DNA of 64,000 nt. It comes from Janibacter sp. CX7. Lineage in GTDB: Bacteria; Actinomycetota; Actinomycetes; Actinomycetales; Dermatophilaceae. The notes under the pieces were generated by a model. The model did not search any database. It was not told where the DNA came from and worked only from the letters and a program-made list of their open reading frames with translations. Position numbers and translations under genes: made by a program. The stretch is taken from contig NZ_CP101464.1 in NCBI RefSeq assembly GCF_024362365.1, forward strand, positions 1,798,001 to 1,862,000, written 5' to 3'. This document shows positions 1 to 64,000 of the stretch, piece by piece (positions within the stretch are counted from its first letter, which is position 1; each line of letters opens with the position of its first letter).

Positions 1-1448
1 TCGCCGAGGGCACCGAGGTCGGCGACCGCCGCGCCGGCGAGCAGCTCGCGGGCGTCGAGCACCTCGACGTCGTCGCGCTTCTTGACGACGTCACGCACGA
101 CGAAGGTCGTCTCCGACAGGTGCGGGCTGCACGTCGCGTAGGCGACGACACCGCCGGGGCGGGTCGCGTCGATCCCGGCGGCGAGCAGGTCACGCTGCAG
201 CGGCCCGAGCGCAGCCAGGTCACCGGGCTGGCGGCGCCAGCGGGCCTCGGGCCGACGGCGCAGCGCGCCGAGGCCGGTGCACGGCGCGTCGACGAGCACC
301 CGGTCGTAGACCTCCGGCTCGTCGACGCCGACCTCGCGCCCGTCACCGGTGCGCACGACGATCTCGCGACCGGCGTCGGCCGCGGCGGCCACCGCCGGTC
401 GCAGGCTCTGCCGGACGAGCTCGGTACGGTGCTCGCTCACCTCGTTGGCCACGAGGTCCGCGCCCTGCTGCAGCGCGAGGGCCGCGAGGAGACCGGCCTT
501 GCCGCCGGGGCCGGCGCACAGGTCGAGCCACCGCTCGGGCGCACCGTCACTGCGCGGGGCGACCGGCGCGGCGGCGAGCGCGAGAGCCAGCAGCTGGCTC
601 CCTTCGTCCTGGACCGCGGCGCGACCATCACGGATCGCCTCGAGGTCACCGGGGGCACCCGACTCCAACTCCGCGGCGAAGGGGGACCACCGCCCGGGCT
701 GCGCACCGGCGGCGAGGAGCTCGTCGATCGTGGCCAGGCCGGGGCGGGCGACGAGCGAGACGTCGGCGGGCACGTTGTGCGCGGCGAGCAGGTCGGCGAG
801 GACGTCGTCGGCGCTCTCGGGCGTCGCCGCACCGTGGCCGATGAGCGCCTGGCGCAGCGCCTTGACGACCCAGATCGGGTGCGACTGCGCGACCGCGAGG
901 CGCTCGACGACCGGCTCGGCGGGCACGACGGCCTCGAGCCAGGCGTCGCGGCTGCGCTCACCGATGCGGCGCATCACGGCGTTGACGAGGCCGGCTGCGC
1001 CCTGCCCCGCGACGGAGCGGGCGAGCGCGACCGACTGGTCGGCGGCGGCGTGCTCGGGCACCCGCATGCCGAGCACCTGGTGGGCCCCCATCCGCAGGAC
1101 GTCGAGGACTCCCCCGTCGAGCTTCGAGACGGGGCGCTGCGCGGCCTCGGCAATGATCGCGTCGTAGAGGCCCTGCATGCGCAGGGTCCCGTAGGTCAGC
1201 TCGGTGGCGAACCCGGCGTCACGGCCGCTCAGCCGCGCCCGGCGCAGCGCCTTGGGCAGCTCGAGGTTGGCATAGGCGCCCTCGTGCGAGACCGCCCGCA
1301 GCACGCGCAGCGCGGTTGTGCGCGGCACCTCCCCCTGGCGGGAGCGCGCCGAGGGTGCGGTCCGGGACTTCTGCCGCGGTCCGCGGTGCCCACCCTGGTC
1401 GCGCTGGCCGCCGCGCTGCCCGCGCCCTCCGTCACGTCGCTCGCTCAT
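1..1448 (-). CDS. rsmB: RsmB, 16S rRNA m5C967 methyltransferase (3' end cut by window)
   Basis: Methylates C5 of C967 in 16S rRNA using S-adenosylmethionine. About 482 codons are visible and the C-terminus runs off the window edge. After an Arg/Gly-rich N-terminus (residues 1-30, [18 protein letters not shown]...) come a NusB-like RNA-binding domain (about 45-190) and a Rossmann methyltransferase domain with the SAM motif [15 protein letters not shown]. Both family cysteines are present: DAPCTGLG (catalytic motif IV region) and YATCSPH (motif VI). The start ATG overlaps the fmt stop as ATGA, which implies translational coupling. The RG-rich extension is unlike the E. coli protein. By family length I estimate only the last few dozen residues are missing. 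Confidence 0.93.
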
Positions 1449-2377
1449 GCCGACTCCTCCCCGAGACGCTCACCGGCGTCGATCCGGACCCCACGGGCCC
1501 AGTCCGCGGCGGCCATCGGCTTCTTGCCGAGCGGGGTCACCTCGCCGAGGCGCACCGCGCGGTCGGCCGTGCCGACGAGGACCTCGCGCTTGCGGGCCTC
1601 GACGGTCCCGACGGGCAGGCTCTCGTCGGTGATCGTCACCGGCCCGACCTTGAGCCGCTCCCCGCGGAAGGTCGTCCACGCACCCGGCGCCGGCGTGCAG
1701 CCGCGCACGAGCCGGTCGACGGCGAGCGCCGGGTGACCGAAGTCGATCCGGGCGTCGTCGACGGTGAGCTTGGCAGCATGGCTGACGCCCTCGCCCGGCT
1801 GGGGCTGAGGCTCGAGGTCGCCGGAGGCGATGCCGTCCAGCGTCGCGACGAGCAGCGGCGCACCGGCGTCGGCGAGCCGGTCAAGGAGCGCCCCGGAGGT
1901 GTCGTCGGGGCGGATCCGCTCGGTCATCGTGCCGAAGACCGGTCCGGTGTCGAGGCCGGTCTCGATGAGGAACGTGCTCGCGCCGGTGATCTCGTCACCG
2001 GCGATGAGGGCCCGCTGGGCGGGAGCCGCGCCGCGCCACGCCGGGAGCAGGGAGAAGTGCAGGTTGACCCAGCCGTGGGACGGGATGTCGAGCAGCCGTG
2101 CCGGCAGCAGCGCGCCGTAGGCGACGACCGGGCAGCAGTCGGGCTCGAGCTCGGTGAGCCGGGCGACGAAGTCCTCGTCCGTCGGCCGGGTCGGCGTGAG
2201 CACCTCGAGACCGGCCTCCAGCGCGGCCACCTTGACCGGGGAGGGCTCGAGCCGACGGCCGCGCCCGACGCGGGCATCGGGTCGGGTGACCACGGCGACG
2301 ACCTCGTGGTCGGAGTCGAGCAGGGCACGAAGGGAGGGGACGGCGACCTCGGGGGTCCCGGCAAAGATCAGTCGCAC
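1445..2377 (-). CDS. fmt: Methionyl-tRNA formyltransferase
   Basis: Formylates initiator Met-tRNA with 10-formyl-tetrahydrofolate; cytosolic. The 310-residue length is normal. It opens with [15 protein letters not shown] and carries the catalytic-region signature [15 protein letters not shown] near residue 110; the C-terminal domain contains [14 protein letters not shown]. The GTG start at 2377 is chosen because the family N-terminus begins there and a TAGACT hexamer lies exactly 7 bases upstream (2385-2390), predicting a leaderless transcript from inside the preceding gene. It overlaps the upstream deoxyribosyltransferase-like gene by 10 bases and rsmB by 4 (ATGA), so it may be expressed both from the operon and from its own promoter. 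Confidence 0.95.
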
Positions 2378-2760
2378 CCGGCGAAGTCTAGATGCCCCTG
2401 GCGGACCAACGGGTGGTGGTGGAAGACGCTGTCGTGGTGGACCTCCCCGACGAGCACGACGTCGACCGCCTGACCAGAGCTCGCGCGCGCCAGCGCCGCC
2501 CCGAGCTCGACATAGGTGCCACGTCCCTCGTGCTCCGTGGCCAGGACGAGGACGGCGTCGGCAGCCAGCGCTCCGTCGAGGTCGTTCGTGGCAATGCGCA
2601 TCGCAGCCTCTGGAGCGTCGGCGTAGCCGCTGTCCCCCACGTCGATGTCCTCGCTCCGGGTCCAGTCGAAGGTCAGCTGATGACCAGCCGCGACGACTGC
2701 CGCCTGCACGGCCTGGACCTCGGTGACCGCAGCCAGGGGCGCTGCGACGTAGACCTTCAT
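2368..2760 (-). CDS. Nucleoside 2-deoxyribosyltransferase-like protein
   Basis: A 130-residue Rossmann-like protein. The start [12 protein letters not shown], a later [18 protein letters not shown] and the motif [10 protein letters not shown] are typical of the nucleoside 2-deoxyribosyltransferase superfamily, where the Glu of the GTxxELG stretch is the usual nucleophile. Substrate cannot be assigned; relatives cleave deoxynucleosides or nucleotides, or are uncharacterised. It lies between priA (30 bases upstream) and fmt (10-base overlap) and probably shares their transcript. No Shine-Dalgarno sequence or TANNNT box is evident before its ATG, so translation may depend on read-through from priA. 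Confidence 0.7.
2385..2390 (-). promoter_or_regulatory. Predicted -10 hexamer for leaderless fmt
   Basis: TAGACT on the minus strand, followed by 7 bases and the fmt GTG. It lies just before the 3' end of the upstream gene. No convincing -35 is visible. The same spacing recurs before several other genes in the window. Confidence 0.45.
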
Positions 2761-2790
2761 GCCGGGATGGTCGCAGGGCCGCCGACAGCC

Positions 2791-4797
2791 TCACCCGGCA
2801 GTGAGGTGCCCGACCTTGACCGAGGTCAGGTCCGGCGCCTTGCGCGCGCTCTCGCCCGCCCGCACGTCCTTGAGGGCCGCGGCCACGAGCGGGCCGTCGG
2901 CGAAGGGAGCGGTGACGACGAGTCGACGCTTGTCCTGCGAGCCCGTGACGGGCAGCGGCCCCAGCAGCTGCGCATGCGTCGCGGCCGCCCGCACCGCGTG
3001 CTCGATCGGCTCGACCCGCTTGCGGTCGGCGACGACCTCGGCGGTCCACGTCGTCGGGGGCAGCGACAGCTCGGCCCGCTCGGCCAGCTCGCGCGCGGCA
3101 AACCACTCCGGGTCCCACCGCACCAGGGCCTCCACGGCGGGGATCGTCACGTGCGAGGGCGCGCCGCACAGGACGACGACGCCCCCGTCGCTCCACGAGC
3201 GAGCCAGCCCGGCCGCCGCCACCCACCGGCGCACCGCCTCCTCTGCCGCCCGCAGGTCGGGCCGGTCGAGACTGGCCCAGGCGTCGAGGAGCAGCACGGC
3301 GGCATAGCCGCCCGCTGCCACCGGCTCGGCGCCCGGCGTGGCCACGACGATCGCGGGCTCGCTCCCGACACCCTCGTGGATCTCGCCCGCGCCGGAGGTG
3401 ATGACGCGTGTGCCGGGGAAGGAACGGCCGATCTCCTCGGCCGTGCGGCGCGCGCCGATGATCCCGGCACGCAGCCGGTCGCCGTCGCAGTGCGGGCACT
3501 CGAAGCCGCGCGGGCTCTTGCCGCACCAGCCGCAGCGGGGCGGCTGGTCGGGAGCCGGCAGGGCGAGCGGTCCACGGCACTCGGGGCAGCGGGCCGGCGC
3601 CCGGCAGGTGGCGCAGGACATCGCGGGCAGATAACCCCGCCGCGGCACCTGCAGGAGGACCGGCCCCTGCTGCAGCGCCGCCGACGCGGCCCGGTGGGCC
3701 GACGAGGGGATGTGGGCCCGCGCGCCCGGCCCGTCGCGCTCCTCGTCGAGTCCCTCTCCGGCGACGAGCACCCGCGGAGCCTCGCGCCGTGGGGTCGCTC
3801 CCCCGACGAGGTGCACCCGACCGGCGTCGACGAGCGCCGCGACGTCGGTCGACATGGCCAGACCACCGACGAGCAGGGCGCAGCCCTCGACGTCGGCCCG
3901 GGTCGACAGCACCTCTCGCACGTGCGCATAGGGCGCGCGCGGCTCCTCGTGAAGGTCGTCGCCGTCGTCCCACCACGCGACGAGGCCGAGGTCGCGCACG
4001 GGCGCGTAGGCAGCGGCGCGCGTTCCGACGACGACCCGGACGTGGCCGCGCAGCACCTTGAGCCACGCGGTGTACCGCGCCTGCGGGCCTTGGTCGGCCG
4101 TCAGCCGCACGTGCTGGTCACGGCCGAGCACCTCCGTCAGGGCCGCGTCGACCCGCGCGACGTCGCGCTGGTCGGGCACGACGATGACCGTGCCCCGGTC
4201 GGAGAGCAGGGCGGCACGAGCTGCTTCGGCGAGGGCCCGCGGCCAGTCGCTCTCGGCCGGCCGCGAGGGGCCGGCGAGCCAGGCCGCGCGGGGCGACTCC
4301 CCCGCCGCGACACGTGACCACCACGCCGCACCGGCGCGGTACCCGGCCCACACCTCGGGCACGGCTGCAGGCGAAGGGAGATCCTCCCCTTCGCTCTGCT
4401 CGTCCGTCGCCGACTCGTCGGCCGCGGTCTCGTCGGCCGCCGGCGGCTCGACGGGCAGCGCATTCTCGGCGCGGGCGTGCCGGGGCGGGATCGCTAGCCG
4501 CAGCACGTCCATCACCGTGCCGGCCTGGTGGCGGGAGACCCGACGGGCCAGCTCGAGGACCTGCGGCGTGAGCACGGCCTCCGGCGAGACGACGGTGCGG
4601 ATCGGGGCCAGCCGCCCGGTGTGCTCCGCGACGTCGCTGCGCTCGACGACGTAGCCGGCGAGGTCACGCCCGGCGAAGCGCGCCTTGACCCGCACGCCCG
4701 GCTGCGCGGCCTCGTCGAGCTCCTCGGGCACGAGGTACTCGAAGGGCCGGTCGAGATGGACCAGCCCCGAGTCGACGAGGACCTGGGCGACGCGCAC
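2791..4797 (-). CDS. priA: PriA-like primosomal protein lacking helicase motifs
   Basis: Replication-restart protein N' homologue, 668 residues. The N-terminal DNA-binding domain is clear ([20 protein letters not shown] near the start; later [18 protein letters not shown]). The zinc-binding region keeps paired cysteines ([13 protein letters not shown], then [16 protein letters not shown]). Where other PriA proteins have GxTGSGKT, this one reads [13 protein letters not shown], and the DEEH box position reads [11 protein letters not shown]. Loss of Walker A and B is known for actinobacterial PriA, so it probably acts as a scaffold rather than a translocase. The GTG start is chosen because it follows TACGTT by 7 bases (4805-4810). 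About 20-25 residues of possible upstream frame were rejected. Confidence 0.9.
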
Positions 4798-4804
4798 GGG
4801 GACA

Positions 4805-4810
4805 AACGTA
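4805..4810 (-). promoter_or_regulatory. Predicted -10 hexamer for leaderless priA
   Basis: TACGTT on the minus strand, 7 bases before the priA GTG, in the short gap after the hydrolase gene. It fits the leaderless pattern seen at fmt, rarA and others; the -35 is not recognisable. Confidence 0.45.
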
Positions 4811-4823
4811 ACCGGGCGGTGTG

Positions 4824-5630
4824 TCAGCCGGCCGGGTGCACCTGCCGAGCCCAGTCGGCGAGCAGCGCGGCGACCACCTCGGGGCGGTCGAGGTGCACGT
4901 TGTGACCGGCCCGGTCCAGCGACGCGGTGCTCCCCCGCGGCAGCCCACGGGCCCAGTCCCACTGGTCGTCGACCCCGACGATCGCGTCCTGGCGCCCGGT
5001 GACGACGAGGACGGGCAAGTCGAGGTCGCCGGGCGAGGGCATCGGCAGCGCGTAGGCGGCCGCGAGGCGCCTCCCGGCCTCTGGGTCGCCCGCCCGCAGC
5101 CCCGGCAGGACCGCCCGGCGGAAGGCCTCCCAGCCCTGCCGGGTCTGGTCGATGGCGACGGCCGCGTACTCCACGGCGTCGGCCGGGTCGAGCGACGCGA
5201 GCAGTTGCGGGTCCTCGCGGACCTGGGCGCGCGCCCGCCTCCGCCGGTCATGCTGTGCGACGACGACGGGGGCCAGCAGCGCCAGCCCGAGGCACTGCCC
5301 GGCCCGGCGGGCGGCGAGGTCTGCCGCCAGCAGGCCACCCATGGAGTTGCCCACGACGGCGAAGGGGGTCTCCCCCACGGTCTCGCCGACCCACGCGTCG
5401 AGCCAGTCGGCGAGGTCGGTGAGACCGCCGCGCCCCTCGAGCGCCGGGCTGCGGCCGAAGCCGGGCAGGTCGACGTAGATCCGTTCCCACCTCCCCGGGG
5501 CGGCGAAGACCTCGTCGAGCTCGAGGAGCAGGCGGTGGTCGACGCCGTTGCCGTGGACCATGACGAGAGGGACGCCCGTCCCCCGGCGCACGACGTGCGG
5601 GCGGGGACGGACGTCCCTCTCGGACGTCAC
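4824..5630 (-). CDS. Alpha/beta-hydrolase fold protein
   Basis: A 268-residue serine hydrolase of the alpha/beta fold. The oxyanion strand and loop read PLVMVHGNGVDH, the nucleophile elbow is GNSMGG (Ser nucleophile), a late acid is likely in VTGRQDAIVG, and the catalytic His lies in LDRAGHNVHLDRP. The substrate is unknown; relatives include esterases and C-C bond hydrolases. I chose the GTG at 5630, 5 bases after the metK stop. A second in-frame GTG at 5684 would overlap metK by 49 bases and add 18 low-complexity residues. It sits between metK and priA, close enough to be co-transcribed with metK. Confidence 0.8.
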   Translation of the reverse strand: MTSERDVRPRPHVVRRGTGVPLVMVHGNGVDHRLLLELDEVFAAPGRWERIYVDLPGFGRSPALEGRGGLTDLADWLDAWVGETVGETPFAVVGNSMGGLLAADLAARRAGQCLGLALLAPVVVAQHDRRRRARAQVREDPQLLASLDPADAVEYAAVAIDQTRQGWEAFRRAVLPGLRAGDPEAGRRLAAAYALPMPSPGDLDLPVLVVTGRQDAIVGVDDQWDWARGLPRGSTASLDRAGHNVHLDRPEVVAALLADWARQVHPAG

Positions 5631-5635
5631 GGGGA

Positions 5636-6856
5636 TCAGCGGACCGCGGCCTGCAGGGCCTCGACCTTCGTCGTCTGCTCCCACGGGAAGGGGTTGTCGT
5701 AGCCGGCGGCCTCGGTGCGACCGAAGTGGCCGTAGGCGGCGGTCGGCGCGTAGATCGGGCGGAGCAGGTCGAGCTCCTCCACGATGGCCAGCGGCCGCAG
5801 GTCGAAGACCGCGTTGACGGCCGCCTGGATCTTGTCGACCGGGACCTTCTCGGTGCCGAAGGTCTCGATGTAGAGGCCGACCGGCTGGGCGGCGCCGATC
5901 GCGTAGGCGACCTGGACCTCGCAGCGACCGGCGAGGCCGGCGGCGACGACGTTCTTGGCGACCCAGCGCATGGCATAGGCGGCGGAGCGGTCGACCTTCG
6001 ACGGGTCCTTGCCCGAGAAGGCGCCGCCACCGTGACGGGCCATGCCGCCGTAGGTGTCGACGATGATCTTGCGACCGGTGAGGCCGGCGTCGCCCATGGG
6101 GCCGCCGATGACGAACTTGCCGGTCGGGTTGATCAGGGTGCGGTAGTCGGAGGTGTCGAGCTCGACGCCGGACTCCTTGAGCGCGGCCATGACCGGCTCG
6201 AAGACGTGCGCCTTGATGTCGGCCGGCAGCTGGCGCTCGTGGTCGATCTCGGCGGAGTGCTGCGTCGAGAGCACGACGGTGTCGAGGCGCACGGCGCGGT
6301 CACCGTCGTAGTCGATGGTCACCTGGGTCTTGCCGTCGGGGCGCAGGTAGTCGAGCTCGCCCGACTTGCGCACCTCGGTGAGGCGCTGCGAGAGCCGGTG
6401 GGCGAGGAAGATCGGCAGCGGCATGAGCTCGGGCGTGTCCTCGCAGGCGTAGCCGAACATCAGGCCCTGGTCGCCGGCGCCCTGCTTGTCCTTGGGGTCG
6501 ACGCCACCGGTGCGGTTCTCGTAGGCCGTGTCGACGCCCTGGGCGATGTCGGGGCTCTGCGCGCCGATCGAGATCGAGACACCGCAGGAGCGACCGTCGA
6601 AGCCCTTGTCCGACGAGTCGTAGCCGACGCCCTCGGCGATGACCTTGCGCACCAGCTGCGGGATCTCGACATAGGCCTCGGTGGAGACCTCACCGGCGAT
6701 GTGGACCAGGCCCGTGGTGACCATCGTCTCGACGGCGACGCGGCTGCGCGGGTCGGCCTCGAGCATCGCGTCGAGGATCGAGTCGGAGATCTGGTCGCAG
6801 ATCTTGTCGGGGTGACCCTCGGTCACCGACTCCGAGGTGAAGAGACGTCCGGACAC
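5636..6856 (-). CDS. metK: S-adenosylmethionine synthetase
   Basis: Makes S-adenosylmethionine from methionine and ATP. The 406-residue protein starts [19 protein letters not shown], which carries the catalytic-site His of the [10 protein letters not shown] motif. Later it has the ATP-binding [13 protein letters not shown] and the glycine-rich phosphate loop [16 protein letters not shown]. The start is the GTG preceded by GGGAG about 8 bases upstream; an ATG slightly further upstream is out of frame. SAM supply links it to the methyltransferase rsmB downstream and to the methionine importer across the pyr operon, though nothing here shows co-regulation. No SAM riboswitch fits in the 76-base gap before it. 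Confidence 0.97.
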
Positions 6857-6915
6857 GCAGCACTCCCATGGTCGTGGACGGACGATCGTGGTGACCGCCC
6901 GGTACGGGCCCGGCC

Positions 6916-6921
6916 AGTCTA
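6916..6921 (-). promoter_or_regulatory. Predicted -10 box of a metK promoter
   Basis: TAGACT on the minus strand in the 76-base coaBC-metK gap. Unlike the leaderless genes, it leaves a leader of roughly 50 bases containing a short GGGCCCGTACCGGGC inverted repeat and a Shine-Dalgarno-like GGGAG. The -35 region is weak. Confidence 0.35.
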
Positions 6922-6932
6922 AGCACCCGGGC

Positions 6933-8168
6933 TCAGTCGGCGACGGTGGATCCCACGACGACGTCCCAGATCCCGTGCGAGACGACCGACTTGCTCGCCG
7001 GGCCGATGTCGACGGCGCCAGCGCTGCCCCGGGTGAGCACGTGCACCGTCGTCTCGTCGGCGCCGAAGGTCTTGTCGACGCCGACCTCGTTGACGACGAG
7101 CAGGTCGCAGCCCTTGCGCGCGAGCTTGGCGCGGCCGAGCTCGAGGACGGAGCCGGTCGCATCGCCGGTCTCGGCGGCGAAGCCGACGATGATCGGCGAG
7201 CTGGCCTCGCCGCGGGCCGCGACGAGCCCGGCGAGGATGTCGGGGTTGCGCACGAGCCGGATCGTCGGTGCCGCGTCGGGGTCGGCCGGGTCGTGCGTCT
7301 TCTTGATCTTGCTCTCGGCGTACTCCGCCGGGCGGAAGTCGGCGACCGCAGCCACCATGACGACGACGTCGTGCTCCGTGGCGCGGGCCGTCATCTCGGT
7401 CTCGAGCTCGAGCGCGGTCTGCACCGGCACGACGGTGATGCCGTCCGGCACCGGCAGGTCGAGGTTGGCCGCGACGAGGGTGACCCGGGCACCCCGGGCC
7501 GCGGCGGTCTCGGCGAGGGCCAGGCCCTGCTTGCCGGAGCTGCGGTTGCCCAGGTAGCGCACCGGGTCGAGCGGCTCGCGGGTGCCGCCGGTGCTGATGA
7601 GCACCCGGCGTCCCTCGAGGTCGCGGGTCGGCGACGAAGCGCTCGCCTCGACTGCGGCCATCGCGGCGGCGTGGATCACCTCGGGCTCCGGGAGGCGCCC
7701 GGGGCCGGTGTCGGCGCCGGTCAGCCGGCCGGAGTCGGGCTCGACGACGGTGACCCCGCGCTCGCGCAGGGTGGCGACATTGGCCCGCGTCGCCGCGTGC
7801 TCCCACATCTCGGTGTGCATGGCCGGGGCCATGACGACCGGGCAGCGGGCGGTGAGCAGGACATTGGTCAGCAGGTCACCGGCGAGGCCGTGCGCGGCCT
7901 TGGCGAGCAGGTCGGCCGTCGCGGGCGCGACGACGACGAGGTCGGCGGTCTGGCCCAGACGCACGTGCGGCACGTCGGTGATGTTGCTCCAGACGTCGGT
8001 CTGGACGGGGCGACCCGAGAGGGCCTCCCACGTCGGGGCCCCGACGAAGCGCAGCGCGGCCTCGGTCGGGACGACCGTCACCTCGTGCCCGCCCTCGGTG
8101 AGCAGGCGCAGCAGCAGGGCAGCCTTGTAGGCGGCGATGCCGCCCGCGACACCGAGGACGATGCGCAC
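6933..8168 (-). CDS. coaBC: Bifunctional phosphopantothenoylcysteine decarboxylase/synthetase
   Basis: Coenzyme A biosynthesis: ligates 4'-phosphopantothenate with cysteine (CoaB), then decarboxylates the product (CoaC). The N-terminal flavoprotein domain (about 1-185) shows [14 protein letters not shown], the active-site His in [13 protein letters not shown] and the substrate-clamp motif PAMHTEMW. The C-terminal synthetase domain (about 190-411) has [20 protein letters not shown] and the VAAVADFRP motif. The 411-residue length is normal. The start codon is GTG, 13 bases after the rpoZ stop, so it belongs to the gmk-rpoZ-coaBC run. A preceding Shine-Dalgarno is not obvious. Confidence 0.96.
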
Positions 8169-8181
8169 GAAGGGGGACCCG

Positions 8182-8496
8182 TCAGGCCTCGTCGACCGGC
8201 GCCTCGGCGACCGGTGCGGCGGGCGCGGCGCCCTCCTCGGGGGTGGCCTCCTTGGTCAGCAGACCTTCGTTGATCTCGCGCAGCGCGATCGACAGCGGCT
8301 TGTCGTGGACCTGCGCGTCGACGAGGGGGCCGATGTACTCGAGCAGGCCCTCCTGCAGCTGGGAGTAGTAGGCGTTGATCTGACGGGCGCGCTTGGCGCC
8401 GTAGATGACGAGGGCGTACTTGGAGTCCGCCTTGGTCAGGAGGTCGTCGATCGGCGGGTTGGTGATGCCGATGGGGTTGGCCTGGGTGCCGGACAC
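8182..8496 (-). CDS. rpoZ: RNA polymerase omega subunit
   Basis: Small subunit that helps assemble and stabilise RNA polymerase. It has 104 residues, with the family core [20 protein letters not shown] and [14 protein letters not shown], and a C-terminal Ala/Pro/Glu-rich tail typical of actinobacterial omega. The GTG start has AAGGA some 15 bases upstream. It lies 25 bases after gmk and 13 before coaBC, the conserved actinobacterial order. Confidence 0.95.
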
Positions 8497-8521
8497 GTCG
8501 AGGTGGTCCTTGTCGTCGGGG

Positions 8522-9082
8522 TCAGGTGGTCGATCTCATCAATGATACGAGTTCCTCCGCCGCACGACGAATGTCGTCGTTGACGATGACGTGGTCGAAC
8601 TCGCCCTGGGCCGCCAGCTCGACCTTCGCGGTCTCCAGCCGGACGGCTCGCTCCTCGGCCGTCTCGGTCCCCCGACCCTCGAGCCGACCGACGAGCTCCT
8701 CCCACGACGGGGGCGCGAGGAAGACGAAACGCGCGTCGGGCATCGAGGCCCGCACCTGACGTGCCCCCTGCAGGTCGATCTCGAGCAGCGGCAGCCGGCC
8801 GGCCTCGAGCGCGTCGTCGACGGGCCCGCGCGGCGTGCCGTAGGAGGCCCGACCGTGGACGACGGCCCACTCGAGCATCTCGCCGCGCGTGACCATGTCG
8901 GCGAAGTCGTCGCCGCTGATGAAGCAGTAGTGCACGCCGTCGACCTCGCCCGGCCGCGGCGGTCGGGTCGTCGCGGAGACCGAGAGCCACACCTCGGGGT
9001 GGTGCTCGCGGATCCACGCGGCGACGGTCCCCTTGCCGACGGCGGTCGGGCCGGCGAGGACGGTGAGGCGGGGGCTGCTCAT
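8522..9082 (-). CDS. gmk: Guanylate kinase
   Basis: Phosphorylates GMP to GDP with ATP. The 186-residue protein has the P-loop GPTAVGKGT (residues about 11-19), the GMP-binding stretch [17 protein letters not shown] and the lid/NMP region [14 protein letters not shown]. Its ATG overlaps the mihF stop by 4 bases (ATGA), so translation is likely coupled to mIHF. Such linkage of guanylate kinase to the pyrimidine operon puts both arms of nucleotide supply in one transcript. Confidence 0.97.
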
Positions 9083-9390
9083 GTGAACCTCTCCAGGAGT
9101 GCGGCGCGCTGGCGGGGACCGAGCCCGCGCAGTCGGCGCGAGTCGGCGATGTCGAGCTCGTCCATCACCCGACGGGCGCGGGCCGGGCCCACGCCGGGCA
9201 GGGACTCGAGCACGGTGGCGACCCGGGTGCGGCTCAGGACCGGGTCGTCGTCGGCCGCGGCGAGGGCCTCGGCCAGGGTGGTGCGCCCGTGCTTGAGCCG
9301 GTCACGCAGCAGCGAGCGCTGCCGCCGGGCCTCGGCGGCCTGCTCGAGCGCCCGGGCACGCTGCTGCGCACTGAGGCTCGGGACGGACAC
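9079..9390 (-). CDS. mihF: Actinobacterial integration host factor (mIHF)
   Basis: Nucleoid-associated DNA-binding protein found in actinobacteria and unrelated to E. coli IHF subunits. The 103-residue protein has an N-terminal helical arm ([20 protein letters not shown]) and the DNA-binding core with the glycine turn [16 protein letters not shown], followed by [18 protein letters not shown]. The GTG start has a good ribosome site, GGAGGAG, 2-3 bases away. It overlaps gmk by 4 bases and follows pyrF by 41 bases. The family normally has about 105 residues, so this copy is full length. Confidence 0.94.
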
Positions 9391-9431
9391 TGCTCCTCCA
9401 GGGCGACCGGGGACGGGGTGCCGTCACCTTC

Positions 9432-10328
9432 TCACGCCGCGGTGATGCGGGCCACCTCGGTCGCGACCTCACGGGCCCGGGAGCGAAGGGAGGAGACGTC
9501 CGGTCCCGCACGCAGCACGTCGCGGCTGCTGCTGGCGAGGACCTGCGGGAGCGCGCCGGCGAAGACGTCGCGCACGTCCTGCGCGGTGCCACCCTGCGCC
9601 CCCAGGCCGGGAGCGAGGATCGGCCCGGCCATGGCCGGCAGGTCGACGCCCAGGTCGCGCACGGCCGAACCGACCGTCGCACCGACGACGAGCCCGATGC
9701 TGCCGAGCTCGCCGGCCTCGCGGGCGGCGGCGTTGTCGGCGGCGGCCTCGTCGGCGACCGCGCCGGCGACCGAGCGCCCGTCGGCCAGCCGCGCGTGCTG
9801 GACGCTCGCCCCCTCGGGGTTGGAGGTCAGCGCGAGGACGAAGACCCCGCGACCGGTCGCGTGGGCGAGGTCGATCGCCGGGCGCAGCGAGCCGTAGCCG
9901 AGATAGGGGCTCAGGGTGATCGCATCGGCCGCGGCCGGTGCGTCCTTGCCGAGGAAGGCCTCGCCGTAGGCGTCGACGGTCGTGCCGATGTCGCCGCGCT
10001 TGACGTCGAGGAGGGTCAGGGTGCCGGCGTCACGCAGGTCGGTGAGGGCCCGCTCGAGGATGGCCACCCCCTGCGCCCCGAAGACCTCGAAGAAGGCCGA
10101 CTGGGGCTTGACCGCGGCCACCGAGCCACCGAAGGCCTCGACGCAGGTCATCGTGAAGCGCTCGAGCCCGGCGAGGTCGTAGGTCAGCCCCCACGACTCG
10201 ACGAGGGCCCGGTGCGGGTCGAGGCCCGCGCACAGCGGACCGTGCTCGTCCATCGCGGCCCGCAGGCGCTCCCCGAACGTTCCCTGAGGTGCGACGGAGT
10301 CGCCACGAAGGGTGGTCTCGGTGCTCAT
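9432..10328 (-). CDS. pyrF: Orotidine 5'-phosphate decarboxylase (type 2)
   Basis: Last step to UMP: decarboxylates OMP. The 298-residue length and sequence fit the longer bacterial type 2 family: LCAGLDPHRALVESWG, AVKPQSAFFE, the catalytic LLDVKRGDIGTT (Lys and Asp of the charge tetrad) and the phosphate-gripper region ILAPGLGAQGG. ATG start overlapping the pyrD stop (ATGA). As the last biosynthetic gene of the operon, it is followed by mihF after 41 bases with no clear terminator. Confidence 0.96.
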   Translation of the reverse strand: MSTETTLRGDSVAPQGTFGERLRAAMDEHGPLCAGLDPHRALVESWGLTYDLAGLERFTMTCVEAFGGSVAAVKPQSAFFEVFGAQGVAILERALTDLRDAGTLTLLDVKRGDIGTTVDAYGEAFLGKDAPAAADAITLSPYLGYGSLRPAIDLAHATGRGVFVLALTSNPEGASVQHARLADGRSVAGAVADEAAADNAAAREAGELGSIGLVVGATVGSAVRDLGVDLPAMAGPILAPGLGAQGGTAQDVRDVFAGALPQVLASSSRDVLRAGPDVSSLRSRAREVATEVARITAA

Positions 10329-11308
10329 GGCGTGAACCTCTCGTGGGCGATGCCGACGACGTCGGCGAGACGGGTGAAGCCACGCTCTGCGACGAGCGCT
10401 TCGAGCTCGCGACCGACCCGCTCGGGGGCGGTCGGGTCGTTGAAGGCCGCGGTGCCGACCTGGATCGCGCTCGCACCGGCGGCGACCAGCTCGAGGGCAT
10501 CACGGCCGCTGCGCACTCCCCCGACACCGACGATCGGCGCGGTCTTGATCCGCCCGGCCCGCATCGCCCCGGCGACCTGCCAGACGGCGCGCACGGCCAT
10601 CGGCCGGATCGCCGGGCCGGAGAGCCCTCCGGTCGCGGCGATGAGGTGCGGCCGCAACCGGTCGACGTCGATGGCCACCCCGAGGGTGGTGTTGATCATC
10701 GTCAGGCCGTGGGCGCCGGCCTTGAGGACCGTGTCGGCGATCTCGACGATGTCGGTGACATCGGGGCTGAGCTTTGCGAGCATCGGCAGGCCCCGCGGGA
10801 CCTCCTCTCGCACGAGGGTCATCACCTTGTGGGAGCTCGCCGGGTCGCAGGCGAAGACGAGCCCGCGGTTGGCGACGTTGGGGCACGAGATGTTGACCTC
10901 GATGGCGGCCACCGCGCTCGCGTAGCGGCTGCGCACGACGGCGCGGGCGACGCCCGCGAACTCCGAGGCGGTGTTGCCGGCGATCGAGACGACGACACGC
11001 GCACCGATCGAATGCAGCCAGGCGAGGTCCTCGTCGACGAAGGCCTGCACCCCCGGGCCCTGCAGGCCGATCGAGTTGAGCATCCCGGAGGGCGTCTCGG
11101 CCATGCGGGGCGTGCCGCGCCCGGAGACCGGCTGGGCCTTGACCGACTTGGTGACGAAGGCACCCAGCTGGGCGACGTCGATGAAGCGGTGCATCTCCCG
11201 GCCGTTGGCCGCGCACCCGCTGGCGGTCATCATCGGGTTGGGCAGGCGGACCCCGGCGAGGTCGACGGACATGTCCACAGGCGAAGGGGGTGCAGCGGGC
11301 GTGGTCAT
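10325..11308 (-). CDS. pyrD: Dihydroorotate dehydrogenase class 1B, catalytic subunit
   Basis: Oxidises dihydroorotate to orotate with FMN. The 327-residue barrel shows the class 1 active-site cysteine in EVNISCPNV (class 2 has serine), the substrate/FMN contact GCAANGREMHRF, and the late phosphate site VGVGGVRSGRDAL. The neighbouring pyrK overlaps by 4 bases and encodes the electron-transfer partner, which assigns class 1B (NAD-linked) rather than 1A. The ATG at 11308 is chosen because it forms the ATGA overlap with pyrK. Confidence 0.94.
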   Translation of the reverse strand: MTTPAAPPSPVDMSVDLAGVRLPNPMMTASGCAANGREMHRFIDVAQLGAFVTKSVKAQPVSGRGTPRMAETPSGMLNSIGLQGPGVQAFVDEDLAWLHSIGARVVVSIAGNTASEFAGVARAVVRSRYASAVAAIEVNISCPNVANRGLVFACDPASSHKVMTLVREEVPRGLPMLAKLSPDVTDIVEIADTVLKAGAHGLTMINTTLGVAIDVDRLRPHLIAATGGLSGPAIRPMAVRAVWQVAGAMRAGRIKTAPIVGVGGVRSGRDALELVAAGASAIQVGTAAFNDPTAPERVGRELEALVAERGFTRLADVVGIAHERFTP

Positions 11309-12200
11309 CGGGCCTCCTTCGGGGCGCCGACGGCGTCGGCGGGCACGTGGCACAGGCCGTCCTCGAAGGCATCCCAGCGCACGCGGTCGCCGCGGAAGAC
11401 CGGGCCCTCGAGGCAACTGCGGACCATCTTCGTCGTGCCCCGGGCATCGCGCACGGGCATGACGCAGGTCATGCAGATGCCGACACCGCAGGCCATGGCC
11501 TCCTCGACGGCGACCTGGGCGACGATGCCGTGGTCGGCGGCGATGTCGCTCATCGAGCGCAGCATGCCCATCGGGCCGCAGCCGTAGAGCACACCGGCCC
11601 CGGTGCGGGCGATGAGGTCGGGCAGCACGTCGGAGACCCAGCCCTGCGTCCCGGCGGACCCGTCGTCGGTGGTCACGGTGACCCCGTCGGCGACGCGGCG
11701 GGCCTCGACGACCCCGAAGAGCCGGTCGGCGGAGGCGGCCCCGAGGACGATCTCGACCGGGCAGCCGCGCTCGCGCAGCTGCTCGGCGAGCCAGAAGAGC
11801 GGCGCGGAGCCGTAGCCACCGCCGACGAGGATGCACGGCACCGGCTGCGAGGGCAGCGGGAAGCCGCGACCCAGCGGGCCGACGACGCTCACCGACTCCC
11901 CCGGCTCCAGGGCCGTGAGGATCTGGGTGCCGGGGCCGTGGGCGGCGACGACGATCTCGGTCGTGCCGCCGTAGGTGCCGACCGGGCTGACCCGGTGGAT
12001 CGAGAAGCTGCGCCGCAGCAGCATCGAGCTCGTGCCGTCACCGACGGCGAGCGCGACGAACTGCCCCGGTCGGGCGATCTCCGCCAGGCCGGGCGTGACG
12101 AGCGTCAGGTGCCGGTAGGCACCGACCGCGACATTGCCGAGGACCTCGGCCTCGACCTGGACGACGCCCGCACCCTCGCGGGCGGCGACGGTGCGGGCGG

Positions 12201-12204
<4 letters not shown>
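11305..12204 (-). CDS. pyrK: Dihydroorotate dehydrogenase electron-transfer subunit (FAD, 2Fe-2S)
   Basis: Partner of PyrD that passes electrons to NAD+. The 299-residue protein has a ferredoxin-reductase-like FAD domain with [10 protein letters not shown], an NAD domain with [18 protein letters not shown] and YGCGPMGML, and a C-terminal [2Fe-2S] cysteine set: CGVGICMTC followed about a dozen residues later by C in MVRSCLEGP. Translation starts at a GTG overlapping the carB stop by 4 bases (GTGA). The pyrK-pyrD pair within the pyr operon is normal in Firmicutes but not in mycobacteria, where pyrD is class 2 and located elsewhere. Confidence 0.93.
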
Positions 12205-15502
<3,298 letters not shown>

Positions 15503-15503
<1 letters not shown>

Positions 15504-16663
15504 CAGGCCTGCGCCTCCTTCGTGCTGAGCAGGTCGGTGAAGCGGTCGAAGAGGTAGGCGGCATCGTGCGGGCCGGCCGCGGCCTCCGGGTGGTACTGGA
15601 CGGAGAAGCCGAGCAGCCGGCCCCCGTCGTCGTGCAGCTCGAGACCTTCGACGACGTCGTCGTTGAGGCACACGTGGCTCACGGTGGCCCTGCCGAAGGG
15701 GGTCTGCGTCGCCTCGTCGAGGGGTGCGTCGACGGCGAAGCCGTGGTTGTGCGCGGTGACCTCGACCTTGTTGGTCGTCCGGTCGAAGACCGGCTGGTTG
15801 ATGCCCCGGTGGCCGTACTTGAGCTTGTAGGTGCCGAAGCCGAGCGCCCGGCCGAAGAGCTGGTTGCCGAAGCAGATGCCGAAGTACGGCAGCCCCCGGC
15901 GCAGCGCCTCCTGGAGCAGCTCGACCTGGTCACCGGCGGTCGCCGGGTCGCCGGGGCCGTTGCTGAAGAAGAGCCCGTCCGGGGAGACCGCCAGCACGTC
16001 CTCGATCGTCGCCGTGGCTGGCAGGACGTGCACCTCGATCCCGCGCTCCGCGAGGCGGGTCGGGGTCATCGTCTTGATGCCGAGGTCGAGGGCCGCGACG
16101 GTGAAGCGCTTGTCCCCCTTCGCCTCGACGACATAGGGCTCGCTCGTGCTCACCTGGGCGGCGAGGGCCGAGCCGGCCATCTCGGGGGCCGCGGTGACCC
16201 GCTCGAGCATCGCGGCGTCGTCGGTCACGGCCTCGCCGGAGAAGATGCCGACCCGCATGGCCCCGCGCTCGCGCAGGTGACGGGTCAGGGCCCGGGTGTC
16301 GATGCCGGCGATGCCGACGACACCCTGCGTCGTCAGCTCGTCCTCGAGGGTGCGGCGCGAGCGCCAGTTGCTCGGGCGCAGCGCGGGGTCGCGCACGACG
16401 TAGCCCGCGACGTGGATGCGGGAGGACTCGTCGTCCTCGTCGTTCCACCCGGTGTTGCCGACGTGCGGGGCCGTCATGACGACGACCTGGCCACGGTAGC
16501 TCGGGTCGGTGAGGGTCTCCTGGTAGCCGGTCATGCCGGTGCTGAAGACCGCCTCGCCGACGGTCTCGCCGACGGCCCCGTAGGCCGTGCCGGCGAAGGT
16601 GCGTCCGTCCTCGAGGACGAGGACGGCCGGTGCGGTGTCACCGGTGCTGCTGTGCGTGCTCAA
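15503..16663 (-). CDS. carA: Carbamoyl-phosphate synthase small subunit (glutaminase)
   Basis: Hydrolyses glutamine and passes ammonia to CarB. The 386-residue protein has the N-terminal small-subunit domain ([35 protein letters not shown]) and a class I amidotransferase domain with the nucleophile Cys in [15 protein letters not shown] and the catalytic His-Glu in [14 protein letters not shown]. Translation begins at TTG, which overlaps the pyrC stop (TTGA). The small membrane protein gene that sits between pyrC and carA in mycobacteria is absent here. Confidence 0.97.
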
Positions 16664-17972
16664 TTGCTGACCTCTCCGTCGGCGGCCGTGACGCGGCCGC
16701 GCAGGATCGTCGTGCGGACGCGCCCGGTGAGGGTGTGCCCGGCGAAGGGGGTGTTGCGGGACAGGGAGTGCGACGCGGCCGGGTCGACGGTGATCCGGTC
16801 GGTCGGGTCGACGAGGACGAGGTTGGCGGGGGCGCCCACCTCGATCGCGCGACCGTGGTCGGTGAGGCCGGCGATGCGCGCCGGCGCGTGGGACATCCGC
16901 TCGGCGAGGGTCGCCAGGTCGATCCGACCCGAGTCCACCATGACGTCGTGGACGACGGCGAAGGCGGTCTCCAGGCCGAGCATGCCGAAGGCCGCGTCGG
17001 GGAAGGCGTGCTCCTTGTCGTGGCGAGCGTGCGGGGCGTGGTCGGTGGCGACCGCGTCGATCGTGCCGTCGGCGAGGGCCTCGCGCAGGGCCTCGACGTC
17101 CTCGGCGGGGCGCAGCGGCGGGTTGACCTTGTAGACCGGGTCGTAGCCGGTGAGCAGGTCGGTCGTCAGCACGAGGTGGTGCGGCGTGACCTCGGCGGTG
17201 ATCCGGGCGCCGCGGCGCTTGGCCCAGCGCACGGCCTCGACGCCCTCGGCCGTCGAGACGTGGGCGACGTGCACCCGGGAGCCGGTGTGCAGAGCGAGCT
17301 CGGCGTCGCGGGCGATGATGCTCGACTCGGCGACGGCGGGCCAGCCGGTCAGGCCGAGCCGACCGCTGAGCTCGCCCTCGTGGCAGCAGGCCGCCGGGCC
17401 GGCGAGCGCCGGGTCCTGGCTGTGCTGCGAGATGACGCCGTCGAAGGCGCGCACGTACTCGAGCGCCCGGCGCATGACCCGCGCGTCGTGGACGCAGCGG
17501 CCGTCGTCGGAGAAGACGCGCACCCGGGCGCGGGAGCGGTGCATCAGGCCGAGCTCGGCGAGCTCGGCGCCCTCGAGCCCCTTGGTCACCGAGCCGATCG
17601 GCTGCACGTCGCAGTGACCGGCGGCGACTCCGAGGTCGAGCACGCGCTCGGCGGCCTCGGCGGTGTCGGTCACCGGGCTCGTGTTGGCCATGGCGAGCAC
17701 CGCGGTGAATCCGCCCGCGGCGGCCGCGGCGGAGCCCGTCGCGACCGTCTCGGCGTCCTCGCGACCGGGCTCGCGCAGGTGGGTGTGCAGGTCGACCAGA
17801 CCGGGCAGGAGGGCGAGGCCGTCGCCGTCGACCCGGTGGGTGTCGGTGCCGGCACCTGCCGCGGCGTCGGCTCCGACGGCTGCGATGACGCCGTCGCGGA
17901 CGAGGACGTCGGCGGTCGTCGCGCCGAGCAGCGAGGCACCGGTGATGAGCAGGTCGCGGGTGTCGAGGTCGC

Positions 17973-17976
<4 letters not shown>
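16660..17976 (-). CDS. pyrC: Dihydroorotase
   Basis: Cyclises carbamoyl aspartate to dihydroorotate. The 438-residue metal-dependent amidohydrolase has the metal-binding [10 protein letters not shown] near residue 60, later zinc ligands in VHVAHVST and [12 protein letters not shown], and the catalytic Asp in [13 protein letters not shown]. This is the long type found beside pyrB in Gram-positives. ATG start overlapping pyrB by 4 bases (ATGA), with the carA TTG overlapping its own stop. Confidence 0.97.
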
Positions 17977-19574
<1,598 letters not shown>

Positions 19575-19589
19575 TGTCGATCGGCCCCG

Positions 19590-19595
19590 ACTCTA
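19590..19595 (-). promoter_or_regulatory. Predicted -10 box of the pyr operon promoter
   Basis: TAGAGT on the minus strand, about 65 bases before the pyrR ATG. A transcript starting some 7 bases downstream would carry the whole PyrR element. The -35 region (around 19613-19620) is not convincing. Confidence 0.4.
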
Positions 19596-19628
19596 CCCGC
19601 GCCCGACCGCTCGGCCGAACCCGTCTCA

Positions 19629-19664
19629 CCAACCCTGCATCACCCTAGGGTCGTGCAGGGTTGG
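19629..19664. repeat. Palindromic repeat copy R1 (ACCCTAGGGT family)
   Basis: A 36-bp palindrome: arms CCAACCCTGCA and TGCAGGGTTGG (11 bp, perfect) around a centre containing the palindrome ACCCTAGGGT, with only two mismatched positions between arm and centre. It lies between the divergent pyrR and metN promoters, 10 bp from copy R2. Function unknown: a dimeric repressor site, a REP-like mobile repeat or an insulator are all possible. Confidence 0.75.
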
Positions 19665-19673
19665 GTTGGCCCA

Positions 19674-19703
19674 ACTCTGCACGACCCTAGGGTCTTGCAG
19701 AGT
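19674..19703. repeat. Palindromic repeat copy R2
   Basis: A 30-bp palindrome with arms ACTCTGCA and TGCAGAGT around CGACCCTAGGGTCT. Compared with R1, a C-to-T change in the left arm is matched by a G-to-A change in the right arm, so symmetry is kept. It begins 44 bp after R1 and ends 12 bp before the predicted metN -35. Confidence 0.75.
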
Positions 19704-19715
19704 GACGCAGGCGTT

Positions 19716-19745
19716 TTGCTTATGCGTTCCATAACTTCCTATTAT
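19716..19745 (+). promoter_or_regulatory. Predicted metN promoter (TTGCTT - 18 bp - TATTAT)
   Basis: The best sigma-70-like promoter in the window: TTGCTT at 19716-19721, an 18-bp spacer and TATTAT at 19740-19745. The metN GTG follows 6 bases later, so the transcript should be leaderless or nearly so. The stretch is strikingly AT-rich against its surroundings. The R1/R2 palindromes end just upstream. Confidence 0.65.
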
Positions 19746-19751
19746 CTTCCG

Positions 19752-20756
19752 GTGACCGACACCCCCGCTCTGCTCGACGTGCGCGGCCTGCGCAAGGAGT
19801 TCGCCTCCGCCCGCGGCCCCGTCGTCGCCCTGGACGACATCACCCTGTCGATCCCCCAGGGCTCCATCCACGGCATCGTCGGCCGCTCCGGCGCCGGCAA
19901 GTCGACGCTCATCCGCTGCCTCACCGGGCTCGAGCAGCCGACCGCCGGGACCGTCGTCCTCGACGGCACCGACATCCCCGGCCTGCGCGGTGCCGAGCTG
20001 CGGGCGGCCCGTCGCCGCTTCGGCATGGTCTTCCAGCACGCCAACCTGCTCGACTCCCGCTCGGCCGCCGACAACATCGCCCTGCCGCTCGAGATCGCCG
20101 GCTGGTCGGCGGACGAGCGATCGGCCCGGGTCGCCGAGCTGCTCGGCCTCGTCGGGCTCGCCGACCGGGCCGACAACCACCCCGGTCAGCTCTCCGGCGG
20201 CCAGCAGCAGCGCGTCGGCATCGCCCGCGCCCTCGCGACGCGCCCCGACATCCTCCTGTGCGACGAGCCGACCTCCGCGCTCGACGCCGCGACGACCCGC
20301 CAGATCCTCGGGCTGCTGCGCGACCTGCGCGATCGCCTGGGCATCACCGTCGTCATCATCACCCACGAGCCCGCCGTCGTGCGCGAGGTCTGCGACGCGG
20401 TGACCCTGCTCGGCGAGGGCCGGGTCCTCGAGACCGGCAGCATCGGCGAGGTCGTCGCCGACCCCGCGGGCCGGCTGCACCGCGACCTCATCCCCCTTCC
20501 CCCGCTCCCCCTCGGCCACACCGCCGGCTACGTCGAGGTCGCCCTCGGCGACTCCCGCGCCGCGACGACGAGCGTCGACGCGGTCCTCGACCTGCTGCGC
20601 GCGGCCGACGTGCCGGCCGAGGTCGCCGCCGCCACCCTCGAGACCATCGCCGGCCGCCGGGTCGGCCGCATCCAGCTCGAGGTCGACCCCGCCCGCACCG
20701 CCGAGGCCGTGCGCGTCCTCGAGGCCGCCCACCTCTCCCCGGAGGTGGCCGCATGA
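19752..20756 (+). CDS. metN: Methionine ABC transporter ATP-binding protein MetN
   Basis: ATPase of the high-affinity D/L-methionine importer at the inner face of the membrane. 334 residues: Walker A GRSGAGKST, Q-loop MVFQHANLLDSRSAADNIALP, signature LSGGQQQRVGIARAL, Walker B ILLCDEPTSALD and switch His in IITHEP. A C-terminal NIL domain (about residues 260-334) should sense intracellular methionine and inhibit transport. I chose the GTG at 19752, 6 bases after TATTAT; an in-frame ATG at 19722 lies inside the promoter spacer and would add MRSITSYYLP. Confidence 0.94.
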   Translation: MTDTPALLDVRGLRKEFASARGPVVALDDITLSIPQGSIHGIVGRSGAGKSTLIRCLTGLEQPTAGTVVLDGTDIPGLRGAELRAARRRFGMVFQHANLLDSRSAADNIALPLEIAGWSADERSARVAELLGLVGLADRADNHPGQLSGGQQQRVGIARALATRPDILLCDEPTSALDAATTRQILGLLRDLRDRLGITVVIITHEPAVVREVCDAVTLLGEGRVLETGSIGEVVADPAGRLHRDLIPLPPLPLGHTAGYVEVALGDSRAATTSVDAVLDLLRAADVPAEVAAATLETIAGRRVGRIQLEVDPARTAEAVRVLEAAHLSPEVAA

Positions 20757-21454
20757 GCGCCCTCGCCAGTCTGGGCACCGCCGCCGCCGAGGGGTGGCTC
20801 GACAACCCCGTCATCCGGGAGATCGTCCCGACCGCCGTCCTCGAGACCCTCGCCATGACGGCCCTCGCGAGCATCATCACGGCGATCATCGGCATCCCCG
20901 TCGGCGTGCTCCTGCACAACTCCTCGCCGGGCGGCATCGCGCCCCATCCCCTGCTCCACCGGGTGCTCGGCGCGGTCGTCAACATCGGCCGCTCGCTGCC
21001 CTTCCTCATCCTGATGATCGCGATCATCCCCTTCACCCGGCTCGTCGTCGGGACCTCGATCGGCTGGCAGGCAGCGGTCGTGCCGCTCACCGTCGGCGCG
21101 ATCCCCTTCTACGCCCGACTCGTCGAGACCTCGCTGCGCGAGGTGCCGAGCGGCAAGGTCGAGGCGGTGACGATGATGGGCGCCACCCGCCGCGAGATCA
21201 CCCGCAAGGTGCTGCTGCCCGAGGCCCGCTCCGGCCTCGTCGCCGGGCTGACGACGACGATCATCGCCCTCATCGGCTACACCGCCATGGCCGGCGCCGT
21301 CGGCGGCGGCGGCCTGGGCGCGGTCGCGATGTCCTACGGCTACAACCGCTTCGAGACCGACGTCATGGTCGTCTGCGTCGTGCTGCTCGTCGCCATCGTC
21401 ACGGTCGTCCAGCTCGTCGGTGACCTCGTCGCACGGCGGCTCGACCGCCGGTGA
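20753..21454 (+). CDS. metI: Methionine ABC transporter permease MetI
   Basis: Membrane channel of the methionine importer. The 233-residue protein has about five hydrophobic segments, beginning AVLETLAMTALASIITAIIG and ending VVCVVLLVAIVTVVQLVGDL. The coupling helix (EAA-like loop) reads VTMMGATRREITRKVLLPEA, the site that contacts MetN. ATG start overlapping the metN stop by 4 bases (ATGA). Confidence 0.95.
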   Translation: MSALASLGTAAAEGWLDNPVIREIVPTAVLETLAMTALASIITAIIGIPVGVLLHNSSPGGIAPHPLLHRVLGAVVNIGRSLPFLILMIAIIPFTRLVVGTSIGWQAAVVPLTVGAIPFYARLVETSLREVPSGKVEAVTMMGATRREITRKVLLPEARSGLVAGLTTTIIALIGYTAMAGAVGGGGLGAVAMSYGYNRFETDVMVVCVVLLVAIVTVVQLVGDLVARRLDRR

Positions 21455-21540
21455 GCCGCCACCTGCTCCACGCGACGTCCCTCCCCTTCGCCACACCCAC
21501 GCACCACCGGCCCCCGGGCCGCCCGCTGAAAGGAACCCGC

Positions 21541-22389
21541 ATGTCCCCCGTCCGCACCGCCACCCGCGCCGCCGCGGTCCTGTCCGTCTCCGCCCTGGCC
21601 CTGTCCGGGTGCGGCCTGATGAAGGGCGACGCCGAGGGCCCCACCGAGAACGGCGACGGCATCACCAAGATCACCGTCGGCGCCTCCCCCACGCCGCACG
21701 CGAAGATCCTCGAGTACGTCGACAAGGAGCTGGCCCCCGAGGCGAAGCTCGACCTCGACATCAAGACCTTCGACGACTACGTGCAGCCCAACGTCCAGCT
21801 CTCCGAGGGCACGCTCGACGCCAACTACTTCCAGCACCTGCCCTACTACGAGGAGCAGGTCGAGGACCGCGGCTACGACTTCGCGCACTACGACGGCATC
21901 CACATCGAGCCCTTCGCCCTCTACTCCGACTCGGTCAAGGACATCAAGGACCTGCCCGAGGGCGGGCAGATCGGCATCAACAACGACCCGTCCAACCAGG
22001 GCCGGGCGCTGCAGCTGCTCGCGGACAACGACGTCATCACCCTCAAGAAGGGCAAGGACGCGACCAACGCGACGATCCTCGACGTCGAGGACAACCCCAA
22101 GGACCTGGAGTTCAAGGAGACCGACGCCGCGCAGCTCGCCCGCTCGCTGCAGGACCTCGACGCCGCGATCATCAACGGCAACTACGCCATCGAGGCGGAC
22201 CTGTCGCTCGACGACGCCCTCGCCGTCGAGGAGGCCAAGGACAACCCCTACGCCAACTTCCTCGCCGTGCAGAAGGCCAACGAGGACAACGCCGGCCTGA
22301 AGAAGCTCGACGAGCTGCTCCACTCCCCCGAGGTCAAGGCCTACATCGAGGAGACCTGGCCCCAGGGCGAGGTCCTGCCCGCCTTCTGA
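21541..22389 (+). CDS. metQ: Methionine-binding lipoprotein MetQ
   Basis: Extracytoplasmic substrate-binding lipoprotein of the NlpA/MetQ family. The 282-residue precursor has a signal peptide ending in the lipobox ALSGC (Cys about residue 25). Family hallmarks follow: KITVGASPTPHAKILEYV, FDDYVQPNVQLSEGTLDANYFQH and NDPSNQGRALQLL. The ATG is preceded by AAAGGAA. An 86-base gap after metI holds a CGGCCCCCGGGCCG inverted repeat (about 21508-21521), perhaps a processing or partial-termination hairpin that would allow different levels of MetQ and MetNI. Confidence 0.95.
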   Translation: MSPVRTATRAAAVLSVSALALSGCGLMKGDAEGPTENGDGITKITVGASPTPHAKILEYVDKELAPEAKLDLDIKTFDDYVQPNVQLSEGTLDANYFQHLPYYEEQVEDRGYDFAHYDGIHIEPFALYSDSVKDIKDLPEGGQIGINNDPSNQGRALQLLADNDVITLKKGKDATNATILDVEDNPKDLEFKETDAAQLARSLQDLDAAIINGNYAIEADLSLDDALAVEEAKDNPYANFLAVQKANEDNAGLKKLDELLHSPEVKAYIEETWPQGEVLPAF

Positions 22390-22395
22390 CCCCGC

Positions 22396-23052
22396 TCAGC
22401 CCCCGGGCACCACGTCGGTGACCCGCGGGCGCGACCCCGGCCGGTCGTCACGGACACCCGTGATGACCGGCCGCAGTCGTGTCACAGCCTCGACGCTGCC
22501 CAGGTCGAGCAGCTCCTGGAGGATGACCCGGGTCGGCGTCATCAGCCGCAGACGGCCGGCCGCGCCGGCCGCGAGCAGCGCCTCGACCGCGTCCCACTCC
22601 GAGTCGACCGCCTCGGTCGTCAGGTGCACGGGCTGGCCGGGCGCGGAGGCCGGGACCGGCAGGACGAAGAAGGAGACGTCGAAGCGCTTGGGTGGCCCCT
22701 CGGGCGTCACCCAGCGGTCCCAGGGCACGAGCGACTCCGGCGGGGTGACCAGCCCGGTCTCTTCCGCGAGCTCGCGCAGCCCCGTCGCGACGAGGGTGCG
22801 GGCATCGGCGGCACGGTCGCCGTCGACGGGCACGTGCCGCCACCGGTGGACGTGGTCGGCCACGGTCGCGGACGACAGGGCGAGGTCGGCCCCCTTCGCC
22901 ACGTCGCCGGGGTCGCAGCGGCCGCCGGGGAAGACGACGGCGCCCGCCGCGAAGTCCATCGTCGGCTGACGGTGCTGGACGAAGACCTCCGGGCCACGCG
23001 CACCGTCCCGCAGCGGGATGACGCTGACGGCGGGCCGCGGGAGGACGCTCAC
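22396..23052 (-). CDS. Nudix hydrolase, NUDT19-like with split Nudix box
   Basis: A 218-residue Nudix-fold hydrolase. The Nudix box is interrupted: GAVVFPGGRCDPGD at the front, then about 40 residues, then GLRELAEETGL carrying the metal-binding REUxEExGU. This split is characteristic of the NUDT19/CoA-diphosphatase-like branch, although substrate cannot be read from sequence. GTG start overlapping the AI-2E family transporter gene (GTGA). It faces metQ, and only 6 bases separate the two convergent stops. Confidence 0.8.
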   Translation of the reverse strand: MSVLPRPAVSVIPLRDGARGPEVFVQHRQPTMDFAAGAVVFPGGRCDPGDVAKGADLALSSATVADHVHRWRHVPVDGDRAADARTLVATGLRELAEETGLVTPPESLVPWDRWVTPEGPPKRFDVSFFVLPVPASAPGQPVHLTTEAVDSEWDAVEALLAAGAAGRLRLMTPTRVILQELLDLGSVEAVTRLRPVITGVRDDRPGSRPRVTDVVPGG

Positions 23053-24236
23053 TCGGTGACCGCGGCGTCCTGCTCGACCTCGGCGACCTCGGCGCCCTCC
23101 TCGGTCTCCGACTCCGCCTCGTCGGCGGTGATCTCACCTGCCCGCAGGGCCACCTGCTCGCTGAGGTAGCGCAGGATCACCGCGCCCACGGCGGCCACCG
23201 GCACCGCGAGGAAGGCCCCGACGATGCCGAAGACCGTGCCGCCGATCGTCACGGCGAGCAGGATGACCCCGGCGTGCAGCTCCATGGACCGGCCCTGGAG
23301 GAAGGGCTGCAGGACATTGCCCTCGATCTGCTGCACGGCGATGATCAGCGCGAGCACGAGCAGGGCGGTCGTCGGCCCCTCGGCGACGAGGGCGACGAGG
23401 ACGGAGAGGAAGCCGACGGCGAAGGCACCGACGATCGGGATGAAGCCACCGAAGAAGGTGAGCACGGCCAGCGCGAAGGCGAGCGGCACGCCGAGCACGA
23501 CGAGACCGACGCCGATGAGCACGGCGTCGACGGCGGAGACGATCGCCTGGGTGCGGATGAAGCCCCCGAGGGTGGCCCACGACCGCGTGGCCACCTCGGT
23601 GAGGTGGGCGCCGGCCCGCGGTCCGCTGACGCGACGGACGAAGGGGAGGAACGCCGGCCCGTCCTTGAGGAAGAAGAAGACGAGCACGAGGACGAGCACG
23701 AGGGTCACGGCACCGGAGCCGACCGCCGAGGCGCCGGCGAGGGCACCGGTGGCGATCTGGCCGCCCCGGTCCTGCAGCCAGGTCCGGGCCGTGTGGACCG
23801 CGTCGTCGATCGTCTGGTTGTCGAGGTTGAAGGGCGGCTTGGCCGCCCGCTGCTGCAGCTCCGACAGACCCTTGGAGGCCGAGTCGGCCAGGTCGCCGGA
23901 CTGGCTGATGAGCGACGGGGTGATCGCTCCCAGCACGCCGAAGAAGACGATGAGCGCACCGAGGATCACGATCACCGCGGCGAGCGCTGCGGGCAGCCCC
24001 GTGGACCGCAGCCACCGCGTCGGTGGCCACAGCACGGTCGCGACGATGAGGGCGAGCAGGACGGGGAAGACCCCGACCCACAGCTTGGCGAGGACCCACC
24101 AGAGGACGGCGGCGCCGGCGGAGACGAGCAGCAGGCGCCACGACCAGCGCGCCAGCCACGTGAAGCCCTCACCGATGACGGTGCCTCGGTCGACGGTGGT
24201 CGCCGGCTCCTGCGCCGGGTCGTGCGCTGTGCTCAA
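23049..24236 (-). CDS. AI-2E family transporter (PerM/YdiK-like)
   Basis: Polytopic inner-membrane protein, 395 residues. I count about eight hydrophobic segments, two near the N-terminus (LLLVSAGAAVLWWVLAKLW, VFPVLLALIVATVLW) and the rest after a soluble region around residues 110-160. The conserved family region FFGGFIPIVGAFAVG and GNVLQPFLQG are present. The tail is very acidic (Glu/Ala/Asp). Family members transport varied substrates, including ions, so the autoinducer-2 name should not be taken literally. Starts at TTG preceded by GGAGA; lies 9 bases after nusB. Confidence 0.82.
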   Translation of the reverse strand: MSTAHDPAQEPATTVDRGTVIGEGFTWLARWSWRLLLVSAGAAVLWWVLAKLWVGVFPVLLALIVATVLWPPTRWLRSTGLPAALAAVIVILGALIVFFGVLGAITPSLISQSGDLADSASKGLSELQQRAAKPPFNLDNQTIDDAVHTARTWLQDRGGQIATGALAGASAVGSGAVTLVLVLVLVFFFLKDGPAFLPFVRRVSGPRAGAHLTEVATRSWATLGGFIRTQAIVSAVDAVLIGVGLVVLGVPLAFALAVLTFFGGFIPIVGAFAVGFLSVLVALVAEGPTTALLVLALIIAVQQIEGNVLQPFLQGRSMELHAGVILLAVTIGGTVFGIVGAFLAVPVAAVGAVILRYLSEQVALRAGEITADEAESETEEGAEVAEVEQDAAVTE

Positions 24237-24245
24237 TGTCTCTCC

Positions 24246-24659
24246 TCAGACGAGGGTGGGCTTGACCTCGACGATGCGGGCCAGCAGGCCGTTGACGAAC
24301 TTCGGGGACTCGTCCGTGCTCAGCTCGGTGGCCAGGGTCACGGCCTCGCTGACGGCGACGCCGTCGGGGACCTCGTCGTTGAAGAGGATCTCCCAGGCGC
24401 CCAGGCGCAGGATCGCGCGGTCGACGTCGGGCATCCGCTCGAGGCTCCAGCCCTGGCTGTAGGTCGTCAGCGCGTCGTCGATGTCGCTCCAGTGGGCGAC
24501 GACTCCCTGGACGGCGGCGACGGTGTACTCGTTGAGCGGGGCCGGGGTCACCGGCGTCTGCGCGCGCTCGCGCGCGAGGTCACCGGCGTTGACCCCTCGG
24601 GACTCCGCCTCGAAGAGCAGGTCGACCGCGCGACGACGAGCCTTGGTCCGGGCTCCCAC
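24246..24659 (-). CDS. nusB: Transcription antitermination factor NusB
   Basis: RNA-binding factor that joins the NusA/NusG/S10 antitermination complex on rRNA transcripts. The 137-residue all-helical protein opens GARTKARRRAVDLLFEAESRG and includes the family stretch LGAWEILFNDEVPDGVAVSEAV and a late SPKFVNGLLARI. The GTG start directly follows the efp stop (TGAGTG) with no gap, a strong sign of coupling. efp-nusB is a conserved actinobacterial pair. Confidence 0.96.
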   Translation of the reverse strand: MGARTKARRRAVDLLFEAESRGVNAGDLARERAQTPVTPAPLNEYTVAAVQGVVAHWSDIDDALTTYSQGWSLERMPDVDRAILRLGAWEILFNDEVPDGVAVSEAVTLATELSTDESPKFVNGLLARIVEVKPTLV

Positions 24660-25220
24660 TCAGCTCACTCGACCGAGGTAGGACCCGTCGCGGGTGTCGA
24701 CCTTGACCTTGGTCCCCTGCTCGAGGAAGAGCGGCACGGAGATCTCGGCGCCGGTCTCGAGGGTCGCGGGCTTGGTGCCGCCGGTCGAGCGGTCGCCCTG
24801 CAGGCCCGGCTCGGTGTAGGTGATCTCGAGGACGACCGAGGCCGGCAGCTCGACGTAGAGCACGTTGCCGTCGTGGCGGGCGATGACCGCCTCCTGGTTC
24901 TCGAGCATGTACTTCGCGGCGTCGCCGACGACCTCGGGCGTGACCGGGATCTGGTCGTAGGTGTCGGGGTCCATGAAGACGAAGTCGGTGCCGTCGTTGT
25001 AGAGGTACTGCATCGTCCGCTTGTCGACGTTCGACGTCTCGACCTTGGTGCCGGCGTTGAAGGTCTTGTCGACGGTCTTGCCGCTCGTGACGTTCTTCAG
25101 CTTGGTCCGGACAAAGGCCGGGCCCTTGCCGGGCTTGACGTGCTGGAACTCCACGACGCTCCAGAGCTGGCCGTCGATGTTGAGGACCATGCCGTTCTTG
25201 AGGTCATTCGTCGTTGCCAC
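24660..25220 (-). CDS. efp: Elongation factor P
   Basis: Rescues ribosomes stalled on polyproline stretches. It has 186 residues in three beta-barrel domains. The domain I loop that reaches the peptidyl-transferase centre reads [11 protein letters not shown], with the lysine at the usual tip; the PGKGPA form is the one reported to work unmodified in actinobacteria. Domain III ends [17 protein letters not shown]. Starts at GTG with a GAAGGCGAG Shine-Dalgarno-like stretch. Its leader is about 70 bases from the TAAGAT box. Confidence 0.97.
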
Positions 25221-25295
25221 GGATGTGCTCGCCTTCGCGTCGTCGTCAGGTGGTCTCCCGCCGCTGCGCCGGAGGGCGCGCGCGGGCCGCCCAGC

Positions 25296-25301
25296 ATCTT
25301 A
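25296..25301 (-). promoter_or_regulatory. Predicted -10 box of the efp-nusB promoter
   Basis: TAAGAT on the minus strand in the 168-base divergent gap between efp and the FMN/iron-sulfur protein. A leader of about 70 bases would follow. The rest of the gap is GC-rich, and I see no clear promoter for the plus-strand gene. Confidence 0.4.
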
Positions 25302-25388
25302 ACCGGCGAAGGGAGGATCCACCCACGCGCGCACCCGGCCCGGCGTGCGGCGGCGGCATCCACGCAGACCCGAGGAGGAAGGTGCAGG

Positions 25389-26942
25389 ATGGCGGGCATG
25401 AAGTCGAAGGCCGCCGTCGCCACCGTCCTCGCCGCCACCGCCGGGCTCGCTGCCCGCGACCTGCTGCAGAAGCAGCACTCGCTCAAGCGCAACTTCCCGG
25501 TCGTCGCCAACGCCCGCTACCTGCTCGAGAAGATCGGTCCGGAGCTGCGGCAGTACATCGTGACGAGCAACGACCAGGAGCGGCCCTTCAGCCGCGACCA
25601 GCGCTCGTGGGTCTACGCCTCGTCGAAGATGGAGAACAACTACGTTGGCTTCGGCACGGACAACGACGTCGAGCAGCTCGAGGGCTACCCGGTCCTCAAG
25701 CACCGCACCTTTTCCTCCGTGGCGGCGCCGTCGAGCCCGCACAGCGCCGAGGACGTCGTGCTGCCGTCGGCCAAGGTGCTCGGCGGCCCGCGCGGGCGAC
25801 GGCACGCCTTCCGCCCGCAGTCGTGCGTCAACATCTCCGGCATGAGCTTCGGCTCGCTGTCGGGCAACGCGATCACCGCGCTCAACGAGGGCGCCCGCCT
25901 CGCCGGCGCCCTGCACTGCACGGGCGAGGGCTCGCTGTCGGAGTACCACCGCCAGGGTGGCGACATCATCTTCCAGATCGGCACGGCCTACTTCGGCTGC
26001 CGCGACGAGGAGGGCCGCTTCGACATGGAGCGGCTCAAGCAGGTCGCGGCCTCGGCGCCGGTGCGCGCCATCGAGATCAAGCTGAGCCAGGGCGCGAAGC
26101 CCGGTCTGGGCGGCATGCTCCCCGCGGCGAAGATCTCCGCCGAGATCGCGCAGACTCGCGGGATCCCGCAGGACAAGGACTGCGCCAGCCCGTCACGACA
26201 CACCGAGTTCGACGACGTCGACTCCTTGCTCGACTTCGTGGAGCGGGTCGCCGACGAGACCGGTCTGCCGGTGGGCATCAAGTCCGCGGTCGGCGACCTC
26301 ACCTTCTGGGAGGAGCTGGCCGAGGCGATGGCCGACGGCACGCGGGGCGTGGACTTCATCGTCATCGACGGAGGCGAAGGGGGGACCGGTGCGGCTCCCC
26401 TCGTCTTCAGCGACGCGGTCGCCCTGCCCTTCCGGCTCGCCTTCACCCGCGTCTACGGCGTCTTCGCCCGGGCGGGCCTCGCCGACCGCGTCACGTGGGT
26501 CGGGTCCGGCAAGCTCGGCCTGCCCGAAAATGCCCTCGTCGCCTTCGCCCTCGGCGTCGACATGGTCCACGTCGCGCGTGAGGCGATGCTCGCCATCGGC
26601 TGCATCCAGGCGCAGAAGTGCCACACCGACCACTGCCCCACCGGCGTCGCGACGCAGAACCCCTGGCTCTCCCGCGGCCTCGACCCGGCGCTCAAGGCGC
26701 ACCGGGTCGACAACTACATCCGCACCCTGCGCCGCGACCTGCTCAAGGTCTCGGAGGCCTGCGGCGTCTGGCACCCGGGCCTGCTCACCGTCGACGACGT
26801 CGAGCTGCTCCTGGGCAACCGCAGGGCCACCCCGCTCGGCGAGGTCTACGAGTACGCGCCCGGCTGGGGTCGCCTCAGCGACGAGGACGAGGCGGCGATC
26901 ACCGAGATCATGTCCGCCTCGGCCCCGCGCGGCCGCTCCTGA
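25389..26942 (+). CDS. FMN-binding glutamate-synthase-like protein
   Basis: A 517-residue stand-alone homologue of the FMN domain of glutamate synthase large subunit (GltB). After a short hydrophobic N-terminus (VATVLAATAGLAARDL) it carries the FMN-barrel motifs SCVNISGMSFGSLSGNAITALN, EIKLSQGAKPGLGGMLPAAK and FIVIDGGEGGTGAAPLVFSD. A C-x5-C-x4-C set (CIQAQKCHTDHC) matches the [3Fe-4S] cluster of glutamate synthase. It lacks the amidotransferase and GXGXG domains, so it cannot be a complete glutamate synthase; its reaction is unknown. The ATG has GAGGAAGG upstream. Confidence 0.82.
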   Translation: MAGMKSKAAVATVLAATAGLAARDLLQKQHSLKRNFPVVANARYLLEKIGPELRQYIVTSNDQERPFSRDQRSWVYASSKMENNYVGFGTDNDVEQLEGYPVLKHRTFSSVAAPSSPHSAEDVVLPSAKVLGGPRGRRHAFRPQSCVNISGMSFGSLSGNAITALNEGARLAGALHCTGEGSLSEYHRQGGDIIFQIGTAYFGCRDEEGRFDMERLKQVAASAPVRAIEIKLSQGAKPGLGGMLPAAKISAEIAQTRGIPQDKDCASPSRHTEFDDVDSLLDFVERVADETGLPVGIKSAVGDLTFWEELAEAMADGTRGVDFIVIDGGEGGTGAAPLVFSDAVALPFRLAFTRVYGVFARAGLADRVTWVGSGKLGLPENALVAFALGVDMVHVAREAMLAIGCIQAQKCHTDHCPTGVATQNPWLSRGLDPALKAHRVDNYIRTLRRDLLKVSEACGVWHPGLLTVDDVELLLGNRRATPLGEVYEYAPGWGRLSDEDEAAITEIMSASAPRGRS

Positions 26943-26956
26943 GCGCGGGCCCGCGC
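26943..26956. terminator. Short palindrome between convergent genes
   Basis: GCGCGGGCCCGCGC, a perfect 14-bp palindrome immediately after the plus-strand stop and 16 bases before the minus-strand stop. It is loop-less as DNA, so a hairpin would be short; it may act in bidirectional termination. Low confidence, since such GC palindromes arise easily at this composition. Confidence 0.25.
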
Positions 26957-26972
26957 GTCAGGGGGCCGCGGC

Positions 26973-28211
26973 TCAGTCCACCGCCTCGGTGACCGTGTCC
27001 GCGAAGCCGGGGGTCTTCGCCATCTGCCGCGAGAAGTCGGCGGCGCCCTCGGGCGCGAGGTGGATCGCGTCACGGCCGCTGCCGTCGCCGTACCAGGAGC
27101 CGAAGCGGTTGATCGCGAAGAGCGGCACGTCGGCCGTCGCCGTGATCTCCTTCGCAGCCTTCTGACGGCGGGTGTCGTAGCCCCGCCAGCGCTTCTCGAG
27201 GTTGTCCTGGTGGGCCGGCGAGTAGGGAATCGTCGAGGAGACGACCGTCGCGCCGTGCTCGCGCAGCAGCTCGACGGTGGCGTCGAAGTCCTTCGTCGCC
27301 TGCTCGCCGACGTGCGGCAGGCCGGGGTTGCCGCGGGCCACCCGCTTGGCGCTCGTCTCGCGCACCTCGTCGAGGGGCATCCCCGGGTGGATCATGAAGC
27401 CGTCGGAGCGCAGGAAGCCCTTGGACCCGATGGCCAGGCTCGTCTGCGGCATCTCGCCCTCCTGCGCCCGCTCCACCTGACCACCGGCATCGCGGAAGCG
27501 GTAGCGCAGGTCGGAGTGGTAGCGCTCGCAGTCCTTGACCTCGGCGGCCCCCCACTCCTTGGTGGTCGGCCGGTCGCAGCCCTGGACCATCGCGGAGAAT
27601 CCGGTCTTCTGGACCTCGCTCTCGTAGAAGCCGTCGTCCTCGGCCGCCCGGGTGGAGAGCATCAGGACCGCCACGTCGGGGACCTTGTCCTCCTTGACGA
27701 GGTACTCGGCGACCATCTTGTTGATCCCCCAGCGGGCGCGGCTGCTGGCGGCGTTGAAGACGGTGACGTCACTCCCCTTCGCCCTGGTCAGCTCCTTGCC
27801 GAGCACCTGCGGGTCGACGCCCTGCTGGGTCATCGAGTCGCCGAAGAAGACGACGTCGGGCGCCTCCTTCGCCTGGGTGATGCTGTTGATCATCGTCTCG
27901 AAGTAGGCCCCGTGGGTGCGCCCGACGGGCAGCCTGCCCTCGTCGACCCAGGTCTTGAGCTGGGCGGACGTGACATCACGCGGCAGCTTCGCCTTGGTGT
28001 CGAGCGAAGGGAAGTCGTCGCCCTTGATGACCATCGCGGCCTTCTCCTCCGGCGCCGGGGTGTAGCCCTTCGGGCTCGACGACGGGCTGGCGCTGCTCGA
28101 CGACGAGCCGTCGGAGGCGTTCGAGCTCGAGGAACCACCCGACGCGCCCGCGCAGGCGGTCAGGGTGAGGGCAGCGGTGAGGGCGAGGGCTGCGGGACGC
28201 ACACGTGACAT
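26973..28211 (-). CDS. SGNH-fold secreted lipoprotein
   Basis: Exported lipoprotein of 412 residues. A signal peptide ends in the lipobox LTACA (Cys near 20), followed by a Ser-rich linker to about residue 50. The SGNH signature is present: block I VVFFGDSMTQQG (Ser nucleophile) and block V RDAIHLAPEG (Asp and His). Relatives include acyl-esterases and AlgX/PatB-like O-acetylation enzymes; whether the target is cell-wall polymer is inference. I chose the ATG at 28211, because TACCGT lies 7 bases upstream (leaderless pattern); a GTG two codons earlier would be too close to that box. Confidence 0.72.
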   Translation of the reverse strand: MSRVRPAALALTAALTLTACAGASGGSSSSNASDGSSSSSASPSSSPKGYTPAPEEKAAMVIKGDDFPSLDTKAKLPRDVTSAQLKTWVDEGRLPVGRTHGAYFETMINSITQAKEAPDVVFFGDSMTQQGVDPQVLGKELTRAKGSDVTVFNAASSRARWGINKMVAEYLVKEDKVPDVAVLMLSTRAAEDDGFYESEVQKTGFSAMVQGCDRPTTKEWGAAEVKDCERYHSDLRYRFRDAGGQVERAQEGEMPQTSLAIGSKGFLRSDGFMIHPGMPLDEVRETSAKRVARGNPGLPHVGEQATKDFDATVELLREHGATVVSSTIPYSPAHQDNLEKRWRGYDTRRQKAAKEITATADVPLFAINRFGSWYGDGSGRDAIHLAPEGAADFSRQMAKTPGFADTVTEAVD

Positions 28212-28218
28212 GACCACG

Positions 28219-28224
28219 ACGGTA
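28219..28224 (-). promoter_or_regulatory. Predicted -10 hexamer of the SGNH lipoprotein
   Basis: TACCGT on the minus strand, 7 bases before the ATG. The adjacent upstream sequence is the strong hairpin following the ABC permease, so any -35 overlaps that terminator. Confidence 0.4.
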
Positions 28225-28229
28225 ACGCG

Positions 28230-28260
28230 CCCCTCCCGCGGCCCAGCACCACGGGAGGGG
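28230..28260 (-). terminator. Hairpin terminator after the ABC-2 permease
   Basis: CCCCTCCCG (28230-28238) pairs with CGGGAGGGG (28252-28260): a perfect 9-bp stem with a 13-base loop, 11 bases after the permease stop on the minus strand. There is no clear U-tract, as is common in high-GC actinobacteria. Confidence 0.6.
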
Positions 28261-28271
28261 TGACACGCCGC

Positions 28272-29087
28272 TCAGGAGATCTCGCGGGTGAGCACGCGGC
28301 GGGTGCCGATGGCCAGGGGCAGGAGCACCCACACGGCGCTGCTCGTGGCGAGCTGGCCCCACGCCTCCGCGGTCATCGTGCCCTCGGTGAGGGGCTCGGT
28401 GACGATCGTCAGGTCGAGCCAGCGGGCAGCATCGCTCATCCAGCTGATCGACGAGGTGAGGACCATCCACACCGTCGGCAGCACGAGGATGGCCACGATG
28501 GCCAGGGGGGTGTTGAGCAGGGCCGCGCCGAAGGCCACCCCCTGCAGCGTGAGGAGCAGGGCGGTGAGCACGACCCCGACGAGCGAGAGCCCGGTGAGCG
28601 AGAAGGTCCCGCCCGAGATCGCCGTCGCGACGGCGGACGCGGCGGCGGCGACGACGAGCAGACCGAGCGTCAGGGCGAGTGCGGCGACGGCCTTGGCGGT
28701 GAGGACCCGCCCGCGTCGCGGTACGAGGGTGAAGGTCGCCAGGCCGGTGCGGTGGCTCCACTCCTGGGTGGCGGACATGATGCCCAGGACGGGCAGCAGC
28801 ACCGTGAGCGGGATGAAGATCATGCCGAGATAGGTGGCGAAGGTCTGGTCGGCGGGGCTCCCCCAGATGACGAGGACCGCCGAGACGAGGACGCTGATCG
28901 CCGCCATGACGACGAGCATCCACAGGCCGGCGCGGGTGTCGACCATCTTGCGCAGCTCGACGTCGACGAGCCGGGCGAAGGGGATGTGGTCGCCGCTGGT
29001 GTCCAGCGGCGGCGTGGCGGGGATGTCCGCGGCCGCGGCCGCGTCGGTGGCCGGATCAGCGGAGGCGGTGTCGGTGCGGGTGGTCAT
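28272..29087 (-). CDS. ABC-2 type transporter permease
   Basis: Membrane half of an ABC exporter; 271 residues. A 40-residue Ala/Thr/Pro-rich cytoplasmic start is followed by about six hydrophobic segments (MLVVMAAISVLVSAVLVIW, LGMIFIPLTVLLPVLGIMSA, ALALTLGLLVVAAAASAVA and others). The stretch ATQEWSHRTGLATFTLVPRR matches the conserved cytosolic loop of ABC-2 permeases. ATG overlaps the ATPase stop (ATGA). The divergent two-component genes suggest it is part of a stress- or antibiotic-responsive exporter, but no substrate can be assigned. Confidence 0.82.
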   Translation of the reverse strand: MTTRTDTASADPATDAAAAADIPATPPLDTSGDHIPFARLVDVELRKMVDTRAGLWMLVVMAAISVLVSAVLVIWGSPADQTFATYLGMIFIPLTVLLPVLGIMSATQEWSHRTGLATFTLVPRRGRVLTAKAVAALALTLGLLVVAAAASAVATAISGGTFSLTGLSLVGVVLTALLLTLQGVAFGAALLNTPLAIVAILVLPTVWMVLTSSISWMSDAARWLDLTIVTEPLTEGTMTAEAWGQLATSSAVWVLLPLAIGTRRVLTREIS

Positions 29088-29977
29088 GCGGCATCTCCTC
29101 GGGAGTGGTCTGCGGTCAGGCTGAGGAAGAGGTCCTCGAGGCCGCCGGCGGAGCCGGCAGCCAGGTCGGTGAGCACGATGCGCGCGTCGAGCGCGACCCG
29201 GCCGACGGTCGCCGCCTCGGCGGCAGCGAGCAGACCGGTCGGGGTCTGCGTCACCTCGATGCCGGCGGCCCGCAGGGCGATGGTCAGCTCGTCGTCGTCG
29301 AGCGAGGCCACCCGGGTCCCCTGCCGCTGCAGCAGCTCCTCGGTCGTGCCCTCGGCGACGATCCGGCCGCGACCGATGATGACGAGGTCGTCGGCGATGA
29401 CCTGCACCTCGTGGAGCAGGTGCGAGGAGAGCAGGACGGTCCCGCCCGCGTCGGCGAAGTCGCGCAGCAGCCCGCGCATCCAGTGGATGCCCTGCGGGTC
29501 CAGGCCGTTGGCCGGCTCGTCGAGGACGAGCACCTGCGGGTCGCCGAGGAGGGCGGTCGCCAGGCCGAGGCGCTGCCGCATGCCCAGCGAGTAGCCGCGC
29601 ACGCGGCGGCCCGCCTCGGCATCGGTGAGCCCGACCCTGGACAGCGCGGTGCCGACGGCGGCCGACCCGACACCGGTCGTGCGTGCCGCGAGGCCGAGCA
29701 CCTCCCGGCCGGTGCGGCCCGGGTGCTGGGCGGAGGCGTCGAGCATGACGCCGACGTGTCGGCCGGGGTTGGGCAGGTCGCGGTAGCGGTGCCCGAGGAC
29801 GCTCGTCTCGCCGGAGGTCGGTGGCGTGAGGCCCGTGAGCATCCGCATGACGGTCGACTTGCCGGCGCCGTTGGGCCCGAGGAACCCCGTGACGCGGCCG
29901 GGTCGGGCGGTGAAGGTCACGTCGGAGACGGCGGCGACGTCGCCGTAGCGCTTGGTGAGGTGGGTGGCGGTGATCAT
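29084..29977 (-). CDS. ABC-2 transporter ATP-binding protein
   Basis: A 297-residue ATPase of the DrrA/CcmA-like exporter group. Walker A GPNGAGKST, signature YSLGMRQRLG, Walker B VLVLDEPANGLDP and switch His in LLSSHLLHEV are all present. The C-terminal 80 residues (from about 215) form the accessory domain common in this group. ATG start at the point where homology begins (MITATHLTKRYGDVAAV). Divergent from a NarL-type sensor kinase across 144 bases. Confidence 0.9.
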   Translation of the reverse strand: MITATHLTKRYGDVAAVSDVTFTARPGRVTGFLGPNGAGKSTVMRMLTGLTPPTSGETSVLGHRYRDLPNPGRHVGVMLDASAQHPGRTGREVLGLAARTTGVGSAAVGTALSRVGLTDAEAGRRVRGYSLGMRQRLGLATALLGDPQVLVLDEPANGLDPQGIHWMRGLLRDFADAGGTVLLSSHLLHEVQVIADDLVIIGRGRIVAEGTTEELLQRQGTRVASLDDDELTIALRAAGIEVTQTPTGLLAAAEAATVGRVALDARIVLTDLAAGSAGGLEDLFLSLTADHSRGDAA

Positions 29978-30121
29978 GGGCTCCACGCTGCCGGTGGGCG
30001 ACCCGTCCCCACATCGCCCGGTGGTCTCGAGGGTGACTACGACTTCCGAAGGGGGGTGACCCCCTGCAGCAGCGACTCCCGGCCGATGCCGGGCGGGTCG
30101 GGCACCGCCTACGGTGGGGCC
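29978..30121. promoter_or_regulatory. Divergent control region between ABC exporter and two-component system
   Basis: A 144-base gap with two inverted repeats: GGGGGTGACCCCC at 30052-30064 and CCCGGCCGATGCCGGG at 30078-30093. TACGGT at 30110-30115 lies 6 bases before the kinase GTG and is the likely -10 of a leaderless kinase transcript. No clear -10 is seen for the exporter. The repeats are candidate response-regulator sites; this is inference. Confidence 0.45.
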
Positions 30122-31330
30122 GTGACGAGCCGACCCGCGCCCGACGAGCGCCACCCCGACCGCCTGACCTGGTGGGGCACGACCTGGCGCCTCGGCCTCG
30201 CCCTGCTGATCGGCCTCACCCTGTGGATCCTGACCTTCGCGATCACCTATCCCGATCCCGACGCGGACCTGCCGGAGGGCCTGCGCACCTTCTGGCTGGT
30301 GCTCGTCGACCCCGCGCTCGGTCTGGTCGCCGCGGCCCTGCTCCTGCTGCGTCGCCGCCTGCCGGTGACGACGGCGGCCGTCACGACCCTGCTCAGCGGC
30401 GTGTCCGTCGTCGCGGCCGGTGCCCAGGCGGTGGCGATGGTCTCGCTCGCCACCCGGCAGCGCTGGCGCGAGCTCGTCCCGGTCACCCTGCTCGCCGTCG
30501 TCACCGGGACCTTCGCCTCCCGGATCGTCTACCCGGACCCCGACCCCCTGCCGCTGTGGGCGGAGACGCTCTTCAGCCTGCTCGTGCTCGCCGTCCTCGT
30601 CGCCGTCGGTGTCTCCATCGGCTCGCGCCGGGCCCTCGTGCGCTCGTGGGTCGACCGGGCCCGGACGGCCGAGTCCGAGCAGCGGGCTCGGGTCGCCCAG
30701 GCCCAGACCGCCGAGCGCGGCCGCATCGCCCGCGAGATGCACGACGTCCTCGCCCACCGCATCTCGCTCGTCACGATGCACTCCGGCGTGCTCGCCTACC
30801 GCGAGGACCTGCCCGAGGACGAGCGGCGGGCGGCCGTCGCGGCCATCGACGCCAATGCGCGCGCCGCACTCACCGACCTGCGCGAGGTGCTCGGGGTGCT
30901 GCGCGCCGAGGACGGGGGCGCCCCCCTTCGTCCGCAGAGCTCGCTCGTGCACCTGCCGGAGCTCCTCGACGAGGCGCGAGCAGCCGGCAGCCGCGTCACG
31001 CTCGACGACGGCGGCGTCGACATCGCGGCGGTGCCGGAGACCGCCAGCCGCGCCGCCTACCGGGTGGTGCAGGAGGGGCTGACCAATGCCCGCAAGCACG
31101 CCCCCGGGGCCGGCGTCGACGTGCGCCTCGCCGGACGGCCGGGCGACGGGCTGGAGGTGACCGTGACGAACCCGCGCTCCGTGCAGGCGACCGGCGCGGC
31201 CGTGCCCGGCTCCGGCACCGGCCTGCTCGGGCTCTCCGAGCGCGTCGAGCTCGCCGGCGGGCGCATCGAGCACGGCTGGGCACCCGACGGACGGCACCGG
31301 CTGGCGGTGTGGCTACCGTGGCCGGTGTGA
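30122..31330 (+). CDS. Sensor histidine kinase, NarL/DesK type
   Basis: Membrane sensor of 402 residues. Four to five hydrophobic segments occupy about residues 20-165 (LGLALLIGLTLWILTFAIT and following). The HisKA_3 dimerisation helix holds the phospho-accepting His in RGRIAREMHDVLAHRISL. The ATPase domain shows an N-box EGLTNARKHAPG and a G-box GTGLLGLSERVELAGG. The long membrane part with little extracellular loop suggests sensing within the membrane. GTG start 6 bases after TACGGT. It overlaps the response regulator (GTGA). Confidence 0.9.
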   Translation: MTSRPAPDERHPDRLTWWGTTWRLGLALLIGLTLWILTFAITYPDPDADLPEGLRTFWLVLVDPALGLVAAALLLLRRRLPVTTAAVTTLLSGVSVVAAGAQAVAMVSLATRQRWRELVPVTLLAVVTGTFASRIVYPDPDPLPLWAETLFSLLVLAVLVAVGVSIGSRRALVRSWVDRARTAESEQRARVAQAQTAERGRIAREMHDVLAHRISLVTMHSGVLAYREDLPEDERRAAVAAIDANARAALTDLREVLGVLRAEDGGAPLRPQSSLVHLPELLDEARAAGSRVTLDDGGVDIAAVPETASRAAYRVVQEGLTNARKHAPGAGVDVRLAGRPGDGLEVTVTNPRSVQATGAAVPGSGTGLLGLSERVELAGGRIEHGWAPDGRHRLAVWLPWPV

Positions 31331-32016
31331 ACGACTCGAGCCGGGCCCCGATCTCCGTCGTCCTCGTCGACGACGACGCCATGGTCCGCACCGCGCTGTC
31401 GATGATCCTCGGGGGCGCGCCGGAGATCACCGTCGTCGGCCAGGCCGAGGACGGACGCCAGGGGCTCTCGGTCATCGCCGAGCACTCCCCCGACGTCGTC
31501 CTCATGGACATCCGCATGCCGCGCCTCGACGGTCTCTCCGCAACCGACGAGCTCGTCCGCAGCGGGTCGCCGAGCAAGGTCATCGTCCTGACGACCTTCG
31601 ACGCCGACGACGACGTCATGCGGGCGCTGCAGCACGGGGCCGACGGCTTCCTGCTCAAGGACACCCCGCCCGACCGTCTCGTCGAGGCCGTGCGGCTCGT
31701 CGCCGCGGGCCAGTCGATCCTCTCCCCCGGCGTCACCGCCTCGGTGCTGCAGTCGGTGCGCTCGGCCTCCGGCGGCGCTGCGCAGCACGCCGCCCGCGAC
31801 GAGGCCCGGACCCGCCTGACGTCCCTCACCGAGCGCGAGCTCGAGGTCGCCCGGGCCGTCGGCGCCGGTCTGTCCAATGCCGAGATCTCCGCGCGCCTCT
31901 ACCTGAGCGTCGCGACGGTCAAGGCGCACGTCGGCCGCATCCTCGACAAGCTCGGCGCGGACAACCGCGTGCAGGTCGCGATCACCGTCCACGAGGCCGA
32001 CCTCGACGCCGGCTGA
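31327..32016 (+). CDS. LuxR/NarL-family response regulator
   Basis: DNA-binding partner of the preceding kinase; 229 residues. The receiver domain has the acidic pair VVLVDDDAMV, phospho-acceptor Asp in VVLMDIRMPRLDG, the Thr in VIVLTTFD and Lys in FLLKDTPP. The C-terminal LuxR helix-turn-helix is LTERELEVARAVGAGLSNAEI. Starts at GTG within the kinase stop (GTGA). The palindromic repeat R3 begins at the base after the TGA stop. Likely target: the divergent ABC exporter. Confidence 0.92.
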   Translation: MNDSSRAPISVVLVDDDAMVRTALSMILGGAPEITVVGQAEDGRQGLSVIAEHSPDVVLMDIRMPRLDGLSATDELVRSGSPSKVIVLTTFDADDDVMRALQHGADGFLLKDTPPDRLVEAVRLVAAGQSILSPGVTASVLQSVRSASGGAAQHAARDEARTRLTSLTERELEVARAVGAGLSNAEISARLYLSVATVKAHVGRILDKLGADNRVQVAITVHEADLDAG

Positions 32017-32046
32017 ACTCTGCAAAACCCTAGGGTCTTGCGGAGT
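32017..32046. repeat. Palindromic repeat copy R3
   Basis: A 30-bp copy of the ACCCTAGGGT family: ACTCTGCA, then AAACCCTAGGGTCT, then TGCGGAGT. One arm mismatch (A opposite G). It starts at the first base after the response-regulator stop and lies 24 bp before the convergent aroB stop, so it could act as a bidirectional terminator, although no U-tract follows. Confidence 0.7.
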
Positions 32047-32069
32047 CGCAGCCGGGCGAAGGGGGGGGG

Positions 32070-33146
32070 TCAGGCGAGGGCGGCGTAGGCCTCGCGCAGC
32101 AGGCTCTCGTCCGGGCCCTCGAACCGGGTCGGCTGCGCCAGACCGTCGAGGACGACGAAGCGCAGCGTCGCACCACGGGTCTTCTTGTCGCGGCGCAGGG
32201 CGGCGAGCAGCTCGTCGAAGGTCGCCGCCGAGTAGGTCGTCGGCAGGCCCAGCAGACCGAGGACGTAGCGGTGCCGCTCGAGCAGGGCGGCGTCGATCCG
32301 ACCGGTGCGGTGGGCGAGCTCGGCGGCGTAGACCATGCCGATCGCGACCGCCTCGCCGTGCCGCATGCGATAGCCCTCGTGGTGCTCGATCGCGTGGCCG
32401 AGGGTGTGCCCGTAGTTGAGGATCTCGCGCAGGTTGGACTCGCGCAGGTCGGCGGCGACGACCTCGGCCTTGATGGCGATCTTGCGCTCGATGACCTCGC
32501 GCAGCTGTGCGGTGCCGGGCTCCTGCACGGCCGACTCCTCCTCCTCGACGATCTCGAGGATGCGCGGGTCGGCGATGAAGCCGCCCTTGACGACCTCGGC
32601 CAACCCGGCCGACAGGTCGGCCGGCGGCAGGGTCGCGAGGTGGTCGAGGTCGCAGAGCACCGCCGCGGGCGTGTGGAAGGCGCCGACGAGGTTCTTGCCC
32701 TCGGCGGTGTTGATGCCCGTCTTGCCGCCGACGGCCGCGTCGACCATGCCGAGCACGGTCGTCGGCACGTGGACGACGGCCACCCCGCGCAGCCACGCAG
32801 CCGCGGCCCAGCCACCCAGGTCGGTGACGCTGCCACCGCCGACGGCGACGACCGCGTCGGTGCGGGTGAACCCGGCCTGCCCCATGACCGCCCACAGCCC
32901 GGCGGCGACCTCGACGGTCTTGGCCGCCTCGGCGTCGGGCACTGCGGCGACGTGGACGTCGAGCCCGGCGGCGCGCAGCGCGTCGACGACGGGCTCGGCG
33001 AGACGGGCGAGAGGCTCGCCGTGGACGACGAGGACGCGGGCGACGTCGTCCGGCAGCAAGTCGACCACCCGGGCTGAGACCCCATGACCGACGAGCACGT
33101 CGTAGTCGTCCCCGACGGGGATCGTGGTCACATCGGAGGGGCTCAT
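32070..33146 (-). CDS. aroB: 3-dehydroquinate synthase
   Basis: Second step of the shikimate pathway: converts DAHP to 3-dehydroquinate using NAD+ and a divalent metal. The 358-residue protein has the NAD-binding VVAVGGGSVTDLGGW, the conserved VPTTVLGMVDAAVGGKTGIN and metal-ligand region LNYGHTLGHAIEHHEGYRMRH. The stop codon is directly followed on its strand by a run of about nine C. ATG overlapping the aroK stop (ATGA). Confidence 0.97.
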   Translation of the reverse strand: MSPSDVTTIPVGDDYDVLVGHGVSARVVDLLPDDVARVLVVHGEPLARLAEPVVDALRAAGLDVHVAAVPDAEAAKTVEVAAGLWAVMGQAGFTRTDAVVAVGGGSVTDLGGWAAAAWLRGVAVVHVPTTVLGMVDAAVGGKTGINTAEGKNLVGAFHTPAAVLCDLDHLATLPPADLSAGLAEVVKGGFIADPRILEIVEEEESAVQEPGTAQLREVIERKIAIKAEVVAADLRESNLREILNYGHTLGHAIEHHEGYRMRHGEAVAIGMVYAAELAHRTGRIDAALLERHRYVLGLLGLPTTYSAATFDELLAALRRDKKTRGATLRFVVLDGLAQPTRFEGPDESLLREAYAALA

Positions 33147-33658
33147 GCGCCCTCCTCGAGCACGGTGAGGGCCTGCGCGACGACGGTCTCGACGTCGCGG
33201 CCGGCCGTGTCGACCCGGTGGGTCGCCAGGGCCTCGTAGGTCGGGCGCCGCGCCTCCATCGTCTTGATCCAGCTCTGGCGCGGGTTGACCGACAGCAGCG
33301 GCCGGCTCTTGTCGAAGCCGATCCGCTTCGCTGCGTCGGCGATGCCGATGTCGAGGAAGAGCACCCGGTGGGCGCGCAGCGCCTCGGTGAGCGCGGGGAT
33401 CATCGGTGCTCCCCCACCGAGCGCGAGGACGGTGCCGTCCTCGGTCAGGGCGTCGAGGACGGCCCGCTGCTCGGCGGCGCGGAAGTAGTCCTCGCCCTCG
33501 TCGACAAAGAGATCGGAGATGCTGCGGCCCTCGCGCTCCTCGACGAGGGCGTCGGAGTCGACGTACCTCCGACCGAGACGCTCGGCGAGCTGCGCCGCGA
33601 CGGTCGACTTGCCGACCCCGGGCGGTCCGATGACGACGACGAAGGGAGCGCCGCTCAC
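33143..33658 (-). CDS. aroK: Shikimate kinase
   Basis: Phosphorylates shikimate at the 3-hydroxyl. The 171-residue protein has P-loop GPPGVGKST, the shikimate-contact Asp in [10 protein letters not shown], the GGG motif LALGGGAPM and the lid arginine in [11 protein letters not shown] start overlapping the aroC stop by 4 bases. Normal size for the family. Confidence 0.96.
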
Positions 33659-34884
33659 GCCTCCCACGTCCGCATGAGCTCGGGGATCGCGTCGAGGTAG
33701 GCGCGGTGGTTGCGCGCGGTCTCGGCGACCGAGTCGCCGCCGAACTTCTCGACGCAGGCCTCGGCGAGGACGAGCGCGACCATCGCCTGGGCGACGACGC
33801 CCGCGGCCGGGACGGCGCACACGTCGGAGCGCTGGTGGATCGCGGTCGCCGGGTCGGTGCCGGCGACGTCGATGGTCTCGAGGGCCCGCGGGACCGTGCT
33901 GATCGGCTTCATCGCGGCGCGCACGCGCAGCACGTCACCGGTGCTCATGCCCCCTTCGGTGCCGCCGGCGCGACCGGTGCGGCGGTGGATCACGCCGTCG
34001 CCGTCGCGCTCCATCTCGTCGTGGGCGGCGGAGCCGCGGCGGCGGGCGGTGGTGAAGCCGTCGCCGACCTCGACGCCCTTGATCGCCTGGATGCCCATGA
34101 GGGCGCCGGCCAGGCGCGCGTCGAGGCGACGGTCCCAGTGGACGTGGCTGCCCAGGCCCGGCGGCAGGCCGTAGGCGAGGACCTCGACGACGCCGCCGAG
34201 GGTGTCCCCGTCCTTCTTCGCCGCCTCGATCTCGGCGACCATCGCGTCGGTGCCCTCGCGGGTCATCGCGCGCACGGGGTTGGCATCGAGGGTCGCGGTG
34301 TCGTCGGGGGTCGGCAGCGGACCGTCGGCGGGGGCCTCCCCTTCGCCGATCGCGACCGTGTGCGCGACGAGCCGGATCCCGTAGGCCTGCTCGAGGAAGC
34401 GCTCGGCGATCTCGCCGAGGGCCACGCGGGCCGCGGTCTCGCGGGCCGAGGCGCGCTCGAGCACGGGACGGGCCTCGTCGAAGCCGTACTTCTGCATCCC
34501 CACGAGGTCGGCGTGACCGGGCCGCGGACGGGTCAGCGGCCGGTTGCGGGCGATCTCCTTCTCCGCGTTGACGTCGTCGGACGCGGCGAAGGCGGCGGCG
34601 TCGACGGGGTCGGCGCTCATGACCGTCTCCCACTTGGGCCACTCGGTGTTGCCGATCATCACGGCGAGCGGCGAGCCGAGGGTGCTGCCGTGGCGCACGC
34701 CGCCGAGGAAGGTCACCTGGTCCTGCTCGAACTTCATCCGGGCACCGCGGCCGTAGCCGAGTCGACGACGGGCGAGGGCACCCGCGACGTCCGAGGTCGT
34801 GACCTCGACCCCGGCCGGCAGTCCCTCGAGGGTCGCCACGAGGGCCTGGCCGTGCGACTCACCAGCAGTCAACCAACGCAACAT
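33655..34884 (-). CDS. aroC: Chorismate synthase
   Basis: Forms chorismate from EPSP using reduced FMN. The 409-residue protein begins [18 protein letters not shown], the family N-terminus with the catalytic His region, and contains [26 protein letters not shown] (signature) and late [15 protein letters not shown]. An in-frame ATG three codons upstream (34893, MPDMLRW) is an alternative; GGGAAG lies near both. It is followed by aroK (overlap) and preceded by aroE after about 35 bases. Confidence 0.97.
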
Positions 34885-34919
34885 GTCTGGCATCTTCCCA
34901 TCCCGCGGGCGAGGTCCCG

Positions 34920-35765
34920 TCAGGCGTCCGGGGTGTGGCCGAGCGCTGCCCGACCGGCGGCCTGCATCGCCGCCACCGGCGCCGGCTCTCCGGTGAAGAG
35001 CTCGAACTGCCGTGCTGCCTGGTGGACGAGCATCTCGAGCCCGGAGACCACGGTGGCGCCACGCTCCCTCGCGGCGCGAGCCAGTGGTGTCGGCCAGTCG
35101 GCGTAGACGACGTCGAGCAGGACGACCCCCTCGAGGTCGGCCCCGTCGATCGTGGCCGCCACGGCCTCGTTGGCCGCGCCGCCCGGCACGGTGCTCACGA
35201 CGACCTGCGGACCGGTCGAGGTCCACGAGCGAAGCGGGCCGGTCCCACCGGTGACCACACCCGGCACGGCCTCGGCGAGGGCGGCGGCCTTGGCCTCGTC
35301 GCGGGCGGCGATGCCGACCTGCTCGGCGTCGAGCTCGTGCATCGCGAGCGCCGCCGAGCGAGCCGTCGCGCCGGAGCCGAGCACGAGGGTCCTCGCGGGC
35401 GCGGTCACCCCCGCCTCGCGCAGCGCGGCCCGGATCCCGTAGACGTCGGTGTTGTCCGCGATCCAGCCGGCGTCGGTGCGCACGAGGGTGTTGATCGCCC
35501 CGGCCCTGCGGGCCAGCTCGCTCACCTCGTCGGCCACGTCGAAGGCCGCGACCTTGAGCGGCATCGTCAGGCTCAGGCCGCGCCACATGACGTCGAGGCC
35601 GGCGACGAAGGGGGCCAGTCCCCCTTCGTCGACCTCGTGGGGCGTGTAGTCCCAGTCGGCGAGGCCGGCCGCCTCGTAGCCGGCCGTGTGGAGGGTCGGC
35701 GAGAGGGAGTGCCGGATCGGGCTGCCGAGGACGCCCGCGTGCCGGGTCGTCTCGCTCGTCAGCAC
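34920..35765 (-). CDS. aroE: Shikimate dehydrogenase
   Basis: Reduces 3-dehydroshikimate with NADPH. The 281-residue protein has the substrate-binding [19 protein letters not shown], the catalytic Lys/Asp (SLTMPLK and [12 protein letters not shown]), the nucleotide loop [16 protein letters not shown] and the late [21 protein letters not shown] start overlapping mltG by 7 bases. aroQ (dehydratase), the missing step, is not in this window although it often accompanies aroB-aroK in actinobacteria. Confidence 0.94.
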
Positions 35766-36910
35766 CGGTCCTGGTTGTCCGCGCACCACTGCTCGAACTC
35801 CTTGACGTTGTTGTCGTGCTCGCGCTGCGTCTCGGCGAACTTCGTCTCGCCGGTGTCGGGGTCGACGGTGACGAAGAAGAGCCAGTCCCCCTCGTCGGGG
35901 TTGCCGGCAGCCTTGATCGCCTCGGCCCCGGGGTTGTTGATCGGCCCCGGGGGCAGACCCGTGTGCTTGTAGGTGTTGTAGGGGCTGTCCGAGTTGCGCA
36001 TCTCGTCGGTCGTGCCCGCCTTGCCACGCTCCTGGAAGACGTAGTGGACGGTGCTGTCCATGTTGAGCATGCCCACGGTCGGGCCGTTGACGTCCGCCAG
36101 GCGGTTCTCGATGACCCGGGCGACCTTGCCCCGGTCGGCCGCACCGGACTCGCCCTCGACGATCGAGGCGACGGTGAGGGTGCGCTCCCACGTGTCCTGC
36201 GGGACCTTGGCCTTCTTCAGCTCGTCGGTCGTCATGGTGATCATCGCGTTGAGCTGGGCGACGGCGCTCGTGTCCTTGTCGAACTCGTAGGTCGACGGGA
36301 AGAGCCAGCCCTCGAGGTCGCCACCGGCCTGCTCGGGCAGCTTCAGCTGCGCCGACTTCTCGGCCTTCTCGTACTGCGACACCGGCACGCCGGTGCCCTC
36401 CGACAGGCGCTTGTAGATCTCCGAGCGCCACAGGCCCTCGGGGATCGTGATGCCCTTGGCGACGCGGTTCTTGGGATCGATGAGCCGGTCGAAGGCGTCG
36501 GCCGCCGGCATCTCCTTGAGCATCGCGTAGGTGCCCGGCTGGATCGAGGAGGCCTTGTCCGGCTGGGCGGCCGCGACCTCGGTGAAGCTGCTCGTCGACT
36601 TGATGACGCCCGCCTCGACGAGGGACTCGCCGATCTCGGAGCCGGACTGACCCGAGGCGACCTCGACCTCGACCTTGCCGTGTCCCGGTCCCTCGAAGTC
36701 CTTCGAGCCGGACCCGCCGGGGATCAGCGACCGCAGGGAGCCGAAGGCGAAGACGATGGCGACCACGACGACCGCAGCCGCGAGGAGCATGGCCAGGCAG
36801 CCGGCTCCGCCGCGCCGCGTGGTGCGCGCCTCCGTGGCCCGCCGCTGACGGCGCGTGTGCGAGCGATCGTGCGGCCCGTCGTCGAAGATGTCGTCGTCGA
36901 GCTGGTTCAT
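35759..36910 (-). CDS. mltG: Endolytic murein transglycosylase MltG
   Basis: Membrane-anchored lytic transglycosylase that cuts nascent glycan strands and so sets their length. The 383-residue protein has a charged cytoplasmic start, one transmembrane helix ([20 protein letters not shown], about 38-57), a LysM-like region ([20 protein letters not shown]) and the YceG domain with the catalytic Glu in [10 protein letters not shown] and the conserved [20 protein letters not shown] overlaps the ruvX stop (ATGA). Cell-wall function sits with ruvX and the aro genes in the standard actinobacterial order. Confidence 0.95.
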
Positions 36911-37449
36911 GCGTCGTTGCCCTTCCGCGGTGTGCGTCGGCGCGGCCGACCTACCCGTTCCCCTGGGGGTCTACCGGTTGCGCGCTCCGTGTCCAGCGCA
37001 GTCTGCAGGATCAGCACCGCGGCCGCCTGGTCGACCACGTCCCGATGGCGACGACCGGCCACACCGCTGTCCCGCAGGCCCCGATGAGCATCCACTGTCG
37101 TGAGCCTTTCGTCCACGAGGCGGATCGGCGTGTTCCCGATCGGCGCCTCGCGCAGGGCCAGACCCAAGCTCTTGGCCCACGAGCGCGCCTTCGCCGCGGC
37201 CGGGCCCTCGGAGCCGTCGAGGGAGCGCGGGAGACCGACGACGACCTCCATCGCCTCGACCTCGGTGGCGATCTCGACGACCCGATCGACGTCACGGCCG
37301 TGCTGGAGATCACGTGCCACCGTCTCCACGGGCGTCGCGAGCAGGCCGTGGGGGTCGCTCATCGCGACCCCCACCCTGGCCTCGCCCACGTCGATGCCGA
37401 GCCGGACCCCTCGACGGGGCTCCGGCACGGTCGTCCCGGCGTCAGGCAC
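36907..37449 (-). CDS. ruvX: Putative pre-16S rRNA nuclease YqgF/RuvX
   Basis: RNase H-like nuclease implicated in maturing the 5' end of 16S rRNA. Of its 180 residues the catalytic acidic residues are in GVRLGIDVGEARVGVAMSDPHG, with the conserved VVGLPRSLDGSEGP and VDERLTTVDAHRGLR later (second Asp/Glu) and VDQAAAVLILQTAL near the end. The C-terminal 20 residues are Arg/Pro-rich. GTG start overlapping the alaS stop by 8 bases. Confidence 0.93.
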   Translation of the reverse strand: MPDAGTTVPEPRRGVRLGIDVGEARVGVAMSDPHGLLATPVETVARDLQHGRDVDRVVEIATEVEAMEVVVGLPRSLDGSEGPAAAKARSWAKSLGLALREAPIGNTPIRLVDERLTTVDAHRGLRDSGVAGRRHRDVVDQAAAVLILQTALDTERATGRPPGERVGRPRRRTPRKGNDA

Positions 37450-40123
37450 CGAGCTCCCGCTCGATGGCCGCCAGGGCGTCCTCGACCTTCGTGGCGTCCT
37501 GGCCGCCACCCTGGGCGAGGTCGTCCTTGCCGCCACCGCCGCCGCCGAGCACCTGGGCCGCGACGCGCACGAGAGCGCCCGCCTTGACCCCCTTCGCCCG
37601 GGCCGCCTCGTTGGTGGCGACGACGACGACCGGCTTGCCGGGACCGTCACCGGTGAGAGCGACGACGCTCGGGCGCTCCTCGCCGAGCCGGGCGCGGGTG
37701 TCGGTGACCATCTGACGCAGGTCGTCCGGCGCACCGCCTGCGATGTGGACGCCGACATAGGTCACGCCCGCCACGTCGCTCGCGGCGTCGGTGAGCGAGC
37801 CCGCAGAGGCCGCGACCTGCTCGCGGCGCACCTTCTCCAGCTCCTTCTCGACCTCGCGCAGGCGGGTGACGAGCTCGGAGACGCGCTCCGGCAGGTCGCC
37901 AGCCGGCGCCTTGACGATGCTCGACAGCTCGGCGACGAGCGCGCGCTCGGTCGCCAGGTGCTGCAGGGCGTTCATGCCGACATAGGCCTCGAGGCGCCGC
38001 ACGCCGGAGCCGACCGAGGACTCGCCGGTGAGGGTGAGGGCACCGATCTGGCTGGAGTGGCGCACGTGGGTGCCACCGCACAGCTCGCGCGACCACTCGC
38101 CGCCGATCTCGATGACGCGCACCTGCTCGTCGTAGGTCTCGCCGAAGAGGGCGAGCGCCCCGCGCTCGCGCGCCTCGGGCAGGGTCATCCAGTCCGCGGA
38201 GACCGGCAGGTCGTCGCGGACCGCGAGGTTGGCGACGTGCTCGATCTCGGCGCGGGCGTCGCCGGACAGCGCCTGGTTCCACGCGAAGTCGAGGCGCAGG
38301 TAGCCGGGCTTGTTGTAGGAGCCGGACTGCAGTGCCGACGGGCCGAGCACCTGGCGCAGCGCCGCGTGGACGACGTGCGTGCCGGAGTGAGCCTGGCAGG
38401 CGTCGATGCGCCACTGCGGGTCGACCTCGGCCGAGGAGTCCTGGCCGACGCGGACCGCGCCGTCGGCGACCTCGACGGTGTGGACGACGAGGCCCTTGAC
38501 CGGGCGCTGGACGTCGCGCACGAGCAGGCGCGCGCCGTCGACGACGATGACGCCGGAGTCGGCGATCTGACCGCCGGACTCGGCGTAGAAGCTCGTCCGG
38601 TCGAGCACGACCTGGCCGGTCTGGCCGGGCTCGAGCTCCTCGACGCGGGCGCCGTCGCGCACGAGGCCGACGACCGAGCCGGTCGTCGTCAGCTCCTCGT
38701 AGGCACGCCAGTCCGTCGCGCCGAGCGCGCGCAGGTCCTTCCAGACCTCGGTGTTGGCGTGGCCGCCCTTCTTCGCCTTGGCGTCGGCCTTGGCGCGCTG
38801 GCGCTGCTCGTCCATGAGGCGGACGAAGCCCTCACGGTCGACCTTGAGCCCCTGCTCCGCCGCCATCTCGAGGGTGAGGTCGATGGGGAACCCGTAGGTG
38901 TCGTGCAGCGCGAAGGCCTGCTCGCCGGCGAGGGTGTCGCCGCCGCTGTCCTTGGTGCGCGTCACCGCGGTGTCGAGGATCGTCGTGCCTTGCGCGAGGG
39001 TGCGGCGAAAGGCCTGCTCCTCGGCGTAGGCGATTTGCGCGATCCGGTCGAAGCCGGTCCGCAGCTCGGGGTAGGACGCGCTCATCCGCTCCATCGAGAC
39101 GGGCAGCAGGTGCGGCAGCGCCGGGTCCTCGTAGCCGAGCAGGCGCATCGCGCGCACCGCACGGCGCAGCATGCGGCGCAGCACGTAGCCGCGACCCTCG
39201 TTACCCGGGGTGACGCCGTCACCGATGAGCATGAGCGAGGAGCGCACGTGGTCGGCGACGACGCGCAGGTGGACGTCGTCGGGGTGCGAGTCGCCCGCGG
39301 TCTGGCCCGACTGGGTGCCGTAGGTGCGGCCGGTCATCTCCGCGGCCTTCTCCAGCACCGGGTAGACCTCGTCGATCTCGTACATGTTGTCGACGCCCTG
39401 GAGGATGCTCGCGATCCGCTCCAGGCCCATGCCGGTGTCGACGTTCTGCGCCGGCAGCGGGCCGGCGACGTCGAAGTCCGCCTTGGAGCGGACGGCCGAG
39501 AGCTCGTACTGCATGAAGACGAGGTTCCAGATCTCCATGTAGCGGTCCTCGTCGACCTCGGGCCCACCCTCGCGGCCGTACTCGTCGCCGCGGTCGTAGA
39601 AGATCTCGCTGCACGGGCCGCCCGGGCCGGGCACACCCATCGACCAGTAGTTGTCCGCCTCGGCACGACGCACGATCCGCTCCTTGGGGATCGAGGTGAG
39701 CTCGAGCCACAGCTGCTCGGCCTCGTCGTCGTCGGTGTAGACCGTCGCCCACAGCCGCTCCGGGTCCAGGCCGTAGCCCCCTTCGGGCTGGGGGGTGGTG
39801 AGCAGCTCCCAGGCGAAGGCGATTGCGTCGCGCTTGAAGTAGTCGCCGAAGGAGAAGTTGCCGTTCATCTGGAAGAAGGTGCCGTGTCGGGAGGTCTTGC
39901 CGACCTCGTCGATGTCACCGGTGCGCACGCACTTCTGCACGCTCGTGGCGCGGGTCCAGGCAGGCGTCTCCTGCCCGAGGAAGTAGGGCTTGAAGGGGAC
40001 CATGCCGGCGTTGACGAAGAGGAGGTTGGGGTCCTCGTGGATCAGCGGGGCGGAGGGGACGACCGCGTGTCCCTTGCCCTCGAAGAAGGTGAGCCAACGG
40101 CGCCGGATCTCGGCAGTTTCCAT
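37442..40123 (-). CDS. alaS: Alanyl-tRNA synthetase
   Basis: Charges tRNA-Ala and edits misacylated Ser/Gly. The 893-residue protein has the catalytic N-terminal domain (MNGNFSFGDYFKRDAI, GPGGPCSEIFYDRG), the tRNA-recognition domain, the editing domain with zinc-type motifs HSGTHVVHAAL and CGGTHVRHSSQIG, and the C-Ala domain ending near GGGGGKDDLAQGGG. It starts at ATG with a weak Shine-Dalgarno. A predicted promoter and small upstream frame lie 70-150 bases away. Downstream genes ruvX-mltG-aroE overlap, so one transcript is likely. Confidence 0.98.
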   Translation of the reverse strand: METAEIRRRWLTFFEGKGHAVVPSAPLIHEDPNLLFVNAGMVPFKPYFLGQETPAWTRATSVQKCVRTGDIDEVGKTSRHGTFFQMNGNFSFGDYFKRDAIAFAWELLTTPQPEGGYGLDPERLWATVYTDDDEAEQLWLELTSIPKERIVRRAEADNYWSMGVPGPGGPCSEIFYDRGDEYGREGGPEVDEDRYMEIWNLVFMQYELSAVRSKADFDVAGPLPAQNVDTGMGLERIASILQGVDNMYEIDEVYPVLEKAAEMTGRTYGTQSGQTAGDSHPDDVHLRVVADHVRSSLMLIGDGVTPGNEGRGYVLRRMLRRAVRAMRLLGYEDPALPHLLPVSMERMSASYPELRTGFDRIAQIAYAEEQAFRRTLAQGTTILDTAVTRTKDSGGDTLAGEQAFALHDTYGFPIDLTLEMAAEQGLKVDREGFVRLMDEQRQRAKADAKAKKGGHANTEVWKDLRALGATDWRAYEELTTTGSVVGLVRDGARVEELEPGQTGQVVLDRTSFYAESGGQIADSGVIVVDGARLLVRDVQRPVKGLVVHTVEVADGAVRVGQDSSAEVDPQWRIDACQAHSGTHVVHAALRQVLGPSALQSGSYNKPGYLRLDFAWNQALSGDARAEIEHVANLAVRDDLPVSADWMTLPEARERGALALFGETYDEQVRVIEIGGEWSRELCGGTHVRHSSQIGALTLTGESSVGSGVRRLEAYVGMNALQHLATERALVAELSSIVKAPAGDLPERVSELVTRLREVEKELEKVRREQVAASAGSLTDAASDVAGVTYVGVHIAGGAPDDLRQMVTDTRARLGEERPSVVALTGDGPGKPVVVVATNEAARAKGVKAGALVRVAAQVLGGGGGGKDDLAQGGGQDATKVEDALAAIERELGA

Positions 40124-40191
40124 GGGTGTCTCGTGTCCAATCAGTGGTGCAGGGGGTTCTCGGGGCAGGAGCGAAGGGGGCGACCGGCGCG

Positions 40192-40263
40192 TCAGGCGCG
40201 GGCCGACCCCGAGGTAGCTCGCCGCGCGGTGATCCGGCGCGGCCGTCCGAGAGGCACGGTCAT
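40192..40263 (-). CDS. Possible 23-codon leader ORF upstream of alaS
   Basis: An ATG frame (MTVPLGRPRRITARRATSGS and three more residues) whose start lies exactly 7 bases after TAAGGT, as for leaderless genes here. It is Arg-rich (six) with four Ala codons, three in the last eleven positions. About 68 bases separate its stop from the alaS ATG. It could be a translated leader that senses charged tRNA or merely chance; no clear terminator alternates with it by eye. Confidence 0.25.
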   Translation of the reverse strand: MTVPLGRPRRITARRATSGSARA

Positions 40264-40270
40264 GGCCCCT

Positions 40271-40276
40271 ACCTTA
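40271..40276 (-). promoter_or_regulatory. Predicted -10 hexamer for the alaS transcript
   Basis: TAAGGT on the minus strand, 7 bases before the small leader ORF and about 148 before alaS. It is the only TANNNT I noticed in the 174-base gap between the upstream gene and alaS. Confidence 0.4.
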
Positions 40277-40297
40277 CCCACCGGTCCGCGACCGGCC

Positions 40298-41134
40298 TCA
40301 GCACAGCGCGGTGTCGACGGCCTCGGTGCCGCCATCGGCTGTCGGGACGAGGACGGTGCGCGCCCCCTGGTCGGCGGCCGTATGCACGGCCGCGACGACG
40401 AGCTCCTGCCTGGCCCCGCTCGGCGCGCCGTCCGTCACTCCGAGGACCACGACCGCAGCCACGTCCGGGTCGGATGTCGCGGCGACGGCGCACTGCCCCA
40501 CGACCACCCTGCCGGGTTCGCTCCCCCACGCCTGCAACCAGGCCAGGAAGCCCCCTTCGTCCCGGATCGCCCGGACCCCGGCCGCGTCGAGCCCGACCTC
40601 CTCCAGCCACTCACCGTCTCGCCGCCCGTCGCCGGGAGCCTGGTCCGTGGGCGCCCAGGCGGCCCACTCGTAGGTGGCTGGTCGTCCGCGCCAGCGGGCG
40701 ATCGTTCCCCGCACCGCCAAGCGGGCACGCAGCCGCCACGGCAGCCGCACCTCGGGCTCGAACTGGGGGACGTCGTGGACCGAGACTTCCGTCGGACGGT
40801 GCCGGTCCGACGGCGAGGTGAGGACGACCTCCGCGCCCGCGCACTGCCGGTCGGCTCTCGCGAGAAGTCCCGTGTCGAGCTCCTCCATGAGCCAGAACCC
40901 GACGTCCTCGCACCACGCGTCGAGACCGGCTCCCTCCTCCTCCGCGAAGAACGCCGCGAAGTCCCGACCGAAACGGACGACGAAGTGGTGTGGGTTGCGC
41001 CGCCACCTGAAGACGACGGCTACCTCGTCACCCTCCTCGCGGACCCCGAGCAGGGCGAAGCCCTCGGTCGGCCGGTACCGGGTGAGGTGGGCCCGCAGCG
41101 CATCGGCGTGCTCGGCGACGGAGGCGTCGGTCAT
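40298..41134 (-). CDS. Protein of unknown function
   Basis: A 278-residue soluble protein that I do not recognise. Codon use and third-position GC match the neighbours, so it is real. It is Trp- and Arg-rich in places (FRWRRNPHHFVVRFG; ARWRGRPATYEWAAW). The last 100 residues (VVVGQCAVAATSDP, then VVVLGVTDGAPSGARQELVV and AADQGARTVLVP) loosely resemble a GNAT acetyltransferase core with its acetyl-CoA loop, but the glycine signature is weak. No signal peptide or membrane helix. ATG start; 48 bases from the divergent oxidoreductase. Confidence 0.6.
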   Translation of the reverse strand: MTDASVAEHADALRAHLTRYRPTEGFALLGVREEGDEVAVVFRWRRNPHHFVVRFGRDFAAFFAEEEGAGLDAWCEDVGFWLMEELDTGLLARADRQCAGAEVVLTSPSDRHRPTEVSVHDVPQFEPEVRLPWRLRARLAVRGTIARWRGRPATYEWAAWAPTDQAPGDGRRDGEWLEEVGLDAAGVRAIRDEGGFLAWLQAWGSEPGRVVVGQCAVAATSDPDVAAVVVLGVTDGAPSGARQELVVAAVHTAADQGARTVLVPTADGGTEAVDTALC

Positions 41135-41169
41135 GGCGGCAGTCTCTCGCGTCGCGACGACCCCGGCCC

Positions 41170-41175
41170 TAGATT
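41170..41175 (+). promoter_or_regulatory. Predicted -10 hexamer of the LLM oxidoreductase gene
   Basis: TAGATT followed by 7 bases and the ATG at 41183: the leaderless pattern. It lies in the 48-bp divergent gap with the unknown gene. Confidence 0.5.
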
Positions 41176-41182
41176 GATCGTC

Positions 41183-42259
41183 ATGACGATCCAGCCGATC
41201 CAGCTCGGTCTCGACACCTTCGGTGACATCGCCCTCGACGCCGACGGGCAACCGCTGCCGGCGGCCACCGTCGTGCGCGAGGTCCTCGCGGAGGGGCAGC
41301 TCGCCGATGAGCTCGGCCTCGACGTCTTCGGCGTCGGTGAGCACCACCGCGCCGACTACGCGATCTCCGCGCCCGACACGCTGCTCGCGGGTCTCGCCAC
41401 GACGACCGAGCGGATCCGTCTCGGCACCTCGGTCACGGTCCTCAGCTCCGACGACCCGATCCGGGTCTTCGAGCGGTTCTCGACGGTCGACGCGCTCTCG
41501 CACGGACGCGCCGAGATCACCGTCGGGCGGGGCTCCTTCATCGAGTCCTTCCCGCTCTTCGGTCTCGACCTCGAGGACTACGAGGTGCTCTTCTCGGAGA
41601 AGCTCGACCTGCTCGCCCAGGTCCTCACGGAGCAGCCCGTCCGCTGGGAGGGCTCCGTGCGCCCGCCGGTGCAGGTCGACCGCATCATGCCGCCCACCGA
41701 GTCCGGGCGCCTCCCCACCTGGGTCGGCGTCGGCGGTACCCCCGCGTCCGTCGTCCGGGCCGCGCGCTACGGGATGCCGATCGTCATCGCGATCATCGGC
41801 GGCGCGACGGCGCAGTTCGCCCCGCTCGCCGACCTCTACCGCCGGGCGTGCGACGAGGCCGGCCACCTCGGACTGCCGATCGCGGTCCACTCCCCCGGCC
41901 ACATCGCCGAGACCGACGAGCAGGCCGCGCAGGAGTACCTGCCGCACTTCGTCGAGCAGATGCGCAAGCTGGGGTCCGAGCGCGGCTGGCCGCCCATGAC
42001 CGAGGCCCAAGCCCGGGCGCAGTTCTCACCGGAGGGCGCGGTCTACTGCGGGTCCCCCGAGACCGTCGCGCACAAGATCGCCGCGACCCTGCGGGTCCTC
42101 GGCGCCACCCGCTTCCAGCTGAAGTACTCCAACGGCCGCCTCCCCCACGACCTGCGGATGTCGTCGATCCGGCTCTACGGCGAGCGGGTCGTCCCGCTGG
42201 TGCGCGAGCTGATGGCCGAGGACCGCGACGACGAGGGCGATGTCGGGGCGCCCGCGTAG
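41183..42259 (+). CDS. LLM-class (luciferase-like) flavin-dependent oxidoreductase
   Basis: A 358-residue TIM-barrel flavoprotein of the bacterial luciferase/F420-reductase superfamily. Typical pieces are LADELGLDVFGVGEHHRADYA (flavin/substrate His), RIRLGTSVTVLSSDDPIRVFE, a long ALSHGRAEITVGRGSFIE and WVGVGGTPASVVRAARYG. The substrate and cofactor (FMN or F420) cannot be told. The ATG is fixed by TAGATT 7 bases upstream. Its TAG stop forms the first bases of the hexamer that would drive the next gene. Confidence 0.88.
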   Translation: MTIQPIQLGLDTFGDIALDADGQPLPAATVVREVLAEGQLADELGLDVFGVGEHHRADYAISAPDTLLAGLATTTERIRLGTSVTVLSSDDPIRVFERFSTVDALSHGRAEITVGRGSFIESFPLFGLDLEDYEVLFSEKLDLLAQVLTEQPVRWEGSVRPPVQVDRIMPPTESGRLPTWVGVGGTPASVVRAARYGMPIVIAIIGGATAQFAPLADLYRRACDEAGHLGLPIAVHSPGHIAETDEQAAQEYLPHFVEQMRKLGSERGWPPMTEAQARAQFSPEGAVYCGSPETVAHKIAATLRVLGATRFQLKYSNGRLPHDLRMSSIRLYGERVVPLVRELMAEDRDDEGDVGAPA

Positions 42260-42262
42260 GTT
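42257..42262 (+). promoter_or_regulatory. Predicted -10 hexamer of the SnoaL-like gene, overlapping the upstream stop
   Basis: TAGGTT, whose first three bases are the stop codon of the LLM oxidoreductase, followed by 6 bases and an ATG. The arrangement repeats at pyrG. Confidence 0.4.
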
Positions 42263-42268
42263 CTGGCC

Positions 42269-42637
42269 ATGGACGCCACCGAGCTGCTGCGGACCCTGTG
42301 CACGACCATCGACGAGCACCGCTGGGAGGACCTCCCGGCGCTGCTGGCGCAGGACTTCACCGTCCACTTCGTGCACACGGGTGAGACCTTCGGCCGGGAC
42401 GAGTGGGTGCGGCTCAACGCCGACTACCCGGGCTTCGAGCGACTGACGATCGAGGACCTCGTCGGCGCGGGAGACCGGGCCGTCGCCCGCTGCCACGTCA
42501 CCGGCCGCGACGAGTCCGGCGAGCAGCGGTTCGTCGTCGCCAGCTTCGCGACGTGCGCCGGCGGCCTGATCACCGAGATGACCGAGGTGTGGACCGACGT
42601 CGGGGTCACTCCGCCCGAGGCGGCGCGCCCCGCCTGA
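42269..42637 (+). CDS. SnoaL-like / NTF2-fold protein
   Basis: A 122-residue protein with an NTF2-like fold signature: an N-terminal helix pair (LLRTLCTTIDEHRWEDLPALL), DFTVHFVHTGETFGRDEW and the central FERLTIEDLVGAGDRAVARC, ending with a sheet strand EVWTDVG. Such proteins act as isomerases, hydratases or unknown ligand binders. It follows the flavin oxidoreductase by 9 bases, perhaps acting on the same substrate; this is inference from position only. The stop faces rarA with a 6-base gap. Confidence 0.72.
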   Translation: MDATELLRTLCTTIDEHRWEDLPALLAQDFTVHFVHTGETFGRDEWVRLNADYPGFERLTIEDLVGAGDRAVARCHVTGRDESGEQRFVVASFATCAGGLITEMTEVWTDVGVTPPEAARPA

Positions 42638-42643
42638 GACGGC

Positions 42644-44059
42644 TCAGCCCTTGCCGCGCAGCCGTCCGCGCAGCCACGACCACCGCTCCTGCAGCCGCGC
42701 CTCGAAGCCGCGGTCCGTCGGTCGGTAGTAGGAGCGGTCCGCCAGCTCGGCGTGCAGGTCGTCGGGCAGGTACTGCTGGGCCGCGACCCCGTCCGGCTGG
42801 TCGTGGGCGTAGACATAGCCCTCGACCTTCGCACCTCCGACCGCTCCCTTCGCCCGGTCCGACGCCTGGGTGTAGCCGGAGCCGCGCAGGTGCGGCGGGA
42901 CCGCCTGCACCTTGCCGGCCCGCACGTCGGCGACCGCCTCGTTGATGCCCGTGTAGGCCGCGTTGGACTTGGGCGCGAGCGTGTTGTGGACGACCGCCTG
43001 GGCGAGGATGATCCGCGCCTCCGGCATGCCGATCTGGGCGACGGCGTGCATCGCCGCGACCGCCGTCTGCAGCGCCGTCGGGTCACCCATGCCGACGTCC
43101 TCGGAGGCCGAGATGACGATCCGCCGAGCGATGAAGCGCGGGTCCTCCCCCGCCTCGAGCTGCCGGGCGAGGTAGTGCAGGGCGGCGTCGACGTCCGACC
43201 CGCGCATCGACTTGATGAAGGCGGAGGCGACGTCGTAGTGCTGGTCACCGGTGCGGTCGTAGCGCACCGCTGCCCGTGCCACCGCCTGCTCGACCTGCGC
43301 GAGGGTGATCGGCGCGGCCTTCGGCGCGTCCGGACCGAAGGGGACGTCGCCGGCGGCCACGCCGGCGGCCGCCTCGAGCGAGGTGAGCGCGCGCCGCGCA
43401 TCGCCACCGGCGATCGCGACGAGGTGCTCGCGGGCGTCGTCGGCCAGCTCGTAGCCCCCGGCCAGACCGCGCTCGTCGGCGACCGCGGCGTCGAGCACCT
43501 CGCCGACCTCCTCACGGGTCAGCGACTCGAGGGTGACGAGGATCGAGCGCGAGAGCAGCGGGGCGATGACCGAGAAGGACGGGTTCTCCGTCGTCGCGGC
43601 GACGAGGACCACCTCGCGGTTCTCCACGCCGGGCAGCAGCGCATCCTGCTGCGCCTTGCTGAAGCGGTGGATCTCGTCGAGGAAGAGCACCGTCTGCCGG
43701 CCGTACATCGAGCGGTTGGTCGCCGCGCGCTCCATGACCGCCCGCACGTCCTTGACGCCCGCCGTCACCGCCGAGAGCTGGACGAAGTCCCGGTCCGCCG
43801 CCGTCGCGACGAGGTGCGCCAGGGTCGTCTTGCCGGTGCCCGGCGGGCCCCAGATGATCGCCGACATCGGGCCCGCCACCGCGTTGACGCTGCCCTCCAC
43901 GAGCCGCCGCAGCGGCGAGCCGGGGCGCAGCACCTCGCGCTGCCCACGCACCTCGTCGAGGGTGCGCGGACGCATGCGCACGGCCAGCGGCGCGTTGAGA
44001 TCGGCGCCGGTGGGTTCCGTGTTGTCGTTGGCGGAGGCGAAGAGATCGTCGGAGACCAC
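42644..44059 (-). CDS. rarA: Replication-associated recombination protein RarA (MgsA)
   Basis: Clamp-loader-like AAA+ ATPase acting at stalled forks and interacting with SSB. 471 residues: an early [16 protein letters not shown], Walker [15 protein letters not shown], Walker [21 protein letters not shown], sensor 1 ATTENPSF and arginine finger region [12 protein letters not shown], then the tetramerisation domain from about 270. I chose the GTG at 44059 because TAGCGT lies 7 bases upstream; a GTG three codons earlier is possible. Confidence 0.94.
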
Positions 44060-44066
44060 GAGTGGC

Positions 44067-44072
44067 ACGCTA
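44067..44072 (-). promoter_or_regulatory. Predicted -10 hexamer for leaderless rarA
   Basis: TAGCGT on the minus strand, 7 bases before the rarA GTG, in the short divergent gap with the GNAT gene. Confidence 0.45.
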
Positions 44073-44119
44073 TCCCGGTGAGCAGACACCCCGACCAGAC
44101 CACCCTCACCGAGGTCCCG

Positions 44120-44854
44120 ATGGACCGCCTGCTCAGCTTCACCGACCAGGACCCGGCCGTGCGCGCCGAGGCCACCCCGACCGTCGACGAGCCCGCGCTC
44201 GGGCTGCGCCGCGACGGCCGCTGGGCCGTCGCCTTCGTGCGCCCCACCCACACGCACGGCATCTCCCTCATGCTCCGGGGCGACGCACCCCTCCTTCGTG
44301 AGCTCGCGGCGTCCTCCCCCTTCGCCTCGTGGTCGGACCGGGCCCGGGCGAAGGGAGCGAACGCCGTCACCCTGCCGCGCACGGCCGAGGACCTCGGGCT
44401 GATCGCCGGCGAGCCCTCGCGCTGGGAGTTCATGTCGACGACCGAGGTGGTCCCGGTGGCCGCGCCCCGCGGGCTCGTCGAGCTGCCGGCCGCCGACCGG
44501 GCCGAGATCCAGGCCCTGCTCGACGAGCACAACCCCGGGACCGACGGGCAGCCCTTCGCCCGACCTCGCCAGCGGTGGGTCGGGGTGCGCGACGAGCGCG
44601 GCGCCCTCCTCGCCGTCGGCTGCTGCGAGCCGGAGTCCTCCGGAGCCCCCGTCCTCGCCGGCATCACCGTCGTCCCGTCCGCGCGCGGGCTCGGTCTCGG
44701 GCGGGCCGTGACCGCCGAGCTGACCCGTGTCGCGGTGGCCGAGCACGGGTGGTCCACGCTCGGCATGTACTCGCGCAACGACCGGGCGCGCGAGATCTAC
44801 CGTTCACTGGGATACGTCGTGCACGCCGAGTGGAGCAGCGGGAGGTTGGCCTGA
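44120..44854 (+). CDS. GNAT-family N-acetyltransferase
   Basis: A 244-residue acetyltransferase. The first 130 residues are a divergent domain; the C-terminal GNAT core reads [29 protein letters not shown], with the acetyl-CoA binding RGLGLGR, and ends [19 protein letters not shown]. The ATG at 44120 is preceded by GAGG with 5-base spacing; an in-frame GTG at 44078 would give 258 residues but has no ribosome site or TANNNT box. Overlaps the FUSC gene (ATGA). The acceptor is unknown. Confidence 0.82.
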
Positions 44855-46566
44855 TGGCCGGAGTGGTCAGCGAGTACCTGCGCCCGCTCGTCGGCTGGAA
44901 CCCCGGACCGCAGCGCCGCTGGGTCGCCGGGCGAGCCGCGATCGCCGTCGCCCTGCCACTCGTCGGCTTCACTCTCGCCGGTCACGCCCAGCAGGGATTC
45001 CTCGCCGGCATGGGCGTCTTCGCCGTGCTCTACGGCGCCTCGGCCCCCGTCCGACGGCGCTTCGTCATCACGCCGCTCGCGGGGTTGGGCCTGCTGGCCT
45101 CGATGGCCCTCGGCATCGCCCTCGCCGGTCATGCGGTCCTCGCGATCATCGCGATGGCGCTCGCCGCGACGGTGGCCGCCGTGCTCACCTACACCCTCCA
45201 GGTCGGCCCACCCGGGGGCTTCTTCTTCGCGCTCGTCTGCGGGATCGGCAACCTCGCAGCGAGCCACGGCACCCCGGCCACGACCCTCCTCGGCATCGCC
45301 GGCACCGGTGTCCTGTCGGCCATCGTGGTCGGCACCTCCGACTTCTGGCTGCGGGCCCACGGCATCGAGGACGCGGCGGTGACCCACGCCGAGCAGGTCG
45401 TCGAGGCCTACCTCGAGGAGCGTGACCCGGCTCGGGTCGCGTCCGCCCGCCGCAGCGCGGCCCGGGCACTCAACGACGCGTGGACCGCGGTGACCGACGG
45501 CGGCTCCGACGACCGCTTCGGCGGCCGGCTGCAGCGTGTGCACAGTCGATATGCCAGCGCCGTCTCCCGAGCCGTCGACGGACCGGACGCCGAGGTGACC
45601 GCCGAGCTCGCGCTGCACGAGGCGGCACGGGTGCGCCAGGTCTCGCTCGGCCGTCCACGCGGCGCGTGGTCCCTGCGGCAGGCCCTGCGCTGGCCCAGCG
45701 AAGACCTCCTCGTCGCCGCTCGGGTCGCCGCAGCGACCCTCCTCGCCGGTGGCATCGCGCTGGCCATGGACAACGCCCACGCCTACTGGGCAGCCGCCTT
45801 CGCGGTGCTCGTCGTCCACACGGGGGGCACCCGCTCGGTGCAGTTCCACCGGGCCTTCCAGCGCACCATCGGCACCGCCGCCGGTCTGCTCGTCTTCGCC
45901 CTGCTCCTGCGGCTCGACCCGGGCCACTGGTGGATCATCGCGATCATCATCGGCTTCCAGCTGCTCGTCGAGCTGCTCATCACACGCAACTACGCGCTTG
46001 CCGTCATCTTCCTCACCCCCCTGGCCCTGCAGATCTCCGAGTCGGTGACCGGCATGGACCCCGACACGATCGTCTTCGACCGAGCCGTCGACACCCTCAT
46101 CGGCGTCGGCGCGGCCGTCGTCGTGCTCGTCGTCTCGAGCCGCCTCGGTCGGCCCGAGCTGCTGCTGCGCGCCCACGCCCGCCGCGTCGTGCTCGCTCTC
46201 GACGACGTCCTCGCCGACCTCGCCGAGCGGCGCACGCGCACCGACGAGGGCATGGCCGCGCACCTCGACCACTGCAAGCAGCTCTACGTCGAGCTGCTCG
46301 AGTCCGACCGGGTGGCCGCCCGAGCCCACGCCGACGCTCCCGAGGCCGTCGCGCCCTACCGCCGGATGGAGCAGGTGCTCGCTGCGATCGGCTACCAGGT
46401 CCTCGGCGCCACGTGGAACCCCCGCGTCCGCGGCCAGAGCGAGGTCATGGCCCAGGCCCGCGAGGCCCTGTCCGGCCTCACCCGCCACCCCGTGACCCGC
46501 CACCGCTCGGCCGACGAGATCACCGCCGACCTGCGGCGGGTCCAGACGATCCTGGCCGAGGCCTGA
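44854..46566 (+). CDS. FUSC-family integral membrane protein
   Basis: A 570-residue protein with two six-helix-like membrane blocks (about 25-165 and 285-430) and cytoplasmic regions after each, the plan of fusaric acid resistance/aromatic acid exporter-type proteins (FUSC). The first block includes AIAVALPLVGFTLAGHAQQG and LAIIAMALAATVAAVLTYTL; the second contains HAYWAAAFAVLVVHTGGTR and WWIIAIIIGFQLLVELLI. A role in efflux is plausible but not shown. Its ATG overlaps the GNAT stop, and the Nudix gene follows after one base, so the three form an operon. Confidence 0.8.
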   Translation: MAGVVSEYLRPLVGWNPGPQRRWVAGRAAIAVALPLVGFTLAGHAQQGFLAGMGVFAVLYGASAPVRRRFVITPLAGLGLLASMALGIALAGHAVLAIIAMALAATVAAVLTYTLQVGPPGGFFFALVCGIGNLAASHGTPATTLLGIAGTGVLSAIVVGTSDFWLRAHGIEDAAVTHAEQVVEAYLEERDPARVASARRSAARALNDAWTAVTDGGSDDRFGGRLQRVHSRYASAVSRAVDGPDAEVTAELALHEAARVRQVSLGRPRGAWSLRQALRWPSEDLLVAARVAAATLLAGGIALAMDNAHAYWAAAFAVLVVHTGGTRSVQFHRAFQRTIGTAAGLLVFALLLRLDPGHWWIIAIIIGFQLLVELLITRNYALAVIFLTPLALQISESVTGMDPDTIVFDRAVDTLIGVGAAVVVLVVSSRLGRPELLLRAHARRVVLALDDVLADLAERRTRTDEGMAAHLDHCKQLYVELLESDRVAARAHADAPEAVAPYRRMEQVLAAIGYQVLGATWNPRVRGQSEVMAQAREALSGLTRHPVTRHRSADEITADLRRVQTILAEA

Positions 46567-46567
46567 C

Positions 46568-47032
46568 GTGCCGCGCACGAGTGCCGGACTGCTCCCCTTC
46601 GTCCGGGGCGAGGGCGGGACGCAGGTTTGGCTCGGCCACATGGGCGGCCCGCTGTGGGCCCGCCGGCCCCGCGGCTGGACCATCGTCAAGGGCGAGGTCG
46701 AGCCGGACGAGGACCTGCTCGCCGCCGCCGAGCGGGAGTTCGCCGAGGAGACCGGCGCGACCGCCCCGGACGGACCGCGCCTGCCCCTCGGTCAGGTGCG
46801 CCAGTCCGGCGGCAAGGTCGTGCACGCCTGGGCCATCGAGGTGACGAAGGGGGCGGACGTCACACTCGTCGAGAGCAACAGCTTCGAGCTGGAGTGGCCT
46901 CCGAGGTCCGGTCGGCGCCAGTCCTTCCCCGAGCTCGACAGGGGCGAGTGGCACGATCTCGACGCCGCCCGAGAGCTCGTCGTCGCCGCCCAGACGGCCT
47001 TCCTCGATCGCCTCGAGTCCGCATCTCCCTAA
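46568..47032 (+). CDS. Nudix hydrolase
   Basis: A 154-residue Nudix protein. The complete box is GEVEPDEDLLAAAEREFAEETGA. The N-terminus SAGLLPFVRGEGGTQVWLGHMGG resembles the small DUF1991-like NUDIX hydrolases, and the RP-rich stretch before the box (WARRPRGWTIVKGE) is shared with them. GTG start one base after the FUSC stop. Its TAA stop lies inside the diverged palindrome R4 and overlaps the TAG stop of the convergent HAD gene by 3 bases. Confidence 0.82.
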   Translation: MPRTSAGLLPFVRGEGGTQVWLGHMGGPLWARRPRGWTIVKGEVEPDEDLLAAAEREFAEETGATAPDGPRLPLGQVRQSGGKVVHAWAIEVTKGADVTLVESNSFELEWPPRSGRRQSFPELDRGEWHDLDAARELVVAAQTAFLDRLESASP

Positions 47033-47042
47033 GGTCGTGCGG
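47019..47042. repeat. Diverged palindromic repeat R4 across two convergent stops
   Basis: CCGCA and TGCGG arms around TCTCCCTAAGGTCG. It matches the middle 24 bases of R1 at 20 positions, and the two arm differences are compensatory (CTGCA/TGCAG to CCGCA/TGCGG). The core supplies TAA for the Nudix gene and TAG on the other strand for the HAD gene. The match is weaker than R1-R3, so common origin is inference. Confidence 0.45.
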
Positions 47043-47667
47043 CCAGGTCGGCCAGCTCGGGCACGAGCGGGGTGAGATCCGCGACGAGTCCCTCGGCGCC
47101 GGACTCCGGGTCGTGGAGCACGGCGCGGATCCCGACGGACCGGGCCGCCTCGACATTGGCCGGCACGTCGTCGACGAAGCCCACCTGCTCCCCAGGCAGG
47201 CCGAGGTCGTCGAGCACCCGCTCGAAGAAGACCCGGTCGGGCTTCATCGCCCCGATCTCGCTCGAGTAGTAGGAGCCGTCGACGAGGTCGTCGTAACCAC
47301 GCACCTCGCGCATGTGCTGCACGCGGTGGTCCTGCTGGTTGGTCGCCAGCATGCACGGCACCCCGAGGTCACGCACGGCGGTGAGCACCGCGACCGCCTC
47401 GGGGTCGAGGTCGAACTGCTCCCAGATCGAGAGCAGGTCGTCGACCGTCAGCGGGACGTGGCCGGTCTGCTCCTGCTCGAGGCTGAGCATTTCCTCGAGC
47501 ACCGCGCGCAGCGACCGCTCGCCCCGCAGCGCGGGCAGCTCGGCCTCGAAGACGCGCCTGGCGAAGCCCGGACGCACCGCACCGTCGAGCCGCTCGCGCC
47601 AGTCGAAGCGCCCGTGCTGCAGGACGCCGTCGCAGTCCCACAGGAGCACGTCGACCGGCCGGCTCAT
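47029..47667 (-). CDS. HAD-family hydrolase
   Basis: A 212-residue haloacid dehalogenase-like phosphatase. Motif I is LLWDCDGVLQHG (DxD), motif II MLATNQQDHR, motif III Lys in IGAMKPDRVFFE and motif IV GFVDDVPANVEAA, so all catalytic residues are present. Substrate is unknown. I chose the ATG at 47667, 4 bases after the aspS stop; an in-frame start at 47700 would overlap aspS by 29 bases. Likely co-transcribed with aspS. Confidence 0.85.
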   Translation of the reverse strand: MSRPVDVLLWDCDGVLQHGRFDWRERLDGAVRPGFARRVFEAELPALRGERSLRAVLEEMLSLEQEQTGHVPLTVDDLLSIWEQFDLDPEAVAVLTAVRDLGVPCMLATNQQDHRVQHMREVRGYDDLVDGSYYSSEIGAMKPDRVFFERVLDDLGLPGEQVGFVDDVPANVEAARSVGIRAVLHDPESGAEGLVADLTPLVPELADLAARP

Positions 47668-47671
47668 CGGA

Positions 47672-49474
<1,803 letters not shown>

Positions 49475-49527
49475 GGGGTGTTCTTCCTTGTCCTTCGGGT
49501 CGCCCGGCGGGTCGCGCGGGCCGGTCC

Positions 49528-49533
49528 ATCCTA
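49528..49533 (-). promoter_or_regulatory. Predicted -10 box of the aspS promoter
   Basis: TAGGAT on the minus strand with TTGGCC about 19 bases upstream as a weak -35. The upstream half overlaps the hairpin that follows the Nudix gene. Confidence 0.4.
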
Positions 49534-49537
49534 CGGA

Positions 49538-49555
49538 GCCCGGCGGGTGCCGGGC
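49538..49555 (-). terminator. Hairpin after the pyrG-distal Nudix gene
   Basis: GCCCGGC and GCCGGGC form a perfect 7-bp stem with a 4-base loop, 11 bases after the Nudix stop on the minus strand. There is no U-tract. It would separate the long pyrG transcript from aspS. Confidence 0.5.
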
Positions 49556-49566
49556 CAACGGGTTGA

Positions 49567-50219
49567 TCAGCCGGTCGGGCCCTCCCTGCGGCCGGGGTGC
49601 TCGGGCCACGGGCTGTCGGCAGGACGAAGGGAGGTCCAGCCGCCCTCTCGGGACGCCCGGGCCGTCATCGTCGCGATGACGAGGGTGGAGTTGTGCAGGT
49701 CCCCGGCGAGGACCGCCGCGGCGACCTCGTCGAGGGGGACGCGCCGCTGGAGCAAGTGCGCCTCCTCCCCTTCTCGCTGGTGCCGCTCGCCCTCGGGCAC
49801 GGGACGCAGCCCCCGCGCGAGGTAGACGCGGATCGCCTCGTCCATGCCACCGGGCGAGGTGAAGTAGTCCACGAGGACCGCCCACTCGTCGGCCGTGACG
49901 TCGGCCTCCTCAGCCAGCTCGCGCTGCGCGCCGACGAGCGGGTCCTCACCCGCGATGTCGAGCAGGCCGGCGGGGATCTCCCACTCGTTGGCCGAGACGG
50001 GGTGACGGTACTGCCGGATGAGCAGCACGCGGTCCTGCTCATCGAGGGCCAGGACGGCGACGGCACCCGGGTGGTCGACGACCTCGCGCACCAGGGTCTC
50101 GCCCTCGAGCTCGAAGGTGTCACGACGCACATCCCAGACCGCGCCCTCGAAGACCACCTCGCTGGAGGTCACCGAGCGGGTGAGCAGCTCGTCGCGCAAC
50201 GGCACCGTCTCGTCGGCCA

Positions 50220-50220
<1 letters not shown>
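49567..50220 (-). CDS. Nudix hydrolase, ADP-ribose pyrophosphatase-like
   Basis: A 217-residue Nudix protein with an N-terminal strand domain ([19 protein letters not shown]) and the box [41 protein letters not shown] is the ADP-ribose pyrophosphatase hallmark, so the likely substrate is ADP-ribose or a related sugar nucleotide. Its ATG shares one base with the pyrG stop (TGATG). This is the Rv1700 position of M. tuberculosis, where the orthologue is an ADP-ribose pyrophosphatase. Confidence 0.88.
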
Positions 50221-51941
<1,721 letters not shown>

Positions 51942-51949
51942 GGGGTTCC

Positions 51950-51955
51950 AATCTA
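51950..51955 (-). promoter_or_regulatory. Predicted -10 hexamer of pyrG, overlapping the upstream stop codon
   Basis: TAGATT on the minus strand; its TAG is the stop codon of the glycosyltransferase, and the pyrG GTG begins 8 bases later. This would let pyrG be transcribed independently of the cell-envelope genes. Confidence 0.45.
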
Positions 51956-53053
51956 CGTCACGTGGGCGAGTGCTCGGTAACGCAGCACCCAGCGAGTCGC
52001 GCTGGACTCGAGCCCGTCCCAGCCACGCGCCCGCTCCCGGGCGGCCTCCGCGGTGCGCGCCGCCCGCTCGGGATGATGGAGGACCGCCCCGACGGCGTGG
52101 GCGAGCGGTCCGGCCGCCTCCGTCTGCGGACCGTCGACGAGCAGCCCGACACCGTCGAGCAGGTCGGGCAGCCCGCCGACCCGGCGGGCGACGACCGGTG
52201 TGCCGGCCGCCATCGCCTCCTGCACGACGAGCGCCCGCGCCTCCCACTCGCTCGGCACGACGAGCACGTCGGCGGCGAGCAGCCACGGCGTGACGTCGGC
52301 GGCCTCCCCGAGCAGGTGCAGTGCTCCCCCTGTCGTCAGCGTCTCCTGGCCCGGTCCGACGAGCCCCCACGTTCCCGGGGCGCCGTCGGCGGCCGCGGCG
52401 AGCACGTCGATGCCCTTCTGCGGGGCGACCCGCGCGATGGTCAGGACGAAGGGGGCACCGCTCACCTCGTGCGCAGCGAGCAGCGCGTCGCGGTGCTTCG
52501 CCCGCCACGCCGCGCGGTCGGTGGCGAGCAGCGCCGGCACCCGCGGCGAGGGGACCTCGGCGAGCTCCGCCCGCGAGGCCCCGAGGGCGAGCGCGTCGGT
52601 CACGAGGTCGCTGCTCGCGCCGGTCACGAGGTCGGCCCGACGCATGACCGCCCGGGCCGCCAGCCCACCGACGAGCCGACGCGGTGACAGGCCGGCACCA
52701 CGCACGGGGTTGTGCAGGCTGACGACGAGGGGCACCCGGCCGCCCGGCTCGCCACCTCGTCTGCGGCGGACGGTGGGCGGGGCCGTGGCCGTGGTCGCCA
52801 CAGCTCCCGTCGCCACAGCCGACACGAGCCCGGCGCGGAAGCCGTGGGCGTGCACGACGTCGGCGCCGCGAGCCAGCTCCCGCACGGCCGCCACGGTGAG
52901 CGGCGCCTGCCCCGGTAGGTCGAAGCGCGCCCGCGTCGCGGCATCGGTCGCGACCTGCACCGTGTGCCCGGCGGCGTGCATCGACCGGGCGAGGTCGGCC
53001 ACGTGGGTGCCGATGCCGCCGGCGGCGGAGGCGAGGCAGAGCAGGACCTTCAC
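51953..53053 (-). CDS. Glycosyltransferase family 4-like protein
   Basis: A 366-residue GT-B fold glycosyltransferase. N-terminal acceptor half starts [20 protein letters not shown]; the donor half has [15 protein letters not shown] and the nucleotide-sugar motif [21 protein letters not shown] with the ExxxxxxxEA pair. No signal or membrane helix, so cytoplasmic. GTG start overlapping the murJ stop (GTGA). It lies in the MraY-like/MurJ block, suggesting it decorates a lipid-linked precursor; that is inference from position. Confidence 0.8.
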
Positions 53054-54675
53054 CGGGCCACCGCCCGCCCGCGCAACCCGGGCACGCGGGCGCGTGCCGT
53101 GGGGTCGATCCACAGCCCGACGAGCAGCACGACGCCCGCGACGACGACGGCGGCCAGCGCGCCGACGAGGGTCGCGGCGAGCGCATCCTCGGGCCAGTGC
53201 CCGTGGGCGAGACGGTGCGCCGCCAGCCCGAGCCCGAGGGCGAGGAGGGCCAGGACGAGGGTTCGGGGCAGCCCGGCGAGGGCCGCGGGACCCCAGTCGT
53301 GGCGCACCCGCACGAGCAGCCCGGCGCCGGCGACCCACATGCCCAGGGTCATCGCCAGACCGAGGACGACGAGGGTGCGGTGGGCCCCGGCCCCCTCGTC
53401 GAGGACGAGCACCGGGACGACCGCGGCGACGAGCCAGCCGAGCGCCATCGTCGCGCCGGCGACGAGCGCCCGCCCACGGGCGTAGAGCGCCCGCAGGGCC
53501 ACCGCCGCGATGCTGAAGCCGAGCAGGCCGGGCGCCATCGCGGCGAGGGCGTCAGGCATGGCGGCCAACGCATCCGACCCCTCGCCGTGACGATCGATCT
53601 GCGCGAAGACCGTGCCGACCGGCGCGGCCGCGGCGACGAGACCGGCGACCGCCGCGGCGGCGAGGACGACGACGGCGCGCAGCGACGCCGCGAGGGTGCC
53701 CACGGCACCGGCACGCTGGTCCTCCGGCTCCCCCGCCGTCGCGGCGAGCACCGGGAAGACCGCGGTCGCGACCGGCACCGCCAGCACGGCGTAGGGCAGC
53801 AGGTAGAGGGCCTGCACGTAGTTCTGGACGACGAGGCTGCCGTCCCCGCCGGAGCGGTTGGCGACGGCGAGGGTGACGAGCACGCTCAGCTGCTGCGCGA
53901 CGAGGGCGACGACCCCGGCGCCGGCCAGGGTGCGGGCCCGGGCCGCCGTCCCGGTCGCGAGCCGCCACCGCGGGCGCAGCCTGATGCCGGCGCGTTCGGC
54001 GACGACGAGCAGGGGCAGCGAGAGCGCGGCGACGCCGAGGGTCGTGCCGCCACCGAGCAGCAGCAGCTCGCTCGTCGTCACCGCGTCGGGGCGGGTGCCG
54101 GGCGGCACGGCGAGGGCCCACAGGACATAGGTGGCGATGACGACGAGGCTCGACAGCAGCGGTGCGAGCGCCGCGGCGAGGAATCTCCGGTGCGCCTGGA
54201 GCACCCCGGAGACGACGATGCCGATGCCGTAGAGGAGCACCTGCGGGCTGAAGACGAGCAGCAGCCGGGTGCCGAGCGCCACCGCGCCGTCGACCTCGAG
54301 GTCCCCGAGCAGGGCACGACTGGCGAAGGGAGCGGCGAGCGCCACGAGGACGGCGAGCGGCACCAGCACGGCGACGGTGCGGGTGAGCAGTGCGGAGGCG
54401 ACCTCGTCGGCGCGCTCCCCCTCCGCGCTCCCGAGGCGGCCGGCCACGAGCGGGACGACGACGGCGGCGAGGATGCCGCCGGCGGCGATCTCGTAGACGA
54501 TGTTGGGCACCGTGTTGACGCTCTGGTAGACCGTGCCGACGCCGGTCGCGCCGACCGCCCACGCGAAGACGAGCCAGCGGGCGAAGCCCACGACCCGCGA
54601 CAGCGCCGTCACGACGGCCACGGTGCCGGCATCGCGCGCGACGCCTCCCGCGGTGGGCTGCGGTCCGGGCGTCAC
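53050..54675 (-). CDS. MurJ-like lipid flippase (MVF family)
   Basis: Polytopic membrane protein of 541 residues with about 14 hydrophobic segments. The N-terminal signature [20 protein letters not shown] and [20 protein letters not shown] resemble Mur[22 protein letters not shown] follows. It lacks the C-terminal pseudokinase extension of mycobacterial MurJ (MviN). Adjacent MraY-like and glycosyltransferase genes suggest it flips a lipid-linked sugar, either lipid II or a second cell-wall polymer. GTG start within an overlap with the MraY-like gene. Confidence 0.82.
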
Positions 54676-55520
54676 CGGCGCCGACCCCAGGCGTCGATCT
54701 CACGCAGGACGGGCGTCGACTCGATGACCCGGGTGAAGCTCACCCGCTCCGACAGCAGGGTCAGGCCGGTGACGAGCGCAGCGGCCCCGAGCCGGCCACC
54801 GGGGGCGAGCCCGCGCACGAGCGCGAGACCGAGCAGGCCACCGAGCGCGTTGGCTCCGCAGTCCCCGAGCATCGACTCCCCCGCCAGGTCCTCGGGCAGC
54901 ACCCCGCCGCCGACACCGACGAGCCCCGCCGCCAGGGGACGTGCGACAGGCGGCGCGAGCAGCAGCGTCCCCGCGGCCGTGGTCACCTTGAGCGCGCGTC
55001 CGGGTCGCAGGTCGAGGAGGTTGACGAGGTTGGCCGTGCCGGCGATGACGACGGTGTCGACGAGCGCGCGGCCCAGCCGTCCCGCCCCGGGGCCGTGGCT
55101 CGAAGGGGAGGCCCCCTCGAGCAGCGCGACGCAGGCCGCGGTGGCCCCGAGGCCGACGACCTTGAGGGCACCCGTGGTCACCCGGCCGCTCCGGAGGGCG
55201 CCGAGGTGCCCGCGCAGGCCCTTGGTCCCGGTGTCACCGGTGAGGTCGTCCAGCCCCCCGAGCAGACCCGGCGCGACGACGACGATCAGGCTCGACGGCG
55301 ACGGCGACCCGATGGCGACCGCGAGGGTGGCTGCGCCGACCGAGACCGGTCCCTCGAGCAGGGTGACCGTGGCTCCCGCGTGGTTGTGCCGCTCCCACGG
55401 GCGCCGCACGTCGGCGGGCAGACGCCGGGACGCGCGGGTGAGCAGCCGGGCAGCGGCGAGGCCGACGCCGGCGGTGACGAGGGCCCTGGTGGTCACGACG
55501 CCTGCGGCTGTGCTGCTCAC
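54672..55520 (-). CDS. Short MraY/WecA-superfamily phospho-sugar transferase
   Basis: A 282-residue membrane protein related to the polyprenyl-phosphate phospho-sugar transferases. Conserved pieces are GLLGGLDDLTGDTGTKGLRG (double Asp) and MLGDCGANALGGLLG (like GDTGSLALGG). The usual NxxNxxDGxDGL reads NLVNLLDLRPGRALK, so the second DG is missing. With fewer helices than MraY (about 320-370 residues), it may use another substrate or be non-catalytic. GTG start overlapping steB. Confidence 0.68.
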   Translation of the reverse strand: MSSTAAGVVTTRALVTAGVGLAAARLLTRASRRLPADVRRPWERHNHAGATVTLLEGPVSVGAATLAVAIGSPSPSSLIVVVAPGLLGGLDDLTGDTGTKGLRGHLGALRSGRVTTGALKVVGLGATAACVALLEGASPSSHGPGAGRLGRALVDTVVIAGTANLVNLLDLRPGRALKVTTAAGTLLLAPPVARPLAAGLVGVGGGVLPEDLAGESMLGDCGANALGGLLGLALVRGLAPGGRLGAAALVTGLTLLSERVSFTRVIESTPVLREIDAWGRRR

Positions 55521-56497
55521 GGTGCCTGCGGCACGGGGGCATCAGCACCGGCACCGAGCCCGTAGTGGCCGGAGCGGCCGTCGAGTCGCTCGTCGAGGGC
55601 CAGGACGATCGCGGCGCGGCCCATCGGGATCTCGGGGTCGTCGACCGTGGAGAGCCCCTTCGCGAGGCTGCCCGGGGTGCGGGCGACCGTCACCGGCGAG
55701 GCATCGGCGGTCCCCTGCTCCGCCTCCTGCGCGGCGAGCACGGCCCCGTCGGCGTGGGTGTCGACGACGTGGCTCAGGGCGACCCAGGTCGCGGCGGTGC
55801 GCTCGGCACCCCGGTCGACGGAGTCGGTGGCGGTGGCCGACGTCGCAGCGACGGGACCCCCGACGATGACGACGACATCAGCGGCGGCGGGCGCATCGCG
55901 CGGCCCGTCGACGAGCCCGGCGTCGCGCAGCCGCGTCCAGGCGGAGCCGCGCGGGGTGCGGTCGACGCGCGTGGCGTCCCCGGGCTCTCGGGCGCCCGTG
56001 AGGACGACGGCGAGTGCCTGGTCGATCGGCTGGGCACCGTCGGGAACGGTCGAGGTGACCCCGAGCTCGCCCAGTGCGTCGTCGCCCACGGCGTCACGCT
56101 CGCGGCTCGCCGTGGCGTCGGCGTCGGCCCAGTCGGCCGTGACCTCGACGGTGTCGGCGACGCTGGCCCCGGCCTGCTCGAGCACCGATCGGGCCGCGGC
56201 GACGTCGTCGTCGGAGGCCTCCGGCAGGGCGACGACCGTCGCGGTGTCGTCGGAGAGGCGGCTCCCGACGACCTGCGGCAGGGTCTGCTCGTCATAGGCG
56301 TCGCGCCCCTCTATGGCCTGCCGGTCCTCGTTGGCCTGCCGGCGCAGGTCCTCCTTCTCCTGCCGCAGCTTGGTGACCTCGCCCGAGAGCGTGCTGCCGA
56401 TGTTGTCGTTGAGCGGCCCGGCCCCCAGCACGATCCCGATCGACAGCGCGATGAGCACGGCCGCGAGGGAGACGAGGTGGTACCTGAAGTCGATCAC
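55517..56497 (-). CDS. steB: SteB/MctB-like membrane-anchored protein
   Basis: A 326-residue protein with one N-terminal membrane helix (VSLAAVLIALSIGIVLGAG) directly after a short VIDFRYH start, then a coiled coil (GEVTKLRQEKEDLRRQANED) and an extracytoplasmic domain. This is the family of M. tuberculosis Rv1698 (MctB, copper) and of Streptomyces SteB, which works with SteA in septation; copper handling is not visible here (no clear Cys/His cluster). GTG start overlapping steA (GTGA). Confidence 0.86.
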   Translation of the reverse strand: MIDFRYHLVSLAAVLIALSIGIVLGAGPLNDNIGSTLSGEVTKLRQEKEDLRRQANEDRQAIEGRDAYDEQTLPQVVGSRLSDDTATVVALPEASDDDVAAARSVLEQAGASVADTVEVTADWADADATASRERDAVGDDALGELGVTSTVPDGAQPIDQALAVVLTGAREPGDATRVDRTPRGSAWTRLRDAGLVDGPRDAPAAADVVVIVGGPVAATSATATDSVDRGAERTAATWVALSHVVDTHADGAVLAAQEAEQGTADASPVTVARTPGSLAKGLSTVDDPEIPMGRAAIVLALDERLDGRSGHYGLGAGADAPVPQAP

Positions 56498-57684
56498 GTG
56501 AGCAGTCCTTCGACGAAGGCCCACAGGTCGTCCCAGCGGGCCCCGAGCAGCTGCAGGGTGGCCTGCCCTGTCGGGGTCGACCACAGGGCGACGAAGAGGG
56601 CGAGGAGACAGACGAGGCCCAGGCCGACCAGCGACCACGAGGAGATGCGGGTCCGGTAGAGCCGGCTGACCCCCTTCGCGTCGATGAGCTTGCTGCCGAC
56701 CCGCAGCCGGGTGAGAAAGGTGCTCGACATGCCCGCCCGCCCCTTGTCGAGGAACTCGACGAGCGTCGCGTGCGTGCCGACGGCGACGATGAGGTCCGCG
56801 CCCTTGTCGTCGGCGAGGAGCATGGCGATGTCCTCGCTCGTGCCGGTGGCCGGGAAGACCACGGGGGTGACACCGAGGGACTCGACCCGGGCGACGCCGG
56901 GCGCCTCGCCGCTGCGGTAGGCGTGCACGACGACCTCGGCACCACTCGTCAGGACCCGGTCGGAGACGGAGTCCATGTCGCCGACGATGAGGTCGGGCCG
57001 GTGGCCGGCCTCGACGAGCGCGTCCGCTCCCCCGTCGACCCCGATGAGCACTGGCTTGTACTCGCGGATGTAGTGGCGAAGGGCGGCGAGGTCCTCCTTG
57101 TAGTGGTAGCCGCGCACGACGATGAGCGCGTGCCGGCCCTGCAGGTCGGTCGCGATGTCGGGCACGCCGACCCCGTCGAAGAGCAGGTCCCGCTCCTGGC
57201 TCAGGTAGGTCATCGTGTTGGCCGCGAAGGCCTCGAGCTGGGTCCCCAGGCCCGCCCGGGCCGACTCCATCGCGGCGTGCAGCTGCGGCAGCTCCCAGCG
57301 GGTGCCGTCGAGCGACTCCTTCGCCAGGTGGAGGGAGTCGCCGTCGACGCTCGCGGGCTGGCCGTCCTTGAGCCGGCCGAGCAGCTCGTCGTCGTCGACG
57401 TCGATCAGCGGGATCCCGGCACCGACGATGATCTCCGGCCCGACATTGGGATAGCGGCCGCTGATCGAGGCGCCGGCGTTGACGACGGCGGCGGGCCGGC
57501 AGGCGACGAGCGCCTCCCCGCTCACCCGGTCGATGTCCGTGTGGTCGATGACGGCGATGTCGCCGGGCTGCAGCCGCTTGGTGAGGTTCTTGGTGCGTCG
57601 ATCGACCCGCACGCGGCCGCGCACGCCGGGCAGCGCCGGCTCGCGGGACGTGTCGCGGGTCAGTCGAAGGGCCATCCGGTGCAT
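56494..57684 (-). CDS. steA: SteA-like cytokinetic-ring-associated protein
   Basis: A 396-residue protein with a cytoplasmic N-terminal part related to thiamine pyrophosphokinase folds (VLIGVDGGADALVEAGHRPDL, VGDMDSVSDRV) and a C-terminal membrane helix (SWSLVGLGLVCLLALFVAL, about 352-370). In Streptomyces SteA acts with SteB at sporulation septa. The order recN-steA-steB-pyrG is conserved. The ATG at 57684 or the one at 57675 (MALRL) may be used. Confidence 0.87.
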   Translation of the reverse strand: MHRMALRLTRDTSREPALPGVRGRVRVDRRTKNLTKRLQPGDIAVIDHTDIDRVSGEALVACRPAAVVNAGASISGRYPNVGPEIIVGAGIPLIDVDDDELLGRLKDGQPASVDGDSLHLAKESLDGTRWELPQLHAAMESARAGLGTQLEAFAANTMTYLSQERDLLFDGVGVPDIATDLQGRHALIVVRGYHYKEDLAALRHYIREYKPVLIGVDGGADALVEAGHRPDLIVGDMDSVSDRVLTSGAEVVVHAYRSGEAPGVARVESLGVTPVVFPATGTSEDIAMLLADDKGADLIVAVGTHATLVEFLDKGRAGMSSTFLTRLRVGSKLIDAKGVSRLYRTRISSWSLVGLGLVCLLALFVALWSTPTGQATLQLLGARWDDLWAFVEGLLT

Positions 57685-57706
57685 CGTCCCACGAAGCCGT
57701 GGCGGA

Positions 57707-59437
57707 TCAGCGGCGGCACTGCTCGAGCAGCTCCTGCGCGTGGCGCAGGCCGACGCTCGAGTCGTCGCCGCCCATCATCCGCGACAGCTCGCCGAGGCGC
57801 TCGTCGCCCTCGACGAGCCGGACACCGCTCGCGGTCACCTGGTCGCCGTGCGCCTTGTGCACGACGAGGTGGCGGTCGGCGTGGGCGGCGACCTGGGCGA
57901 GGTGGGTGACGACGATGACCTGGCTCGTGCGGGCCAGCGCGGCGAGGCGGGCACCGACGTCGAGCGCGGCACGACCACCGACTCCGGCGTCGACCTCGTC
58001 GAAGACGAAGGTGGGCACCTGGCTGCCCGTCGACCCCGCGGTGGCGACCTCGATGGCGAGCATGATCCGGCTGAGCTCACCGCCGGAGGCGGCCTTGGCC
58101 ACCGAGCGCGGGGGCTCGCCACGGTTGGCCGCGACGCGAACCTCGACGACGTCCGCTCCGTCCGGTCCGACCCGCAGACTGGCGCCGTCGGACGCGACCT
58201 CTGCCGCCGACTCGTCGGTGCGCGGCTCGACGGCCACCTCGACGCGGGCCTTGGCCATCCCCAGGTGCGAGAGCTCCTCCTCGACGGCGGACGCCAGTCG
58301 CGCAGCGGCCGCGGTCCGGGCCGCGGTGAGCCGCGTGGCCGCTGCCGCGAGCTCCTGCTCCGCGGCCTCGGCCTGCGCGGTCAGCTGCTCGATCCGTTCG
58401 TCGGCACCGAGCAGGCCCAGCAGTCGCTCGCGCGAGCTGTCGCGGTGCCGCAGCACGGCCTCGATGTCCTCGCCGTAGCGCCGGGTCAGCTCGTGGAGCG
58501 CGGCACGACGCTCCTCGACGGCTCCGAGGCGGGCGGGGTCGGCCTCGATGTCGGCGGTGTAGCCCGACAGCTCGGTCGCGAGCTCGGCGGCCAGCACGCC
58601 CACCTCGGCGAGCCGGCGACGCAGGTCGGCCAGCTGCGGGTCGTGGCCGACGAGCCGCTCGAGCTCGTCGCCCGCCCGGGCGACCCGGCCGACGACGTCG
58701 TCGCCGTCGAAGCTGTCGGGATCGGAGAGCAGCCGGTGGGCGGTGTCGGCGCCGGTGCGCAGCTCCTCCGCGTGCCCGAGGCGCTCGGCCTCCTGCGCCA
58801 GCTGCACGTCCTCGCCGGGCTGCGGCTCGACGGCGTCGATCTGCTCGAGCTGGTGGGTGAGCAGCTCGACCTCCTGCAGTCGCGAGCGCTCGCCCTCGAC
58901 GAGGCGAGCCAGCTCCCCCTTCGTCTCCTGCCAGGCGCGGTGCGCCCGGGCGACCTCCTCCGCGGGGCCGGCCACCTCGTCTCCACCGAAGGCGTCGAGC
59001 AGGGCCCGGTGCTGGGAGGGGCGCTTGAGGCGCCACTGGTCGGCCTGGCCGTGCACGGCCACCAGACCCTCGCCGAGGTCGGTCAGGGTGCCCACCGGCG
59101 CCCGCCGACCGCCGACGTGGGCGCGGCTGCGGCCGCTCGCGGACACGGTGCGTGAGAGCAGCAGCTCGGGCTCGTCGGCGATGCCGCCGACCTCGGCGGC
59201 GACGTTCCGGGCGGGGTGGTCGTCGGCGAGCTCGAGCTCGGCCTCGACGAGAGCATCGTCCCGGCCGGAGCGCACGAGCGAGGCGTCGGCGCGGCCACCG
59301 AGCACGAGGCCCAGCCCGGTGACGACCATCGTCTTGCCGGCGCCGGTCTCGCCGGTGACGACGGTCAGCCCGGGGTCGAGGGTGAGGGTGGCGTCCTCGA
59401 TGACGCCGAGGTCGCGGATGCGCAGCTCTCGCAGCAC
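57707..59437 (-). CDS. recN: DNA repair protein RecN
   Basis: SMC-like ATPase in double-strand-break repair, 576 residues. Walker A VTGETGAGKTMV near the N-terminus, long coiled coils through about 165-355, signature SGGELSRIMLAIEVA and Walker B VPTFVFDEVDAGVGG near the C-terminus. GTG start one base after the nadK stop. Full length, no disruption. Confidence 0.96.
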   Translation of the reverse strand: MLRELRIRDLGVIEDATLTLDPGLTVVTGETGAGKTMVVTGLGLVLGGRADASLVRSGRDDALVEAELELADDHPARNVAAEVGGIADEPELLLSRTVSASGRSRAHVGGRRAPVGTLTDLGEGLVAVHGQADQWRLKRPSQHRALLDAFGGDEVAGPAEEVARAHRAWQETKGELARLVEGERSRLQEVELLTHQLEQIDAVEPQPGEDVQLAQEAERLGHAEELRTGADTAHRLLSDPDSFDGDDVVGRVARAGDELERLVGHDPQLADLRRRLAEVGVLAAELATELSGYTADIEADPARLGAVEERRAALHELTRRYGEDIEAVLRHRDSSRERLLGLLGADERIEQLTAQAEAAEQELAAAATRLTAARTAAAARLASAVEEELSHLGMAKARVEVAVEPRTDESAAEVASDGASLRVGPDGADVVEVRVAANRGEPPRSVAKAASGGELSRIMLAIEVATAGSTGSQVPTFVFDEVDAGVGGRAALDVGARLAALARTSQVIVVTHLAQVAAHADRHLVVHKAHGDQVTASGVRLVEGDERLGELSRMMGGDDSSVGLRHAQELLEQCRR

Positions 59438-59438
59438 G

Positions 59439-60347
59439 TCAGGCTCCCGGCCGGGTGCGGCCGCGCCACCCGTGGACGGACAGGTCGAACTTCGCGACGA
59501 GGCGGTCGGTGAAGGGTGAGCTGCTCAGCCGGGCCAGACGCACCGGCTCGGGCGAGCGGGAGACCTCGATGCGGGCTCCTGGGGGCAGGTCGACGGCGCG
59601 GCGGCCGTCGCACCACAGCACTCCGTGGCCCTCGGTGCCGGGGACGAGGTCGACGGCCATCGCGGAGGTCGGCGCGACGACGAGCGGTCGGGCGAAGAGC
59701 GCGTGCGCGCTGATCGGCACGACGAGCATCGCCTCGACGCCGGGCCACACGACGGGGCCCCCGGCGGAGAAGGCATAGGCGGTCGAGCCGGTCGGCGTCG
59801 CCATGACGACACCGTCGCAGCCCCACGTGGACAGGGGACGTCCGTCGATCTCGACGGTGAGCACGAGCATCCGCTCGCGCGAGGCCTTCTCGACCGTCAC
59901 CTCGTTGAGCGCCCAGCTGCGGGCGATCTCCTGCCCGTCGAGGGTGGCGACGACGTCGAGAGCCATGCGCTCCTCGACCTCGTAGCGGCGCTCGACGATG
60001 TGCTCGACGGTCGCGTCGACGTCCTCCCGCTCGGCCTCCGCGAGGAAGCCGACGTGGCCGAGGTTGACCCCGAGCAGGGGGACGCCGCTGCCGCGGGCTG
60101 CCTCGGCGCCGCGCAGGATCGTGCCGTCGCCGCCGAGGACGACGACGAGCTCGACGCCCTCTGCGGGGTCGTCACCGTCGTGGACGACGACGACAGGGTG
60201 CTGGCCCAGGACGCTCTCGCCGAGCTCACCCGCGGGCAGACGCACCTCGATGCCCGCCTGGGCGAGCTTGTCCGCGACACCCATGGCGACCTCGAGGGCC
60301 TCGGGCCGGCTCGGGTGAGCCATGAGCAGCACGCGCCGCGGGGTCAT
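59439..60347 (-). CDS. nadK: NAD kinase
   Basis: Phosphorylates NAD to NADP. The 302-residue protein has the catalytic GGDGT motif in VVVLGGDGTILRGAE, NLGHVGFL (substrate region), ALNEVTVEK and the CDGVVMATPTGSTAYAFSAG loop. ATG overlapping the tlyA stop (ATGA) and ending one base before recN. Confidence 0.97.
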   Translation of the reverse strand: MTPRRVLLMAHPSRPEALEVAMGVADKLAQAGIEVRLPAGELGESVLGQHPVVVVHDGDDPAEGVELVVVLGGDGTILRGAEAARGSGVPLLGVNLGHVGFLAEAEREDVDATVEHIVERRYEVEERMALDVVATLDGQEIARSWALNEVTVEKASRERMLVLTVEIDGRPLSTWGCDGVVMATPTGSTAYAFSAGGPVVWPGVEAMLVVPISAHALFARPLVVAPTSAMAVDLVPGTEGHGVLWCDGRRAVDLPPGARIEVSRSPEPVRLARLSSSPFTDRLVAKFDLSVHGWRGRTRPGA

Positions 60348-61150
60348 CGGTCCTCCTCCTGCACCAGGTCGTGGGTGATCCGGGTCTGAGCCTGCCATGC
60401 CAGACCGACACCGGTGCGACGGGTCAGGTGCACGAGGTACTCGTGGTTGCCCTCTCCCCCGCGCAGCGGGCTGCGCGTGATCCCGAGGACCGACAGCCCG
60501 ACCTCGGCGGCGCGCTCGAGCACGCCGGTGATCGCATCCGCGCGGGCGGCCGGGTCGGTCACCACGCCTCGCCTGCCGAGCCGGGCCCGCCCCACCTCGA
60601 ACTGCGGCTTGACGAGCAGCACCGCCTCGCCGTCGTCCGTGAGCAGGCCGGCGATCTCCTCGAGCACCAGGCGAAGGGAGATGAAGCTCAGGTCACCCAC
60701 GGCCAGCTGCACCGAACCGCCGATGTCTGCCGGGGCCAGCCCCCGGATCGTCGTGCCGCTCAGGTCGTCGACGCGGTGGTCGGCGACGAGCTCGGGGGCG
60801 AGCTGGTCGTGACCGACGTCGAGGGCCACGACGTGCTCGGCCCCGTGCTCGAGCAGGACCTGGGTGAAGCCTCCGGTGCACGCACCGATGTCGATGCAGC
60901 GGCGTCCTGAGACCGCGACGTCGAAGGCTTCCAGGGCCCCGAGCAGCTTGCCGGCCGCACGCCCGACCCAGTGGTCGGCGCCGGTCGTCACCTCGACGAG
61001 GGTGTCGGGGCCCACCTGCTGCGAGGTCTTCGTCGCGGTCGCGCCTGCGATGCGCACCTCTCCCGCCTCGACGAGCTCACGCGCCCGCGTACGGCTGCGG
61101 GCGAGCCCGCGCTCGACGAGCGCCACGTCGAGCCGGCTGGTCTCGGGCAC
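60344..61150 (-). CDS. tlyA: TlyA-family rRNA 2'-O-methyltransferase
   Basis: Methylates the 2'-OH of a 16S and/or 23S cytidine; in mycobacteria these modifications determine capreomycin sensitivity. The 268-residue protein has an S4 RNA-binding domain (LDVALVERGLARSRTRAREL) and a FtsJ-like methyltransferase domain: SAM motif CIDIGACTGGFTQVLLEHGA, catalytic Lys region LLVKPQFEVGR and QLAVGDLSFISLR. GTG start. Confidence 0.93.
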   Translation of the reverse strand: MPETSRLDVALVERGLARSRTRARELVEAGEVRIAGATATKTSQQVGPDTLVEVTTGADHWVGRAAGKLLGALEAFDVAVSGRRCIDIGACTGGFTQVLLEHGAEHVVALDVGHDQLAPELVADHRVDDLSGTTIRGLAPADIGGSVQLAVGDLSFISLRLVLEEIAGLLTDDGEAVLLVKPQFEVGRARLGRRGVVTDPAARADAITGVLERAAEVGLSVLGITRSPLRGGEGNHEYLVHLTRRTGVGLAWQAQTRITHDLVQEEDR

Positions 61151-61153
61151 CCG

Positions 61154-61381
61154 TCAGGTCCCGAGGTCCGACAGCCGCGACGTCAGGGTGGCGTGCACGG
61201 ACTCGCCGGCGGTCAGGACGGCGTCGAGGTCGTCGGGGTCGACGGCGGAGAGGTCACGAAGGGCGGCATCGACGACGAGGTCATCGGTCGCGGGCGTGCC
61301 CTCGGGCATGGGCTCGGGCGCCTTGGGCGCGAGGTCACCGGGGCTGGGGACCGGTGGCGTGGGCGTGGCCTGCTCAGGCAT
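61154..61381 (-). CDS. Small conserved protein next to tlyA
   Basis: A 75-residue protein. The first 30 residues are Pro/Thr/Ala-rich (PTPPVPSPGDLAPKAPE) and the last 40 form predicted helices (DDLDAVLTAGESVHATLTSR). It occupies the position of the small Rv1693 in M. tuberculosis, so it is probably a real conserved gene; function unknown. It overlaps the Lys-rich gene by 8 bases. Confidence 0.6.
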   Translation of the reverse strand: MPEQATPTPPVPSPGDLAPKAPEPMPEGTPATDDLVVDAALRDLSAVDPDDLDAVLTAGESVHATLTSRLSDLGT

Positions 61382-61925
61382 CGGGCAGCACCGCCAGGGT
61401 CTGCGGAGCCGGGAATGCGGGCTGGCTCGACGCCGCCTTCTTGGCCGTCGTCTTCCTCGGGGCGGCCTTCTTCGTGGCGGCCTTCTTCGTGGCAGCCTTC
61501 GTCGTGGCGCTGCCCGCGGTCGCCTTCTTCGCGGGCGCCTTCTTGGCGGTGGACTTCTTCGCGGTGGACTTCTTCGCGGTGGTCGGCCTGGCCTGTGCCT
61601 TCTTCGCGGGCGCCTTCGTGGCCCGCGCCCTCTTCGCCGGCGCCTTCGCGGTGGTCGGCTTGGCCGTCGCCTTCTTGGCCGGCGCCACAGGCACGGTCGA
61701 GACCTCGTCGAGCGCCGAACGCTCCCGCAACGCGGTGCTCAGCGCGTCGAGGTCGCCCTCCTCCTCCGCAGGCCACGCGTGCGCGTCGTCGCTCTGCTCG
61801 CGCACCGGCGGCACGGCACCCGCGACGAGCAGGGTGTCGACCAGTCGGACGACCTCGAGCGCTCGGTCCAGGGTCGTCTCGGTCGTCTTCAGGCCCAGAT
61901 GGATCAGTCCACGTACGGGGTCCAC
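61374..61925 (-). CDS. Protein with Lys/Ala-rich histone-like tail
   Basis: A 183-residue protein in two parts. Residues 1-75 are helical (LIHLGLKTTETTLDRALEVV). From about residue 80 it is a low-complexity tail of repeated KKA/KKST/KKAT units (KKSTAKKSTAKKAPAKKATA), 25 or more Lys, like the C-terminal tails of actinobacterial HupB or eukaryotic histone H1. It may bind DNA or rRNA; no HU core is present. GTG start with GAGGAG upstream. Confidence 0.65.
   Translation of the reverse strand: MDPVRGLIHLGLKTTETTLDRALEVVRLVDTLLVAGAVPPVREQSDDAHAWPAEEEGDLDALSTALRERSALDEVSTVPVAPAKKATAKPTTAKAPAKRARATKAPAKKAQARPTTAKKSTAKKSTAKKAPAKKATAGSATTKAATKKAATKKAAPRKTTAKKAASSQPAFPAPQTLAVLPDA
61430..61690 (-). repeat. 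Imperfect tandem repeats encoding the Lys-rich tail
   Basis: A run of degenerate 9-15-base units, including GTGGACTTCTTCGCG twice in a row near 61550-61580, within the Lys-rich gene. Prone to slippage, so tail length probably varies between strains. Confidence 0.6.
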
Positions 61926-61954
61926 GTCACTCCTCGGGTCGGGGTCGTCCCACG

Positions 61955-62944
61955 CTACCGGCTGGTCATGGTGCGCCCCGCCTGCCCCGCGTCGAGCAGG
62001 CCGCCGTCGACGGCGGCCCACAGGGCGTCGAGCGCAGCCCGGTCGGCGTCGATCCCTACGCCGTGGACCTCGAGTCGCCCGTCGACCACCCGAGCCCGGC
62101 CGTCGCCCCGCAGGCACCAAGCGCCCTCGGTCTGCGCCGACGGGTAGGGCTGCAGCAGACCGCGCAGGTCCGCGATGACATACCTCGGACGCCGCTCCAC
62201 CGGCGCAGCCGCTGCATCCGCCAGACCGTGGACACCGGTGAGCACGAGCACGCCGGGCATCCCCGTCGCCACGGCTCCCTCGATGTCGGTCTCGAGCCGG
62301 TCCCCCACGGCCAGCACCCGGTCGGGGCTCGCCCCGAGCGCGCTCGCCGCGAGCCGGTACATCGGGGGGTGCGGCTTGCCGATGACCTCGGGGGCGACGT
62401 CGACGCACGAACGCACGGCCGCCACGAGTGCGCCGTTGCCGGGGGCCGGACCCCGGTCGGTCGGCAGCGTGCGGTCGGTGTTGGTCGCCACCCACGCGGC
62501 GCCGGCCCGCACCGCGTGCGCGGCCTCCGCGAGGTCTGTCGCGGTGACATGAGGTCCGTAGCCCTGGAGCACCGCTGCGGGCTCCCCCTTCGTCACCGGG
62601 GTCAGTCCCACAGCACGAAGGGAGGCACTCACCCCCTCGCCACCGATCGCCATGACCTCGGCGCCAGCGGGCAGCCGCGCCGCGAGCTCACGGGCAGCCG
62701 CCAGCGAGCTCGTGAGGACGTGGTCGTCCTCGACGACGACCCCGCGCGCGCGAAGGTGCTCCCCGACAGCGGCCGGGGTGCGCGAGGCATTGTTCGTCGC
62801 GAAGAGGACCGGGATCGACAGCGCGTTGAGCACGTCGACGGCGTGGTCGATGGCCGTTGGGCCGGCGACGACCACACCGTCGATGTCGCAGACCAGGGCG
62901 TCGTGGGCCCCGGCGAGCGTGTCAGGTGAAGGGGGTGTCGTCAC
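61955..62944 (-). CDS. HAD-superfamily IIA hydrolase (NagD-like)
   Basis: A 329-residue NagD-type phosphatase with motif I ALVCDIDGVVVAGPTAI, motif II LFATNNASRTP, Lys VIGKPHPPMY and motif IV VLAVGDRLETDIEGAVATG, and a cap inserted between II and III. Corresponds to Rv1692 in M. tuberculosis, where the protein is a glycerol-3-phosphate phosphatase; that substrate is possible here. GTG start overlapping the TPR gene. Confidence 0.88.
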   Translation of the reverse strand: MTTPPSPDTLAGAHDALVCDIDGVVVAGPTAIDHAVDVLNALSIPVLFATNNASRTPAAVGEHLRARGVVVEDDHVLTSSLAAARELAARLPAGAEVMAIGGEGVSASLRAVGLTPVTKGEPAAVLQGYGPHVTATDLAEAAHAVRAGAAWVATNTDRTLPTDRGPAPGNGALVAAVRSCVDVAPEVIGKPHPPMYRLAASALGASPDRVLAVGDRLETDIEGAVATGMPGVLVLTGVHGLADAAAAPVERRPRYVIADLRGLLQPYPSAQTEGAWCLRGDGRARVVDGRLEVHGVGIDADRAALDALWAAVDGGLLDAGQAGRTMTSR

Positions 62945-63984
62945 TCGTCGGCGGCCGGGTCGGCACCCTCACCGGGCACGTCGTCGACGACCTCGTGCAG
63001 GCTCACCCCGTCGAGCTCCTCGACGCGCTCAATGGCATCGGTCTCGCCGTCCTGGTCCGCGACGGCGGCCTTGGCGAACCATGCCCGGGCGTCATCCGTG
63101 CGGTCGACCTCGAGCAGTGCGTCGGCGTAGGCATACCAGACACGCGCCGCCCACGGCTTGTTCTTGACCTTGTCGACCTGGCCCTGCAGCGCGAGCACTG
63201 CGGCCTGGGGCTGACCCATGTCGCGACGGATCCCGGACCCGACGATCAGCAGCTCGACCTGCTCCTCCTGGCCGAGCTGACGGGCCTCGGGCGAGCCCAG
63301 CAGCTCCAGCGCCCGGGCCGGGCGGCCGAGGCCACGCTCGCAGTCGACCATGAGCGGGAGCAGGTGGGAGGAGCCGCTGAGTCGCCGCACGGTCCGGAAC
63401 TCGGTGAGGGCCCGGGCGTAGTCGCCCATCCGGTAGGCCACGAAACCGAGGGCCTCGCGGGCGGCCGGCACGCGACCGGCACGACGTACGGCCGTCTCCG
63501 CGTGGGCGAGGGCACCGTCAAGATCTTCAGCCTCGAGCAGGGCGGCGACCATGACGAGGTGCTGGGCGACGCCGTCGGCATTTTCCTTGCTCAGGGTGCG
63601 CAGCTGCTGCCGTACGCTCCGGTCGAGCTCCGCGCCGGTGACGTCCGGTGCGATCGCCGGCTCCGGCTTGCGGCCCTCCTTGGGGACGAGCCGCGAGCCG
63701 CTGCGGCTCTCGGCGTCCGCGTCACGCGAGGCCCCACCGCGCTCCGGACGGCCTCCTCGCTCGGGACGACCCTGACGATCGGATCGGTCGAAGCGGTCCC
63801 CGCGGTCGGGACGGCCACCCCGCTGCGGACGGCCCGACGACCCGTCCCGGTCCGGGCGACCGCCAGATCGCCCACGACCACCGGAACCGCCGCGACCACC
63901 GCCCGAACCGCCCCGGGGACCCTGGCCCCCGCGACCGGCAGCGCCTCCACGCCCACGATCCGGCCTGCTCGACCTCTCGTCCAC
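62941..63984 (-). CDS. TPR protein with Arg-Gly-rich N-terminal domain
   Basis: A 347-residue protein. Residues 1-95 are almost wholly Arg, Gly, Ser and Asp (GGRGGSGGRGRSGGRPDRDG) and should be disordered, like eukaryotic RGG RNA-binding tails. The rest is helical with TPR-like repeats (GALAHAETAVRRAGRVPAAR; YARALTEFRTVRRLSGSS). Family members exist in actinobacteria without known function. GTG start with GAGAGG at 8 bases; equivalent to Rv1691. Confidence 0.8.
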   Translation of the reverse strand: MDERSSRPDRGRGGAAGRGGQGPRGGSGGGRGGSGGRGRSGGRPDRDGSSGRPQRGGRPDRGDRFDRSDRQGRPERGGRPERGGASRDADAESRSGSRLVPKEGRKPEPAIAPDVTGAELDRSVRQQLRTLSKENADGVAQHLVMVAALLEAEDLDGALAHAETAVRRAGRVPAAREALGFVAYRMGDYARALTEFRTVRRLSGSSHLLPLMVDCERGLGRPARALELLGSPEARQLGQEEQVELLIVGSGIRRDMGQPQAAVLALQGQVDKVKNKPWAARVWYAYADALLEVDRTDDARAWFAKAAVADQDGETDAIERVEELDGVSLHEVVDDVPGEGADPAADE

Positions 63985-64000
63985 GACATCAACCTCTCTT

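Follow-up and report, generated by a model that had tools for sequence, protein, structure and literature searches.

The stretch between a pyrR-like and a metN-like gene of Janibacter sp. CX7 contains two palindromes in tandem, and raises the question whether these serve the two divergent genes as a local control element or belong to something that is distributed over the genome. An earlier note on this DNA had read their symmetry as a sign either of selection, for dimer binding or a hairpin, or of a recently active palindromic repeat. The latter option is supported by a dispersed family of such hairpins and by one lineage-specific in-frame insertion, and the doublet is made up of copies of this REP-like family rather than being a local operator. 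The window comprises 64,000 bp (positions 1798001-1862000) of the 3.23-Mb single-contig genome of strain CX7, hereafter G000, whose metN has its closest named relatives in Janibacter. G006 was taken as J. indicus CGMCC 1.12511 because the pyrR-metN sequences of these two are the same, and further genomes are referred to by number.

The doublet between pyrR and metN

As the note had described, two palindromes with a common core, ACCCTAGGGT, are located in the gap (Table 1). They recur with a period of 42 bp from start to start, and their distance, formerly given as 10 bp, was measured as 9 bp between 33-nt direct repeats or as 18 bp between the 24-bp cores. The symmetry is imperfect: when folded, copy 1 has two mismatched pairs and copy 2 has one. 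The C-to-T difference with its matching G-to-A change is real and is positioned just outside the cores (AACC...GGTT versus AACT...AGT). The whole doublet can be folded as one long hairpin (-34.8 kcal/mol, z -8.9, DNA parameters); that doublets are kept as such was rejected, because long-range matching showed no excess over local matching. Rfam matches of the long inverted repeat to eukaryotic miRNA models stayed below the gathering scores and are read as hairpin noise.

Table 1. Hairpin copies and neighbouring genes in the window
Feature	Position	Strand	Remarks
pyrR-like gene, left of doublet	18944..19525	-	phosphoribosyltransferase domain; name from the earlier note, fits the domain
Hairpin copy 1, type A, 24-bp core	19635..19658	.	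CTGCATCACCCTAGGGTCGTGCAG; pattern match and fold
Spacer of doublet, 18 bp	19659..19676	.	between the 24-bp cores
Hairpin copy 2, type A, 24-bp core	19677..19700	.	CTGCACGACCCTAGGGTCTTGCAG; pattern match and fold
metN-like gene, right of doublet	19755..20756	+	ABC_tran; NIL domain just below cut-off
Single type-A copy, 1 mismatch	32020..32043	.	between convergent genes; 3 bp past the stop of the left gene
Degenerate relative, 3 mismatches	47019..47042	.	GCATCTCC-CTAA-GGTCGTGC; overlapping 3' ends of two convergent genes

An operator or attenuator of pyrR or metN would fit the position between divergent genes. However, comparison of orthologous regions revealed the doublet in G000 and J. indicus and in none of 11 other aligned rows, representing seven different genomes (the alignment excludes loci L137, L142 and L143, and several rows are two records of one region), and the same sequence adjoins many unrelated genes, which renders a local role extremely improbable. 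Two other features of the gap stand apart from the doublet. Upstream of metN, TTATG-N5-CATAA (19720-19734), largely kept as TTATG/ATAA in the aligned relatives, resembles a conserved piece of an operator or promoter that is separate from the palindromes. In the pyrR leader (19520-19577, minus strand), a sub-threshold Rfam PyrR binding site was observed (30.3 bits, gathering 54), which is a separate feature.

A dispersed hairpin family in Janibacter

The pattern CTGCA(N4)CCTAGG(N4)TGCAG, with at most three mismatches, matched five times in the window compared with 0.16 expected from 100 shuffles. In the genome-wide search proposed by the note, 91 matches with at most one mismatch were obtained in G000 and none with the reversed pattern; at up to three mismatches there were at least 158 compared with 69 in the control, so that matches with three mismatches are mostly noise. 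The outcome that the note had named as refuting its reading, few copies without conservation, did not occur. A family framework was defined as GCA-N3-CC-N4-GG-N3-TGC with at least 8 of the 12 pairs required. It occurs 155 times in 453,885 bp of G000 stretches and 109 times in those of G006, compared with two occurrences each on reversed sequence; these stretches were mostly picked around known elements, and the counts are not a random sample. The 155 copies cover 88 of the 91 near-exact genome copies, the model searches for copies scored 150 of 746 and 150 of 687 candidates, and two copies, 2320706 of G000 and 329824 of G006, look like chance matches.

The versions differ by species: Janibacter sp. 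CX7 features GCA-RRA-CC, J. indicus GCA-TTG-CC, and others TTT, ACT or CGA. G000 contains 124 copies of type A, 22 of type T (TTG) and nine others (n = 155), and G006 contains 103 of type T and six others (n = 109), 90 of the 109 having exact TTG arms around the centre GTAG or CTAC. At single loci of further genomes, the TTG version with the centre CTAG was found in G008, G009, G010 and G012, a TTTCC version in G004 and G011, an ACTGC version in G001 and G007, and a GGAGC version in G020. Copies stand alone or form pairs, the two units of a pair being 42 or 32 bp apart. Start-to-start spacings in G000 are 42 bp (36 times), 32 bp (9) and 43 bp (5) with few others, and in G006 42 bp (20), 32 bp (13), 31 bp (9) and 41 bp (6), again with few others. 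The loops of 49 G006 pairs are unevenly oriented, namely <> (outward type) in 19, >> in 10, << in 9 and >< in 2 cases, the remaining nine having other loops.

Among 186 genomes of the bacterial family, for each of which 34 candidates were scored, model matches (E <= 0.001) were obtained in 13 of 16 Janibacter genomes, the two matches of G021 (locus L292) being doubtful. Six genomes of other genera yielded one to four matches each, several of which, G097 aside, look like other palindromes. In G097, locus L286 (about 1510-1640) shows an array of four hairpins with GCACGAGCCAAGGCTCGTGC and a CCTTGG form, whose arms are different and whose first pair, counted by eye, is 32 bp apart. At 80 loci around metN relatives, GCA..TGC palindromes were not in excess (4 compared with 5 on reversed sequence).

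Location of the copies

Genes were called with a purpose-written codon-usage gene finder, the starts of which are rough. The enrichment at 3' ends that the note had proposed to look for was found: of 95 clusters in G000, 40 are located between convergent, 35 between co-directional and 7 between divergent genes, and 13 inside genes, while convergent gaps make up 18% and divergent gaps 28% of the intergenic bases in the same stretches. The corresponding numbers in G006 are 33, 17, 4 and 4. In convergent clusters the nearest gene 3' end is a median of 18 bp away, and in co-directional ones 11 bp. Since clusters are mostly convergent or co-directional and few are divergent, the pyrR-metN doublet is an unusual, divergent copy of the family. 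Moreover, 61 of the G000 clusters fall into the origin half and 34 into the terminus half, the origin being placed near position 0 according to gyrB/gyrA-like genes, which were recognised by eye at 10-12 kb, and to a change in the strand bias of the genes.

Location at 3' ends and in convergent gaps, together with stable folds, would also be expected of hairpins acting in RNA, kept as bidirectional transcription terminators or 3'-end protectors. On the other hand, the flank composition table gives no T-run behind the elements, in which they differ from intrinsic terminators, no terminator was called on the elements of the doublet, and some copies sit within genes or in divergent gaps. Wobble pairs, which would point to a function in RNA if they were strand-specific, showed no bias toward the transcribed strand either (9 AC and 4 GT in the co-directional + orientation, 12 and 12 in the - orientation). 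A function in RNA is therefore very improbable.

Beside the hairpins, a 10-mer, GCGAAGGGGG, was noticed at 12 places in the window compared with 0.38 expected (for example at 22890-22899, 32056-32065 and 40171-40180). In 454 kb of G000 it occurs 145 times, 101 of them in genes and 44 between; 84 of the 145 lie on what is presumed to be the leading strand, and the 10-mer may represent a Chi-like or another oriented motif.

Copies inside genes

Of 17 gene-internal type-A copies, 16 share one reading frame and encode TLQ(N/D)PRVLQ-like peptides; a second frame is also open, as judged by eye, and the gene around copy 302232 is probably miscalled. Each of the three credible gene-internal clusters in the G006 stretches coincides in position with one inside a G000 gene. 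A carboxylase gene, so named from its domains, harbours an in-frame insert of 39 bp that contains a type-A hairpin; the insert is absent in all 10 relatives aligned on the right strand (G002 and G005, without a full match, were left out) and is a lineage-specific in-frame insertion. Three further relatives, L261, L262 and L265, had entered the alignment in the wrong orientation, and for these it is the match lengths, 582-585 compared with 624, that agree with an empty site. At the flanks of the insert, CACCGG on the left is the reverse complement of CCGGTG on the right, so that their similarity is inverted and not direct. Across the family, symmetry extends by at least four bases beyond k=16 in 13 of the 155 copies, compared with 3.1 expected when flanks of different copies are combined. 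Two loci of G000, L204 and L185 (G000:C1:2999559 and 1712310), show perfect symmetry for at least 15 bases past the usual element on each side, forming palindromes of at least 60 bp.

Different versions at the same sites

At the pyrR-metN point, G000 and J. indicus both carry a doublet of almost equal length between matching flanks, the inner arms being of type A in one and of type T in the other. Analogous differences emerge within genes. The linker of a gene which we take to be cydD, judging from ABC-transporter domains and neighbouring genes, was compared in 15 of the 16 Janibacter genomes with a match, hairpin classes being assigned by eye. Eight of the 15 have recognisable hairpins at one and the same position, in several versions: two A in G000, two T in G006, one GCATCTCCCCAGGGACATGC in G004, three GCACGACCTYAAGGAGATGC in G012, four GCATTCCCCTATGGCAATGC in G010, one T-like and one degenerate in G002, three of the TCTCCCC kind in G011 and one GCACCTCCCTAAGGAGATGC in G007. 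G008, G009 and G020 contain remnants, and G001, G003, G005 and G019 no hairpins. A tree of the cydD flanks groups G000, G006 and G004 (SH-aLRT 100) and unites G010 and G012 as sisters (99); therefore, close relatives differ in hairpin version.

The C terminus of an IucA/IucC-family gene presents two A in G000, two T in G006, two T-like hairpins in G010, two of the CGA type in G012, one other each in G002 and G011, a remnant in G008 and no hairpin in G003, G004 and G009. At this C terminus, locus L305 of G009 features a different in-frame repeat of SASSSGNVG-like units, also hairpin-like, where others have hairpins. Within a penicillin-amidase-family gene, an internal site is occupied by one TTTCC-like hairpin in G000 and by two of the TTCCC type in G006; G004 has one there, and the five other genomes read have none. 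Of the 76 A-only clusters of G000, 22 could be aligned to G006 intervals, 16 of them with T and six without an element; all five aligned T-only clusters correspond to T. Ten of the 16 A/T pairs are convergent gaps, a sharing that may be mere chance because all stretches were chosen around known elements. By arm class, the 155 copies of G000 comprise 101 A/A, 21 T/T and 33 with at least one other arm, and none combines one A arm with one T arm. Dispersal, preference for 3' ends, fixed spacing, species-specific versions and version differences at the same codon in close relatives are thus observed.

Because versions differ at the same positions and hybrids of A and T arms are lacking among the 155 copies, replacement of whole hairpins in place is favoured over gradual compensatory mutation, suggesting that older versions give way to newer ones at the same position. 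The same mobile family might also have produced this distribution by independent insertion at preferred points, behind stop codons and in tolerant linkers, with deletion of older copies. Such a process accords with the strong preference for 3' ends and convergent gaps, the poor alignment of flanks and spacers in many A/T pairs, the existence of empty sites and the near-unrelated spacers of the G000 doublets. We nevertheless consider it rather unlikely in view of the nearly equal length and matching flanks of the pyrR-metN doublets, the agreement in codon position and reading frame at three sites inside genes, and the lack of mixed A/T remains within any hairpin. In its outcome, in-place replacement is indistinguishable from new insertion at a preferred point accompanied by loss of the old copy.

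Variation within versions

From the paired difference between the two palindromes, it had been argued that symmetry is preserved while sequence changes. Within type A (n = 124) this holds for the flank pair k=13, the pair described in the note, which is matched in 78 copies compared with 59.9 expected, a number reached in none of 2000 shuffles. It does not hold for the variable stem pair k=6 (65 compared with 60.3, P 0.22) and hardly for k=7 (71 compared with 64.9, P 0.07). Covariation of varying strength is seen at k=11, 12, 13 and 17, and the two arms change nearly independently of each other at k=6 and k=7. The loop of G006 copies is oriented, as GTAG, with 3 of 103 copies paired at k=2, and the commonest version in the G012 loci examined has non-complementary arms (seven copies, four of them from two gene-internal sites). 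The mid-spacers of 32 A-A doublets of 42 bp in G000 are nearly unrelated (identity 0.388 compared with 0.372 in shuffles), while 20 G006 doublets have their mid-spacers partly in common (0.445 compared with 0.274). The two partners of A-A doublets are similar in direct orientation (162 matches compared with 134.9; none of 2000 shuffles as high) and show no resemblance in inverted orientation.

These data also bear on the idea that a dimeric chromosome protein binds the palindromes cooperatively, the versions following changes in its recognition. Spacings of 42 and 32 bp correspond to about four and three helical turns, one turn apart; together with the independence of purine variation at k=6 between half-sites and the cluster excess in the origin half, they fit a protein site as well. 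The oriented GTAG loop of G006, the non-complementary arms of the main G012 version, the 39-bp insertion in the carboxylase gene and the coexistence of two versions in one genome without A/T hybrids argue against it, and we regard it as improbable. Both the protein-site and the terminator readings are less supported than a mobile hairpin.

Relation to known palindromic elements

REP/BIME elements with GTAG or CGTC tags, as described in the main text of Di Nocera et al. (2013, PMC3733652), are palindromes of 20-40 bp in many copies, also as pairs or dimers, with 3'-end and convergent location, gene-internal copies and families differing between species. CGTC families are devoid of a dedicated transposase, and different REPs near the same recB site in two Xanthomonas species are mentioned once (PMC3733652); the words actinobacter, Micrococc and Streptomyces do not appear in this main text. 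The Janibacter hairpin is likewise short, multi-copy, mainly extragenic and near 3' ends, with units paired at regular spacing. In contrast to REPs, it is a near-palindrome whose centre measures 4 nt, the flank composition table shows no unpaired tag, GTAG or CGTC, at the hairpin foot, the GTAG of G006 hairpins is the centre and not the foot, and version differences at the same sites affect several loci across the genus.

A further difference concerns the transposase. The RAYT domain (Y1_Tnp, PF01797) was detected in none of 19 genomes, 13 of them Janibacter and with G019-G021 left out, by a search whose control was positive in 5 of 14 known genomes. The lack of PF01797 is shared with CGTC-type REPs, although the CGTC tag is missing. 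MITEs have a target-site duplication and a parent transposon. Reading by eye of the genes flanked by copies disclosed no transposase and no parent element, and the flanks of the single clear insertion are alike in inverted rather than in direct orientation.

Noc binding sites of Bacillus are dispersed palindromes that are rare near the terminus. They are not known to be mobile, paired at fixed spacing or version-switching; their motif resembles the TTTCC version of G004 and G011, and a literature search on a Noc-like motif, covering open-licence papers, gave no match. Rickettsia palindromic elements are longer and are read in frame inside protein genes. Palindromes read in frame in protein genes are common to both, whereas the Janibacter units measure about 24-32 bp, lie mostly outside genes and exist in species-specific versions. 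The Rickettsia elements are also mentioned in PMC3733652. In-place version switching across a genus was not found in a literature search confined to open-licence papers.

A REP-like family without RAYT, probably evolving in concert

Taken together, the family is REP-like and RAYT-less and is best read as evolving in concert. With a probability of roughly 0.6, we interpret it as a dispersed hairpin of Janibacter whose lineage-specific versions spread and supplant older ones, the pyrR-metN doublet being an old site. An element with the GCA-N3-CC-N4-GG-N3-TGC framework would spread without a RAYT transposase, each lineage amplifying its own version of inner arms and loop. The current version would enter new sites and also supplant older versions at occupied ones, leaving type A at the pyrR-metN site of G000 and type T in J. 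indicus, and replacement would act on the whole hairpin. Folded in single-stranded DNA, for instance on the lagging strand, the framework might be cut by an enzyme or serve as a template-switch point, upon which the hairpin may be re-copied from another element. Against this account, no mobilising enzyme was found, and six of 22 aligned A-only clusters are empty in G006. More tentatively, and with rather less confidence than in the main reading, the process might be a homing-like overwriting, in which an undescribed enzyme other than RAYT recognises the shared framework and the current version replaces inner arms and loop as a unit at dozens of sites, coding ones included, so that the copies of a genome would change in concert and form a species dialect. 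A tolerated selfish element is the default reading, a benefit to the host being unproven.

There is no settled account of the persistence of REP-like repeats, of their uniformity within a genome or of their divergence among relatives, particularly for families devoid of RAYT. Since sister species carry different hairpin versions at one position in cydD, comparisons of strains can separate copying from overwriting. Furthermore, hairpin DNA here forms species-variable, in-frame protein linkers in an actinobacterium, and the Janibacter sites constitute a set for finding what moves RAYT-less palindromes.
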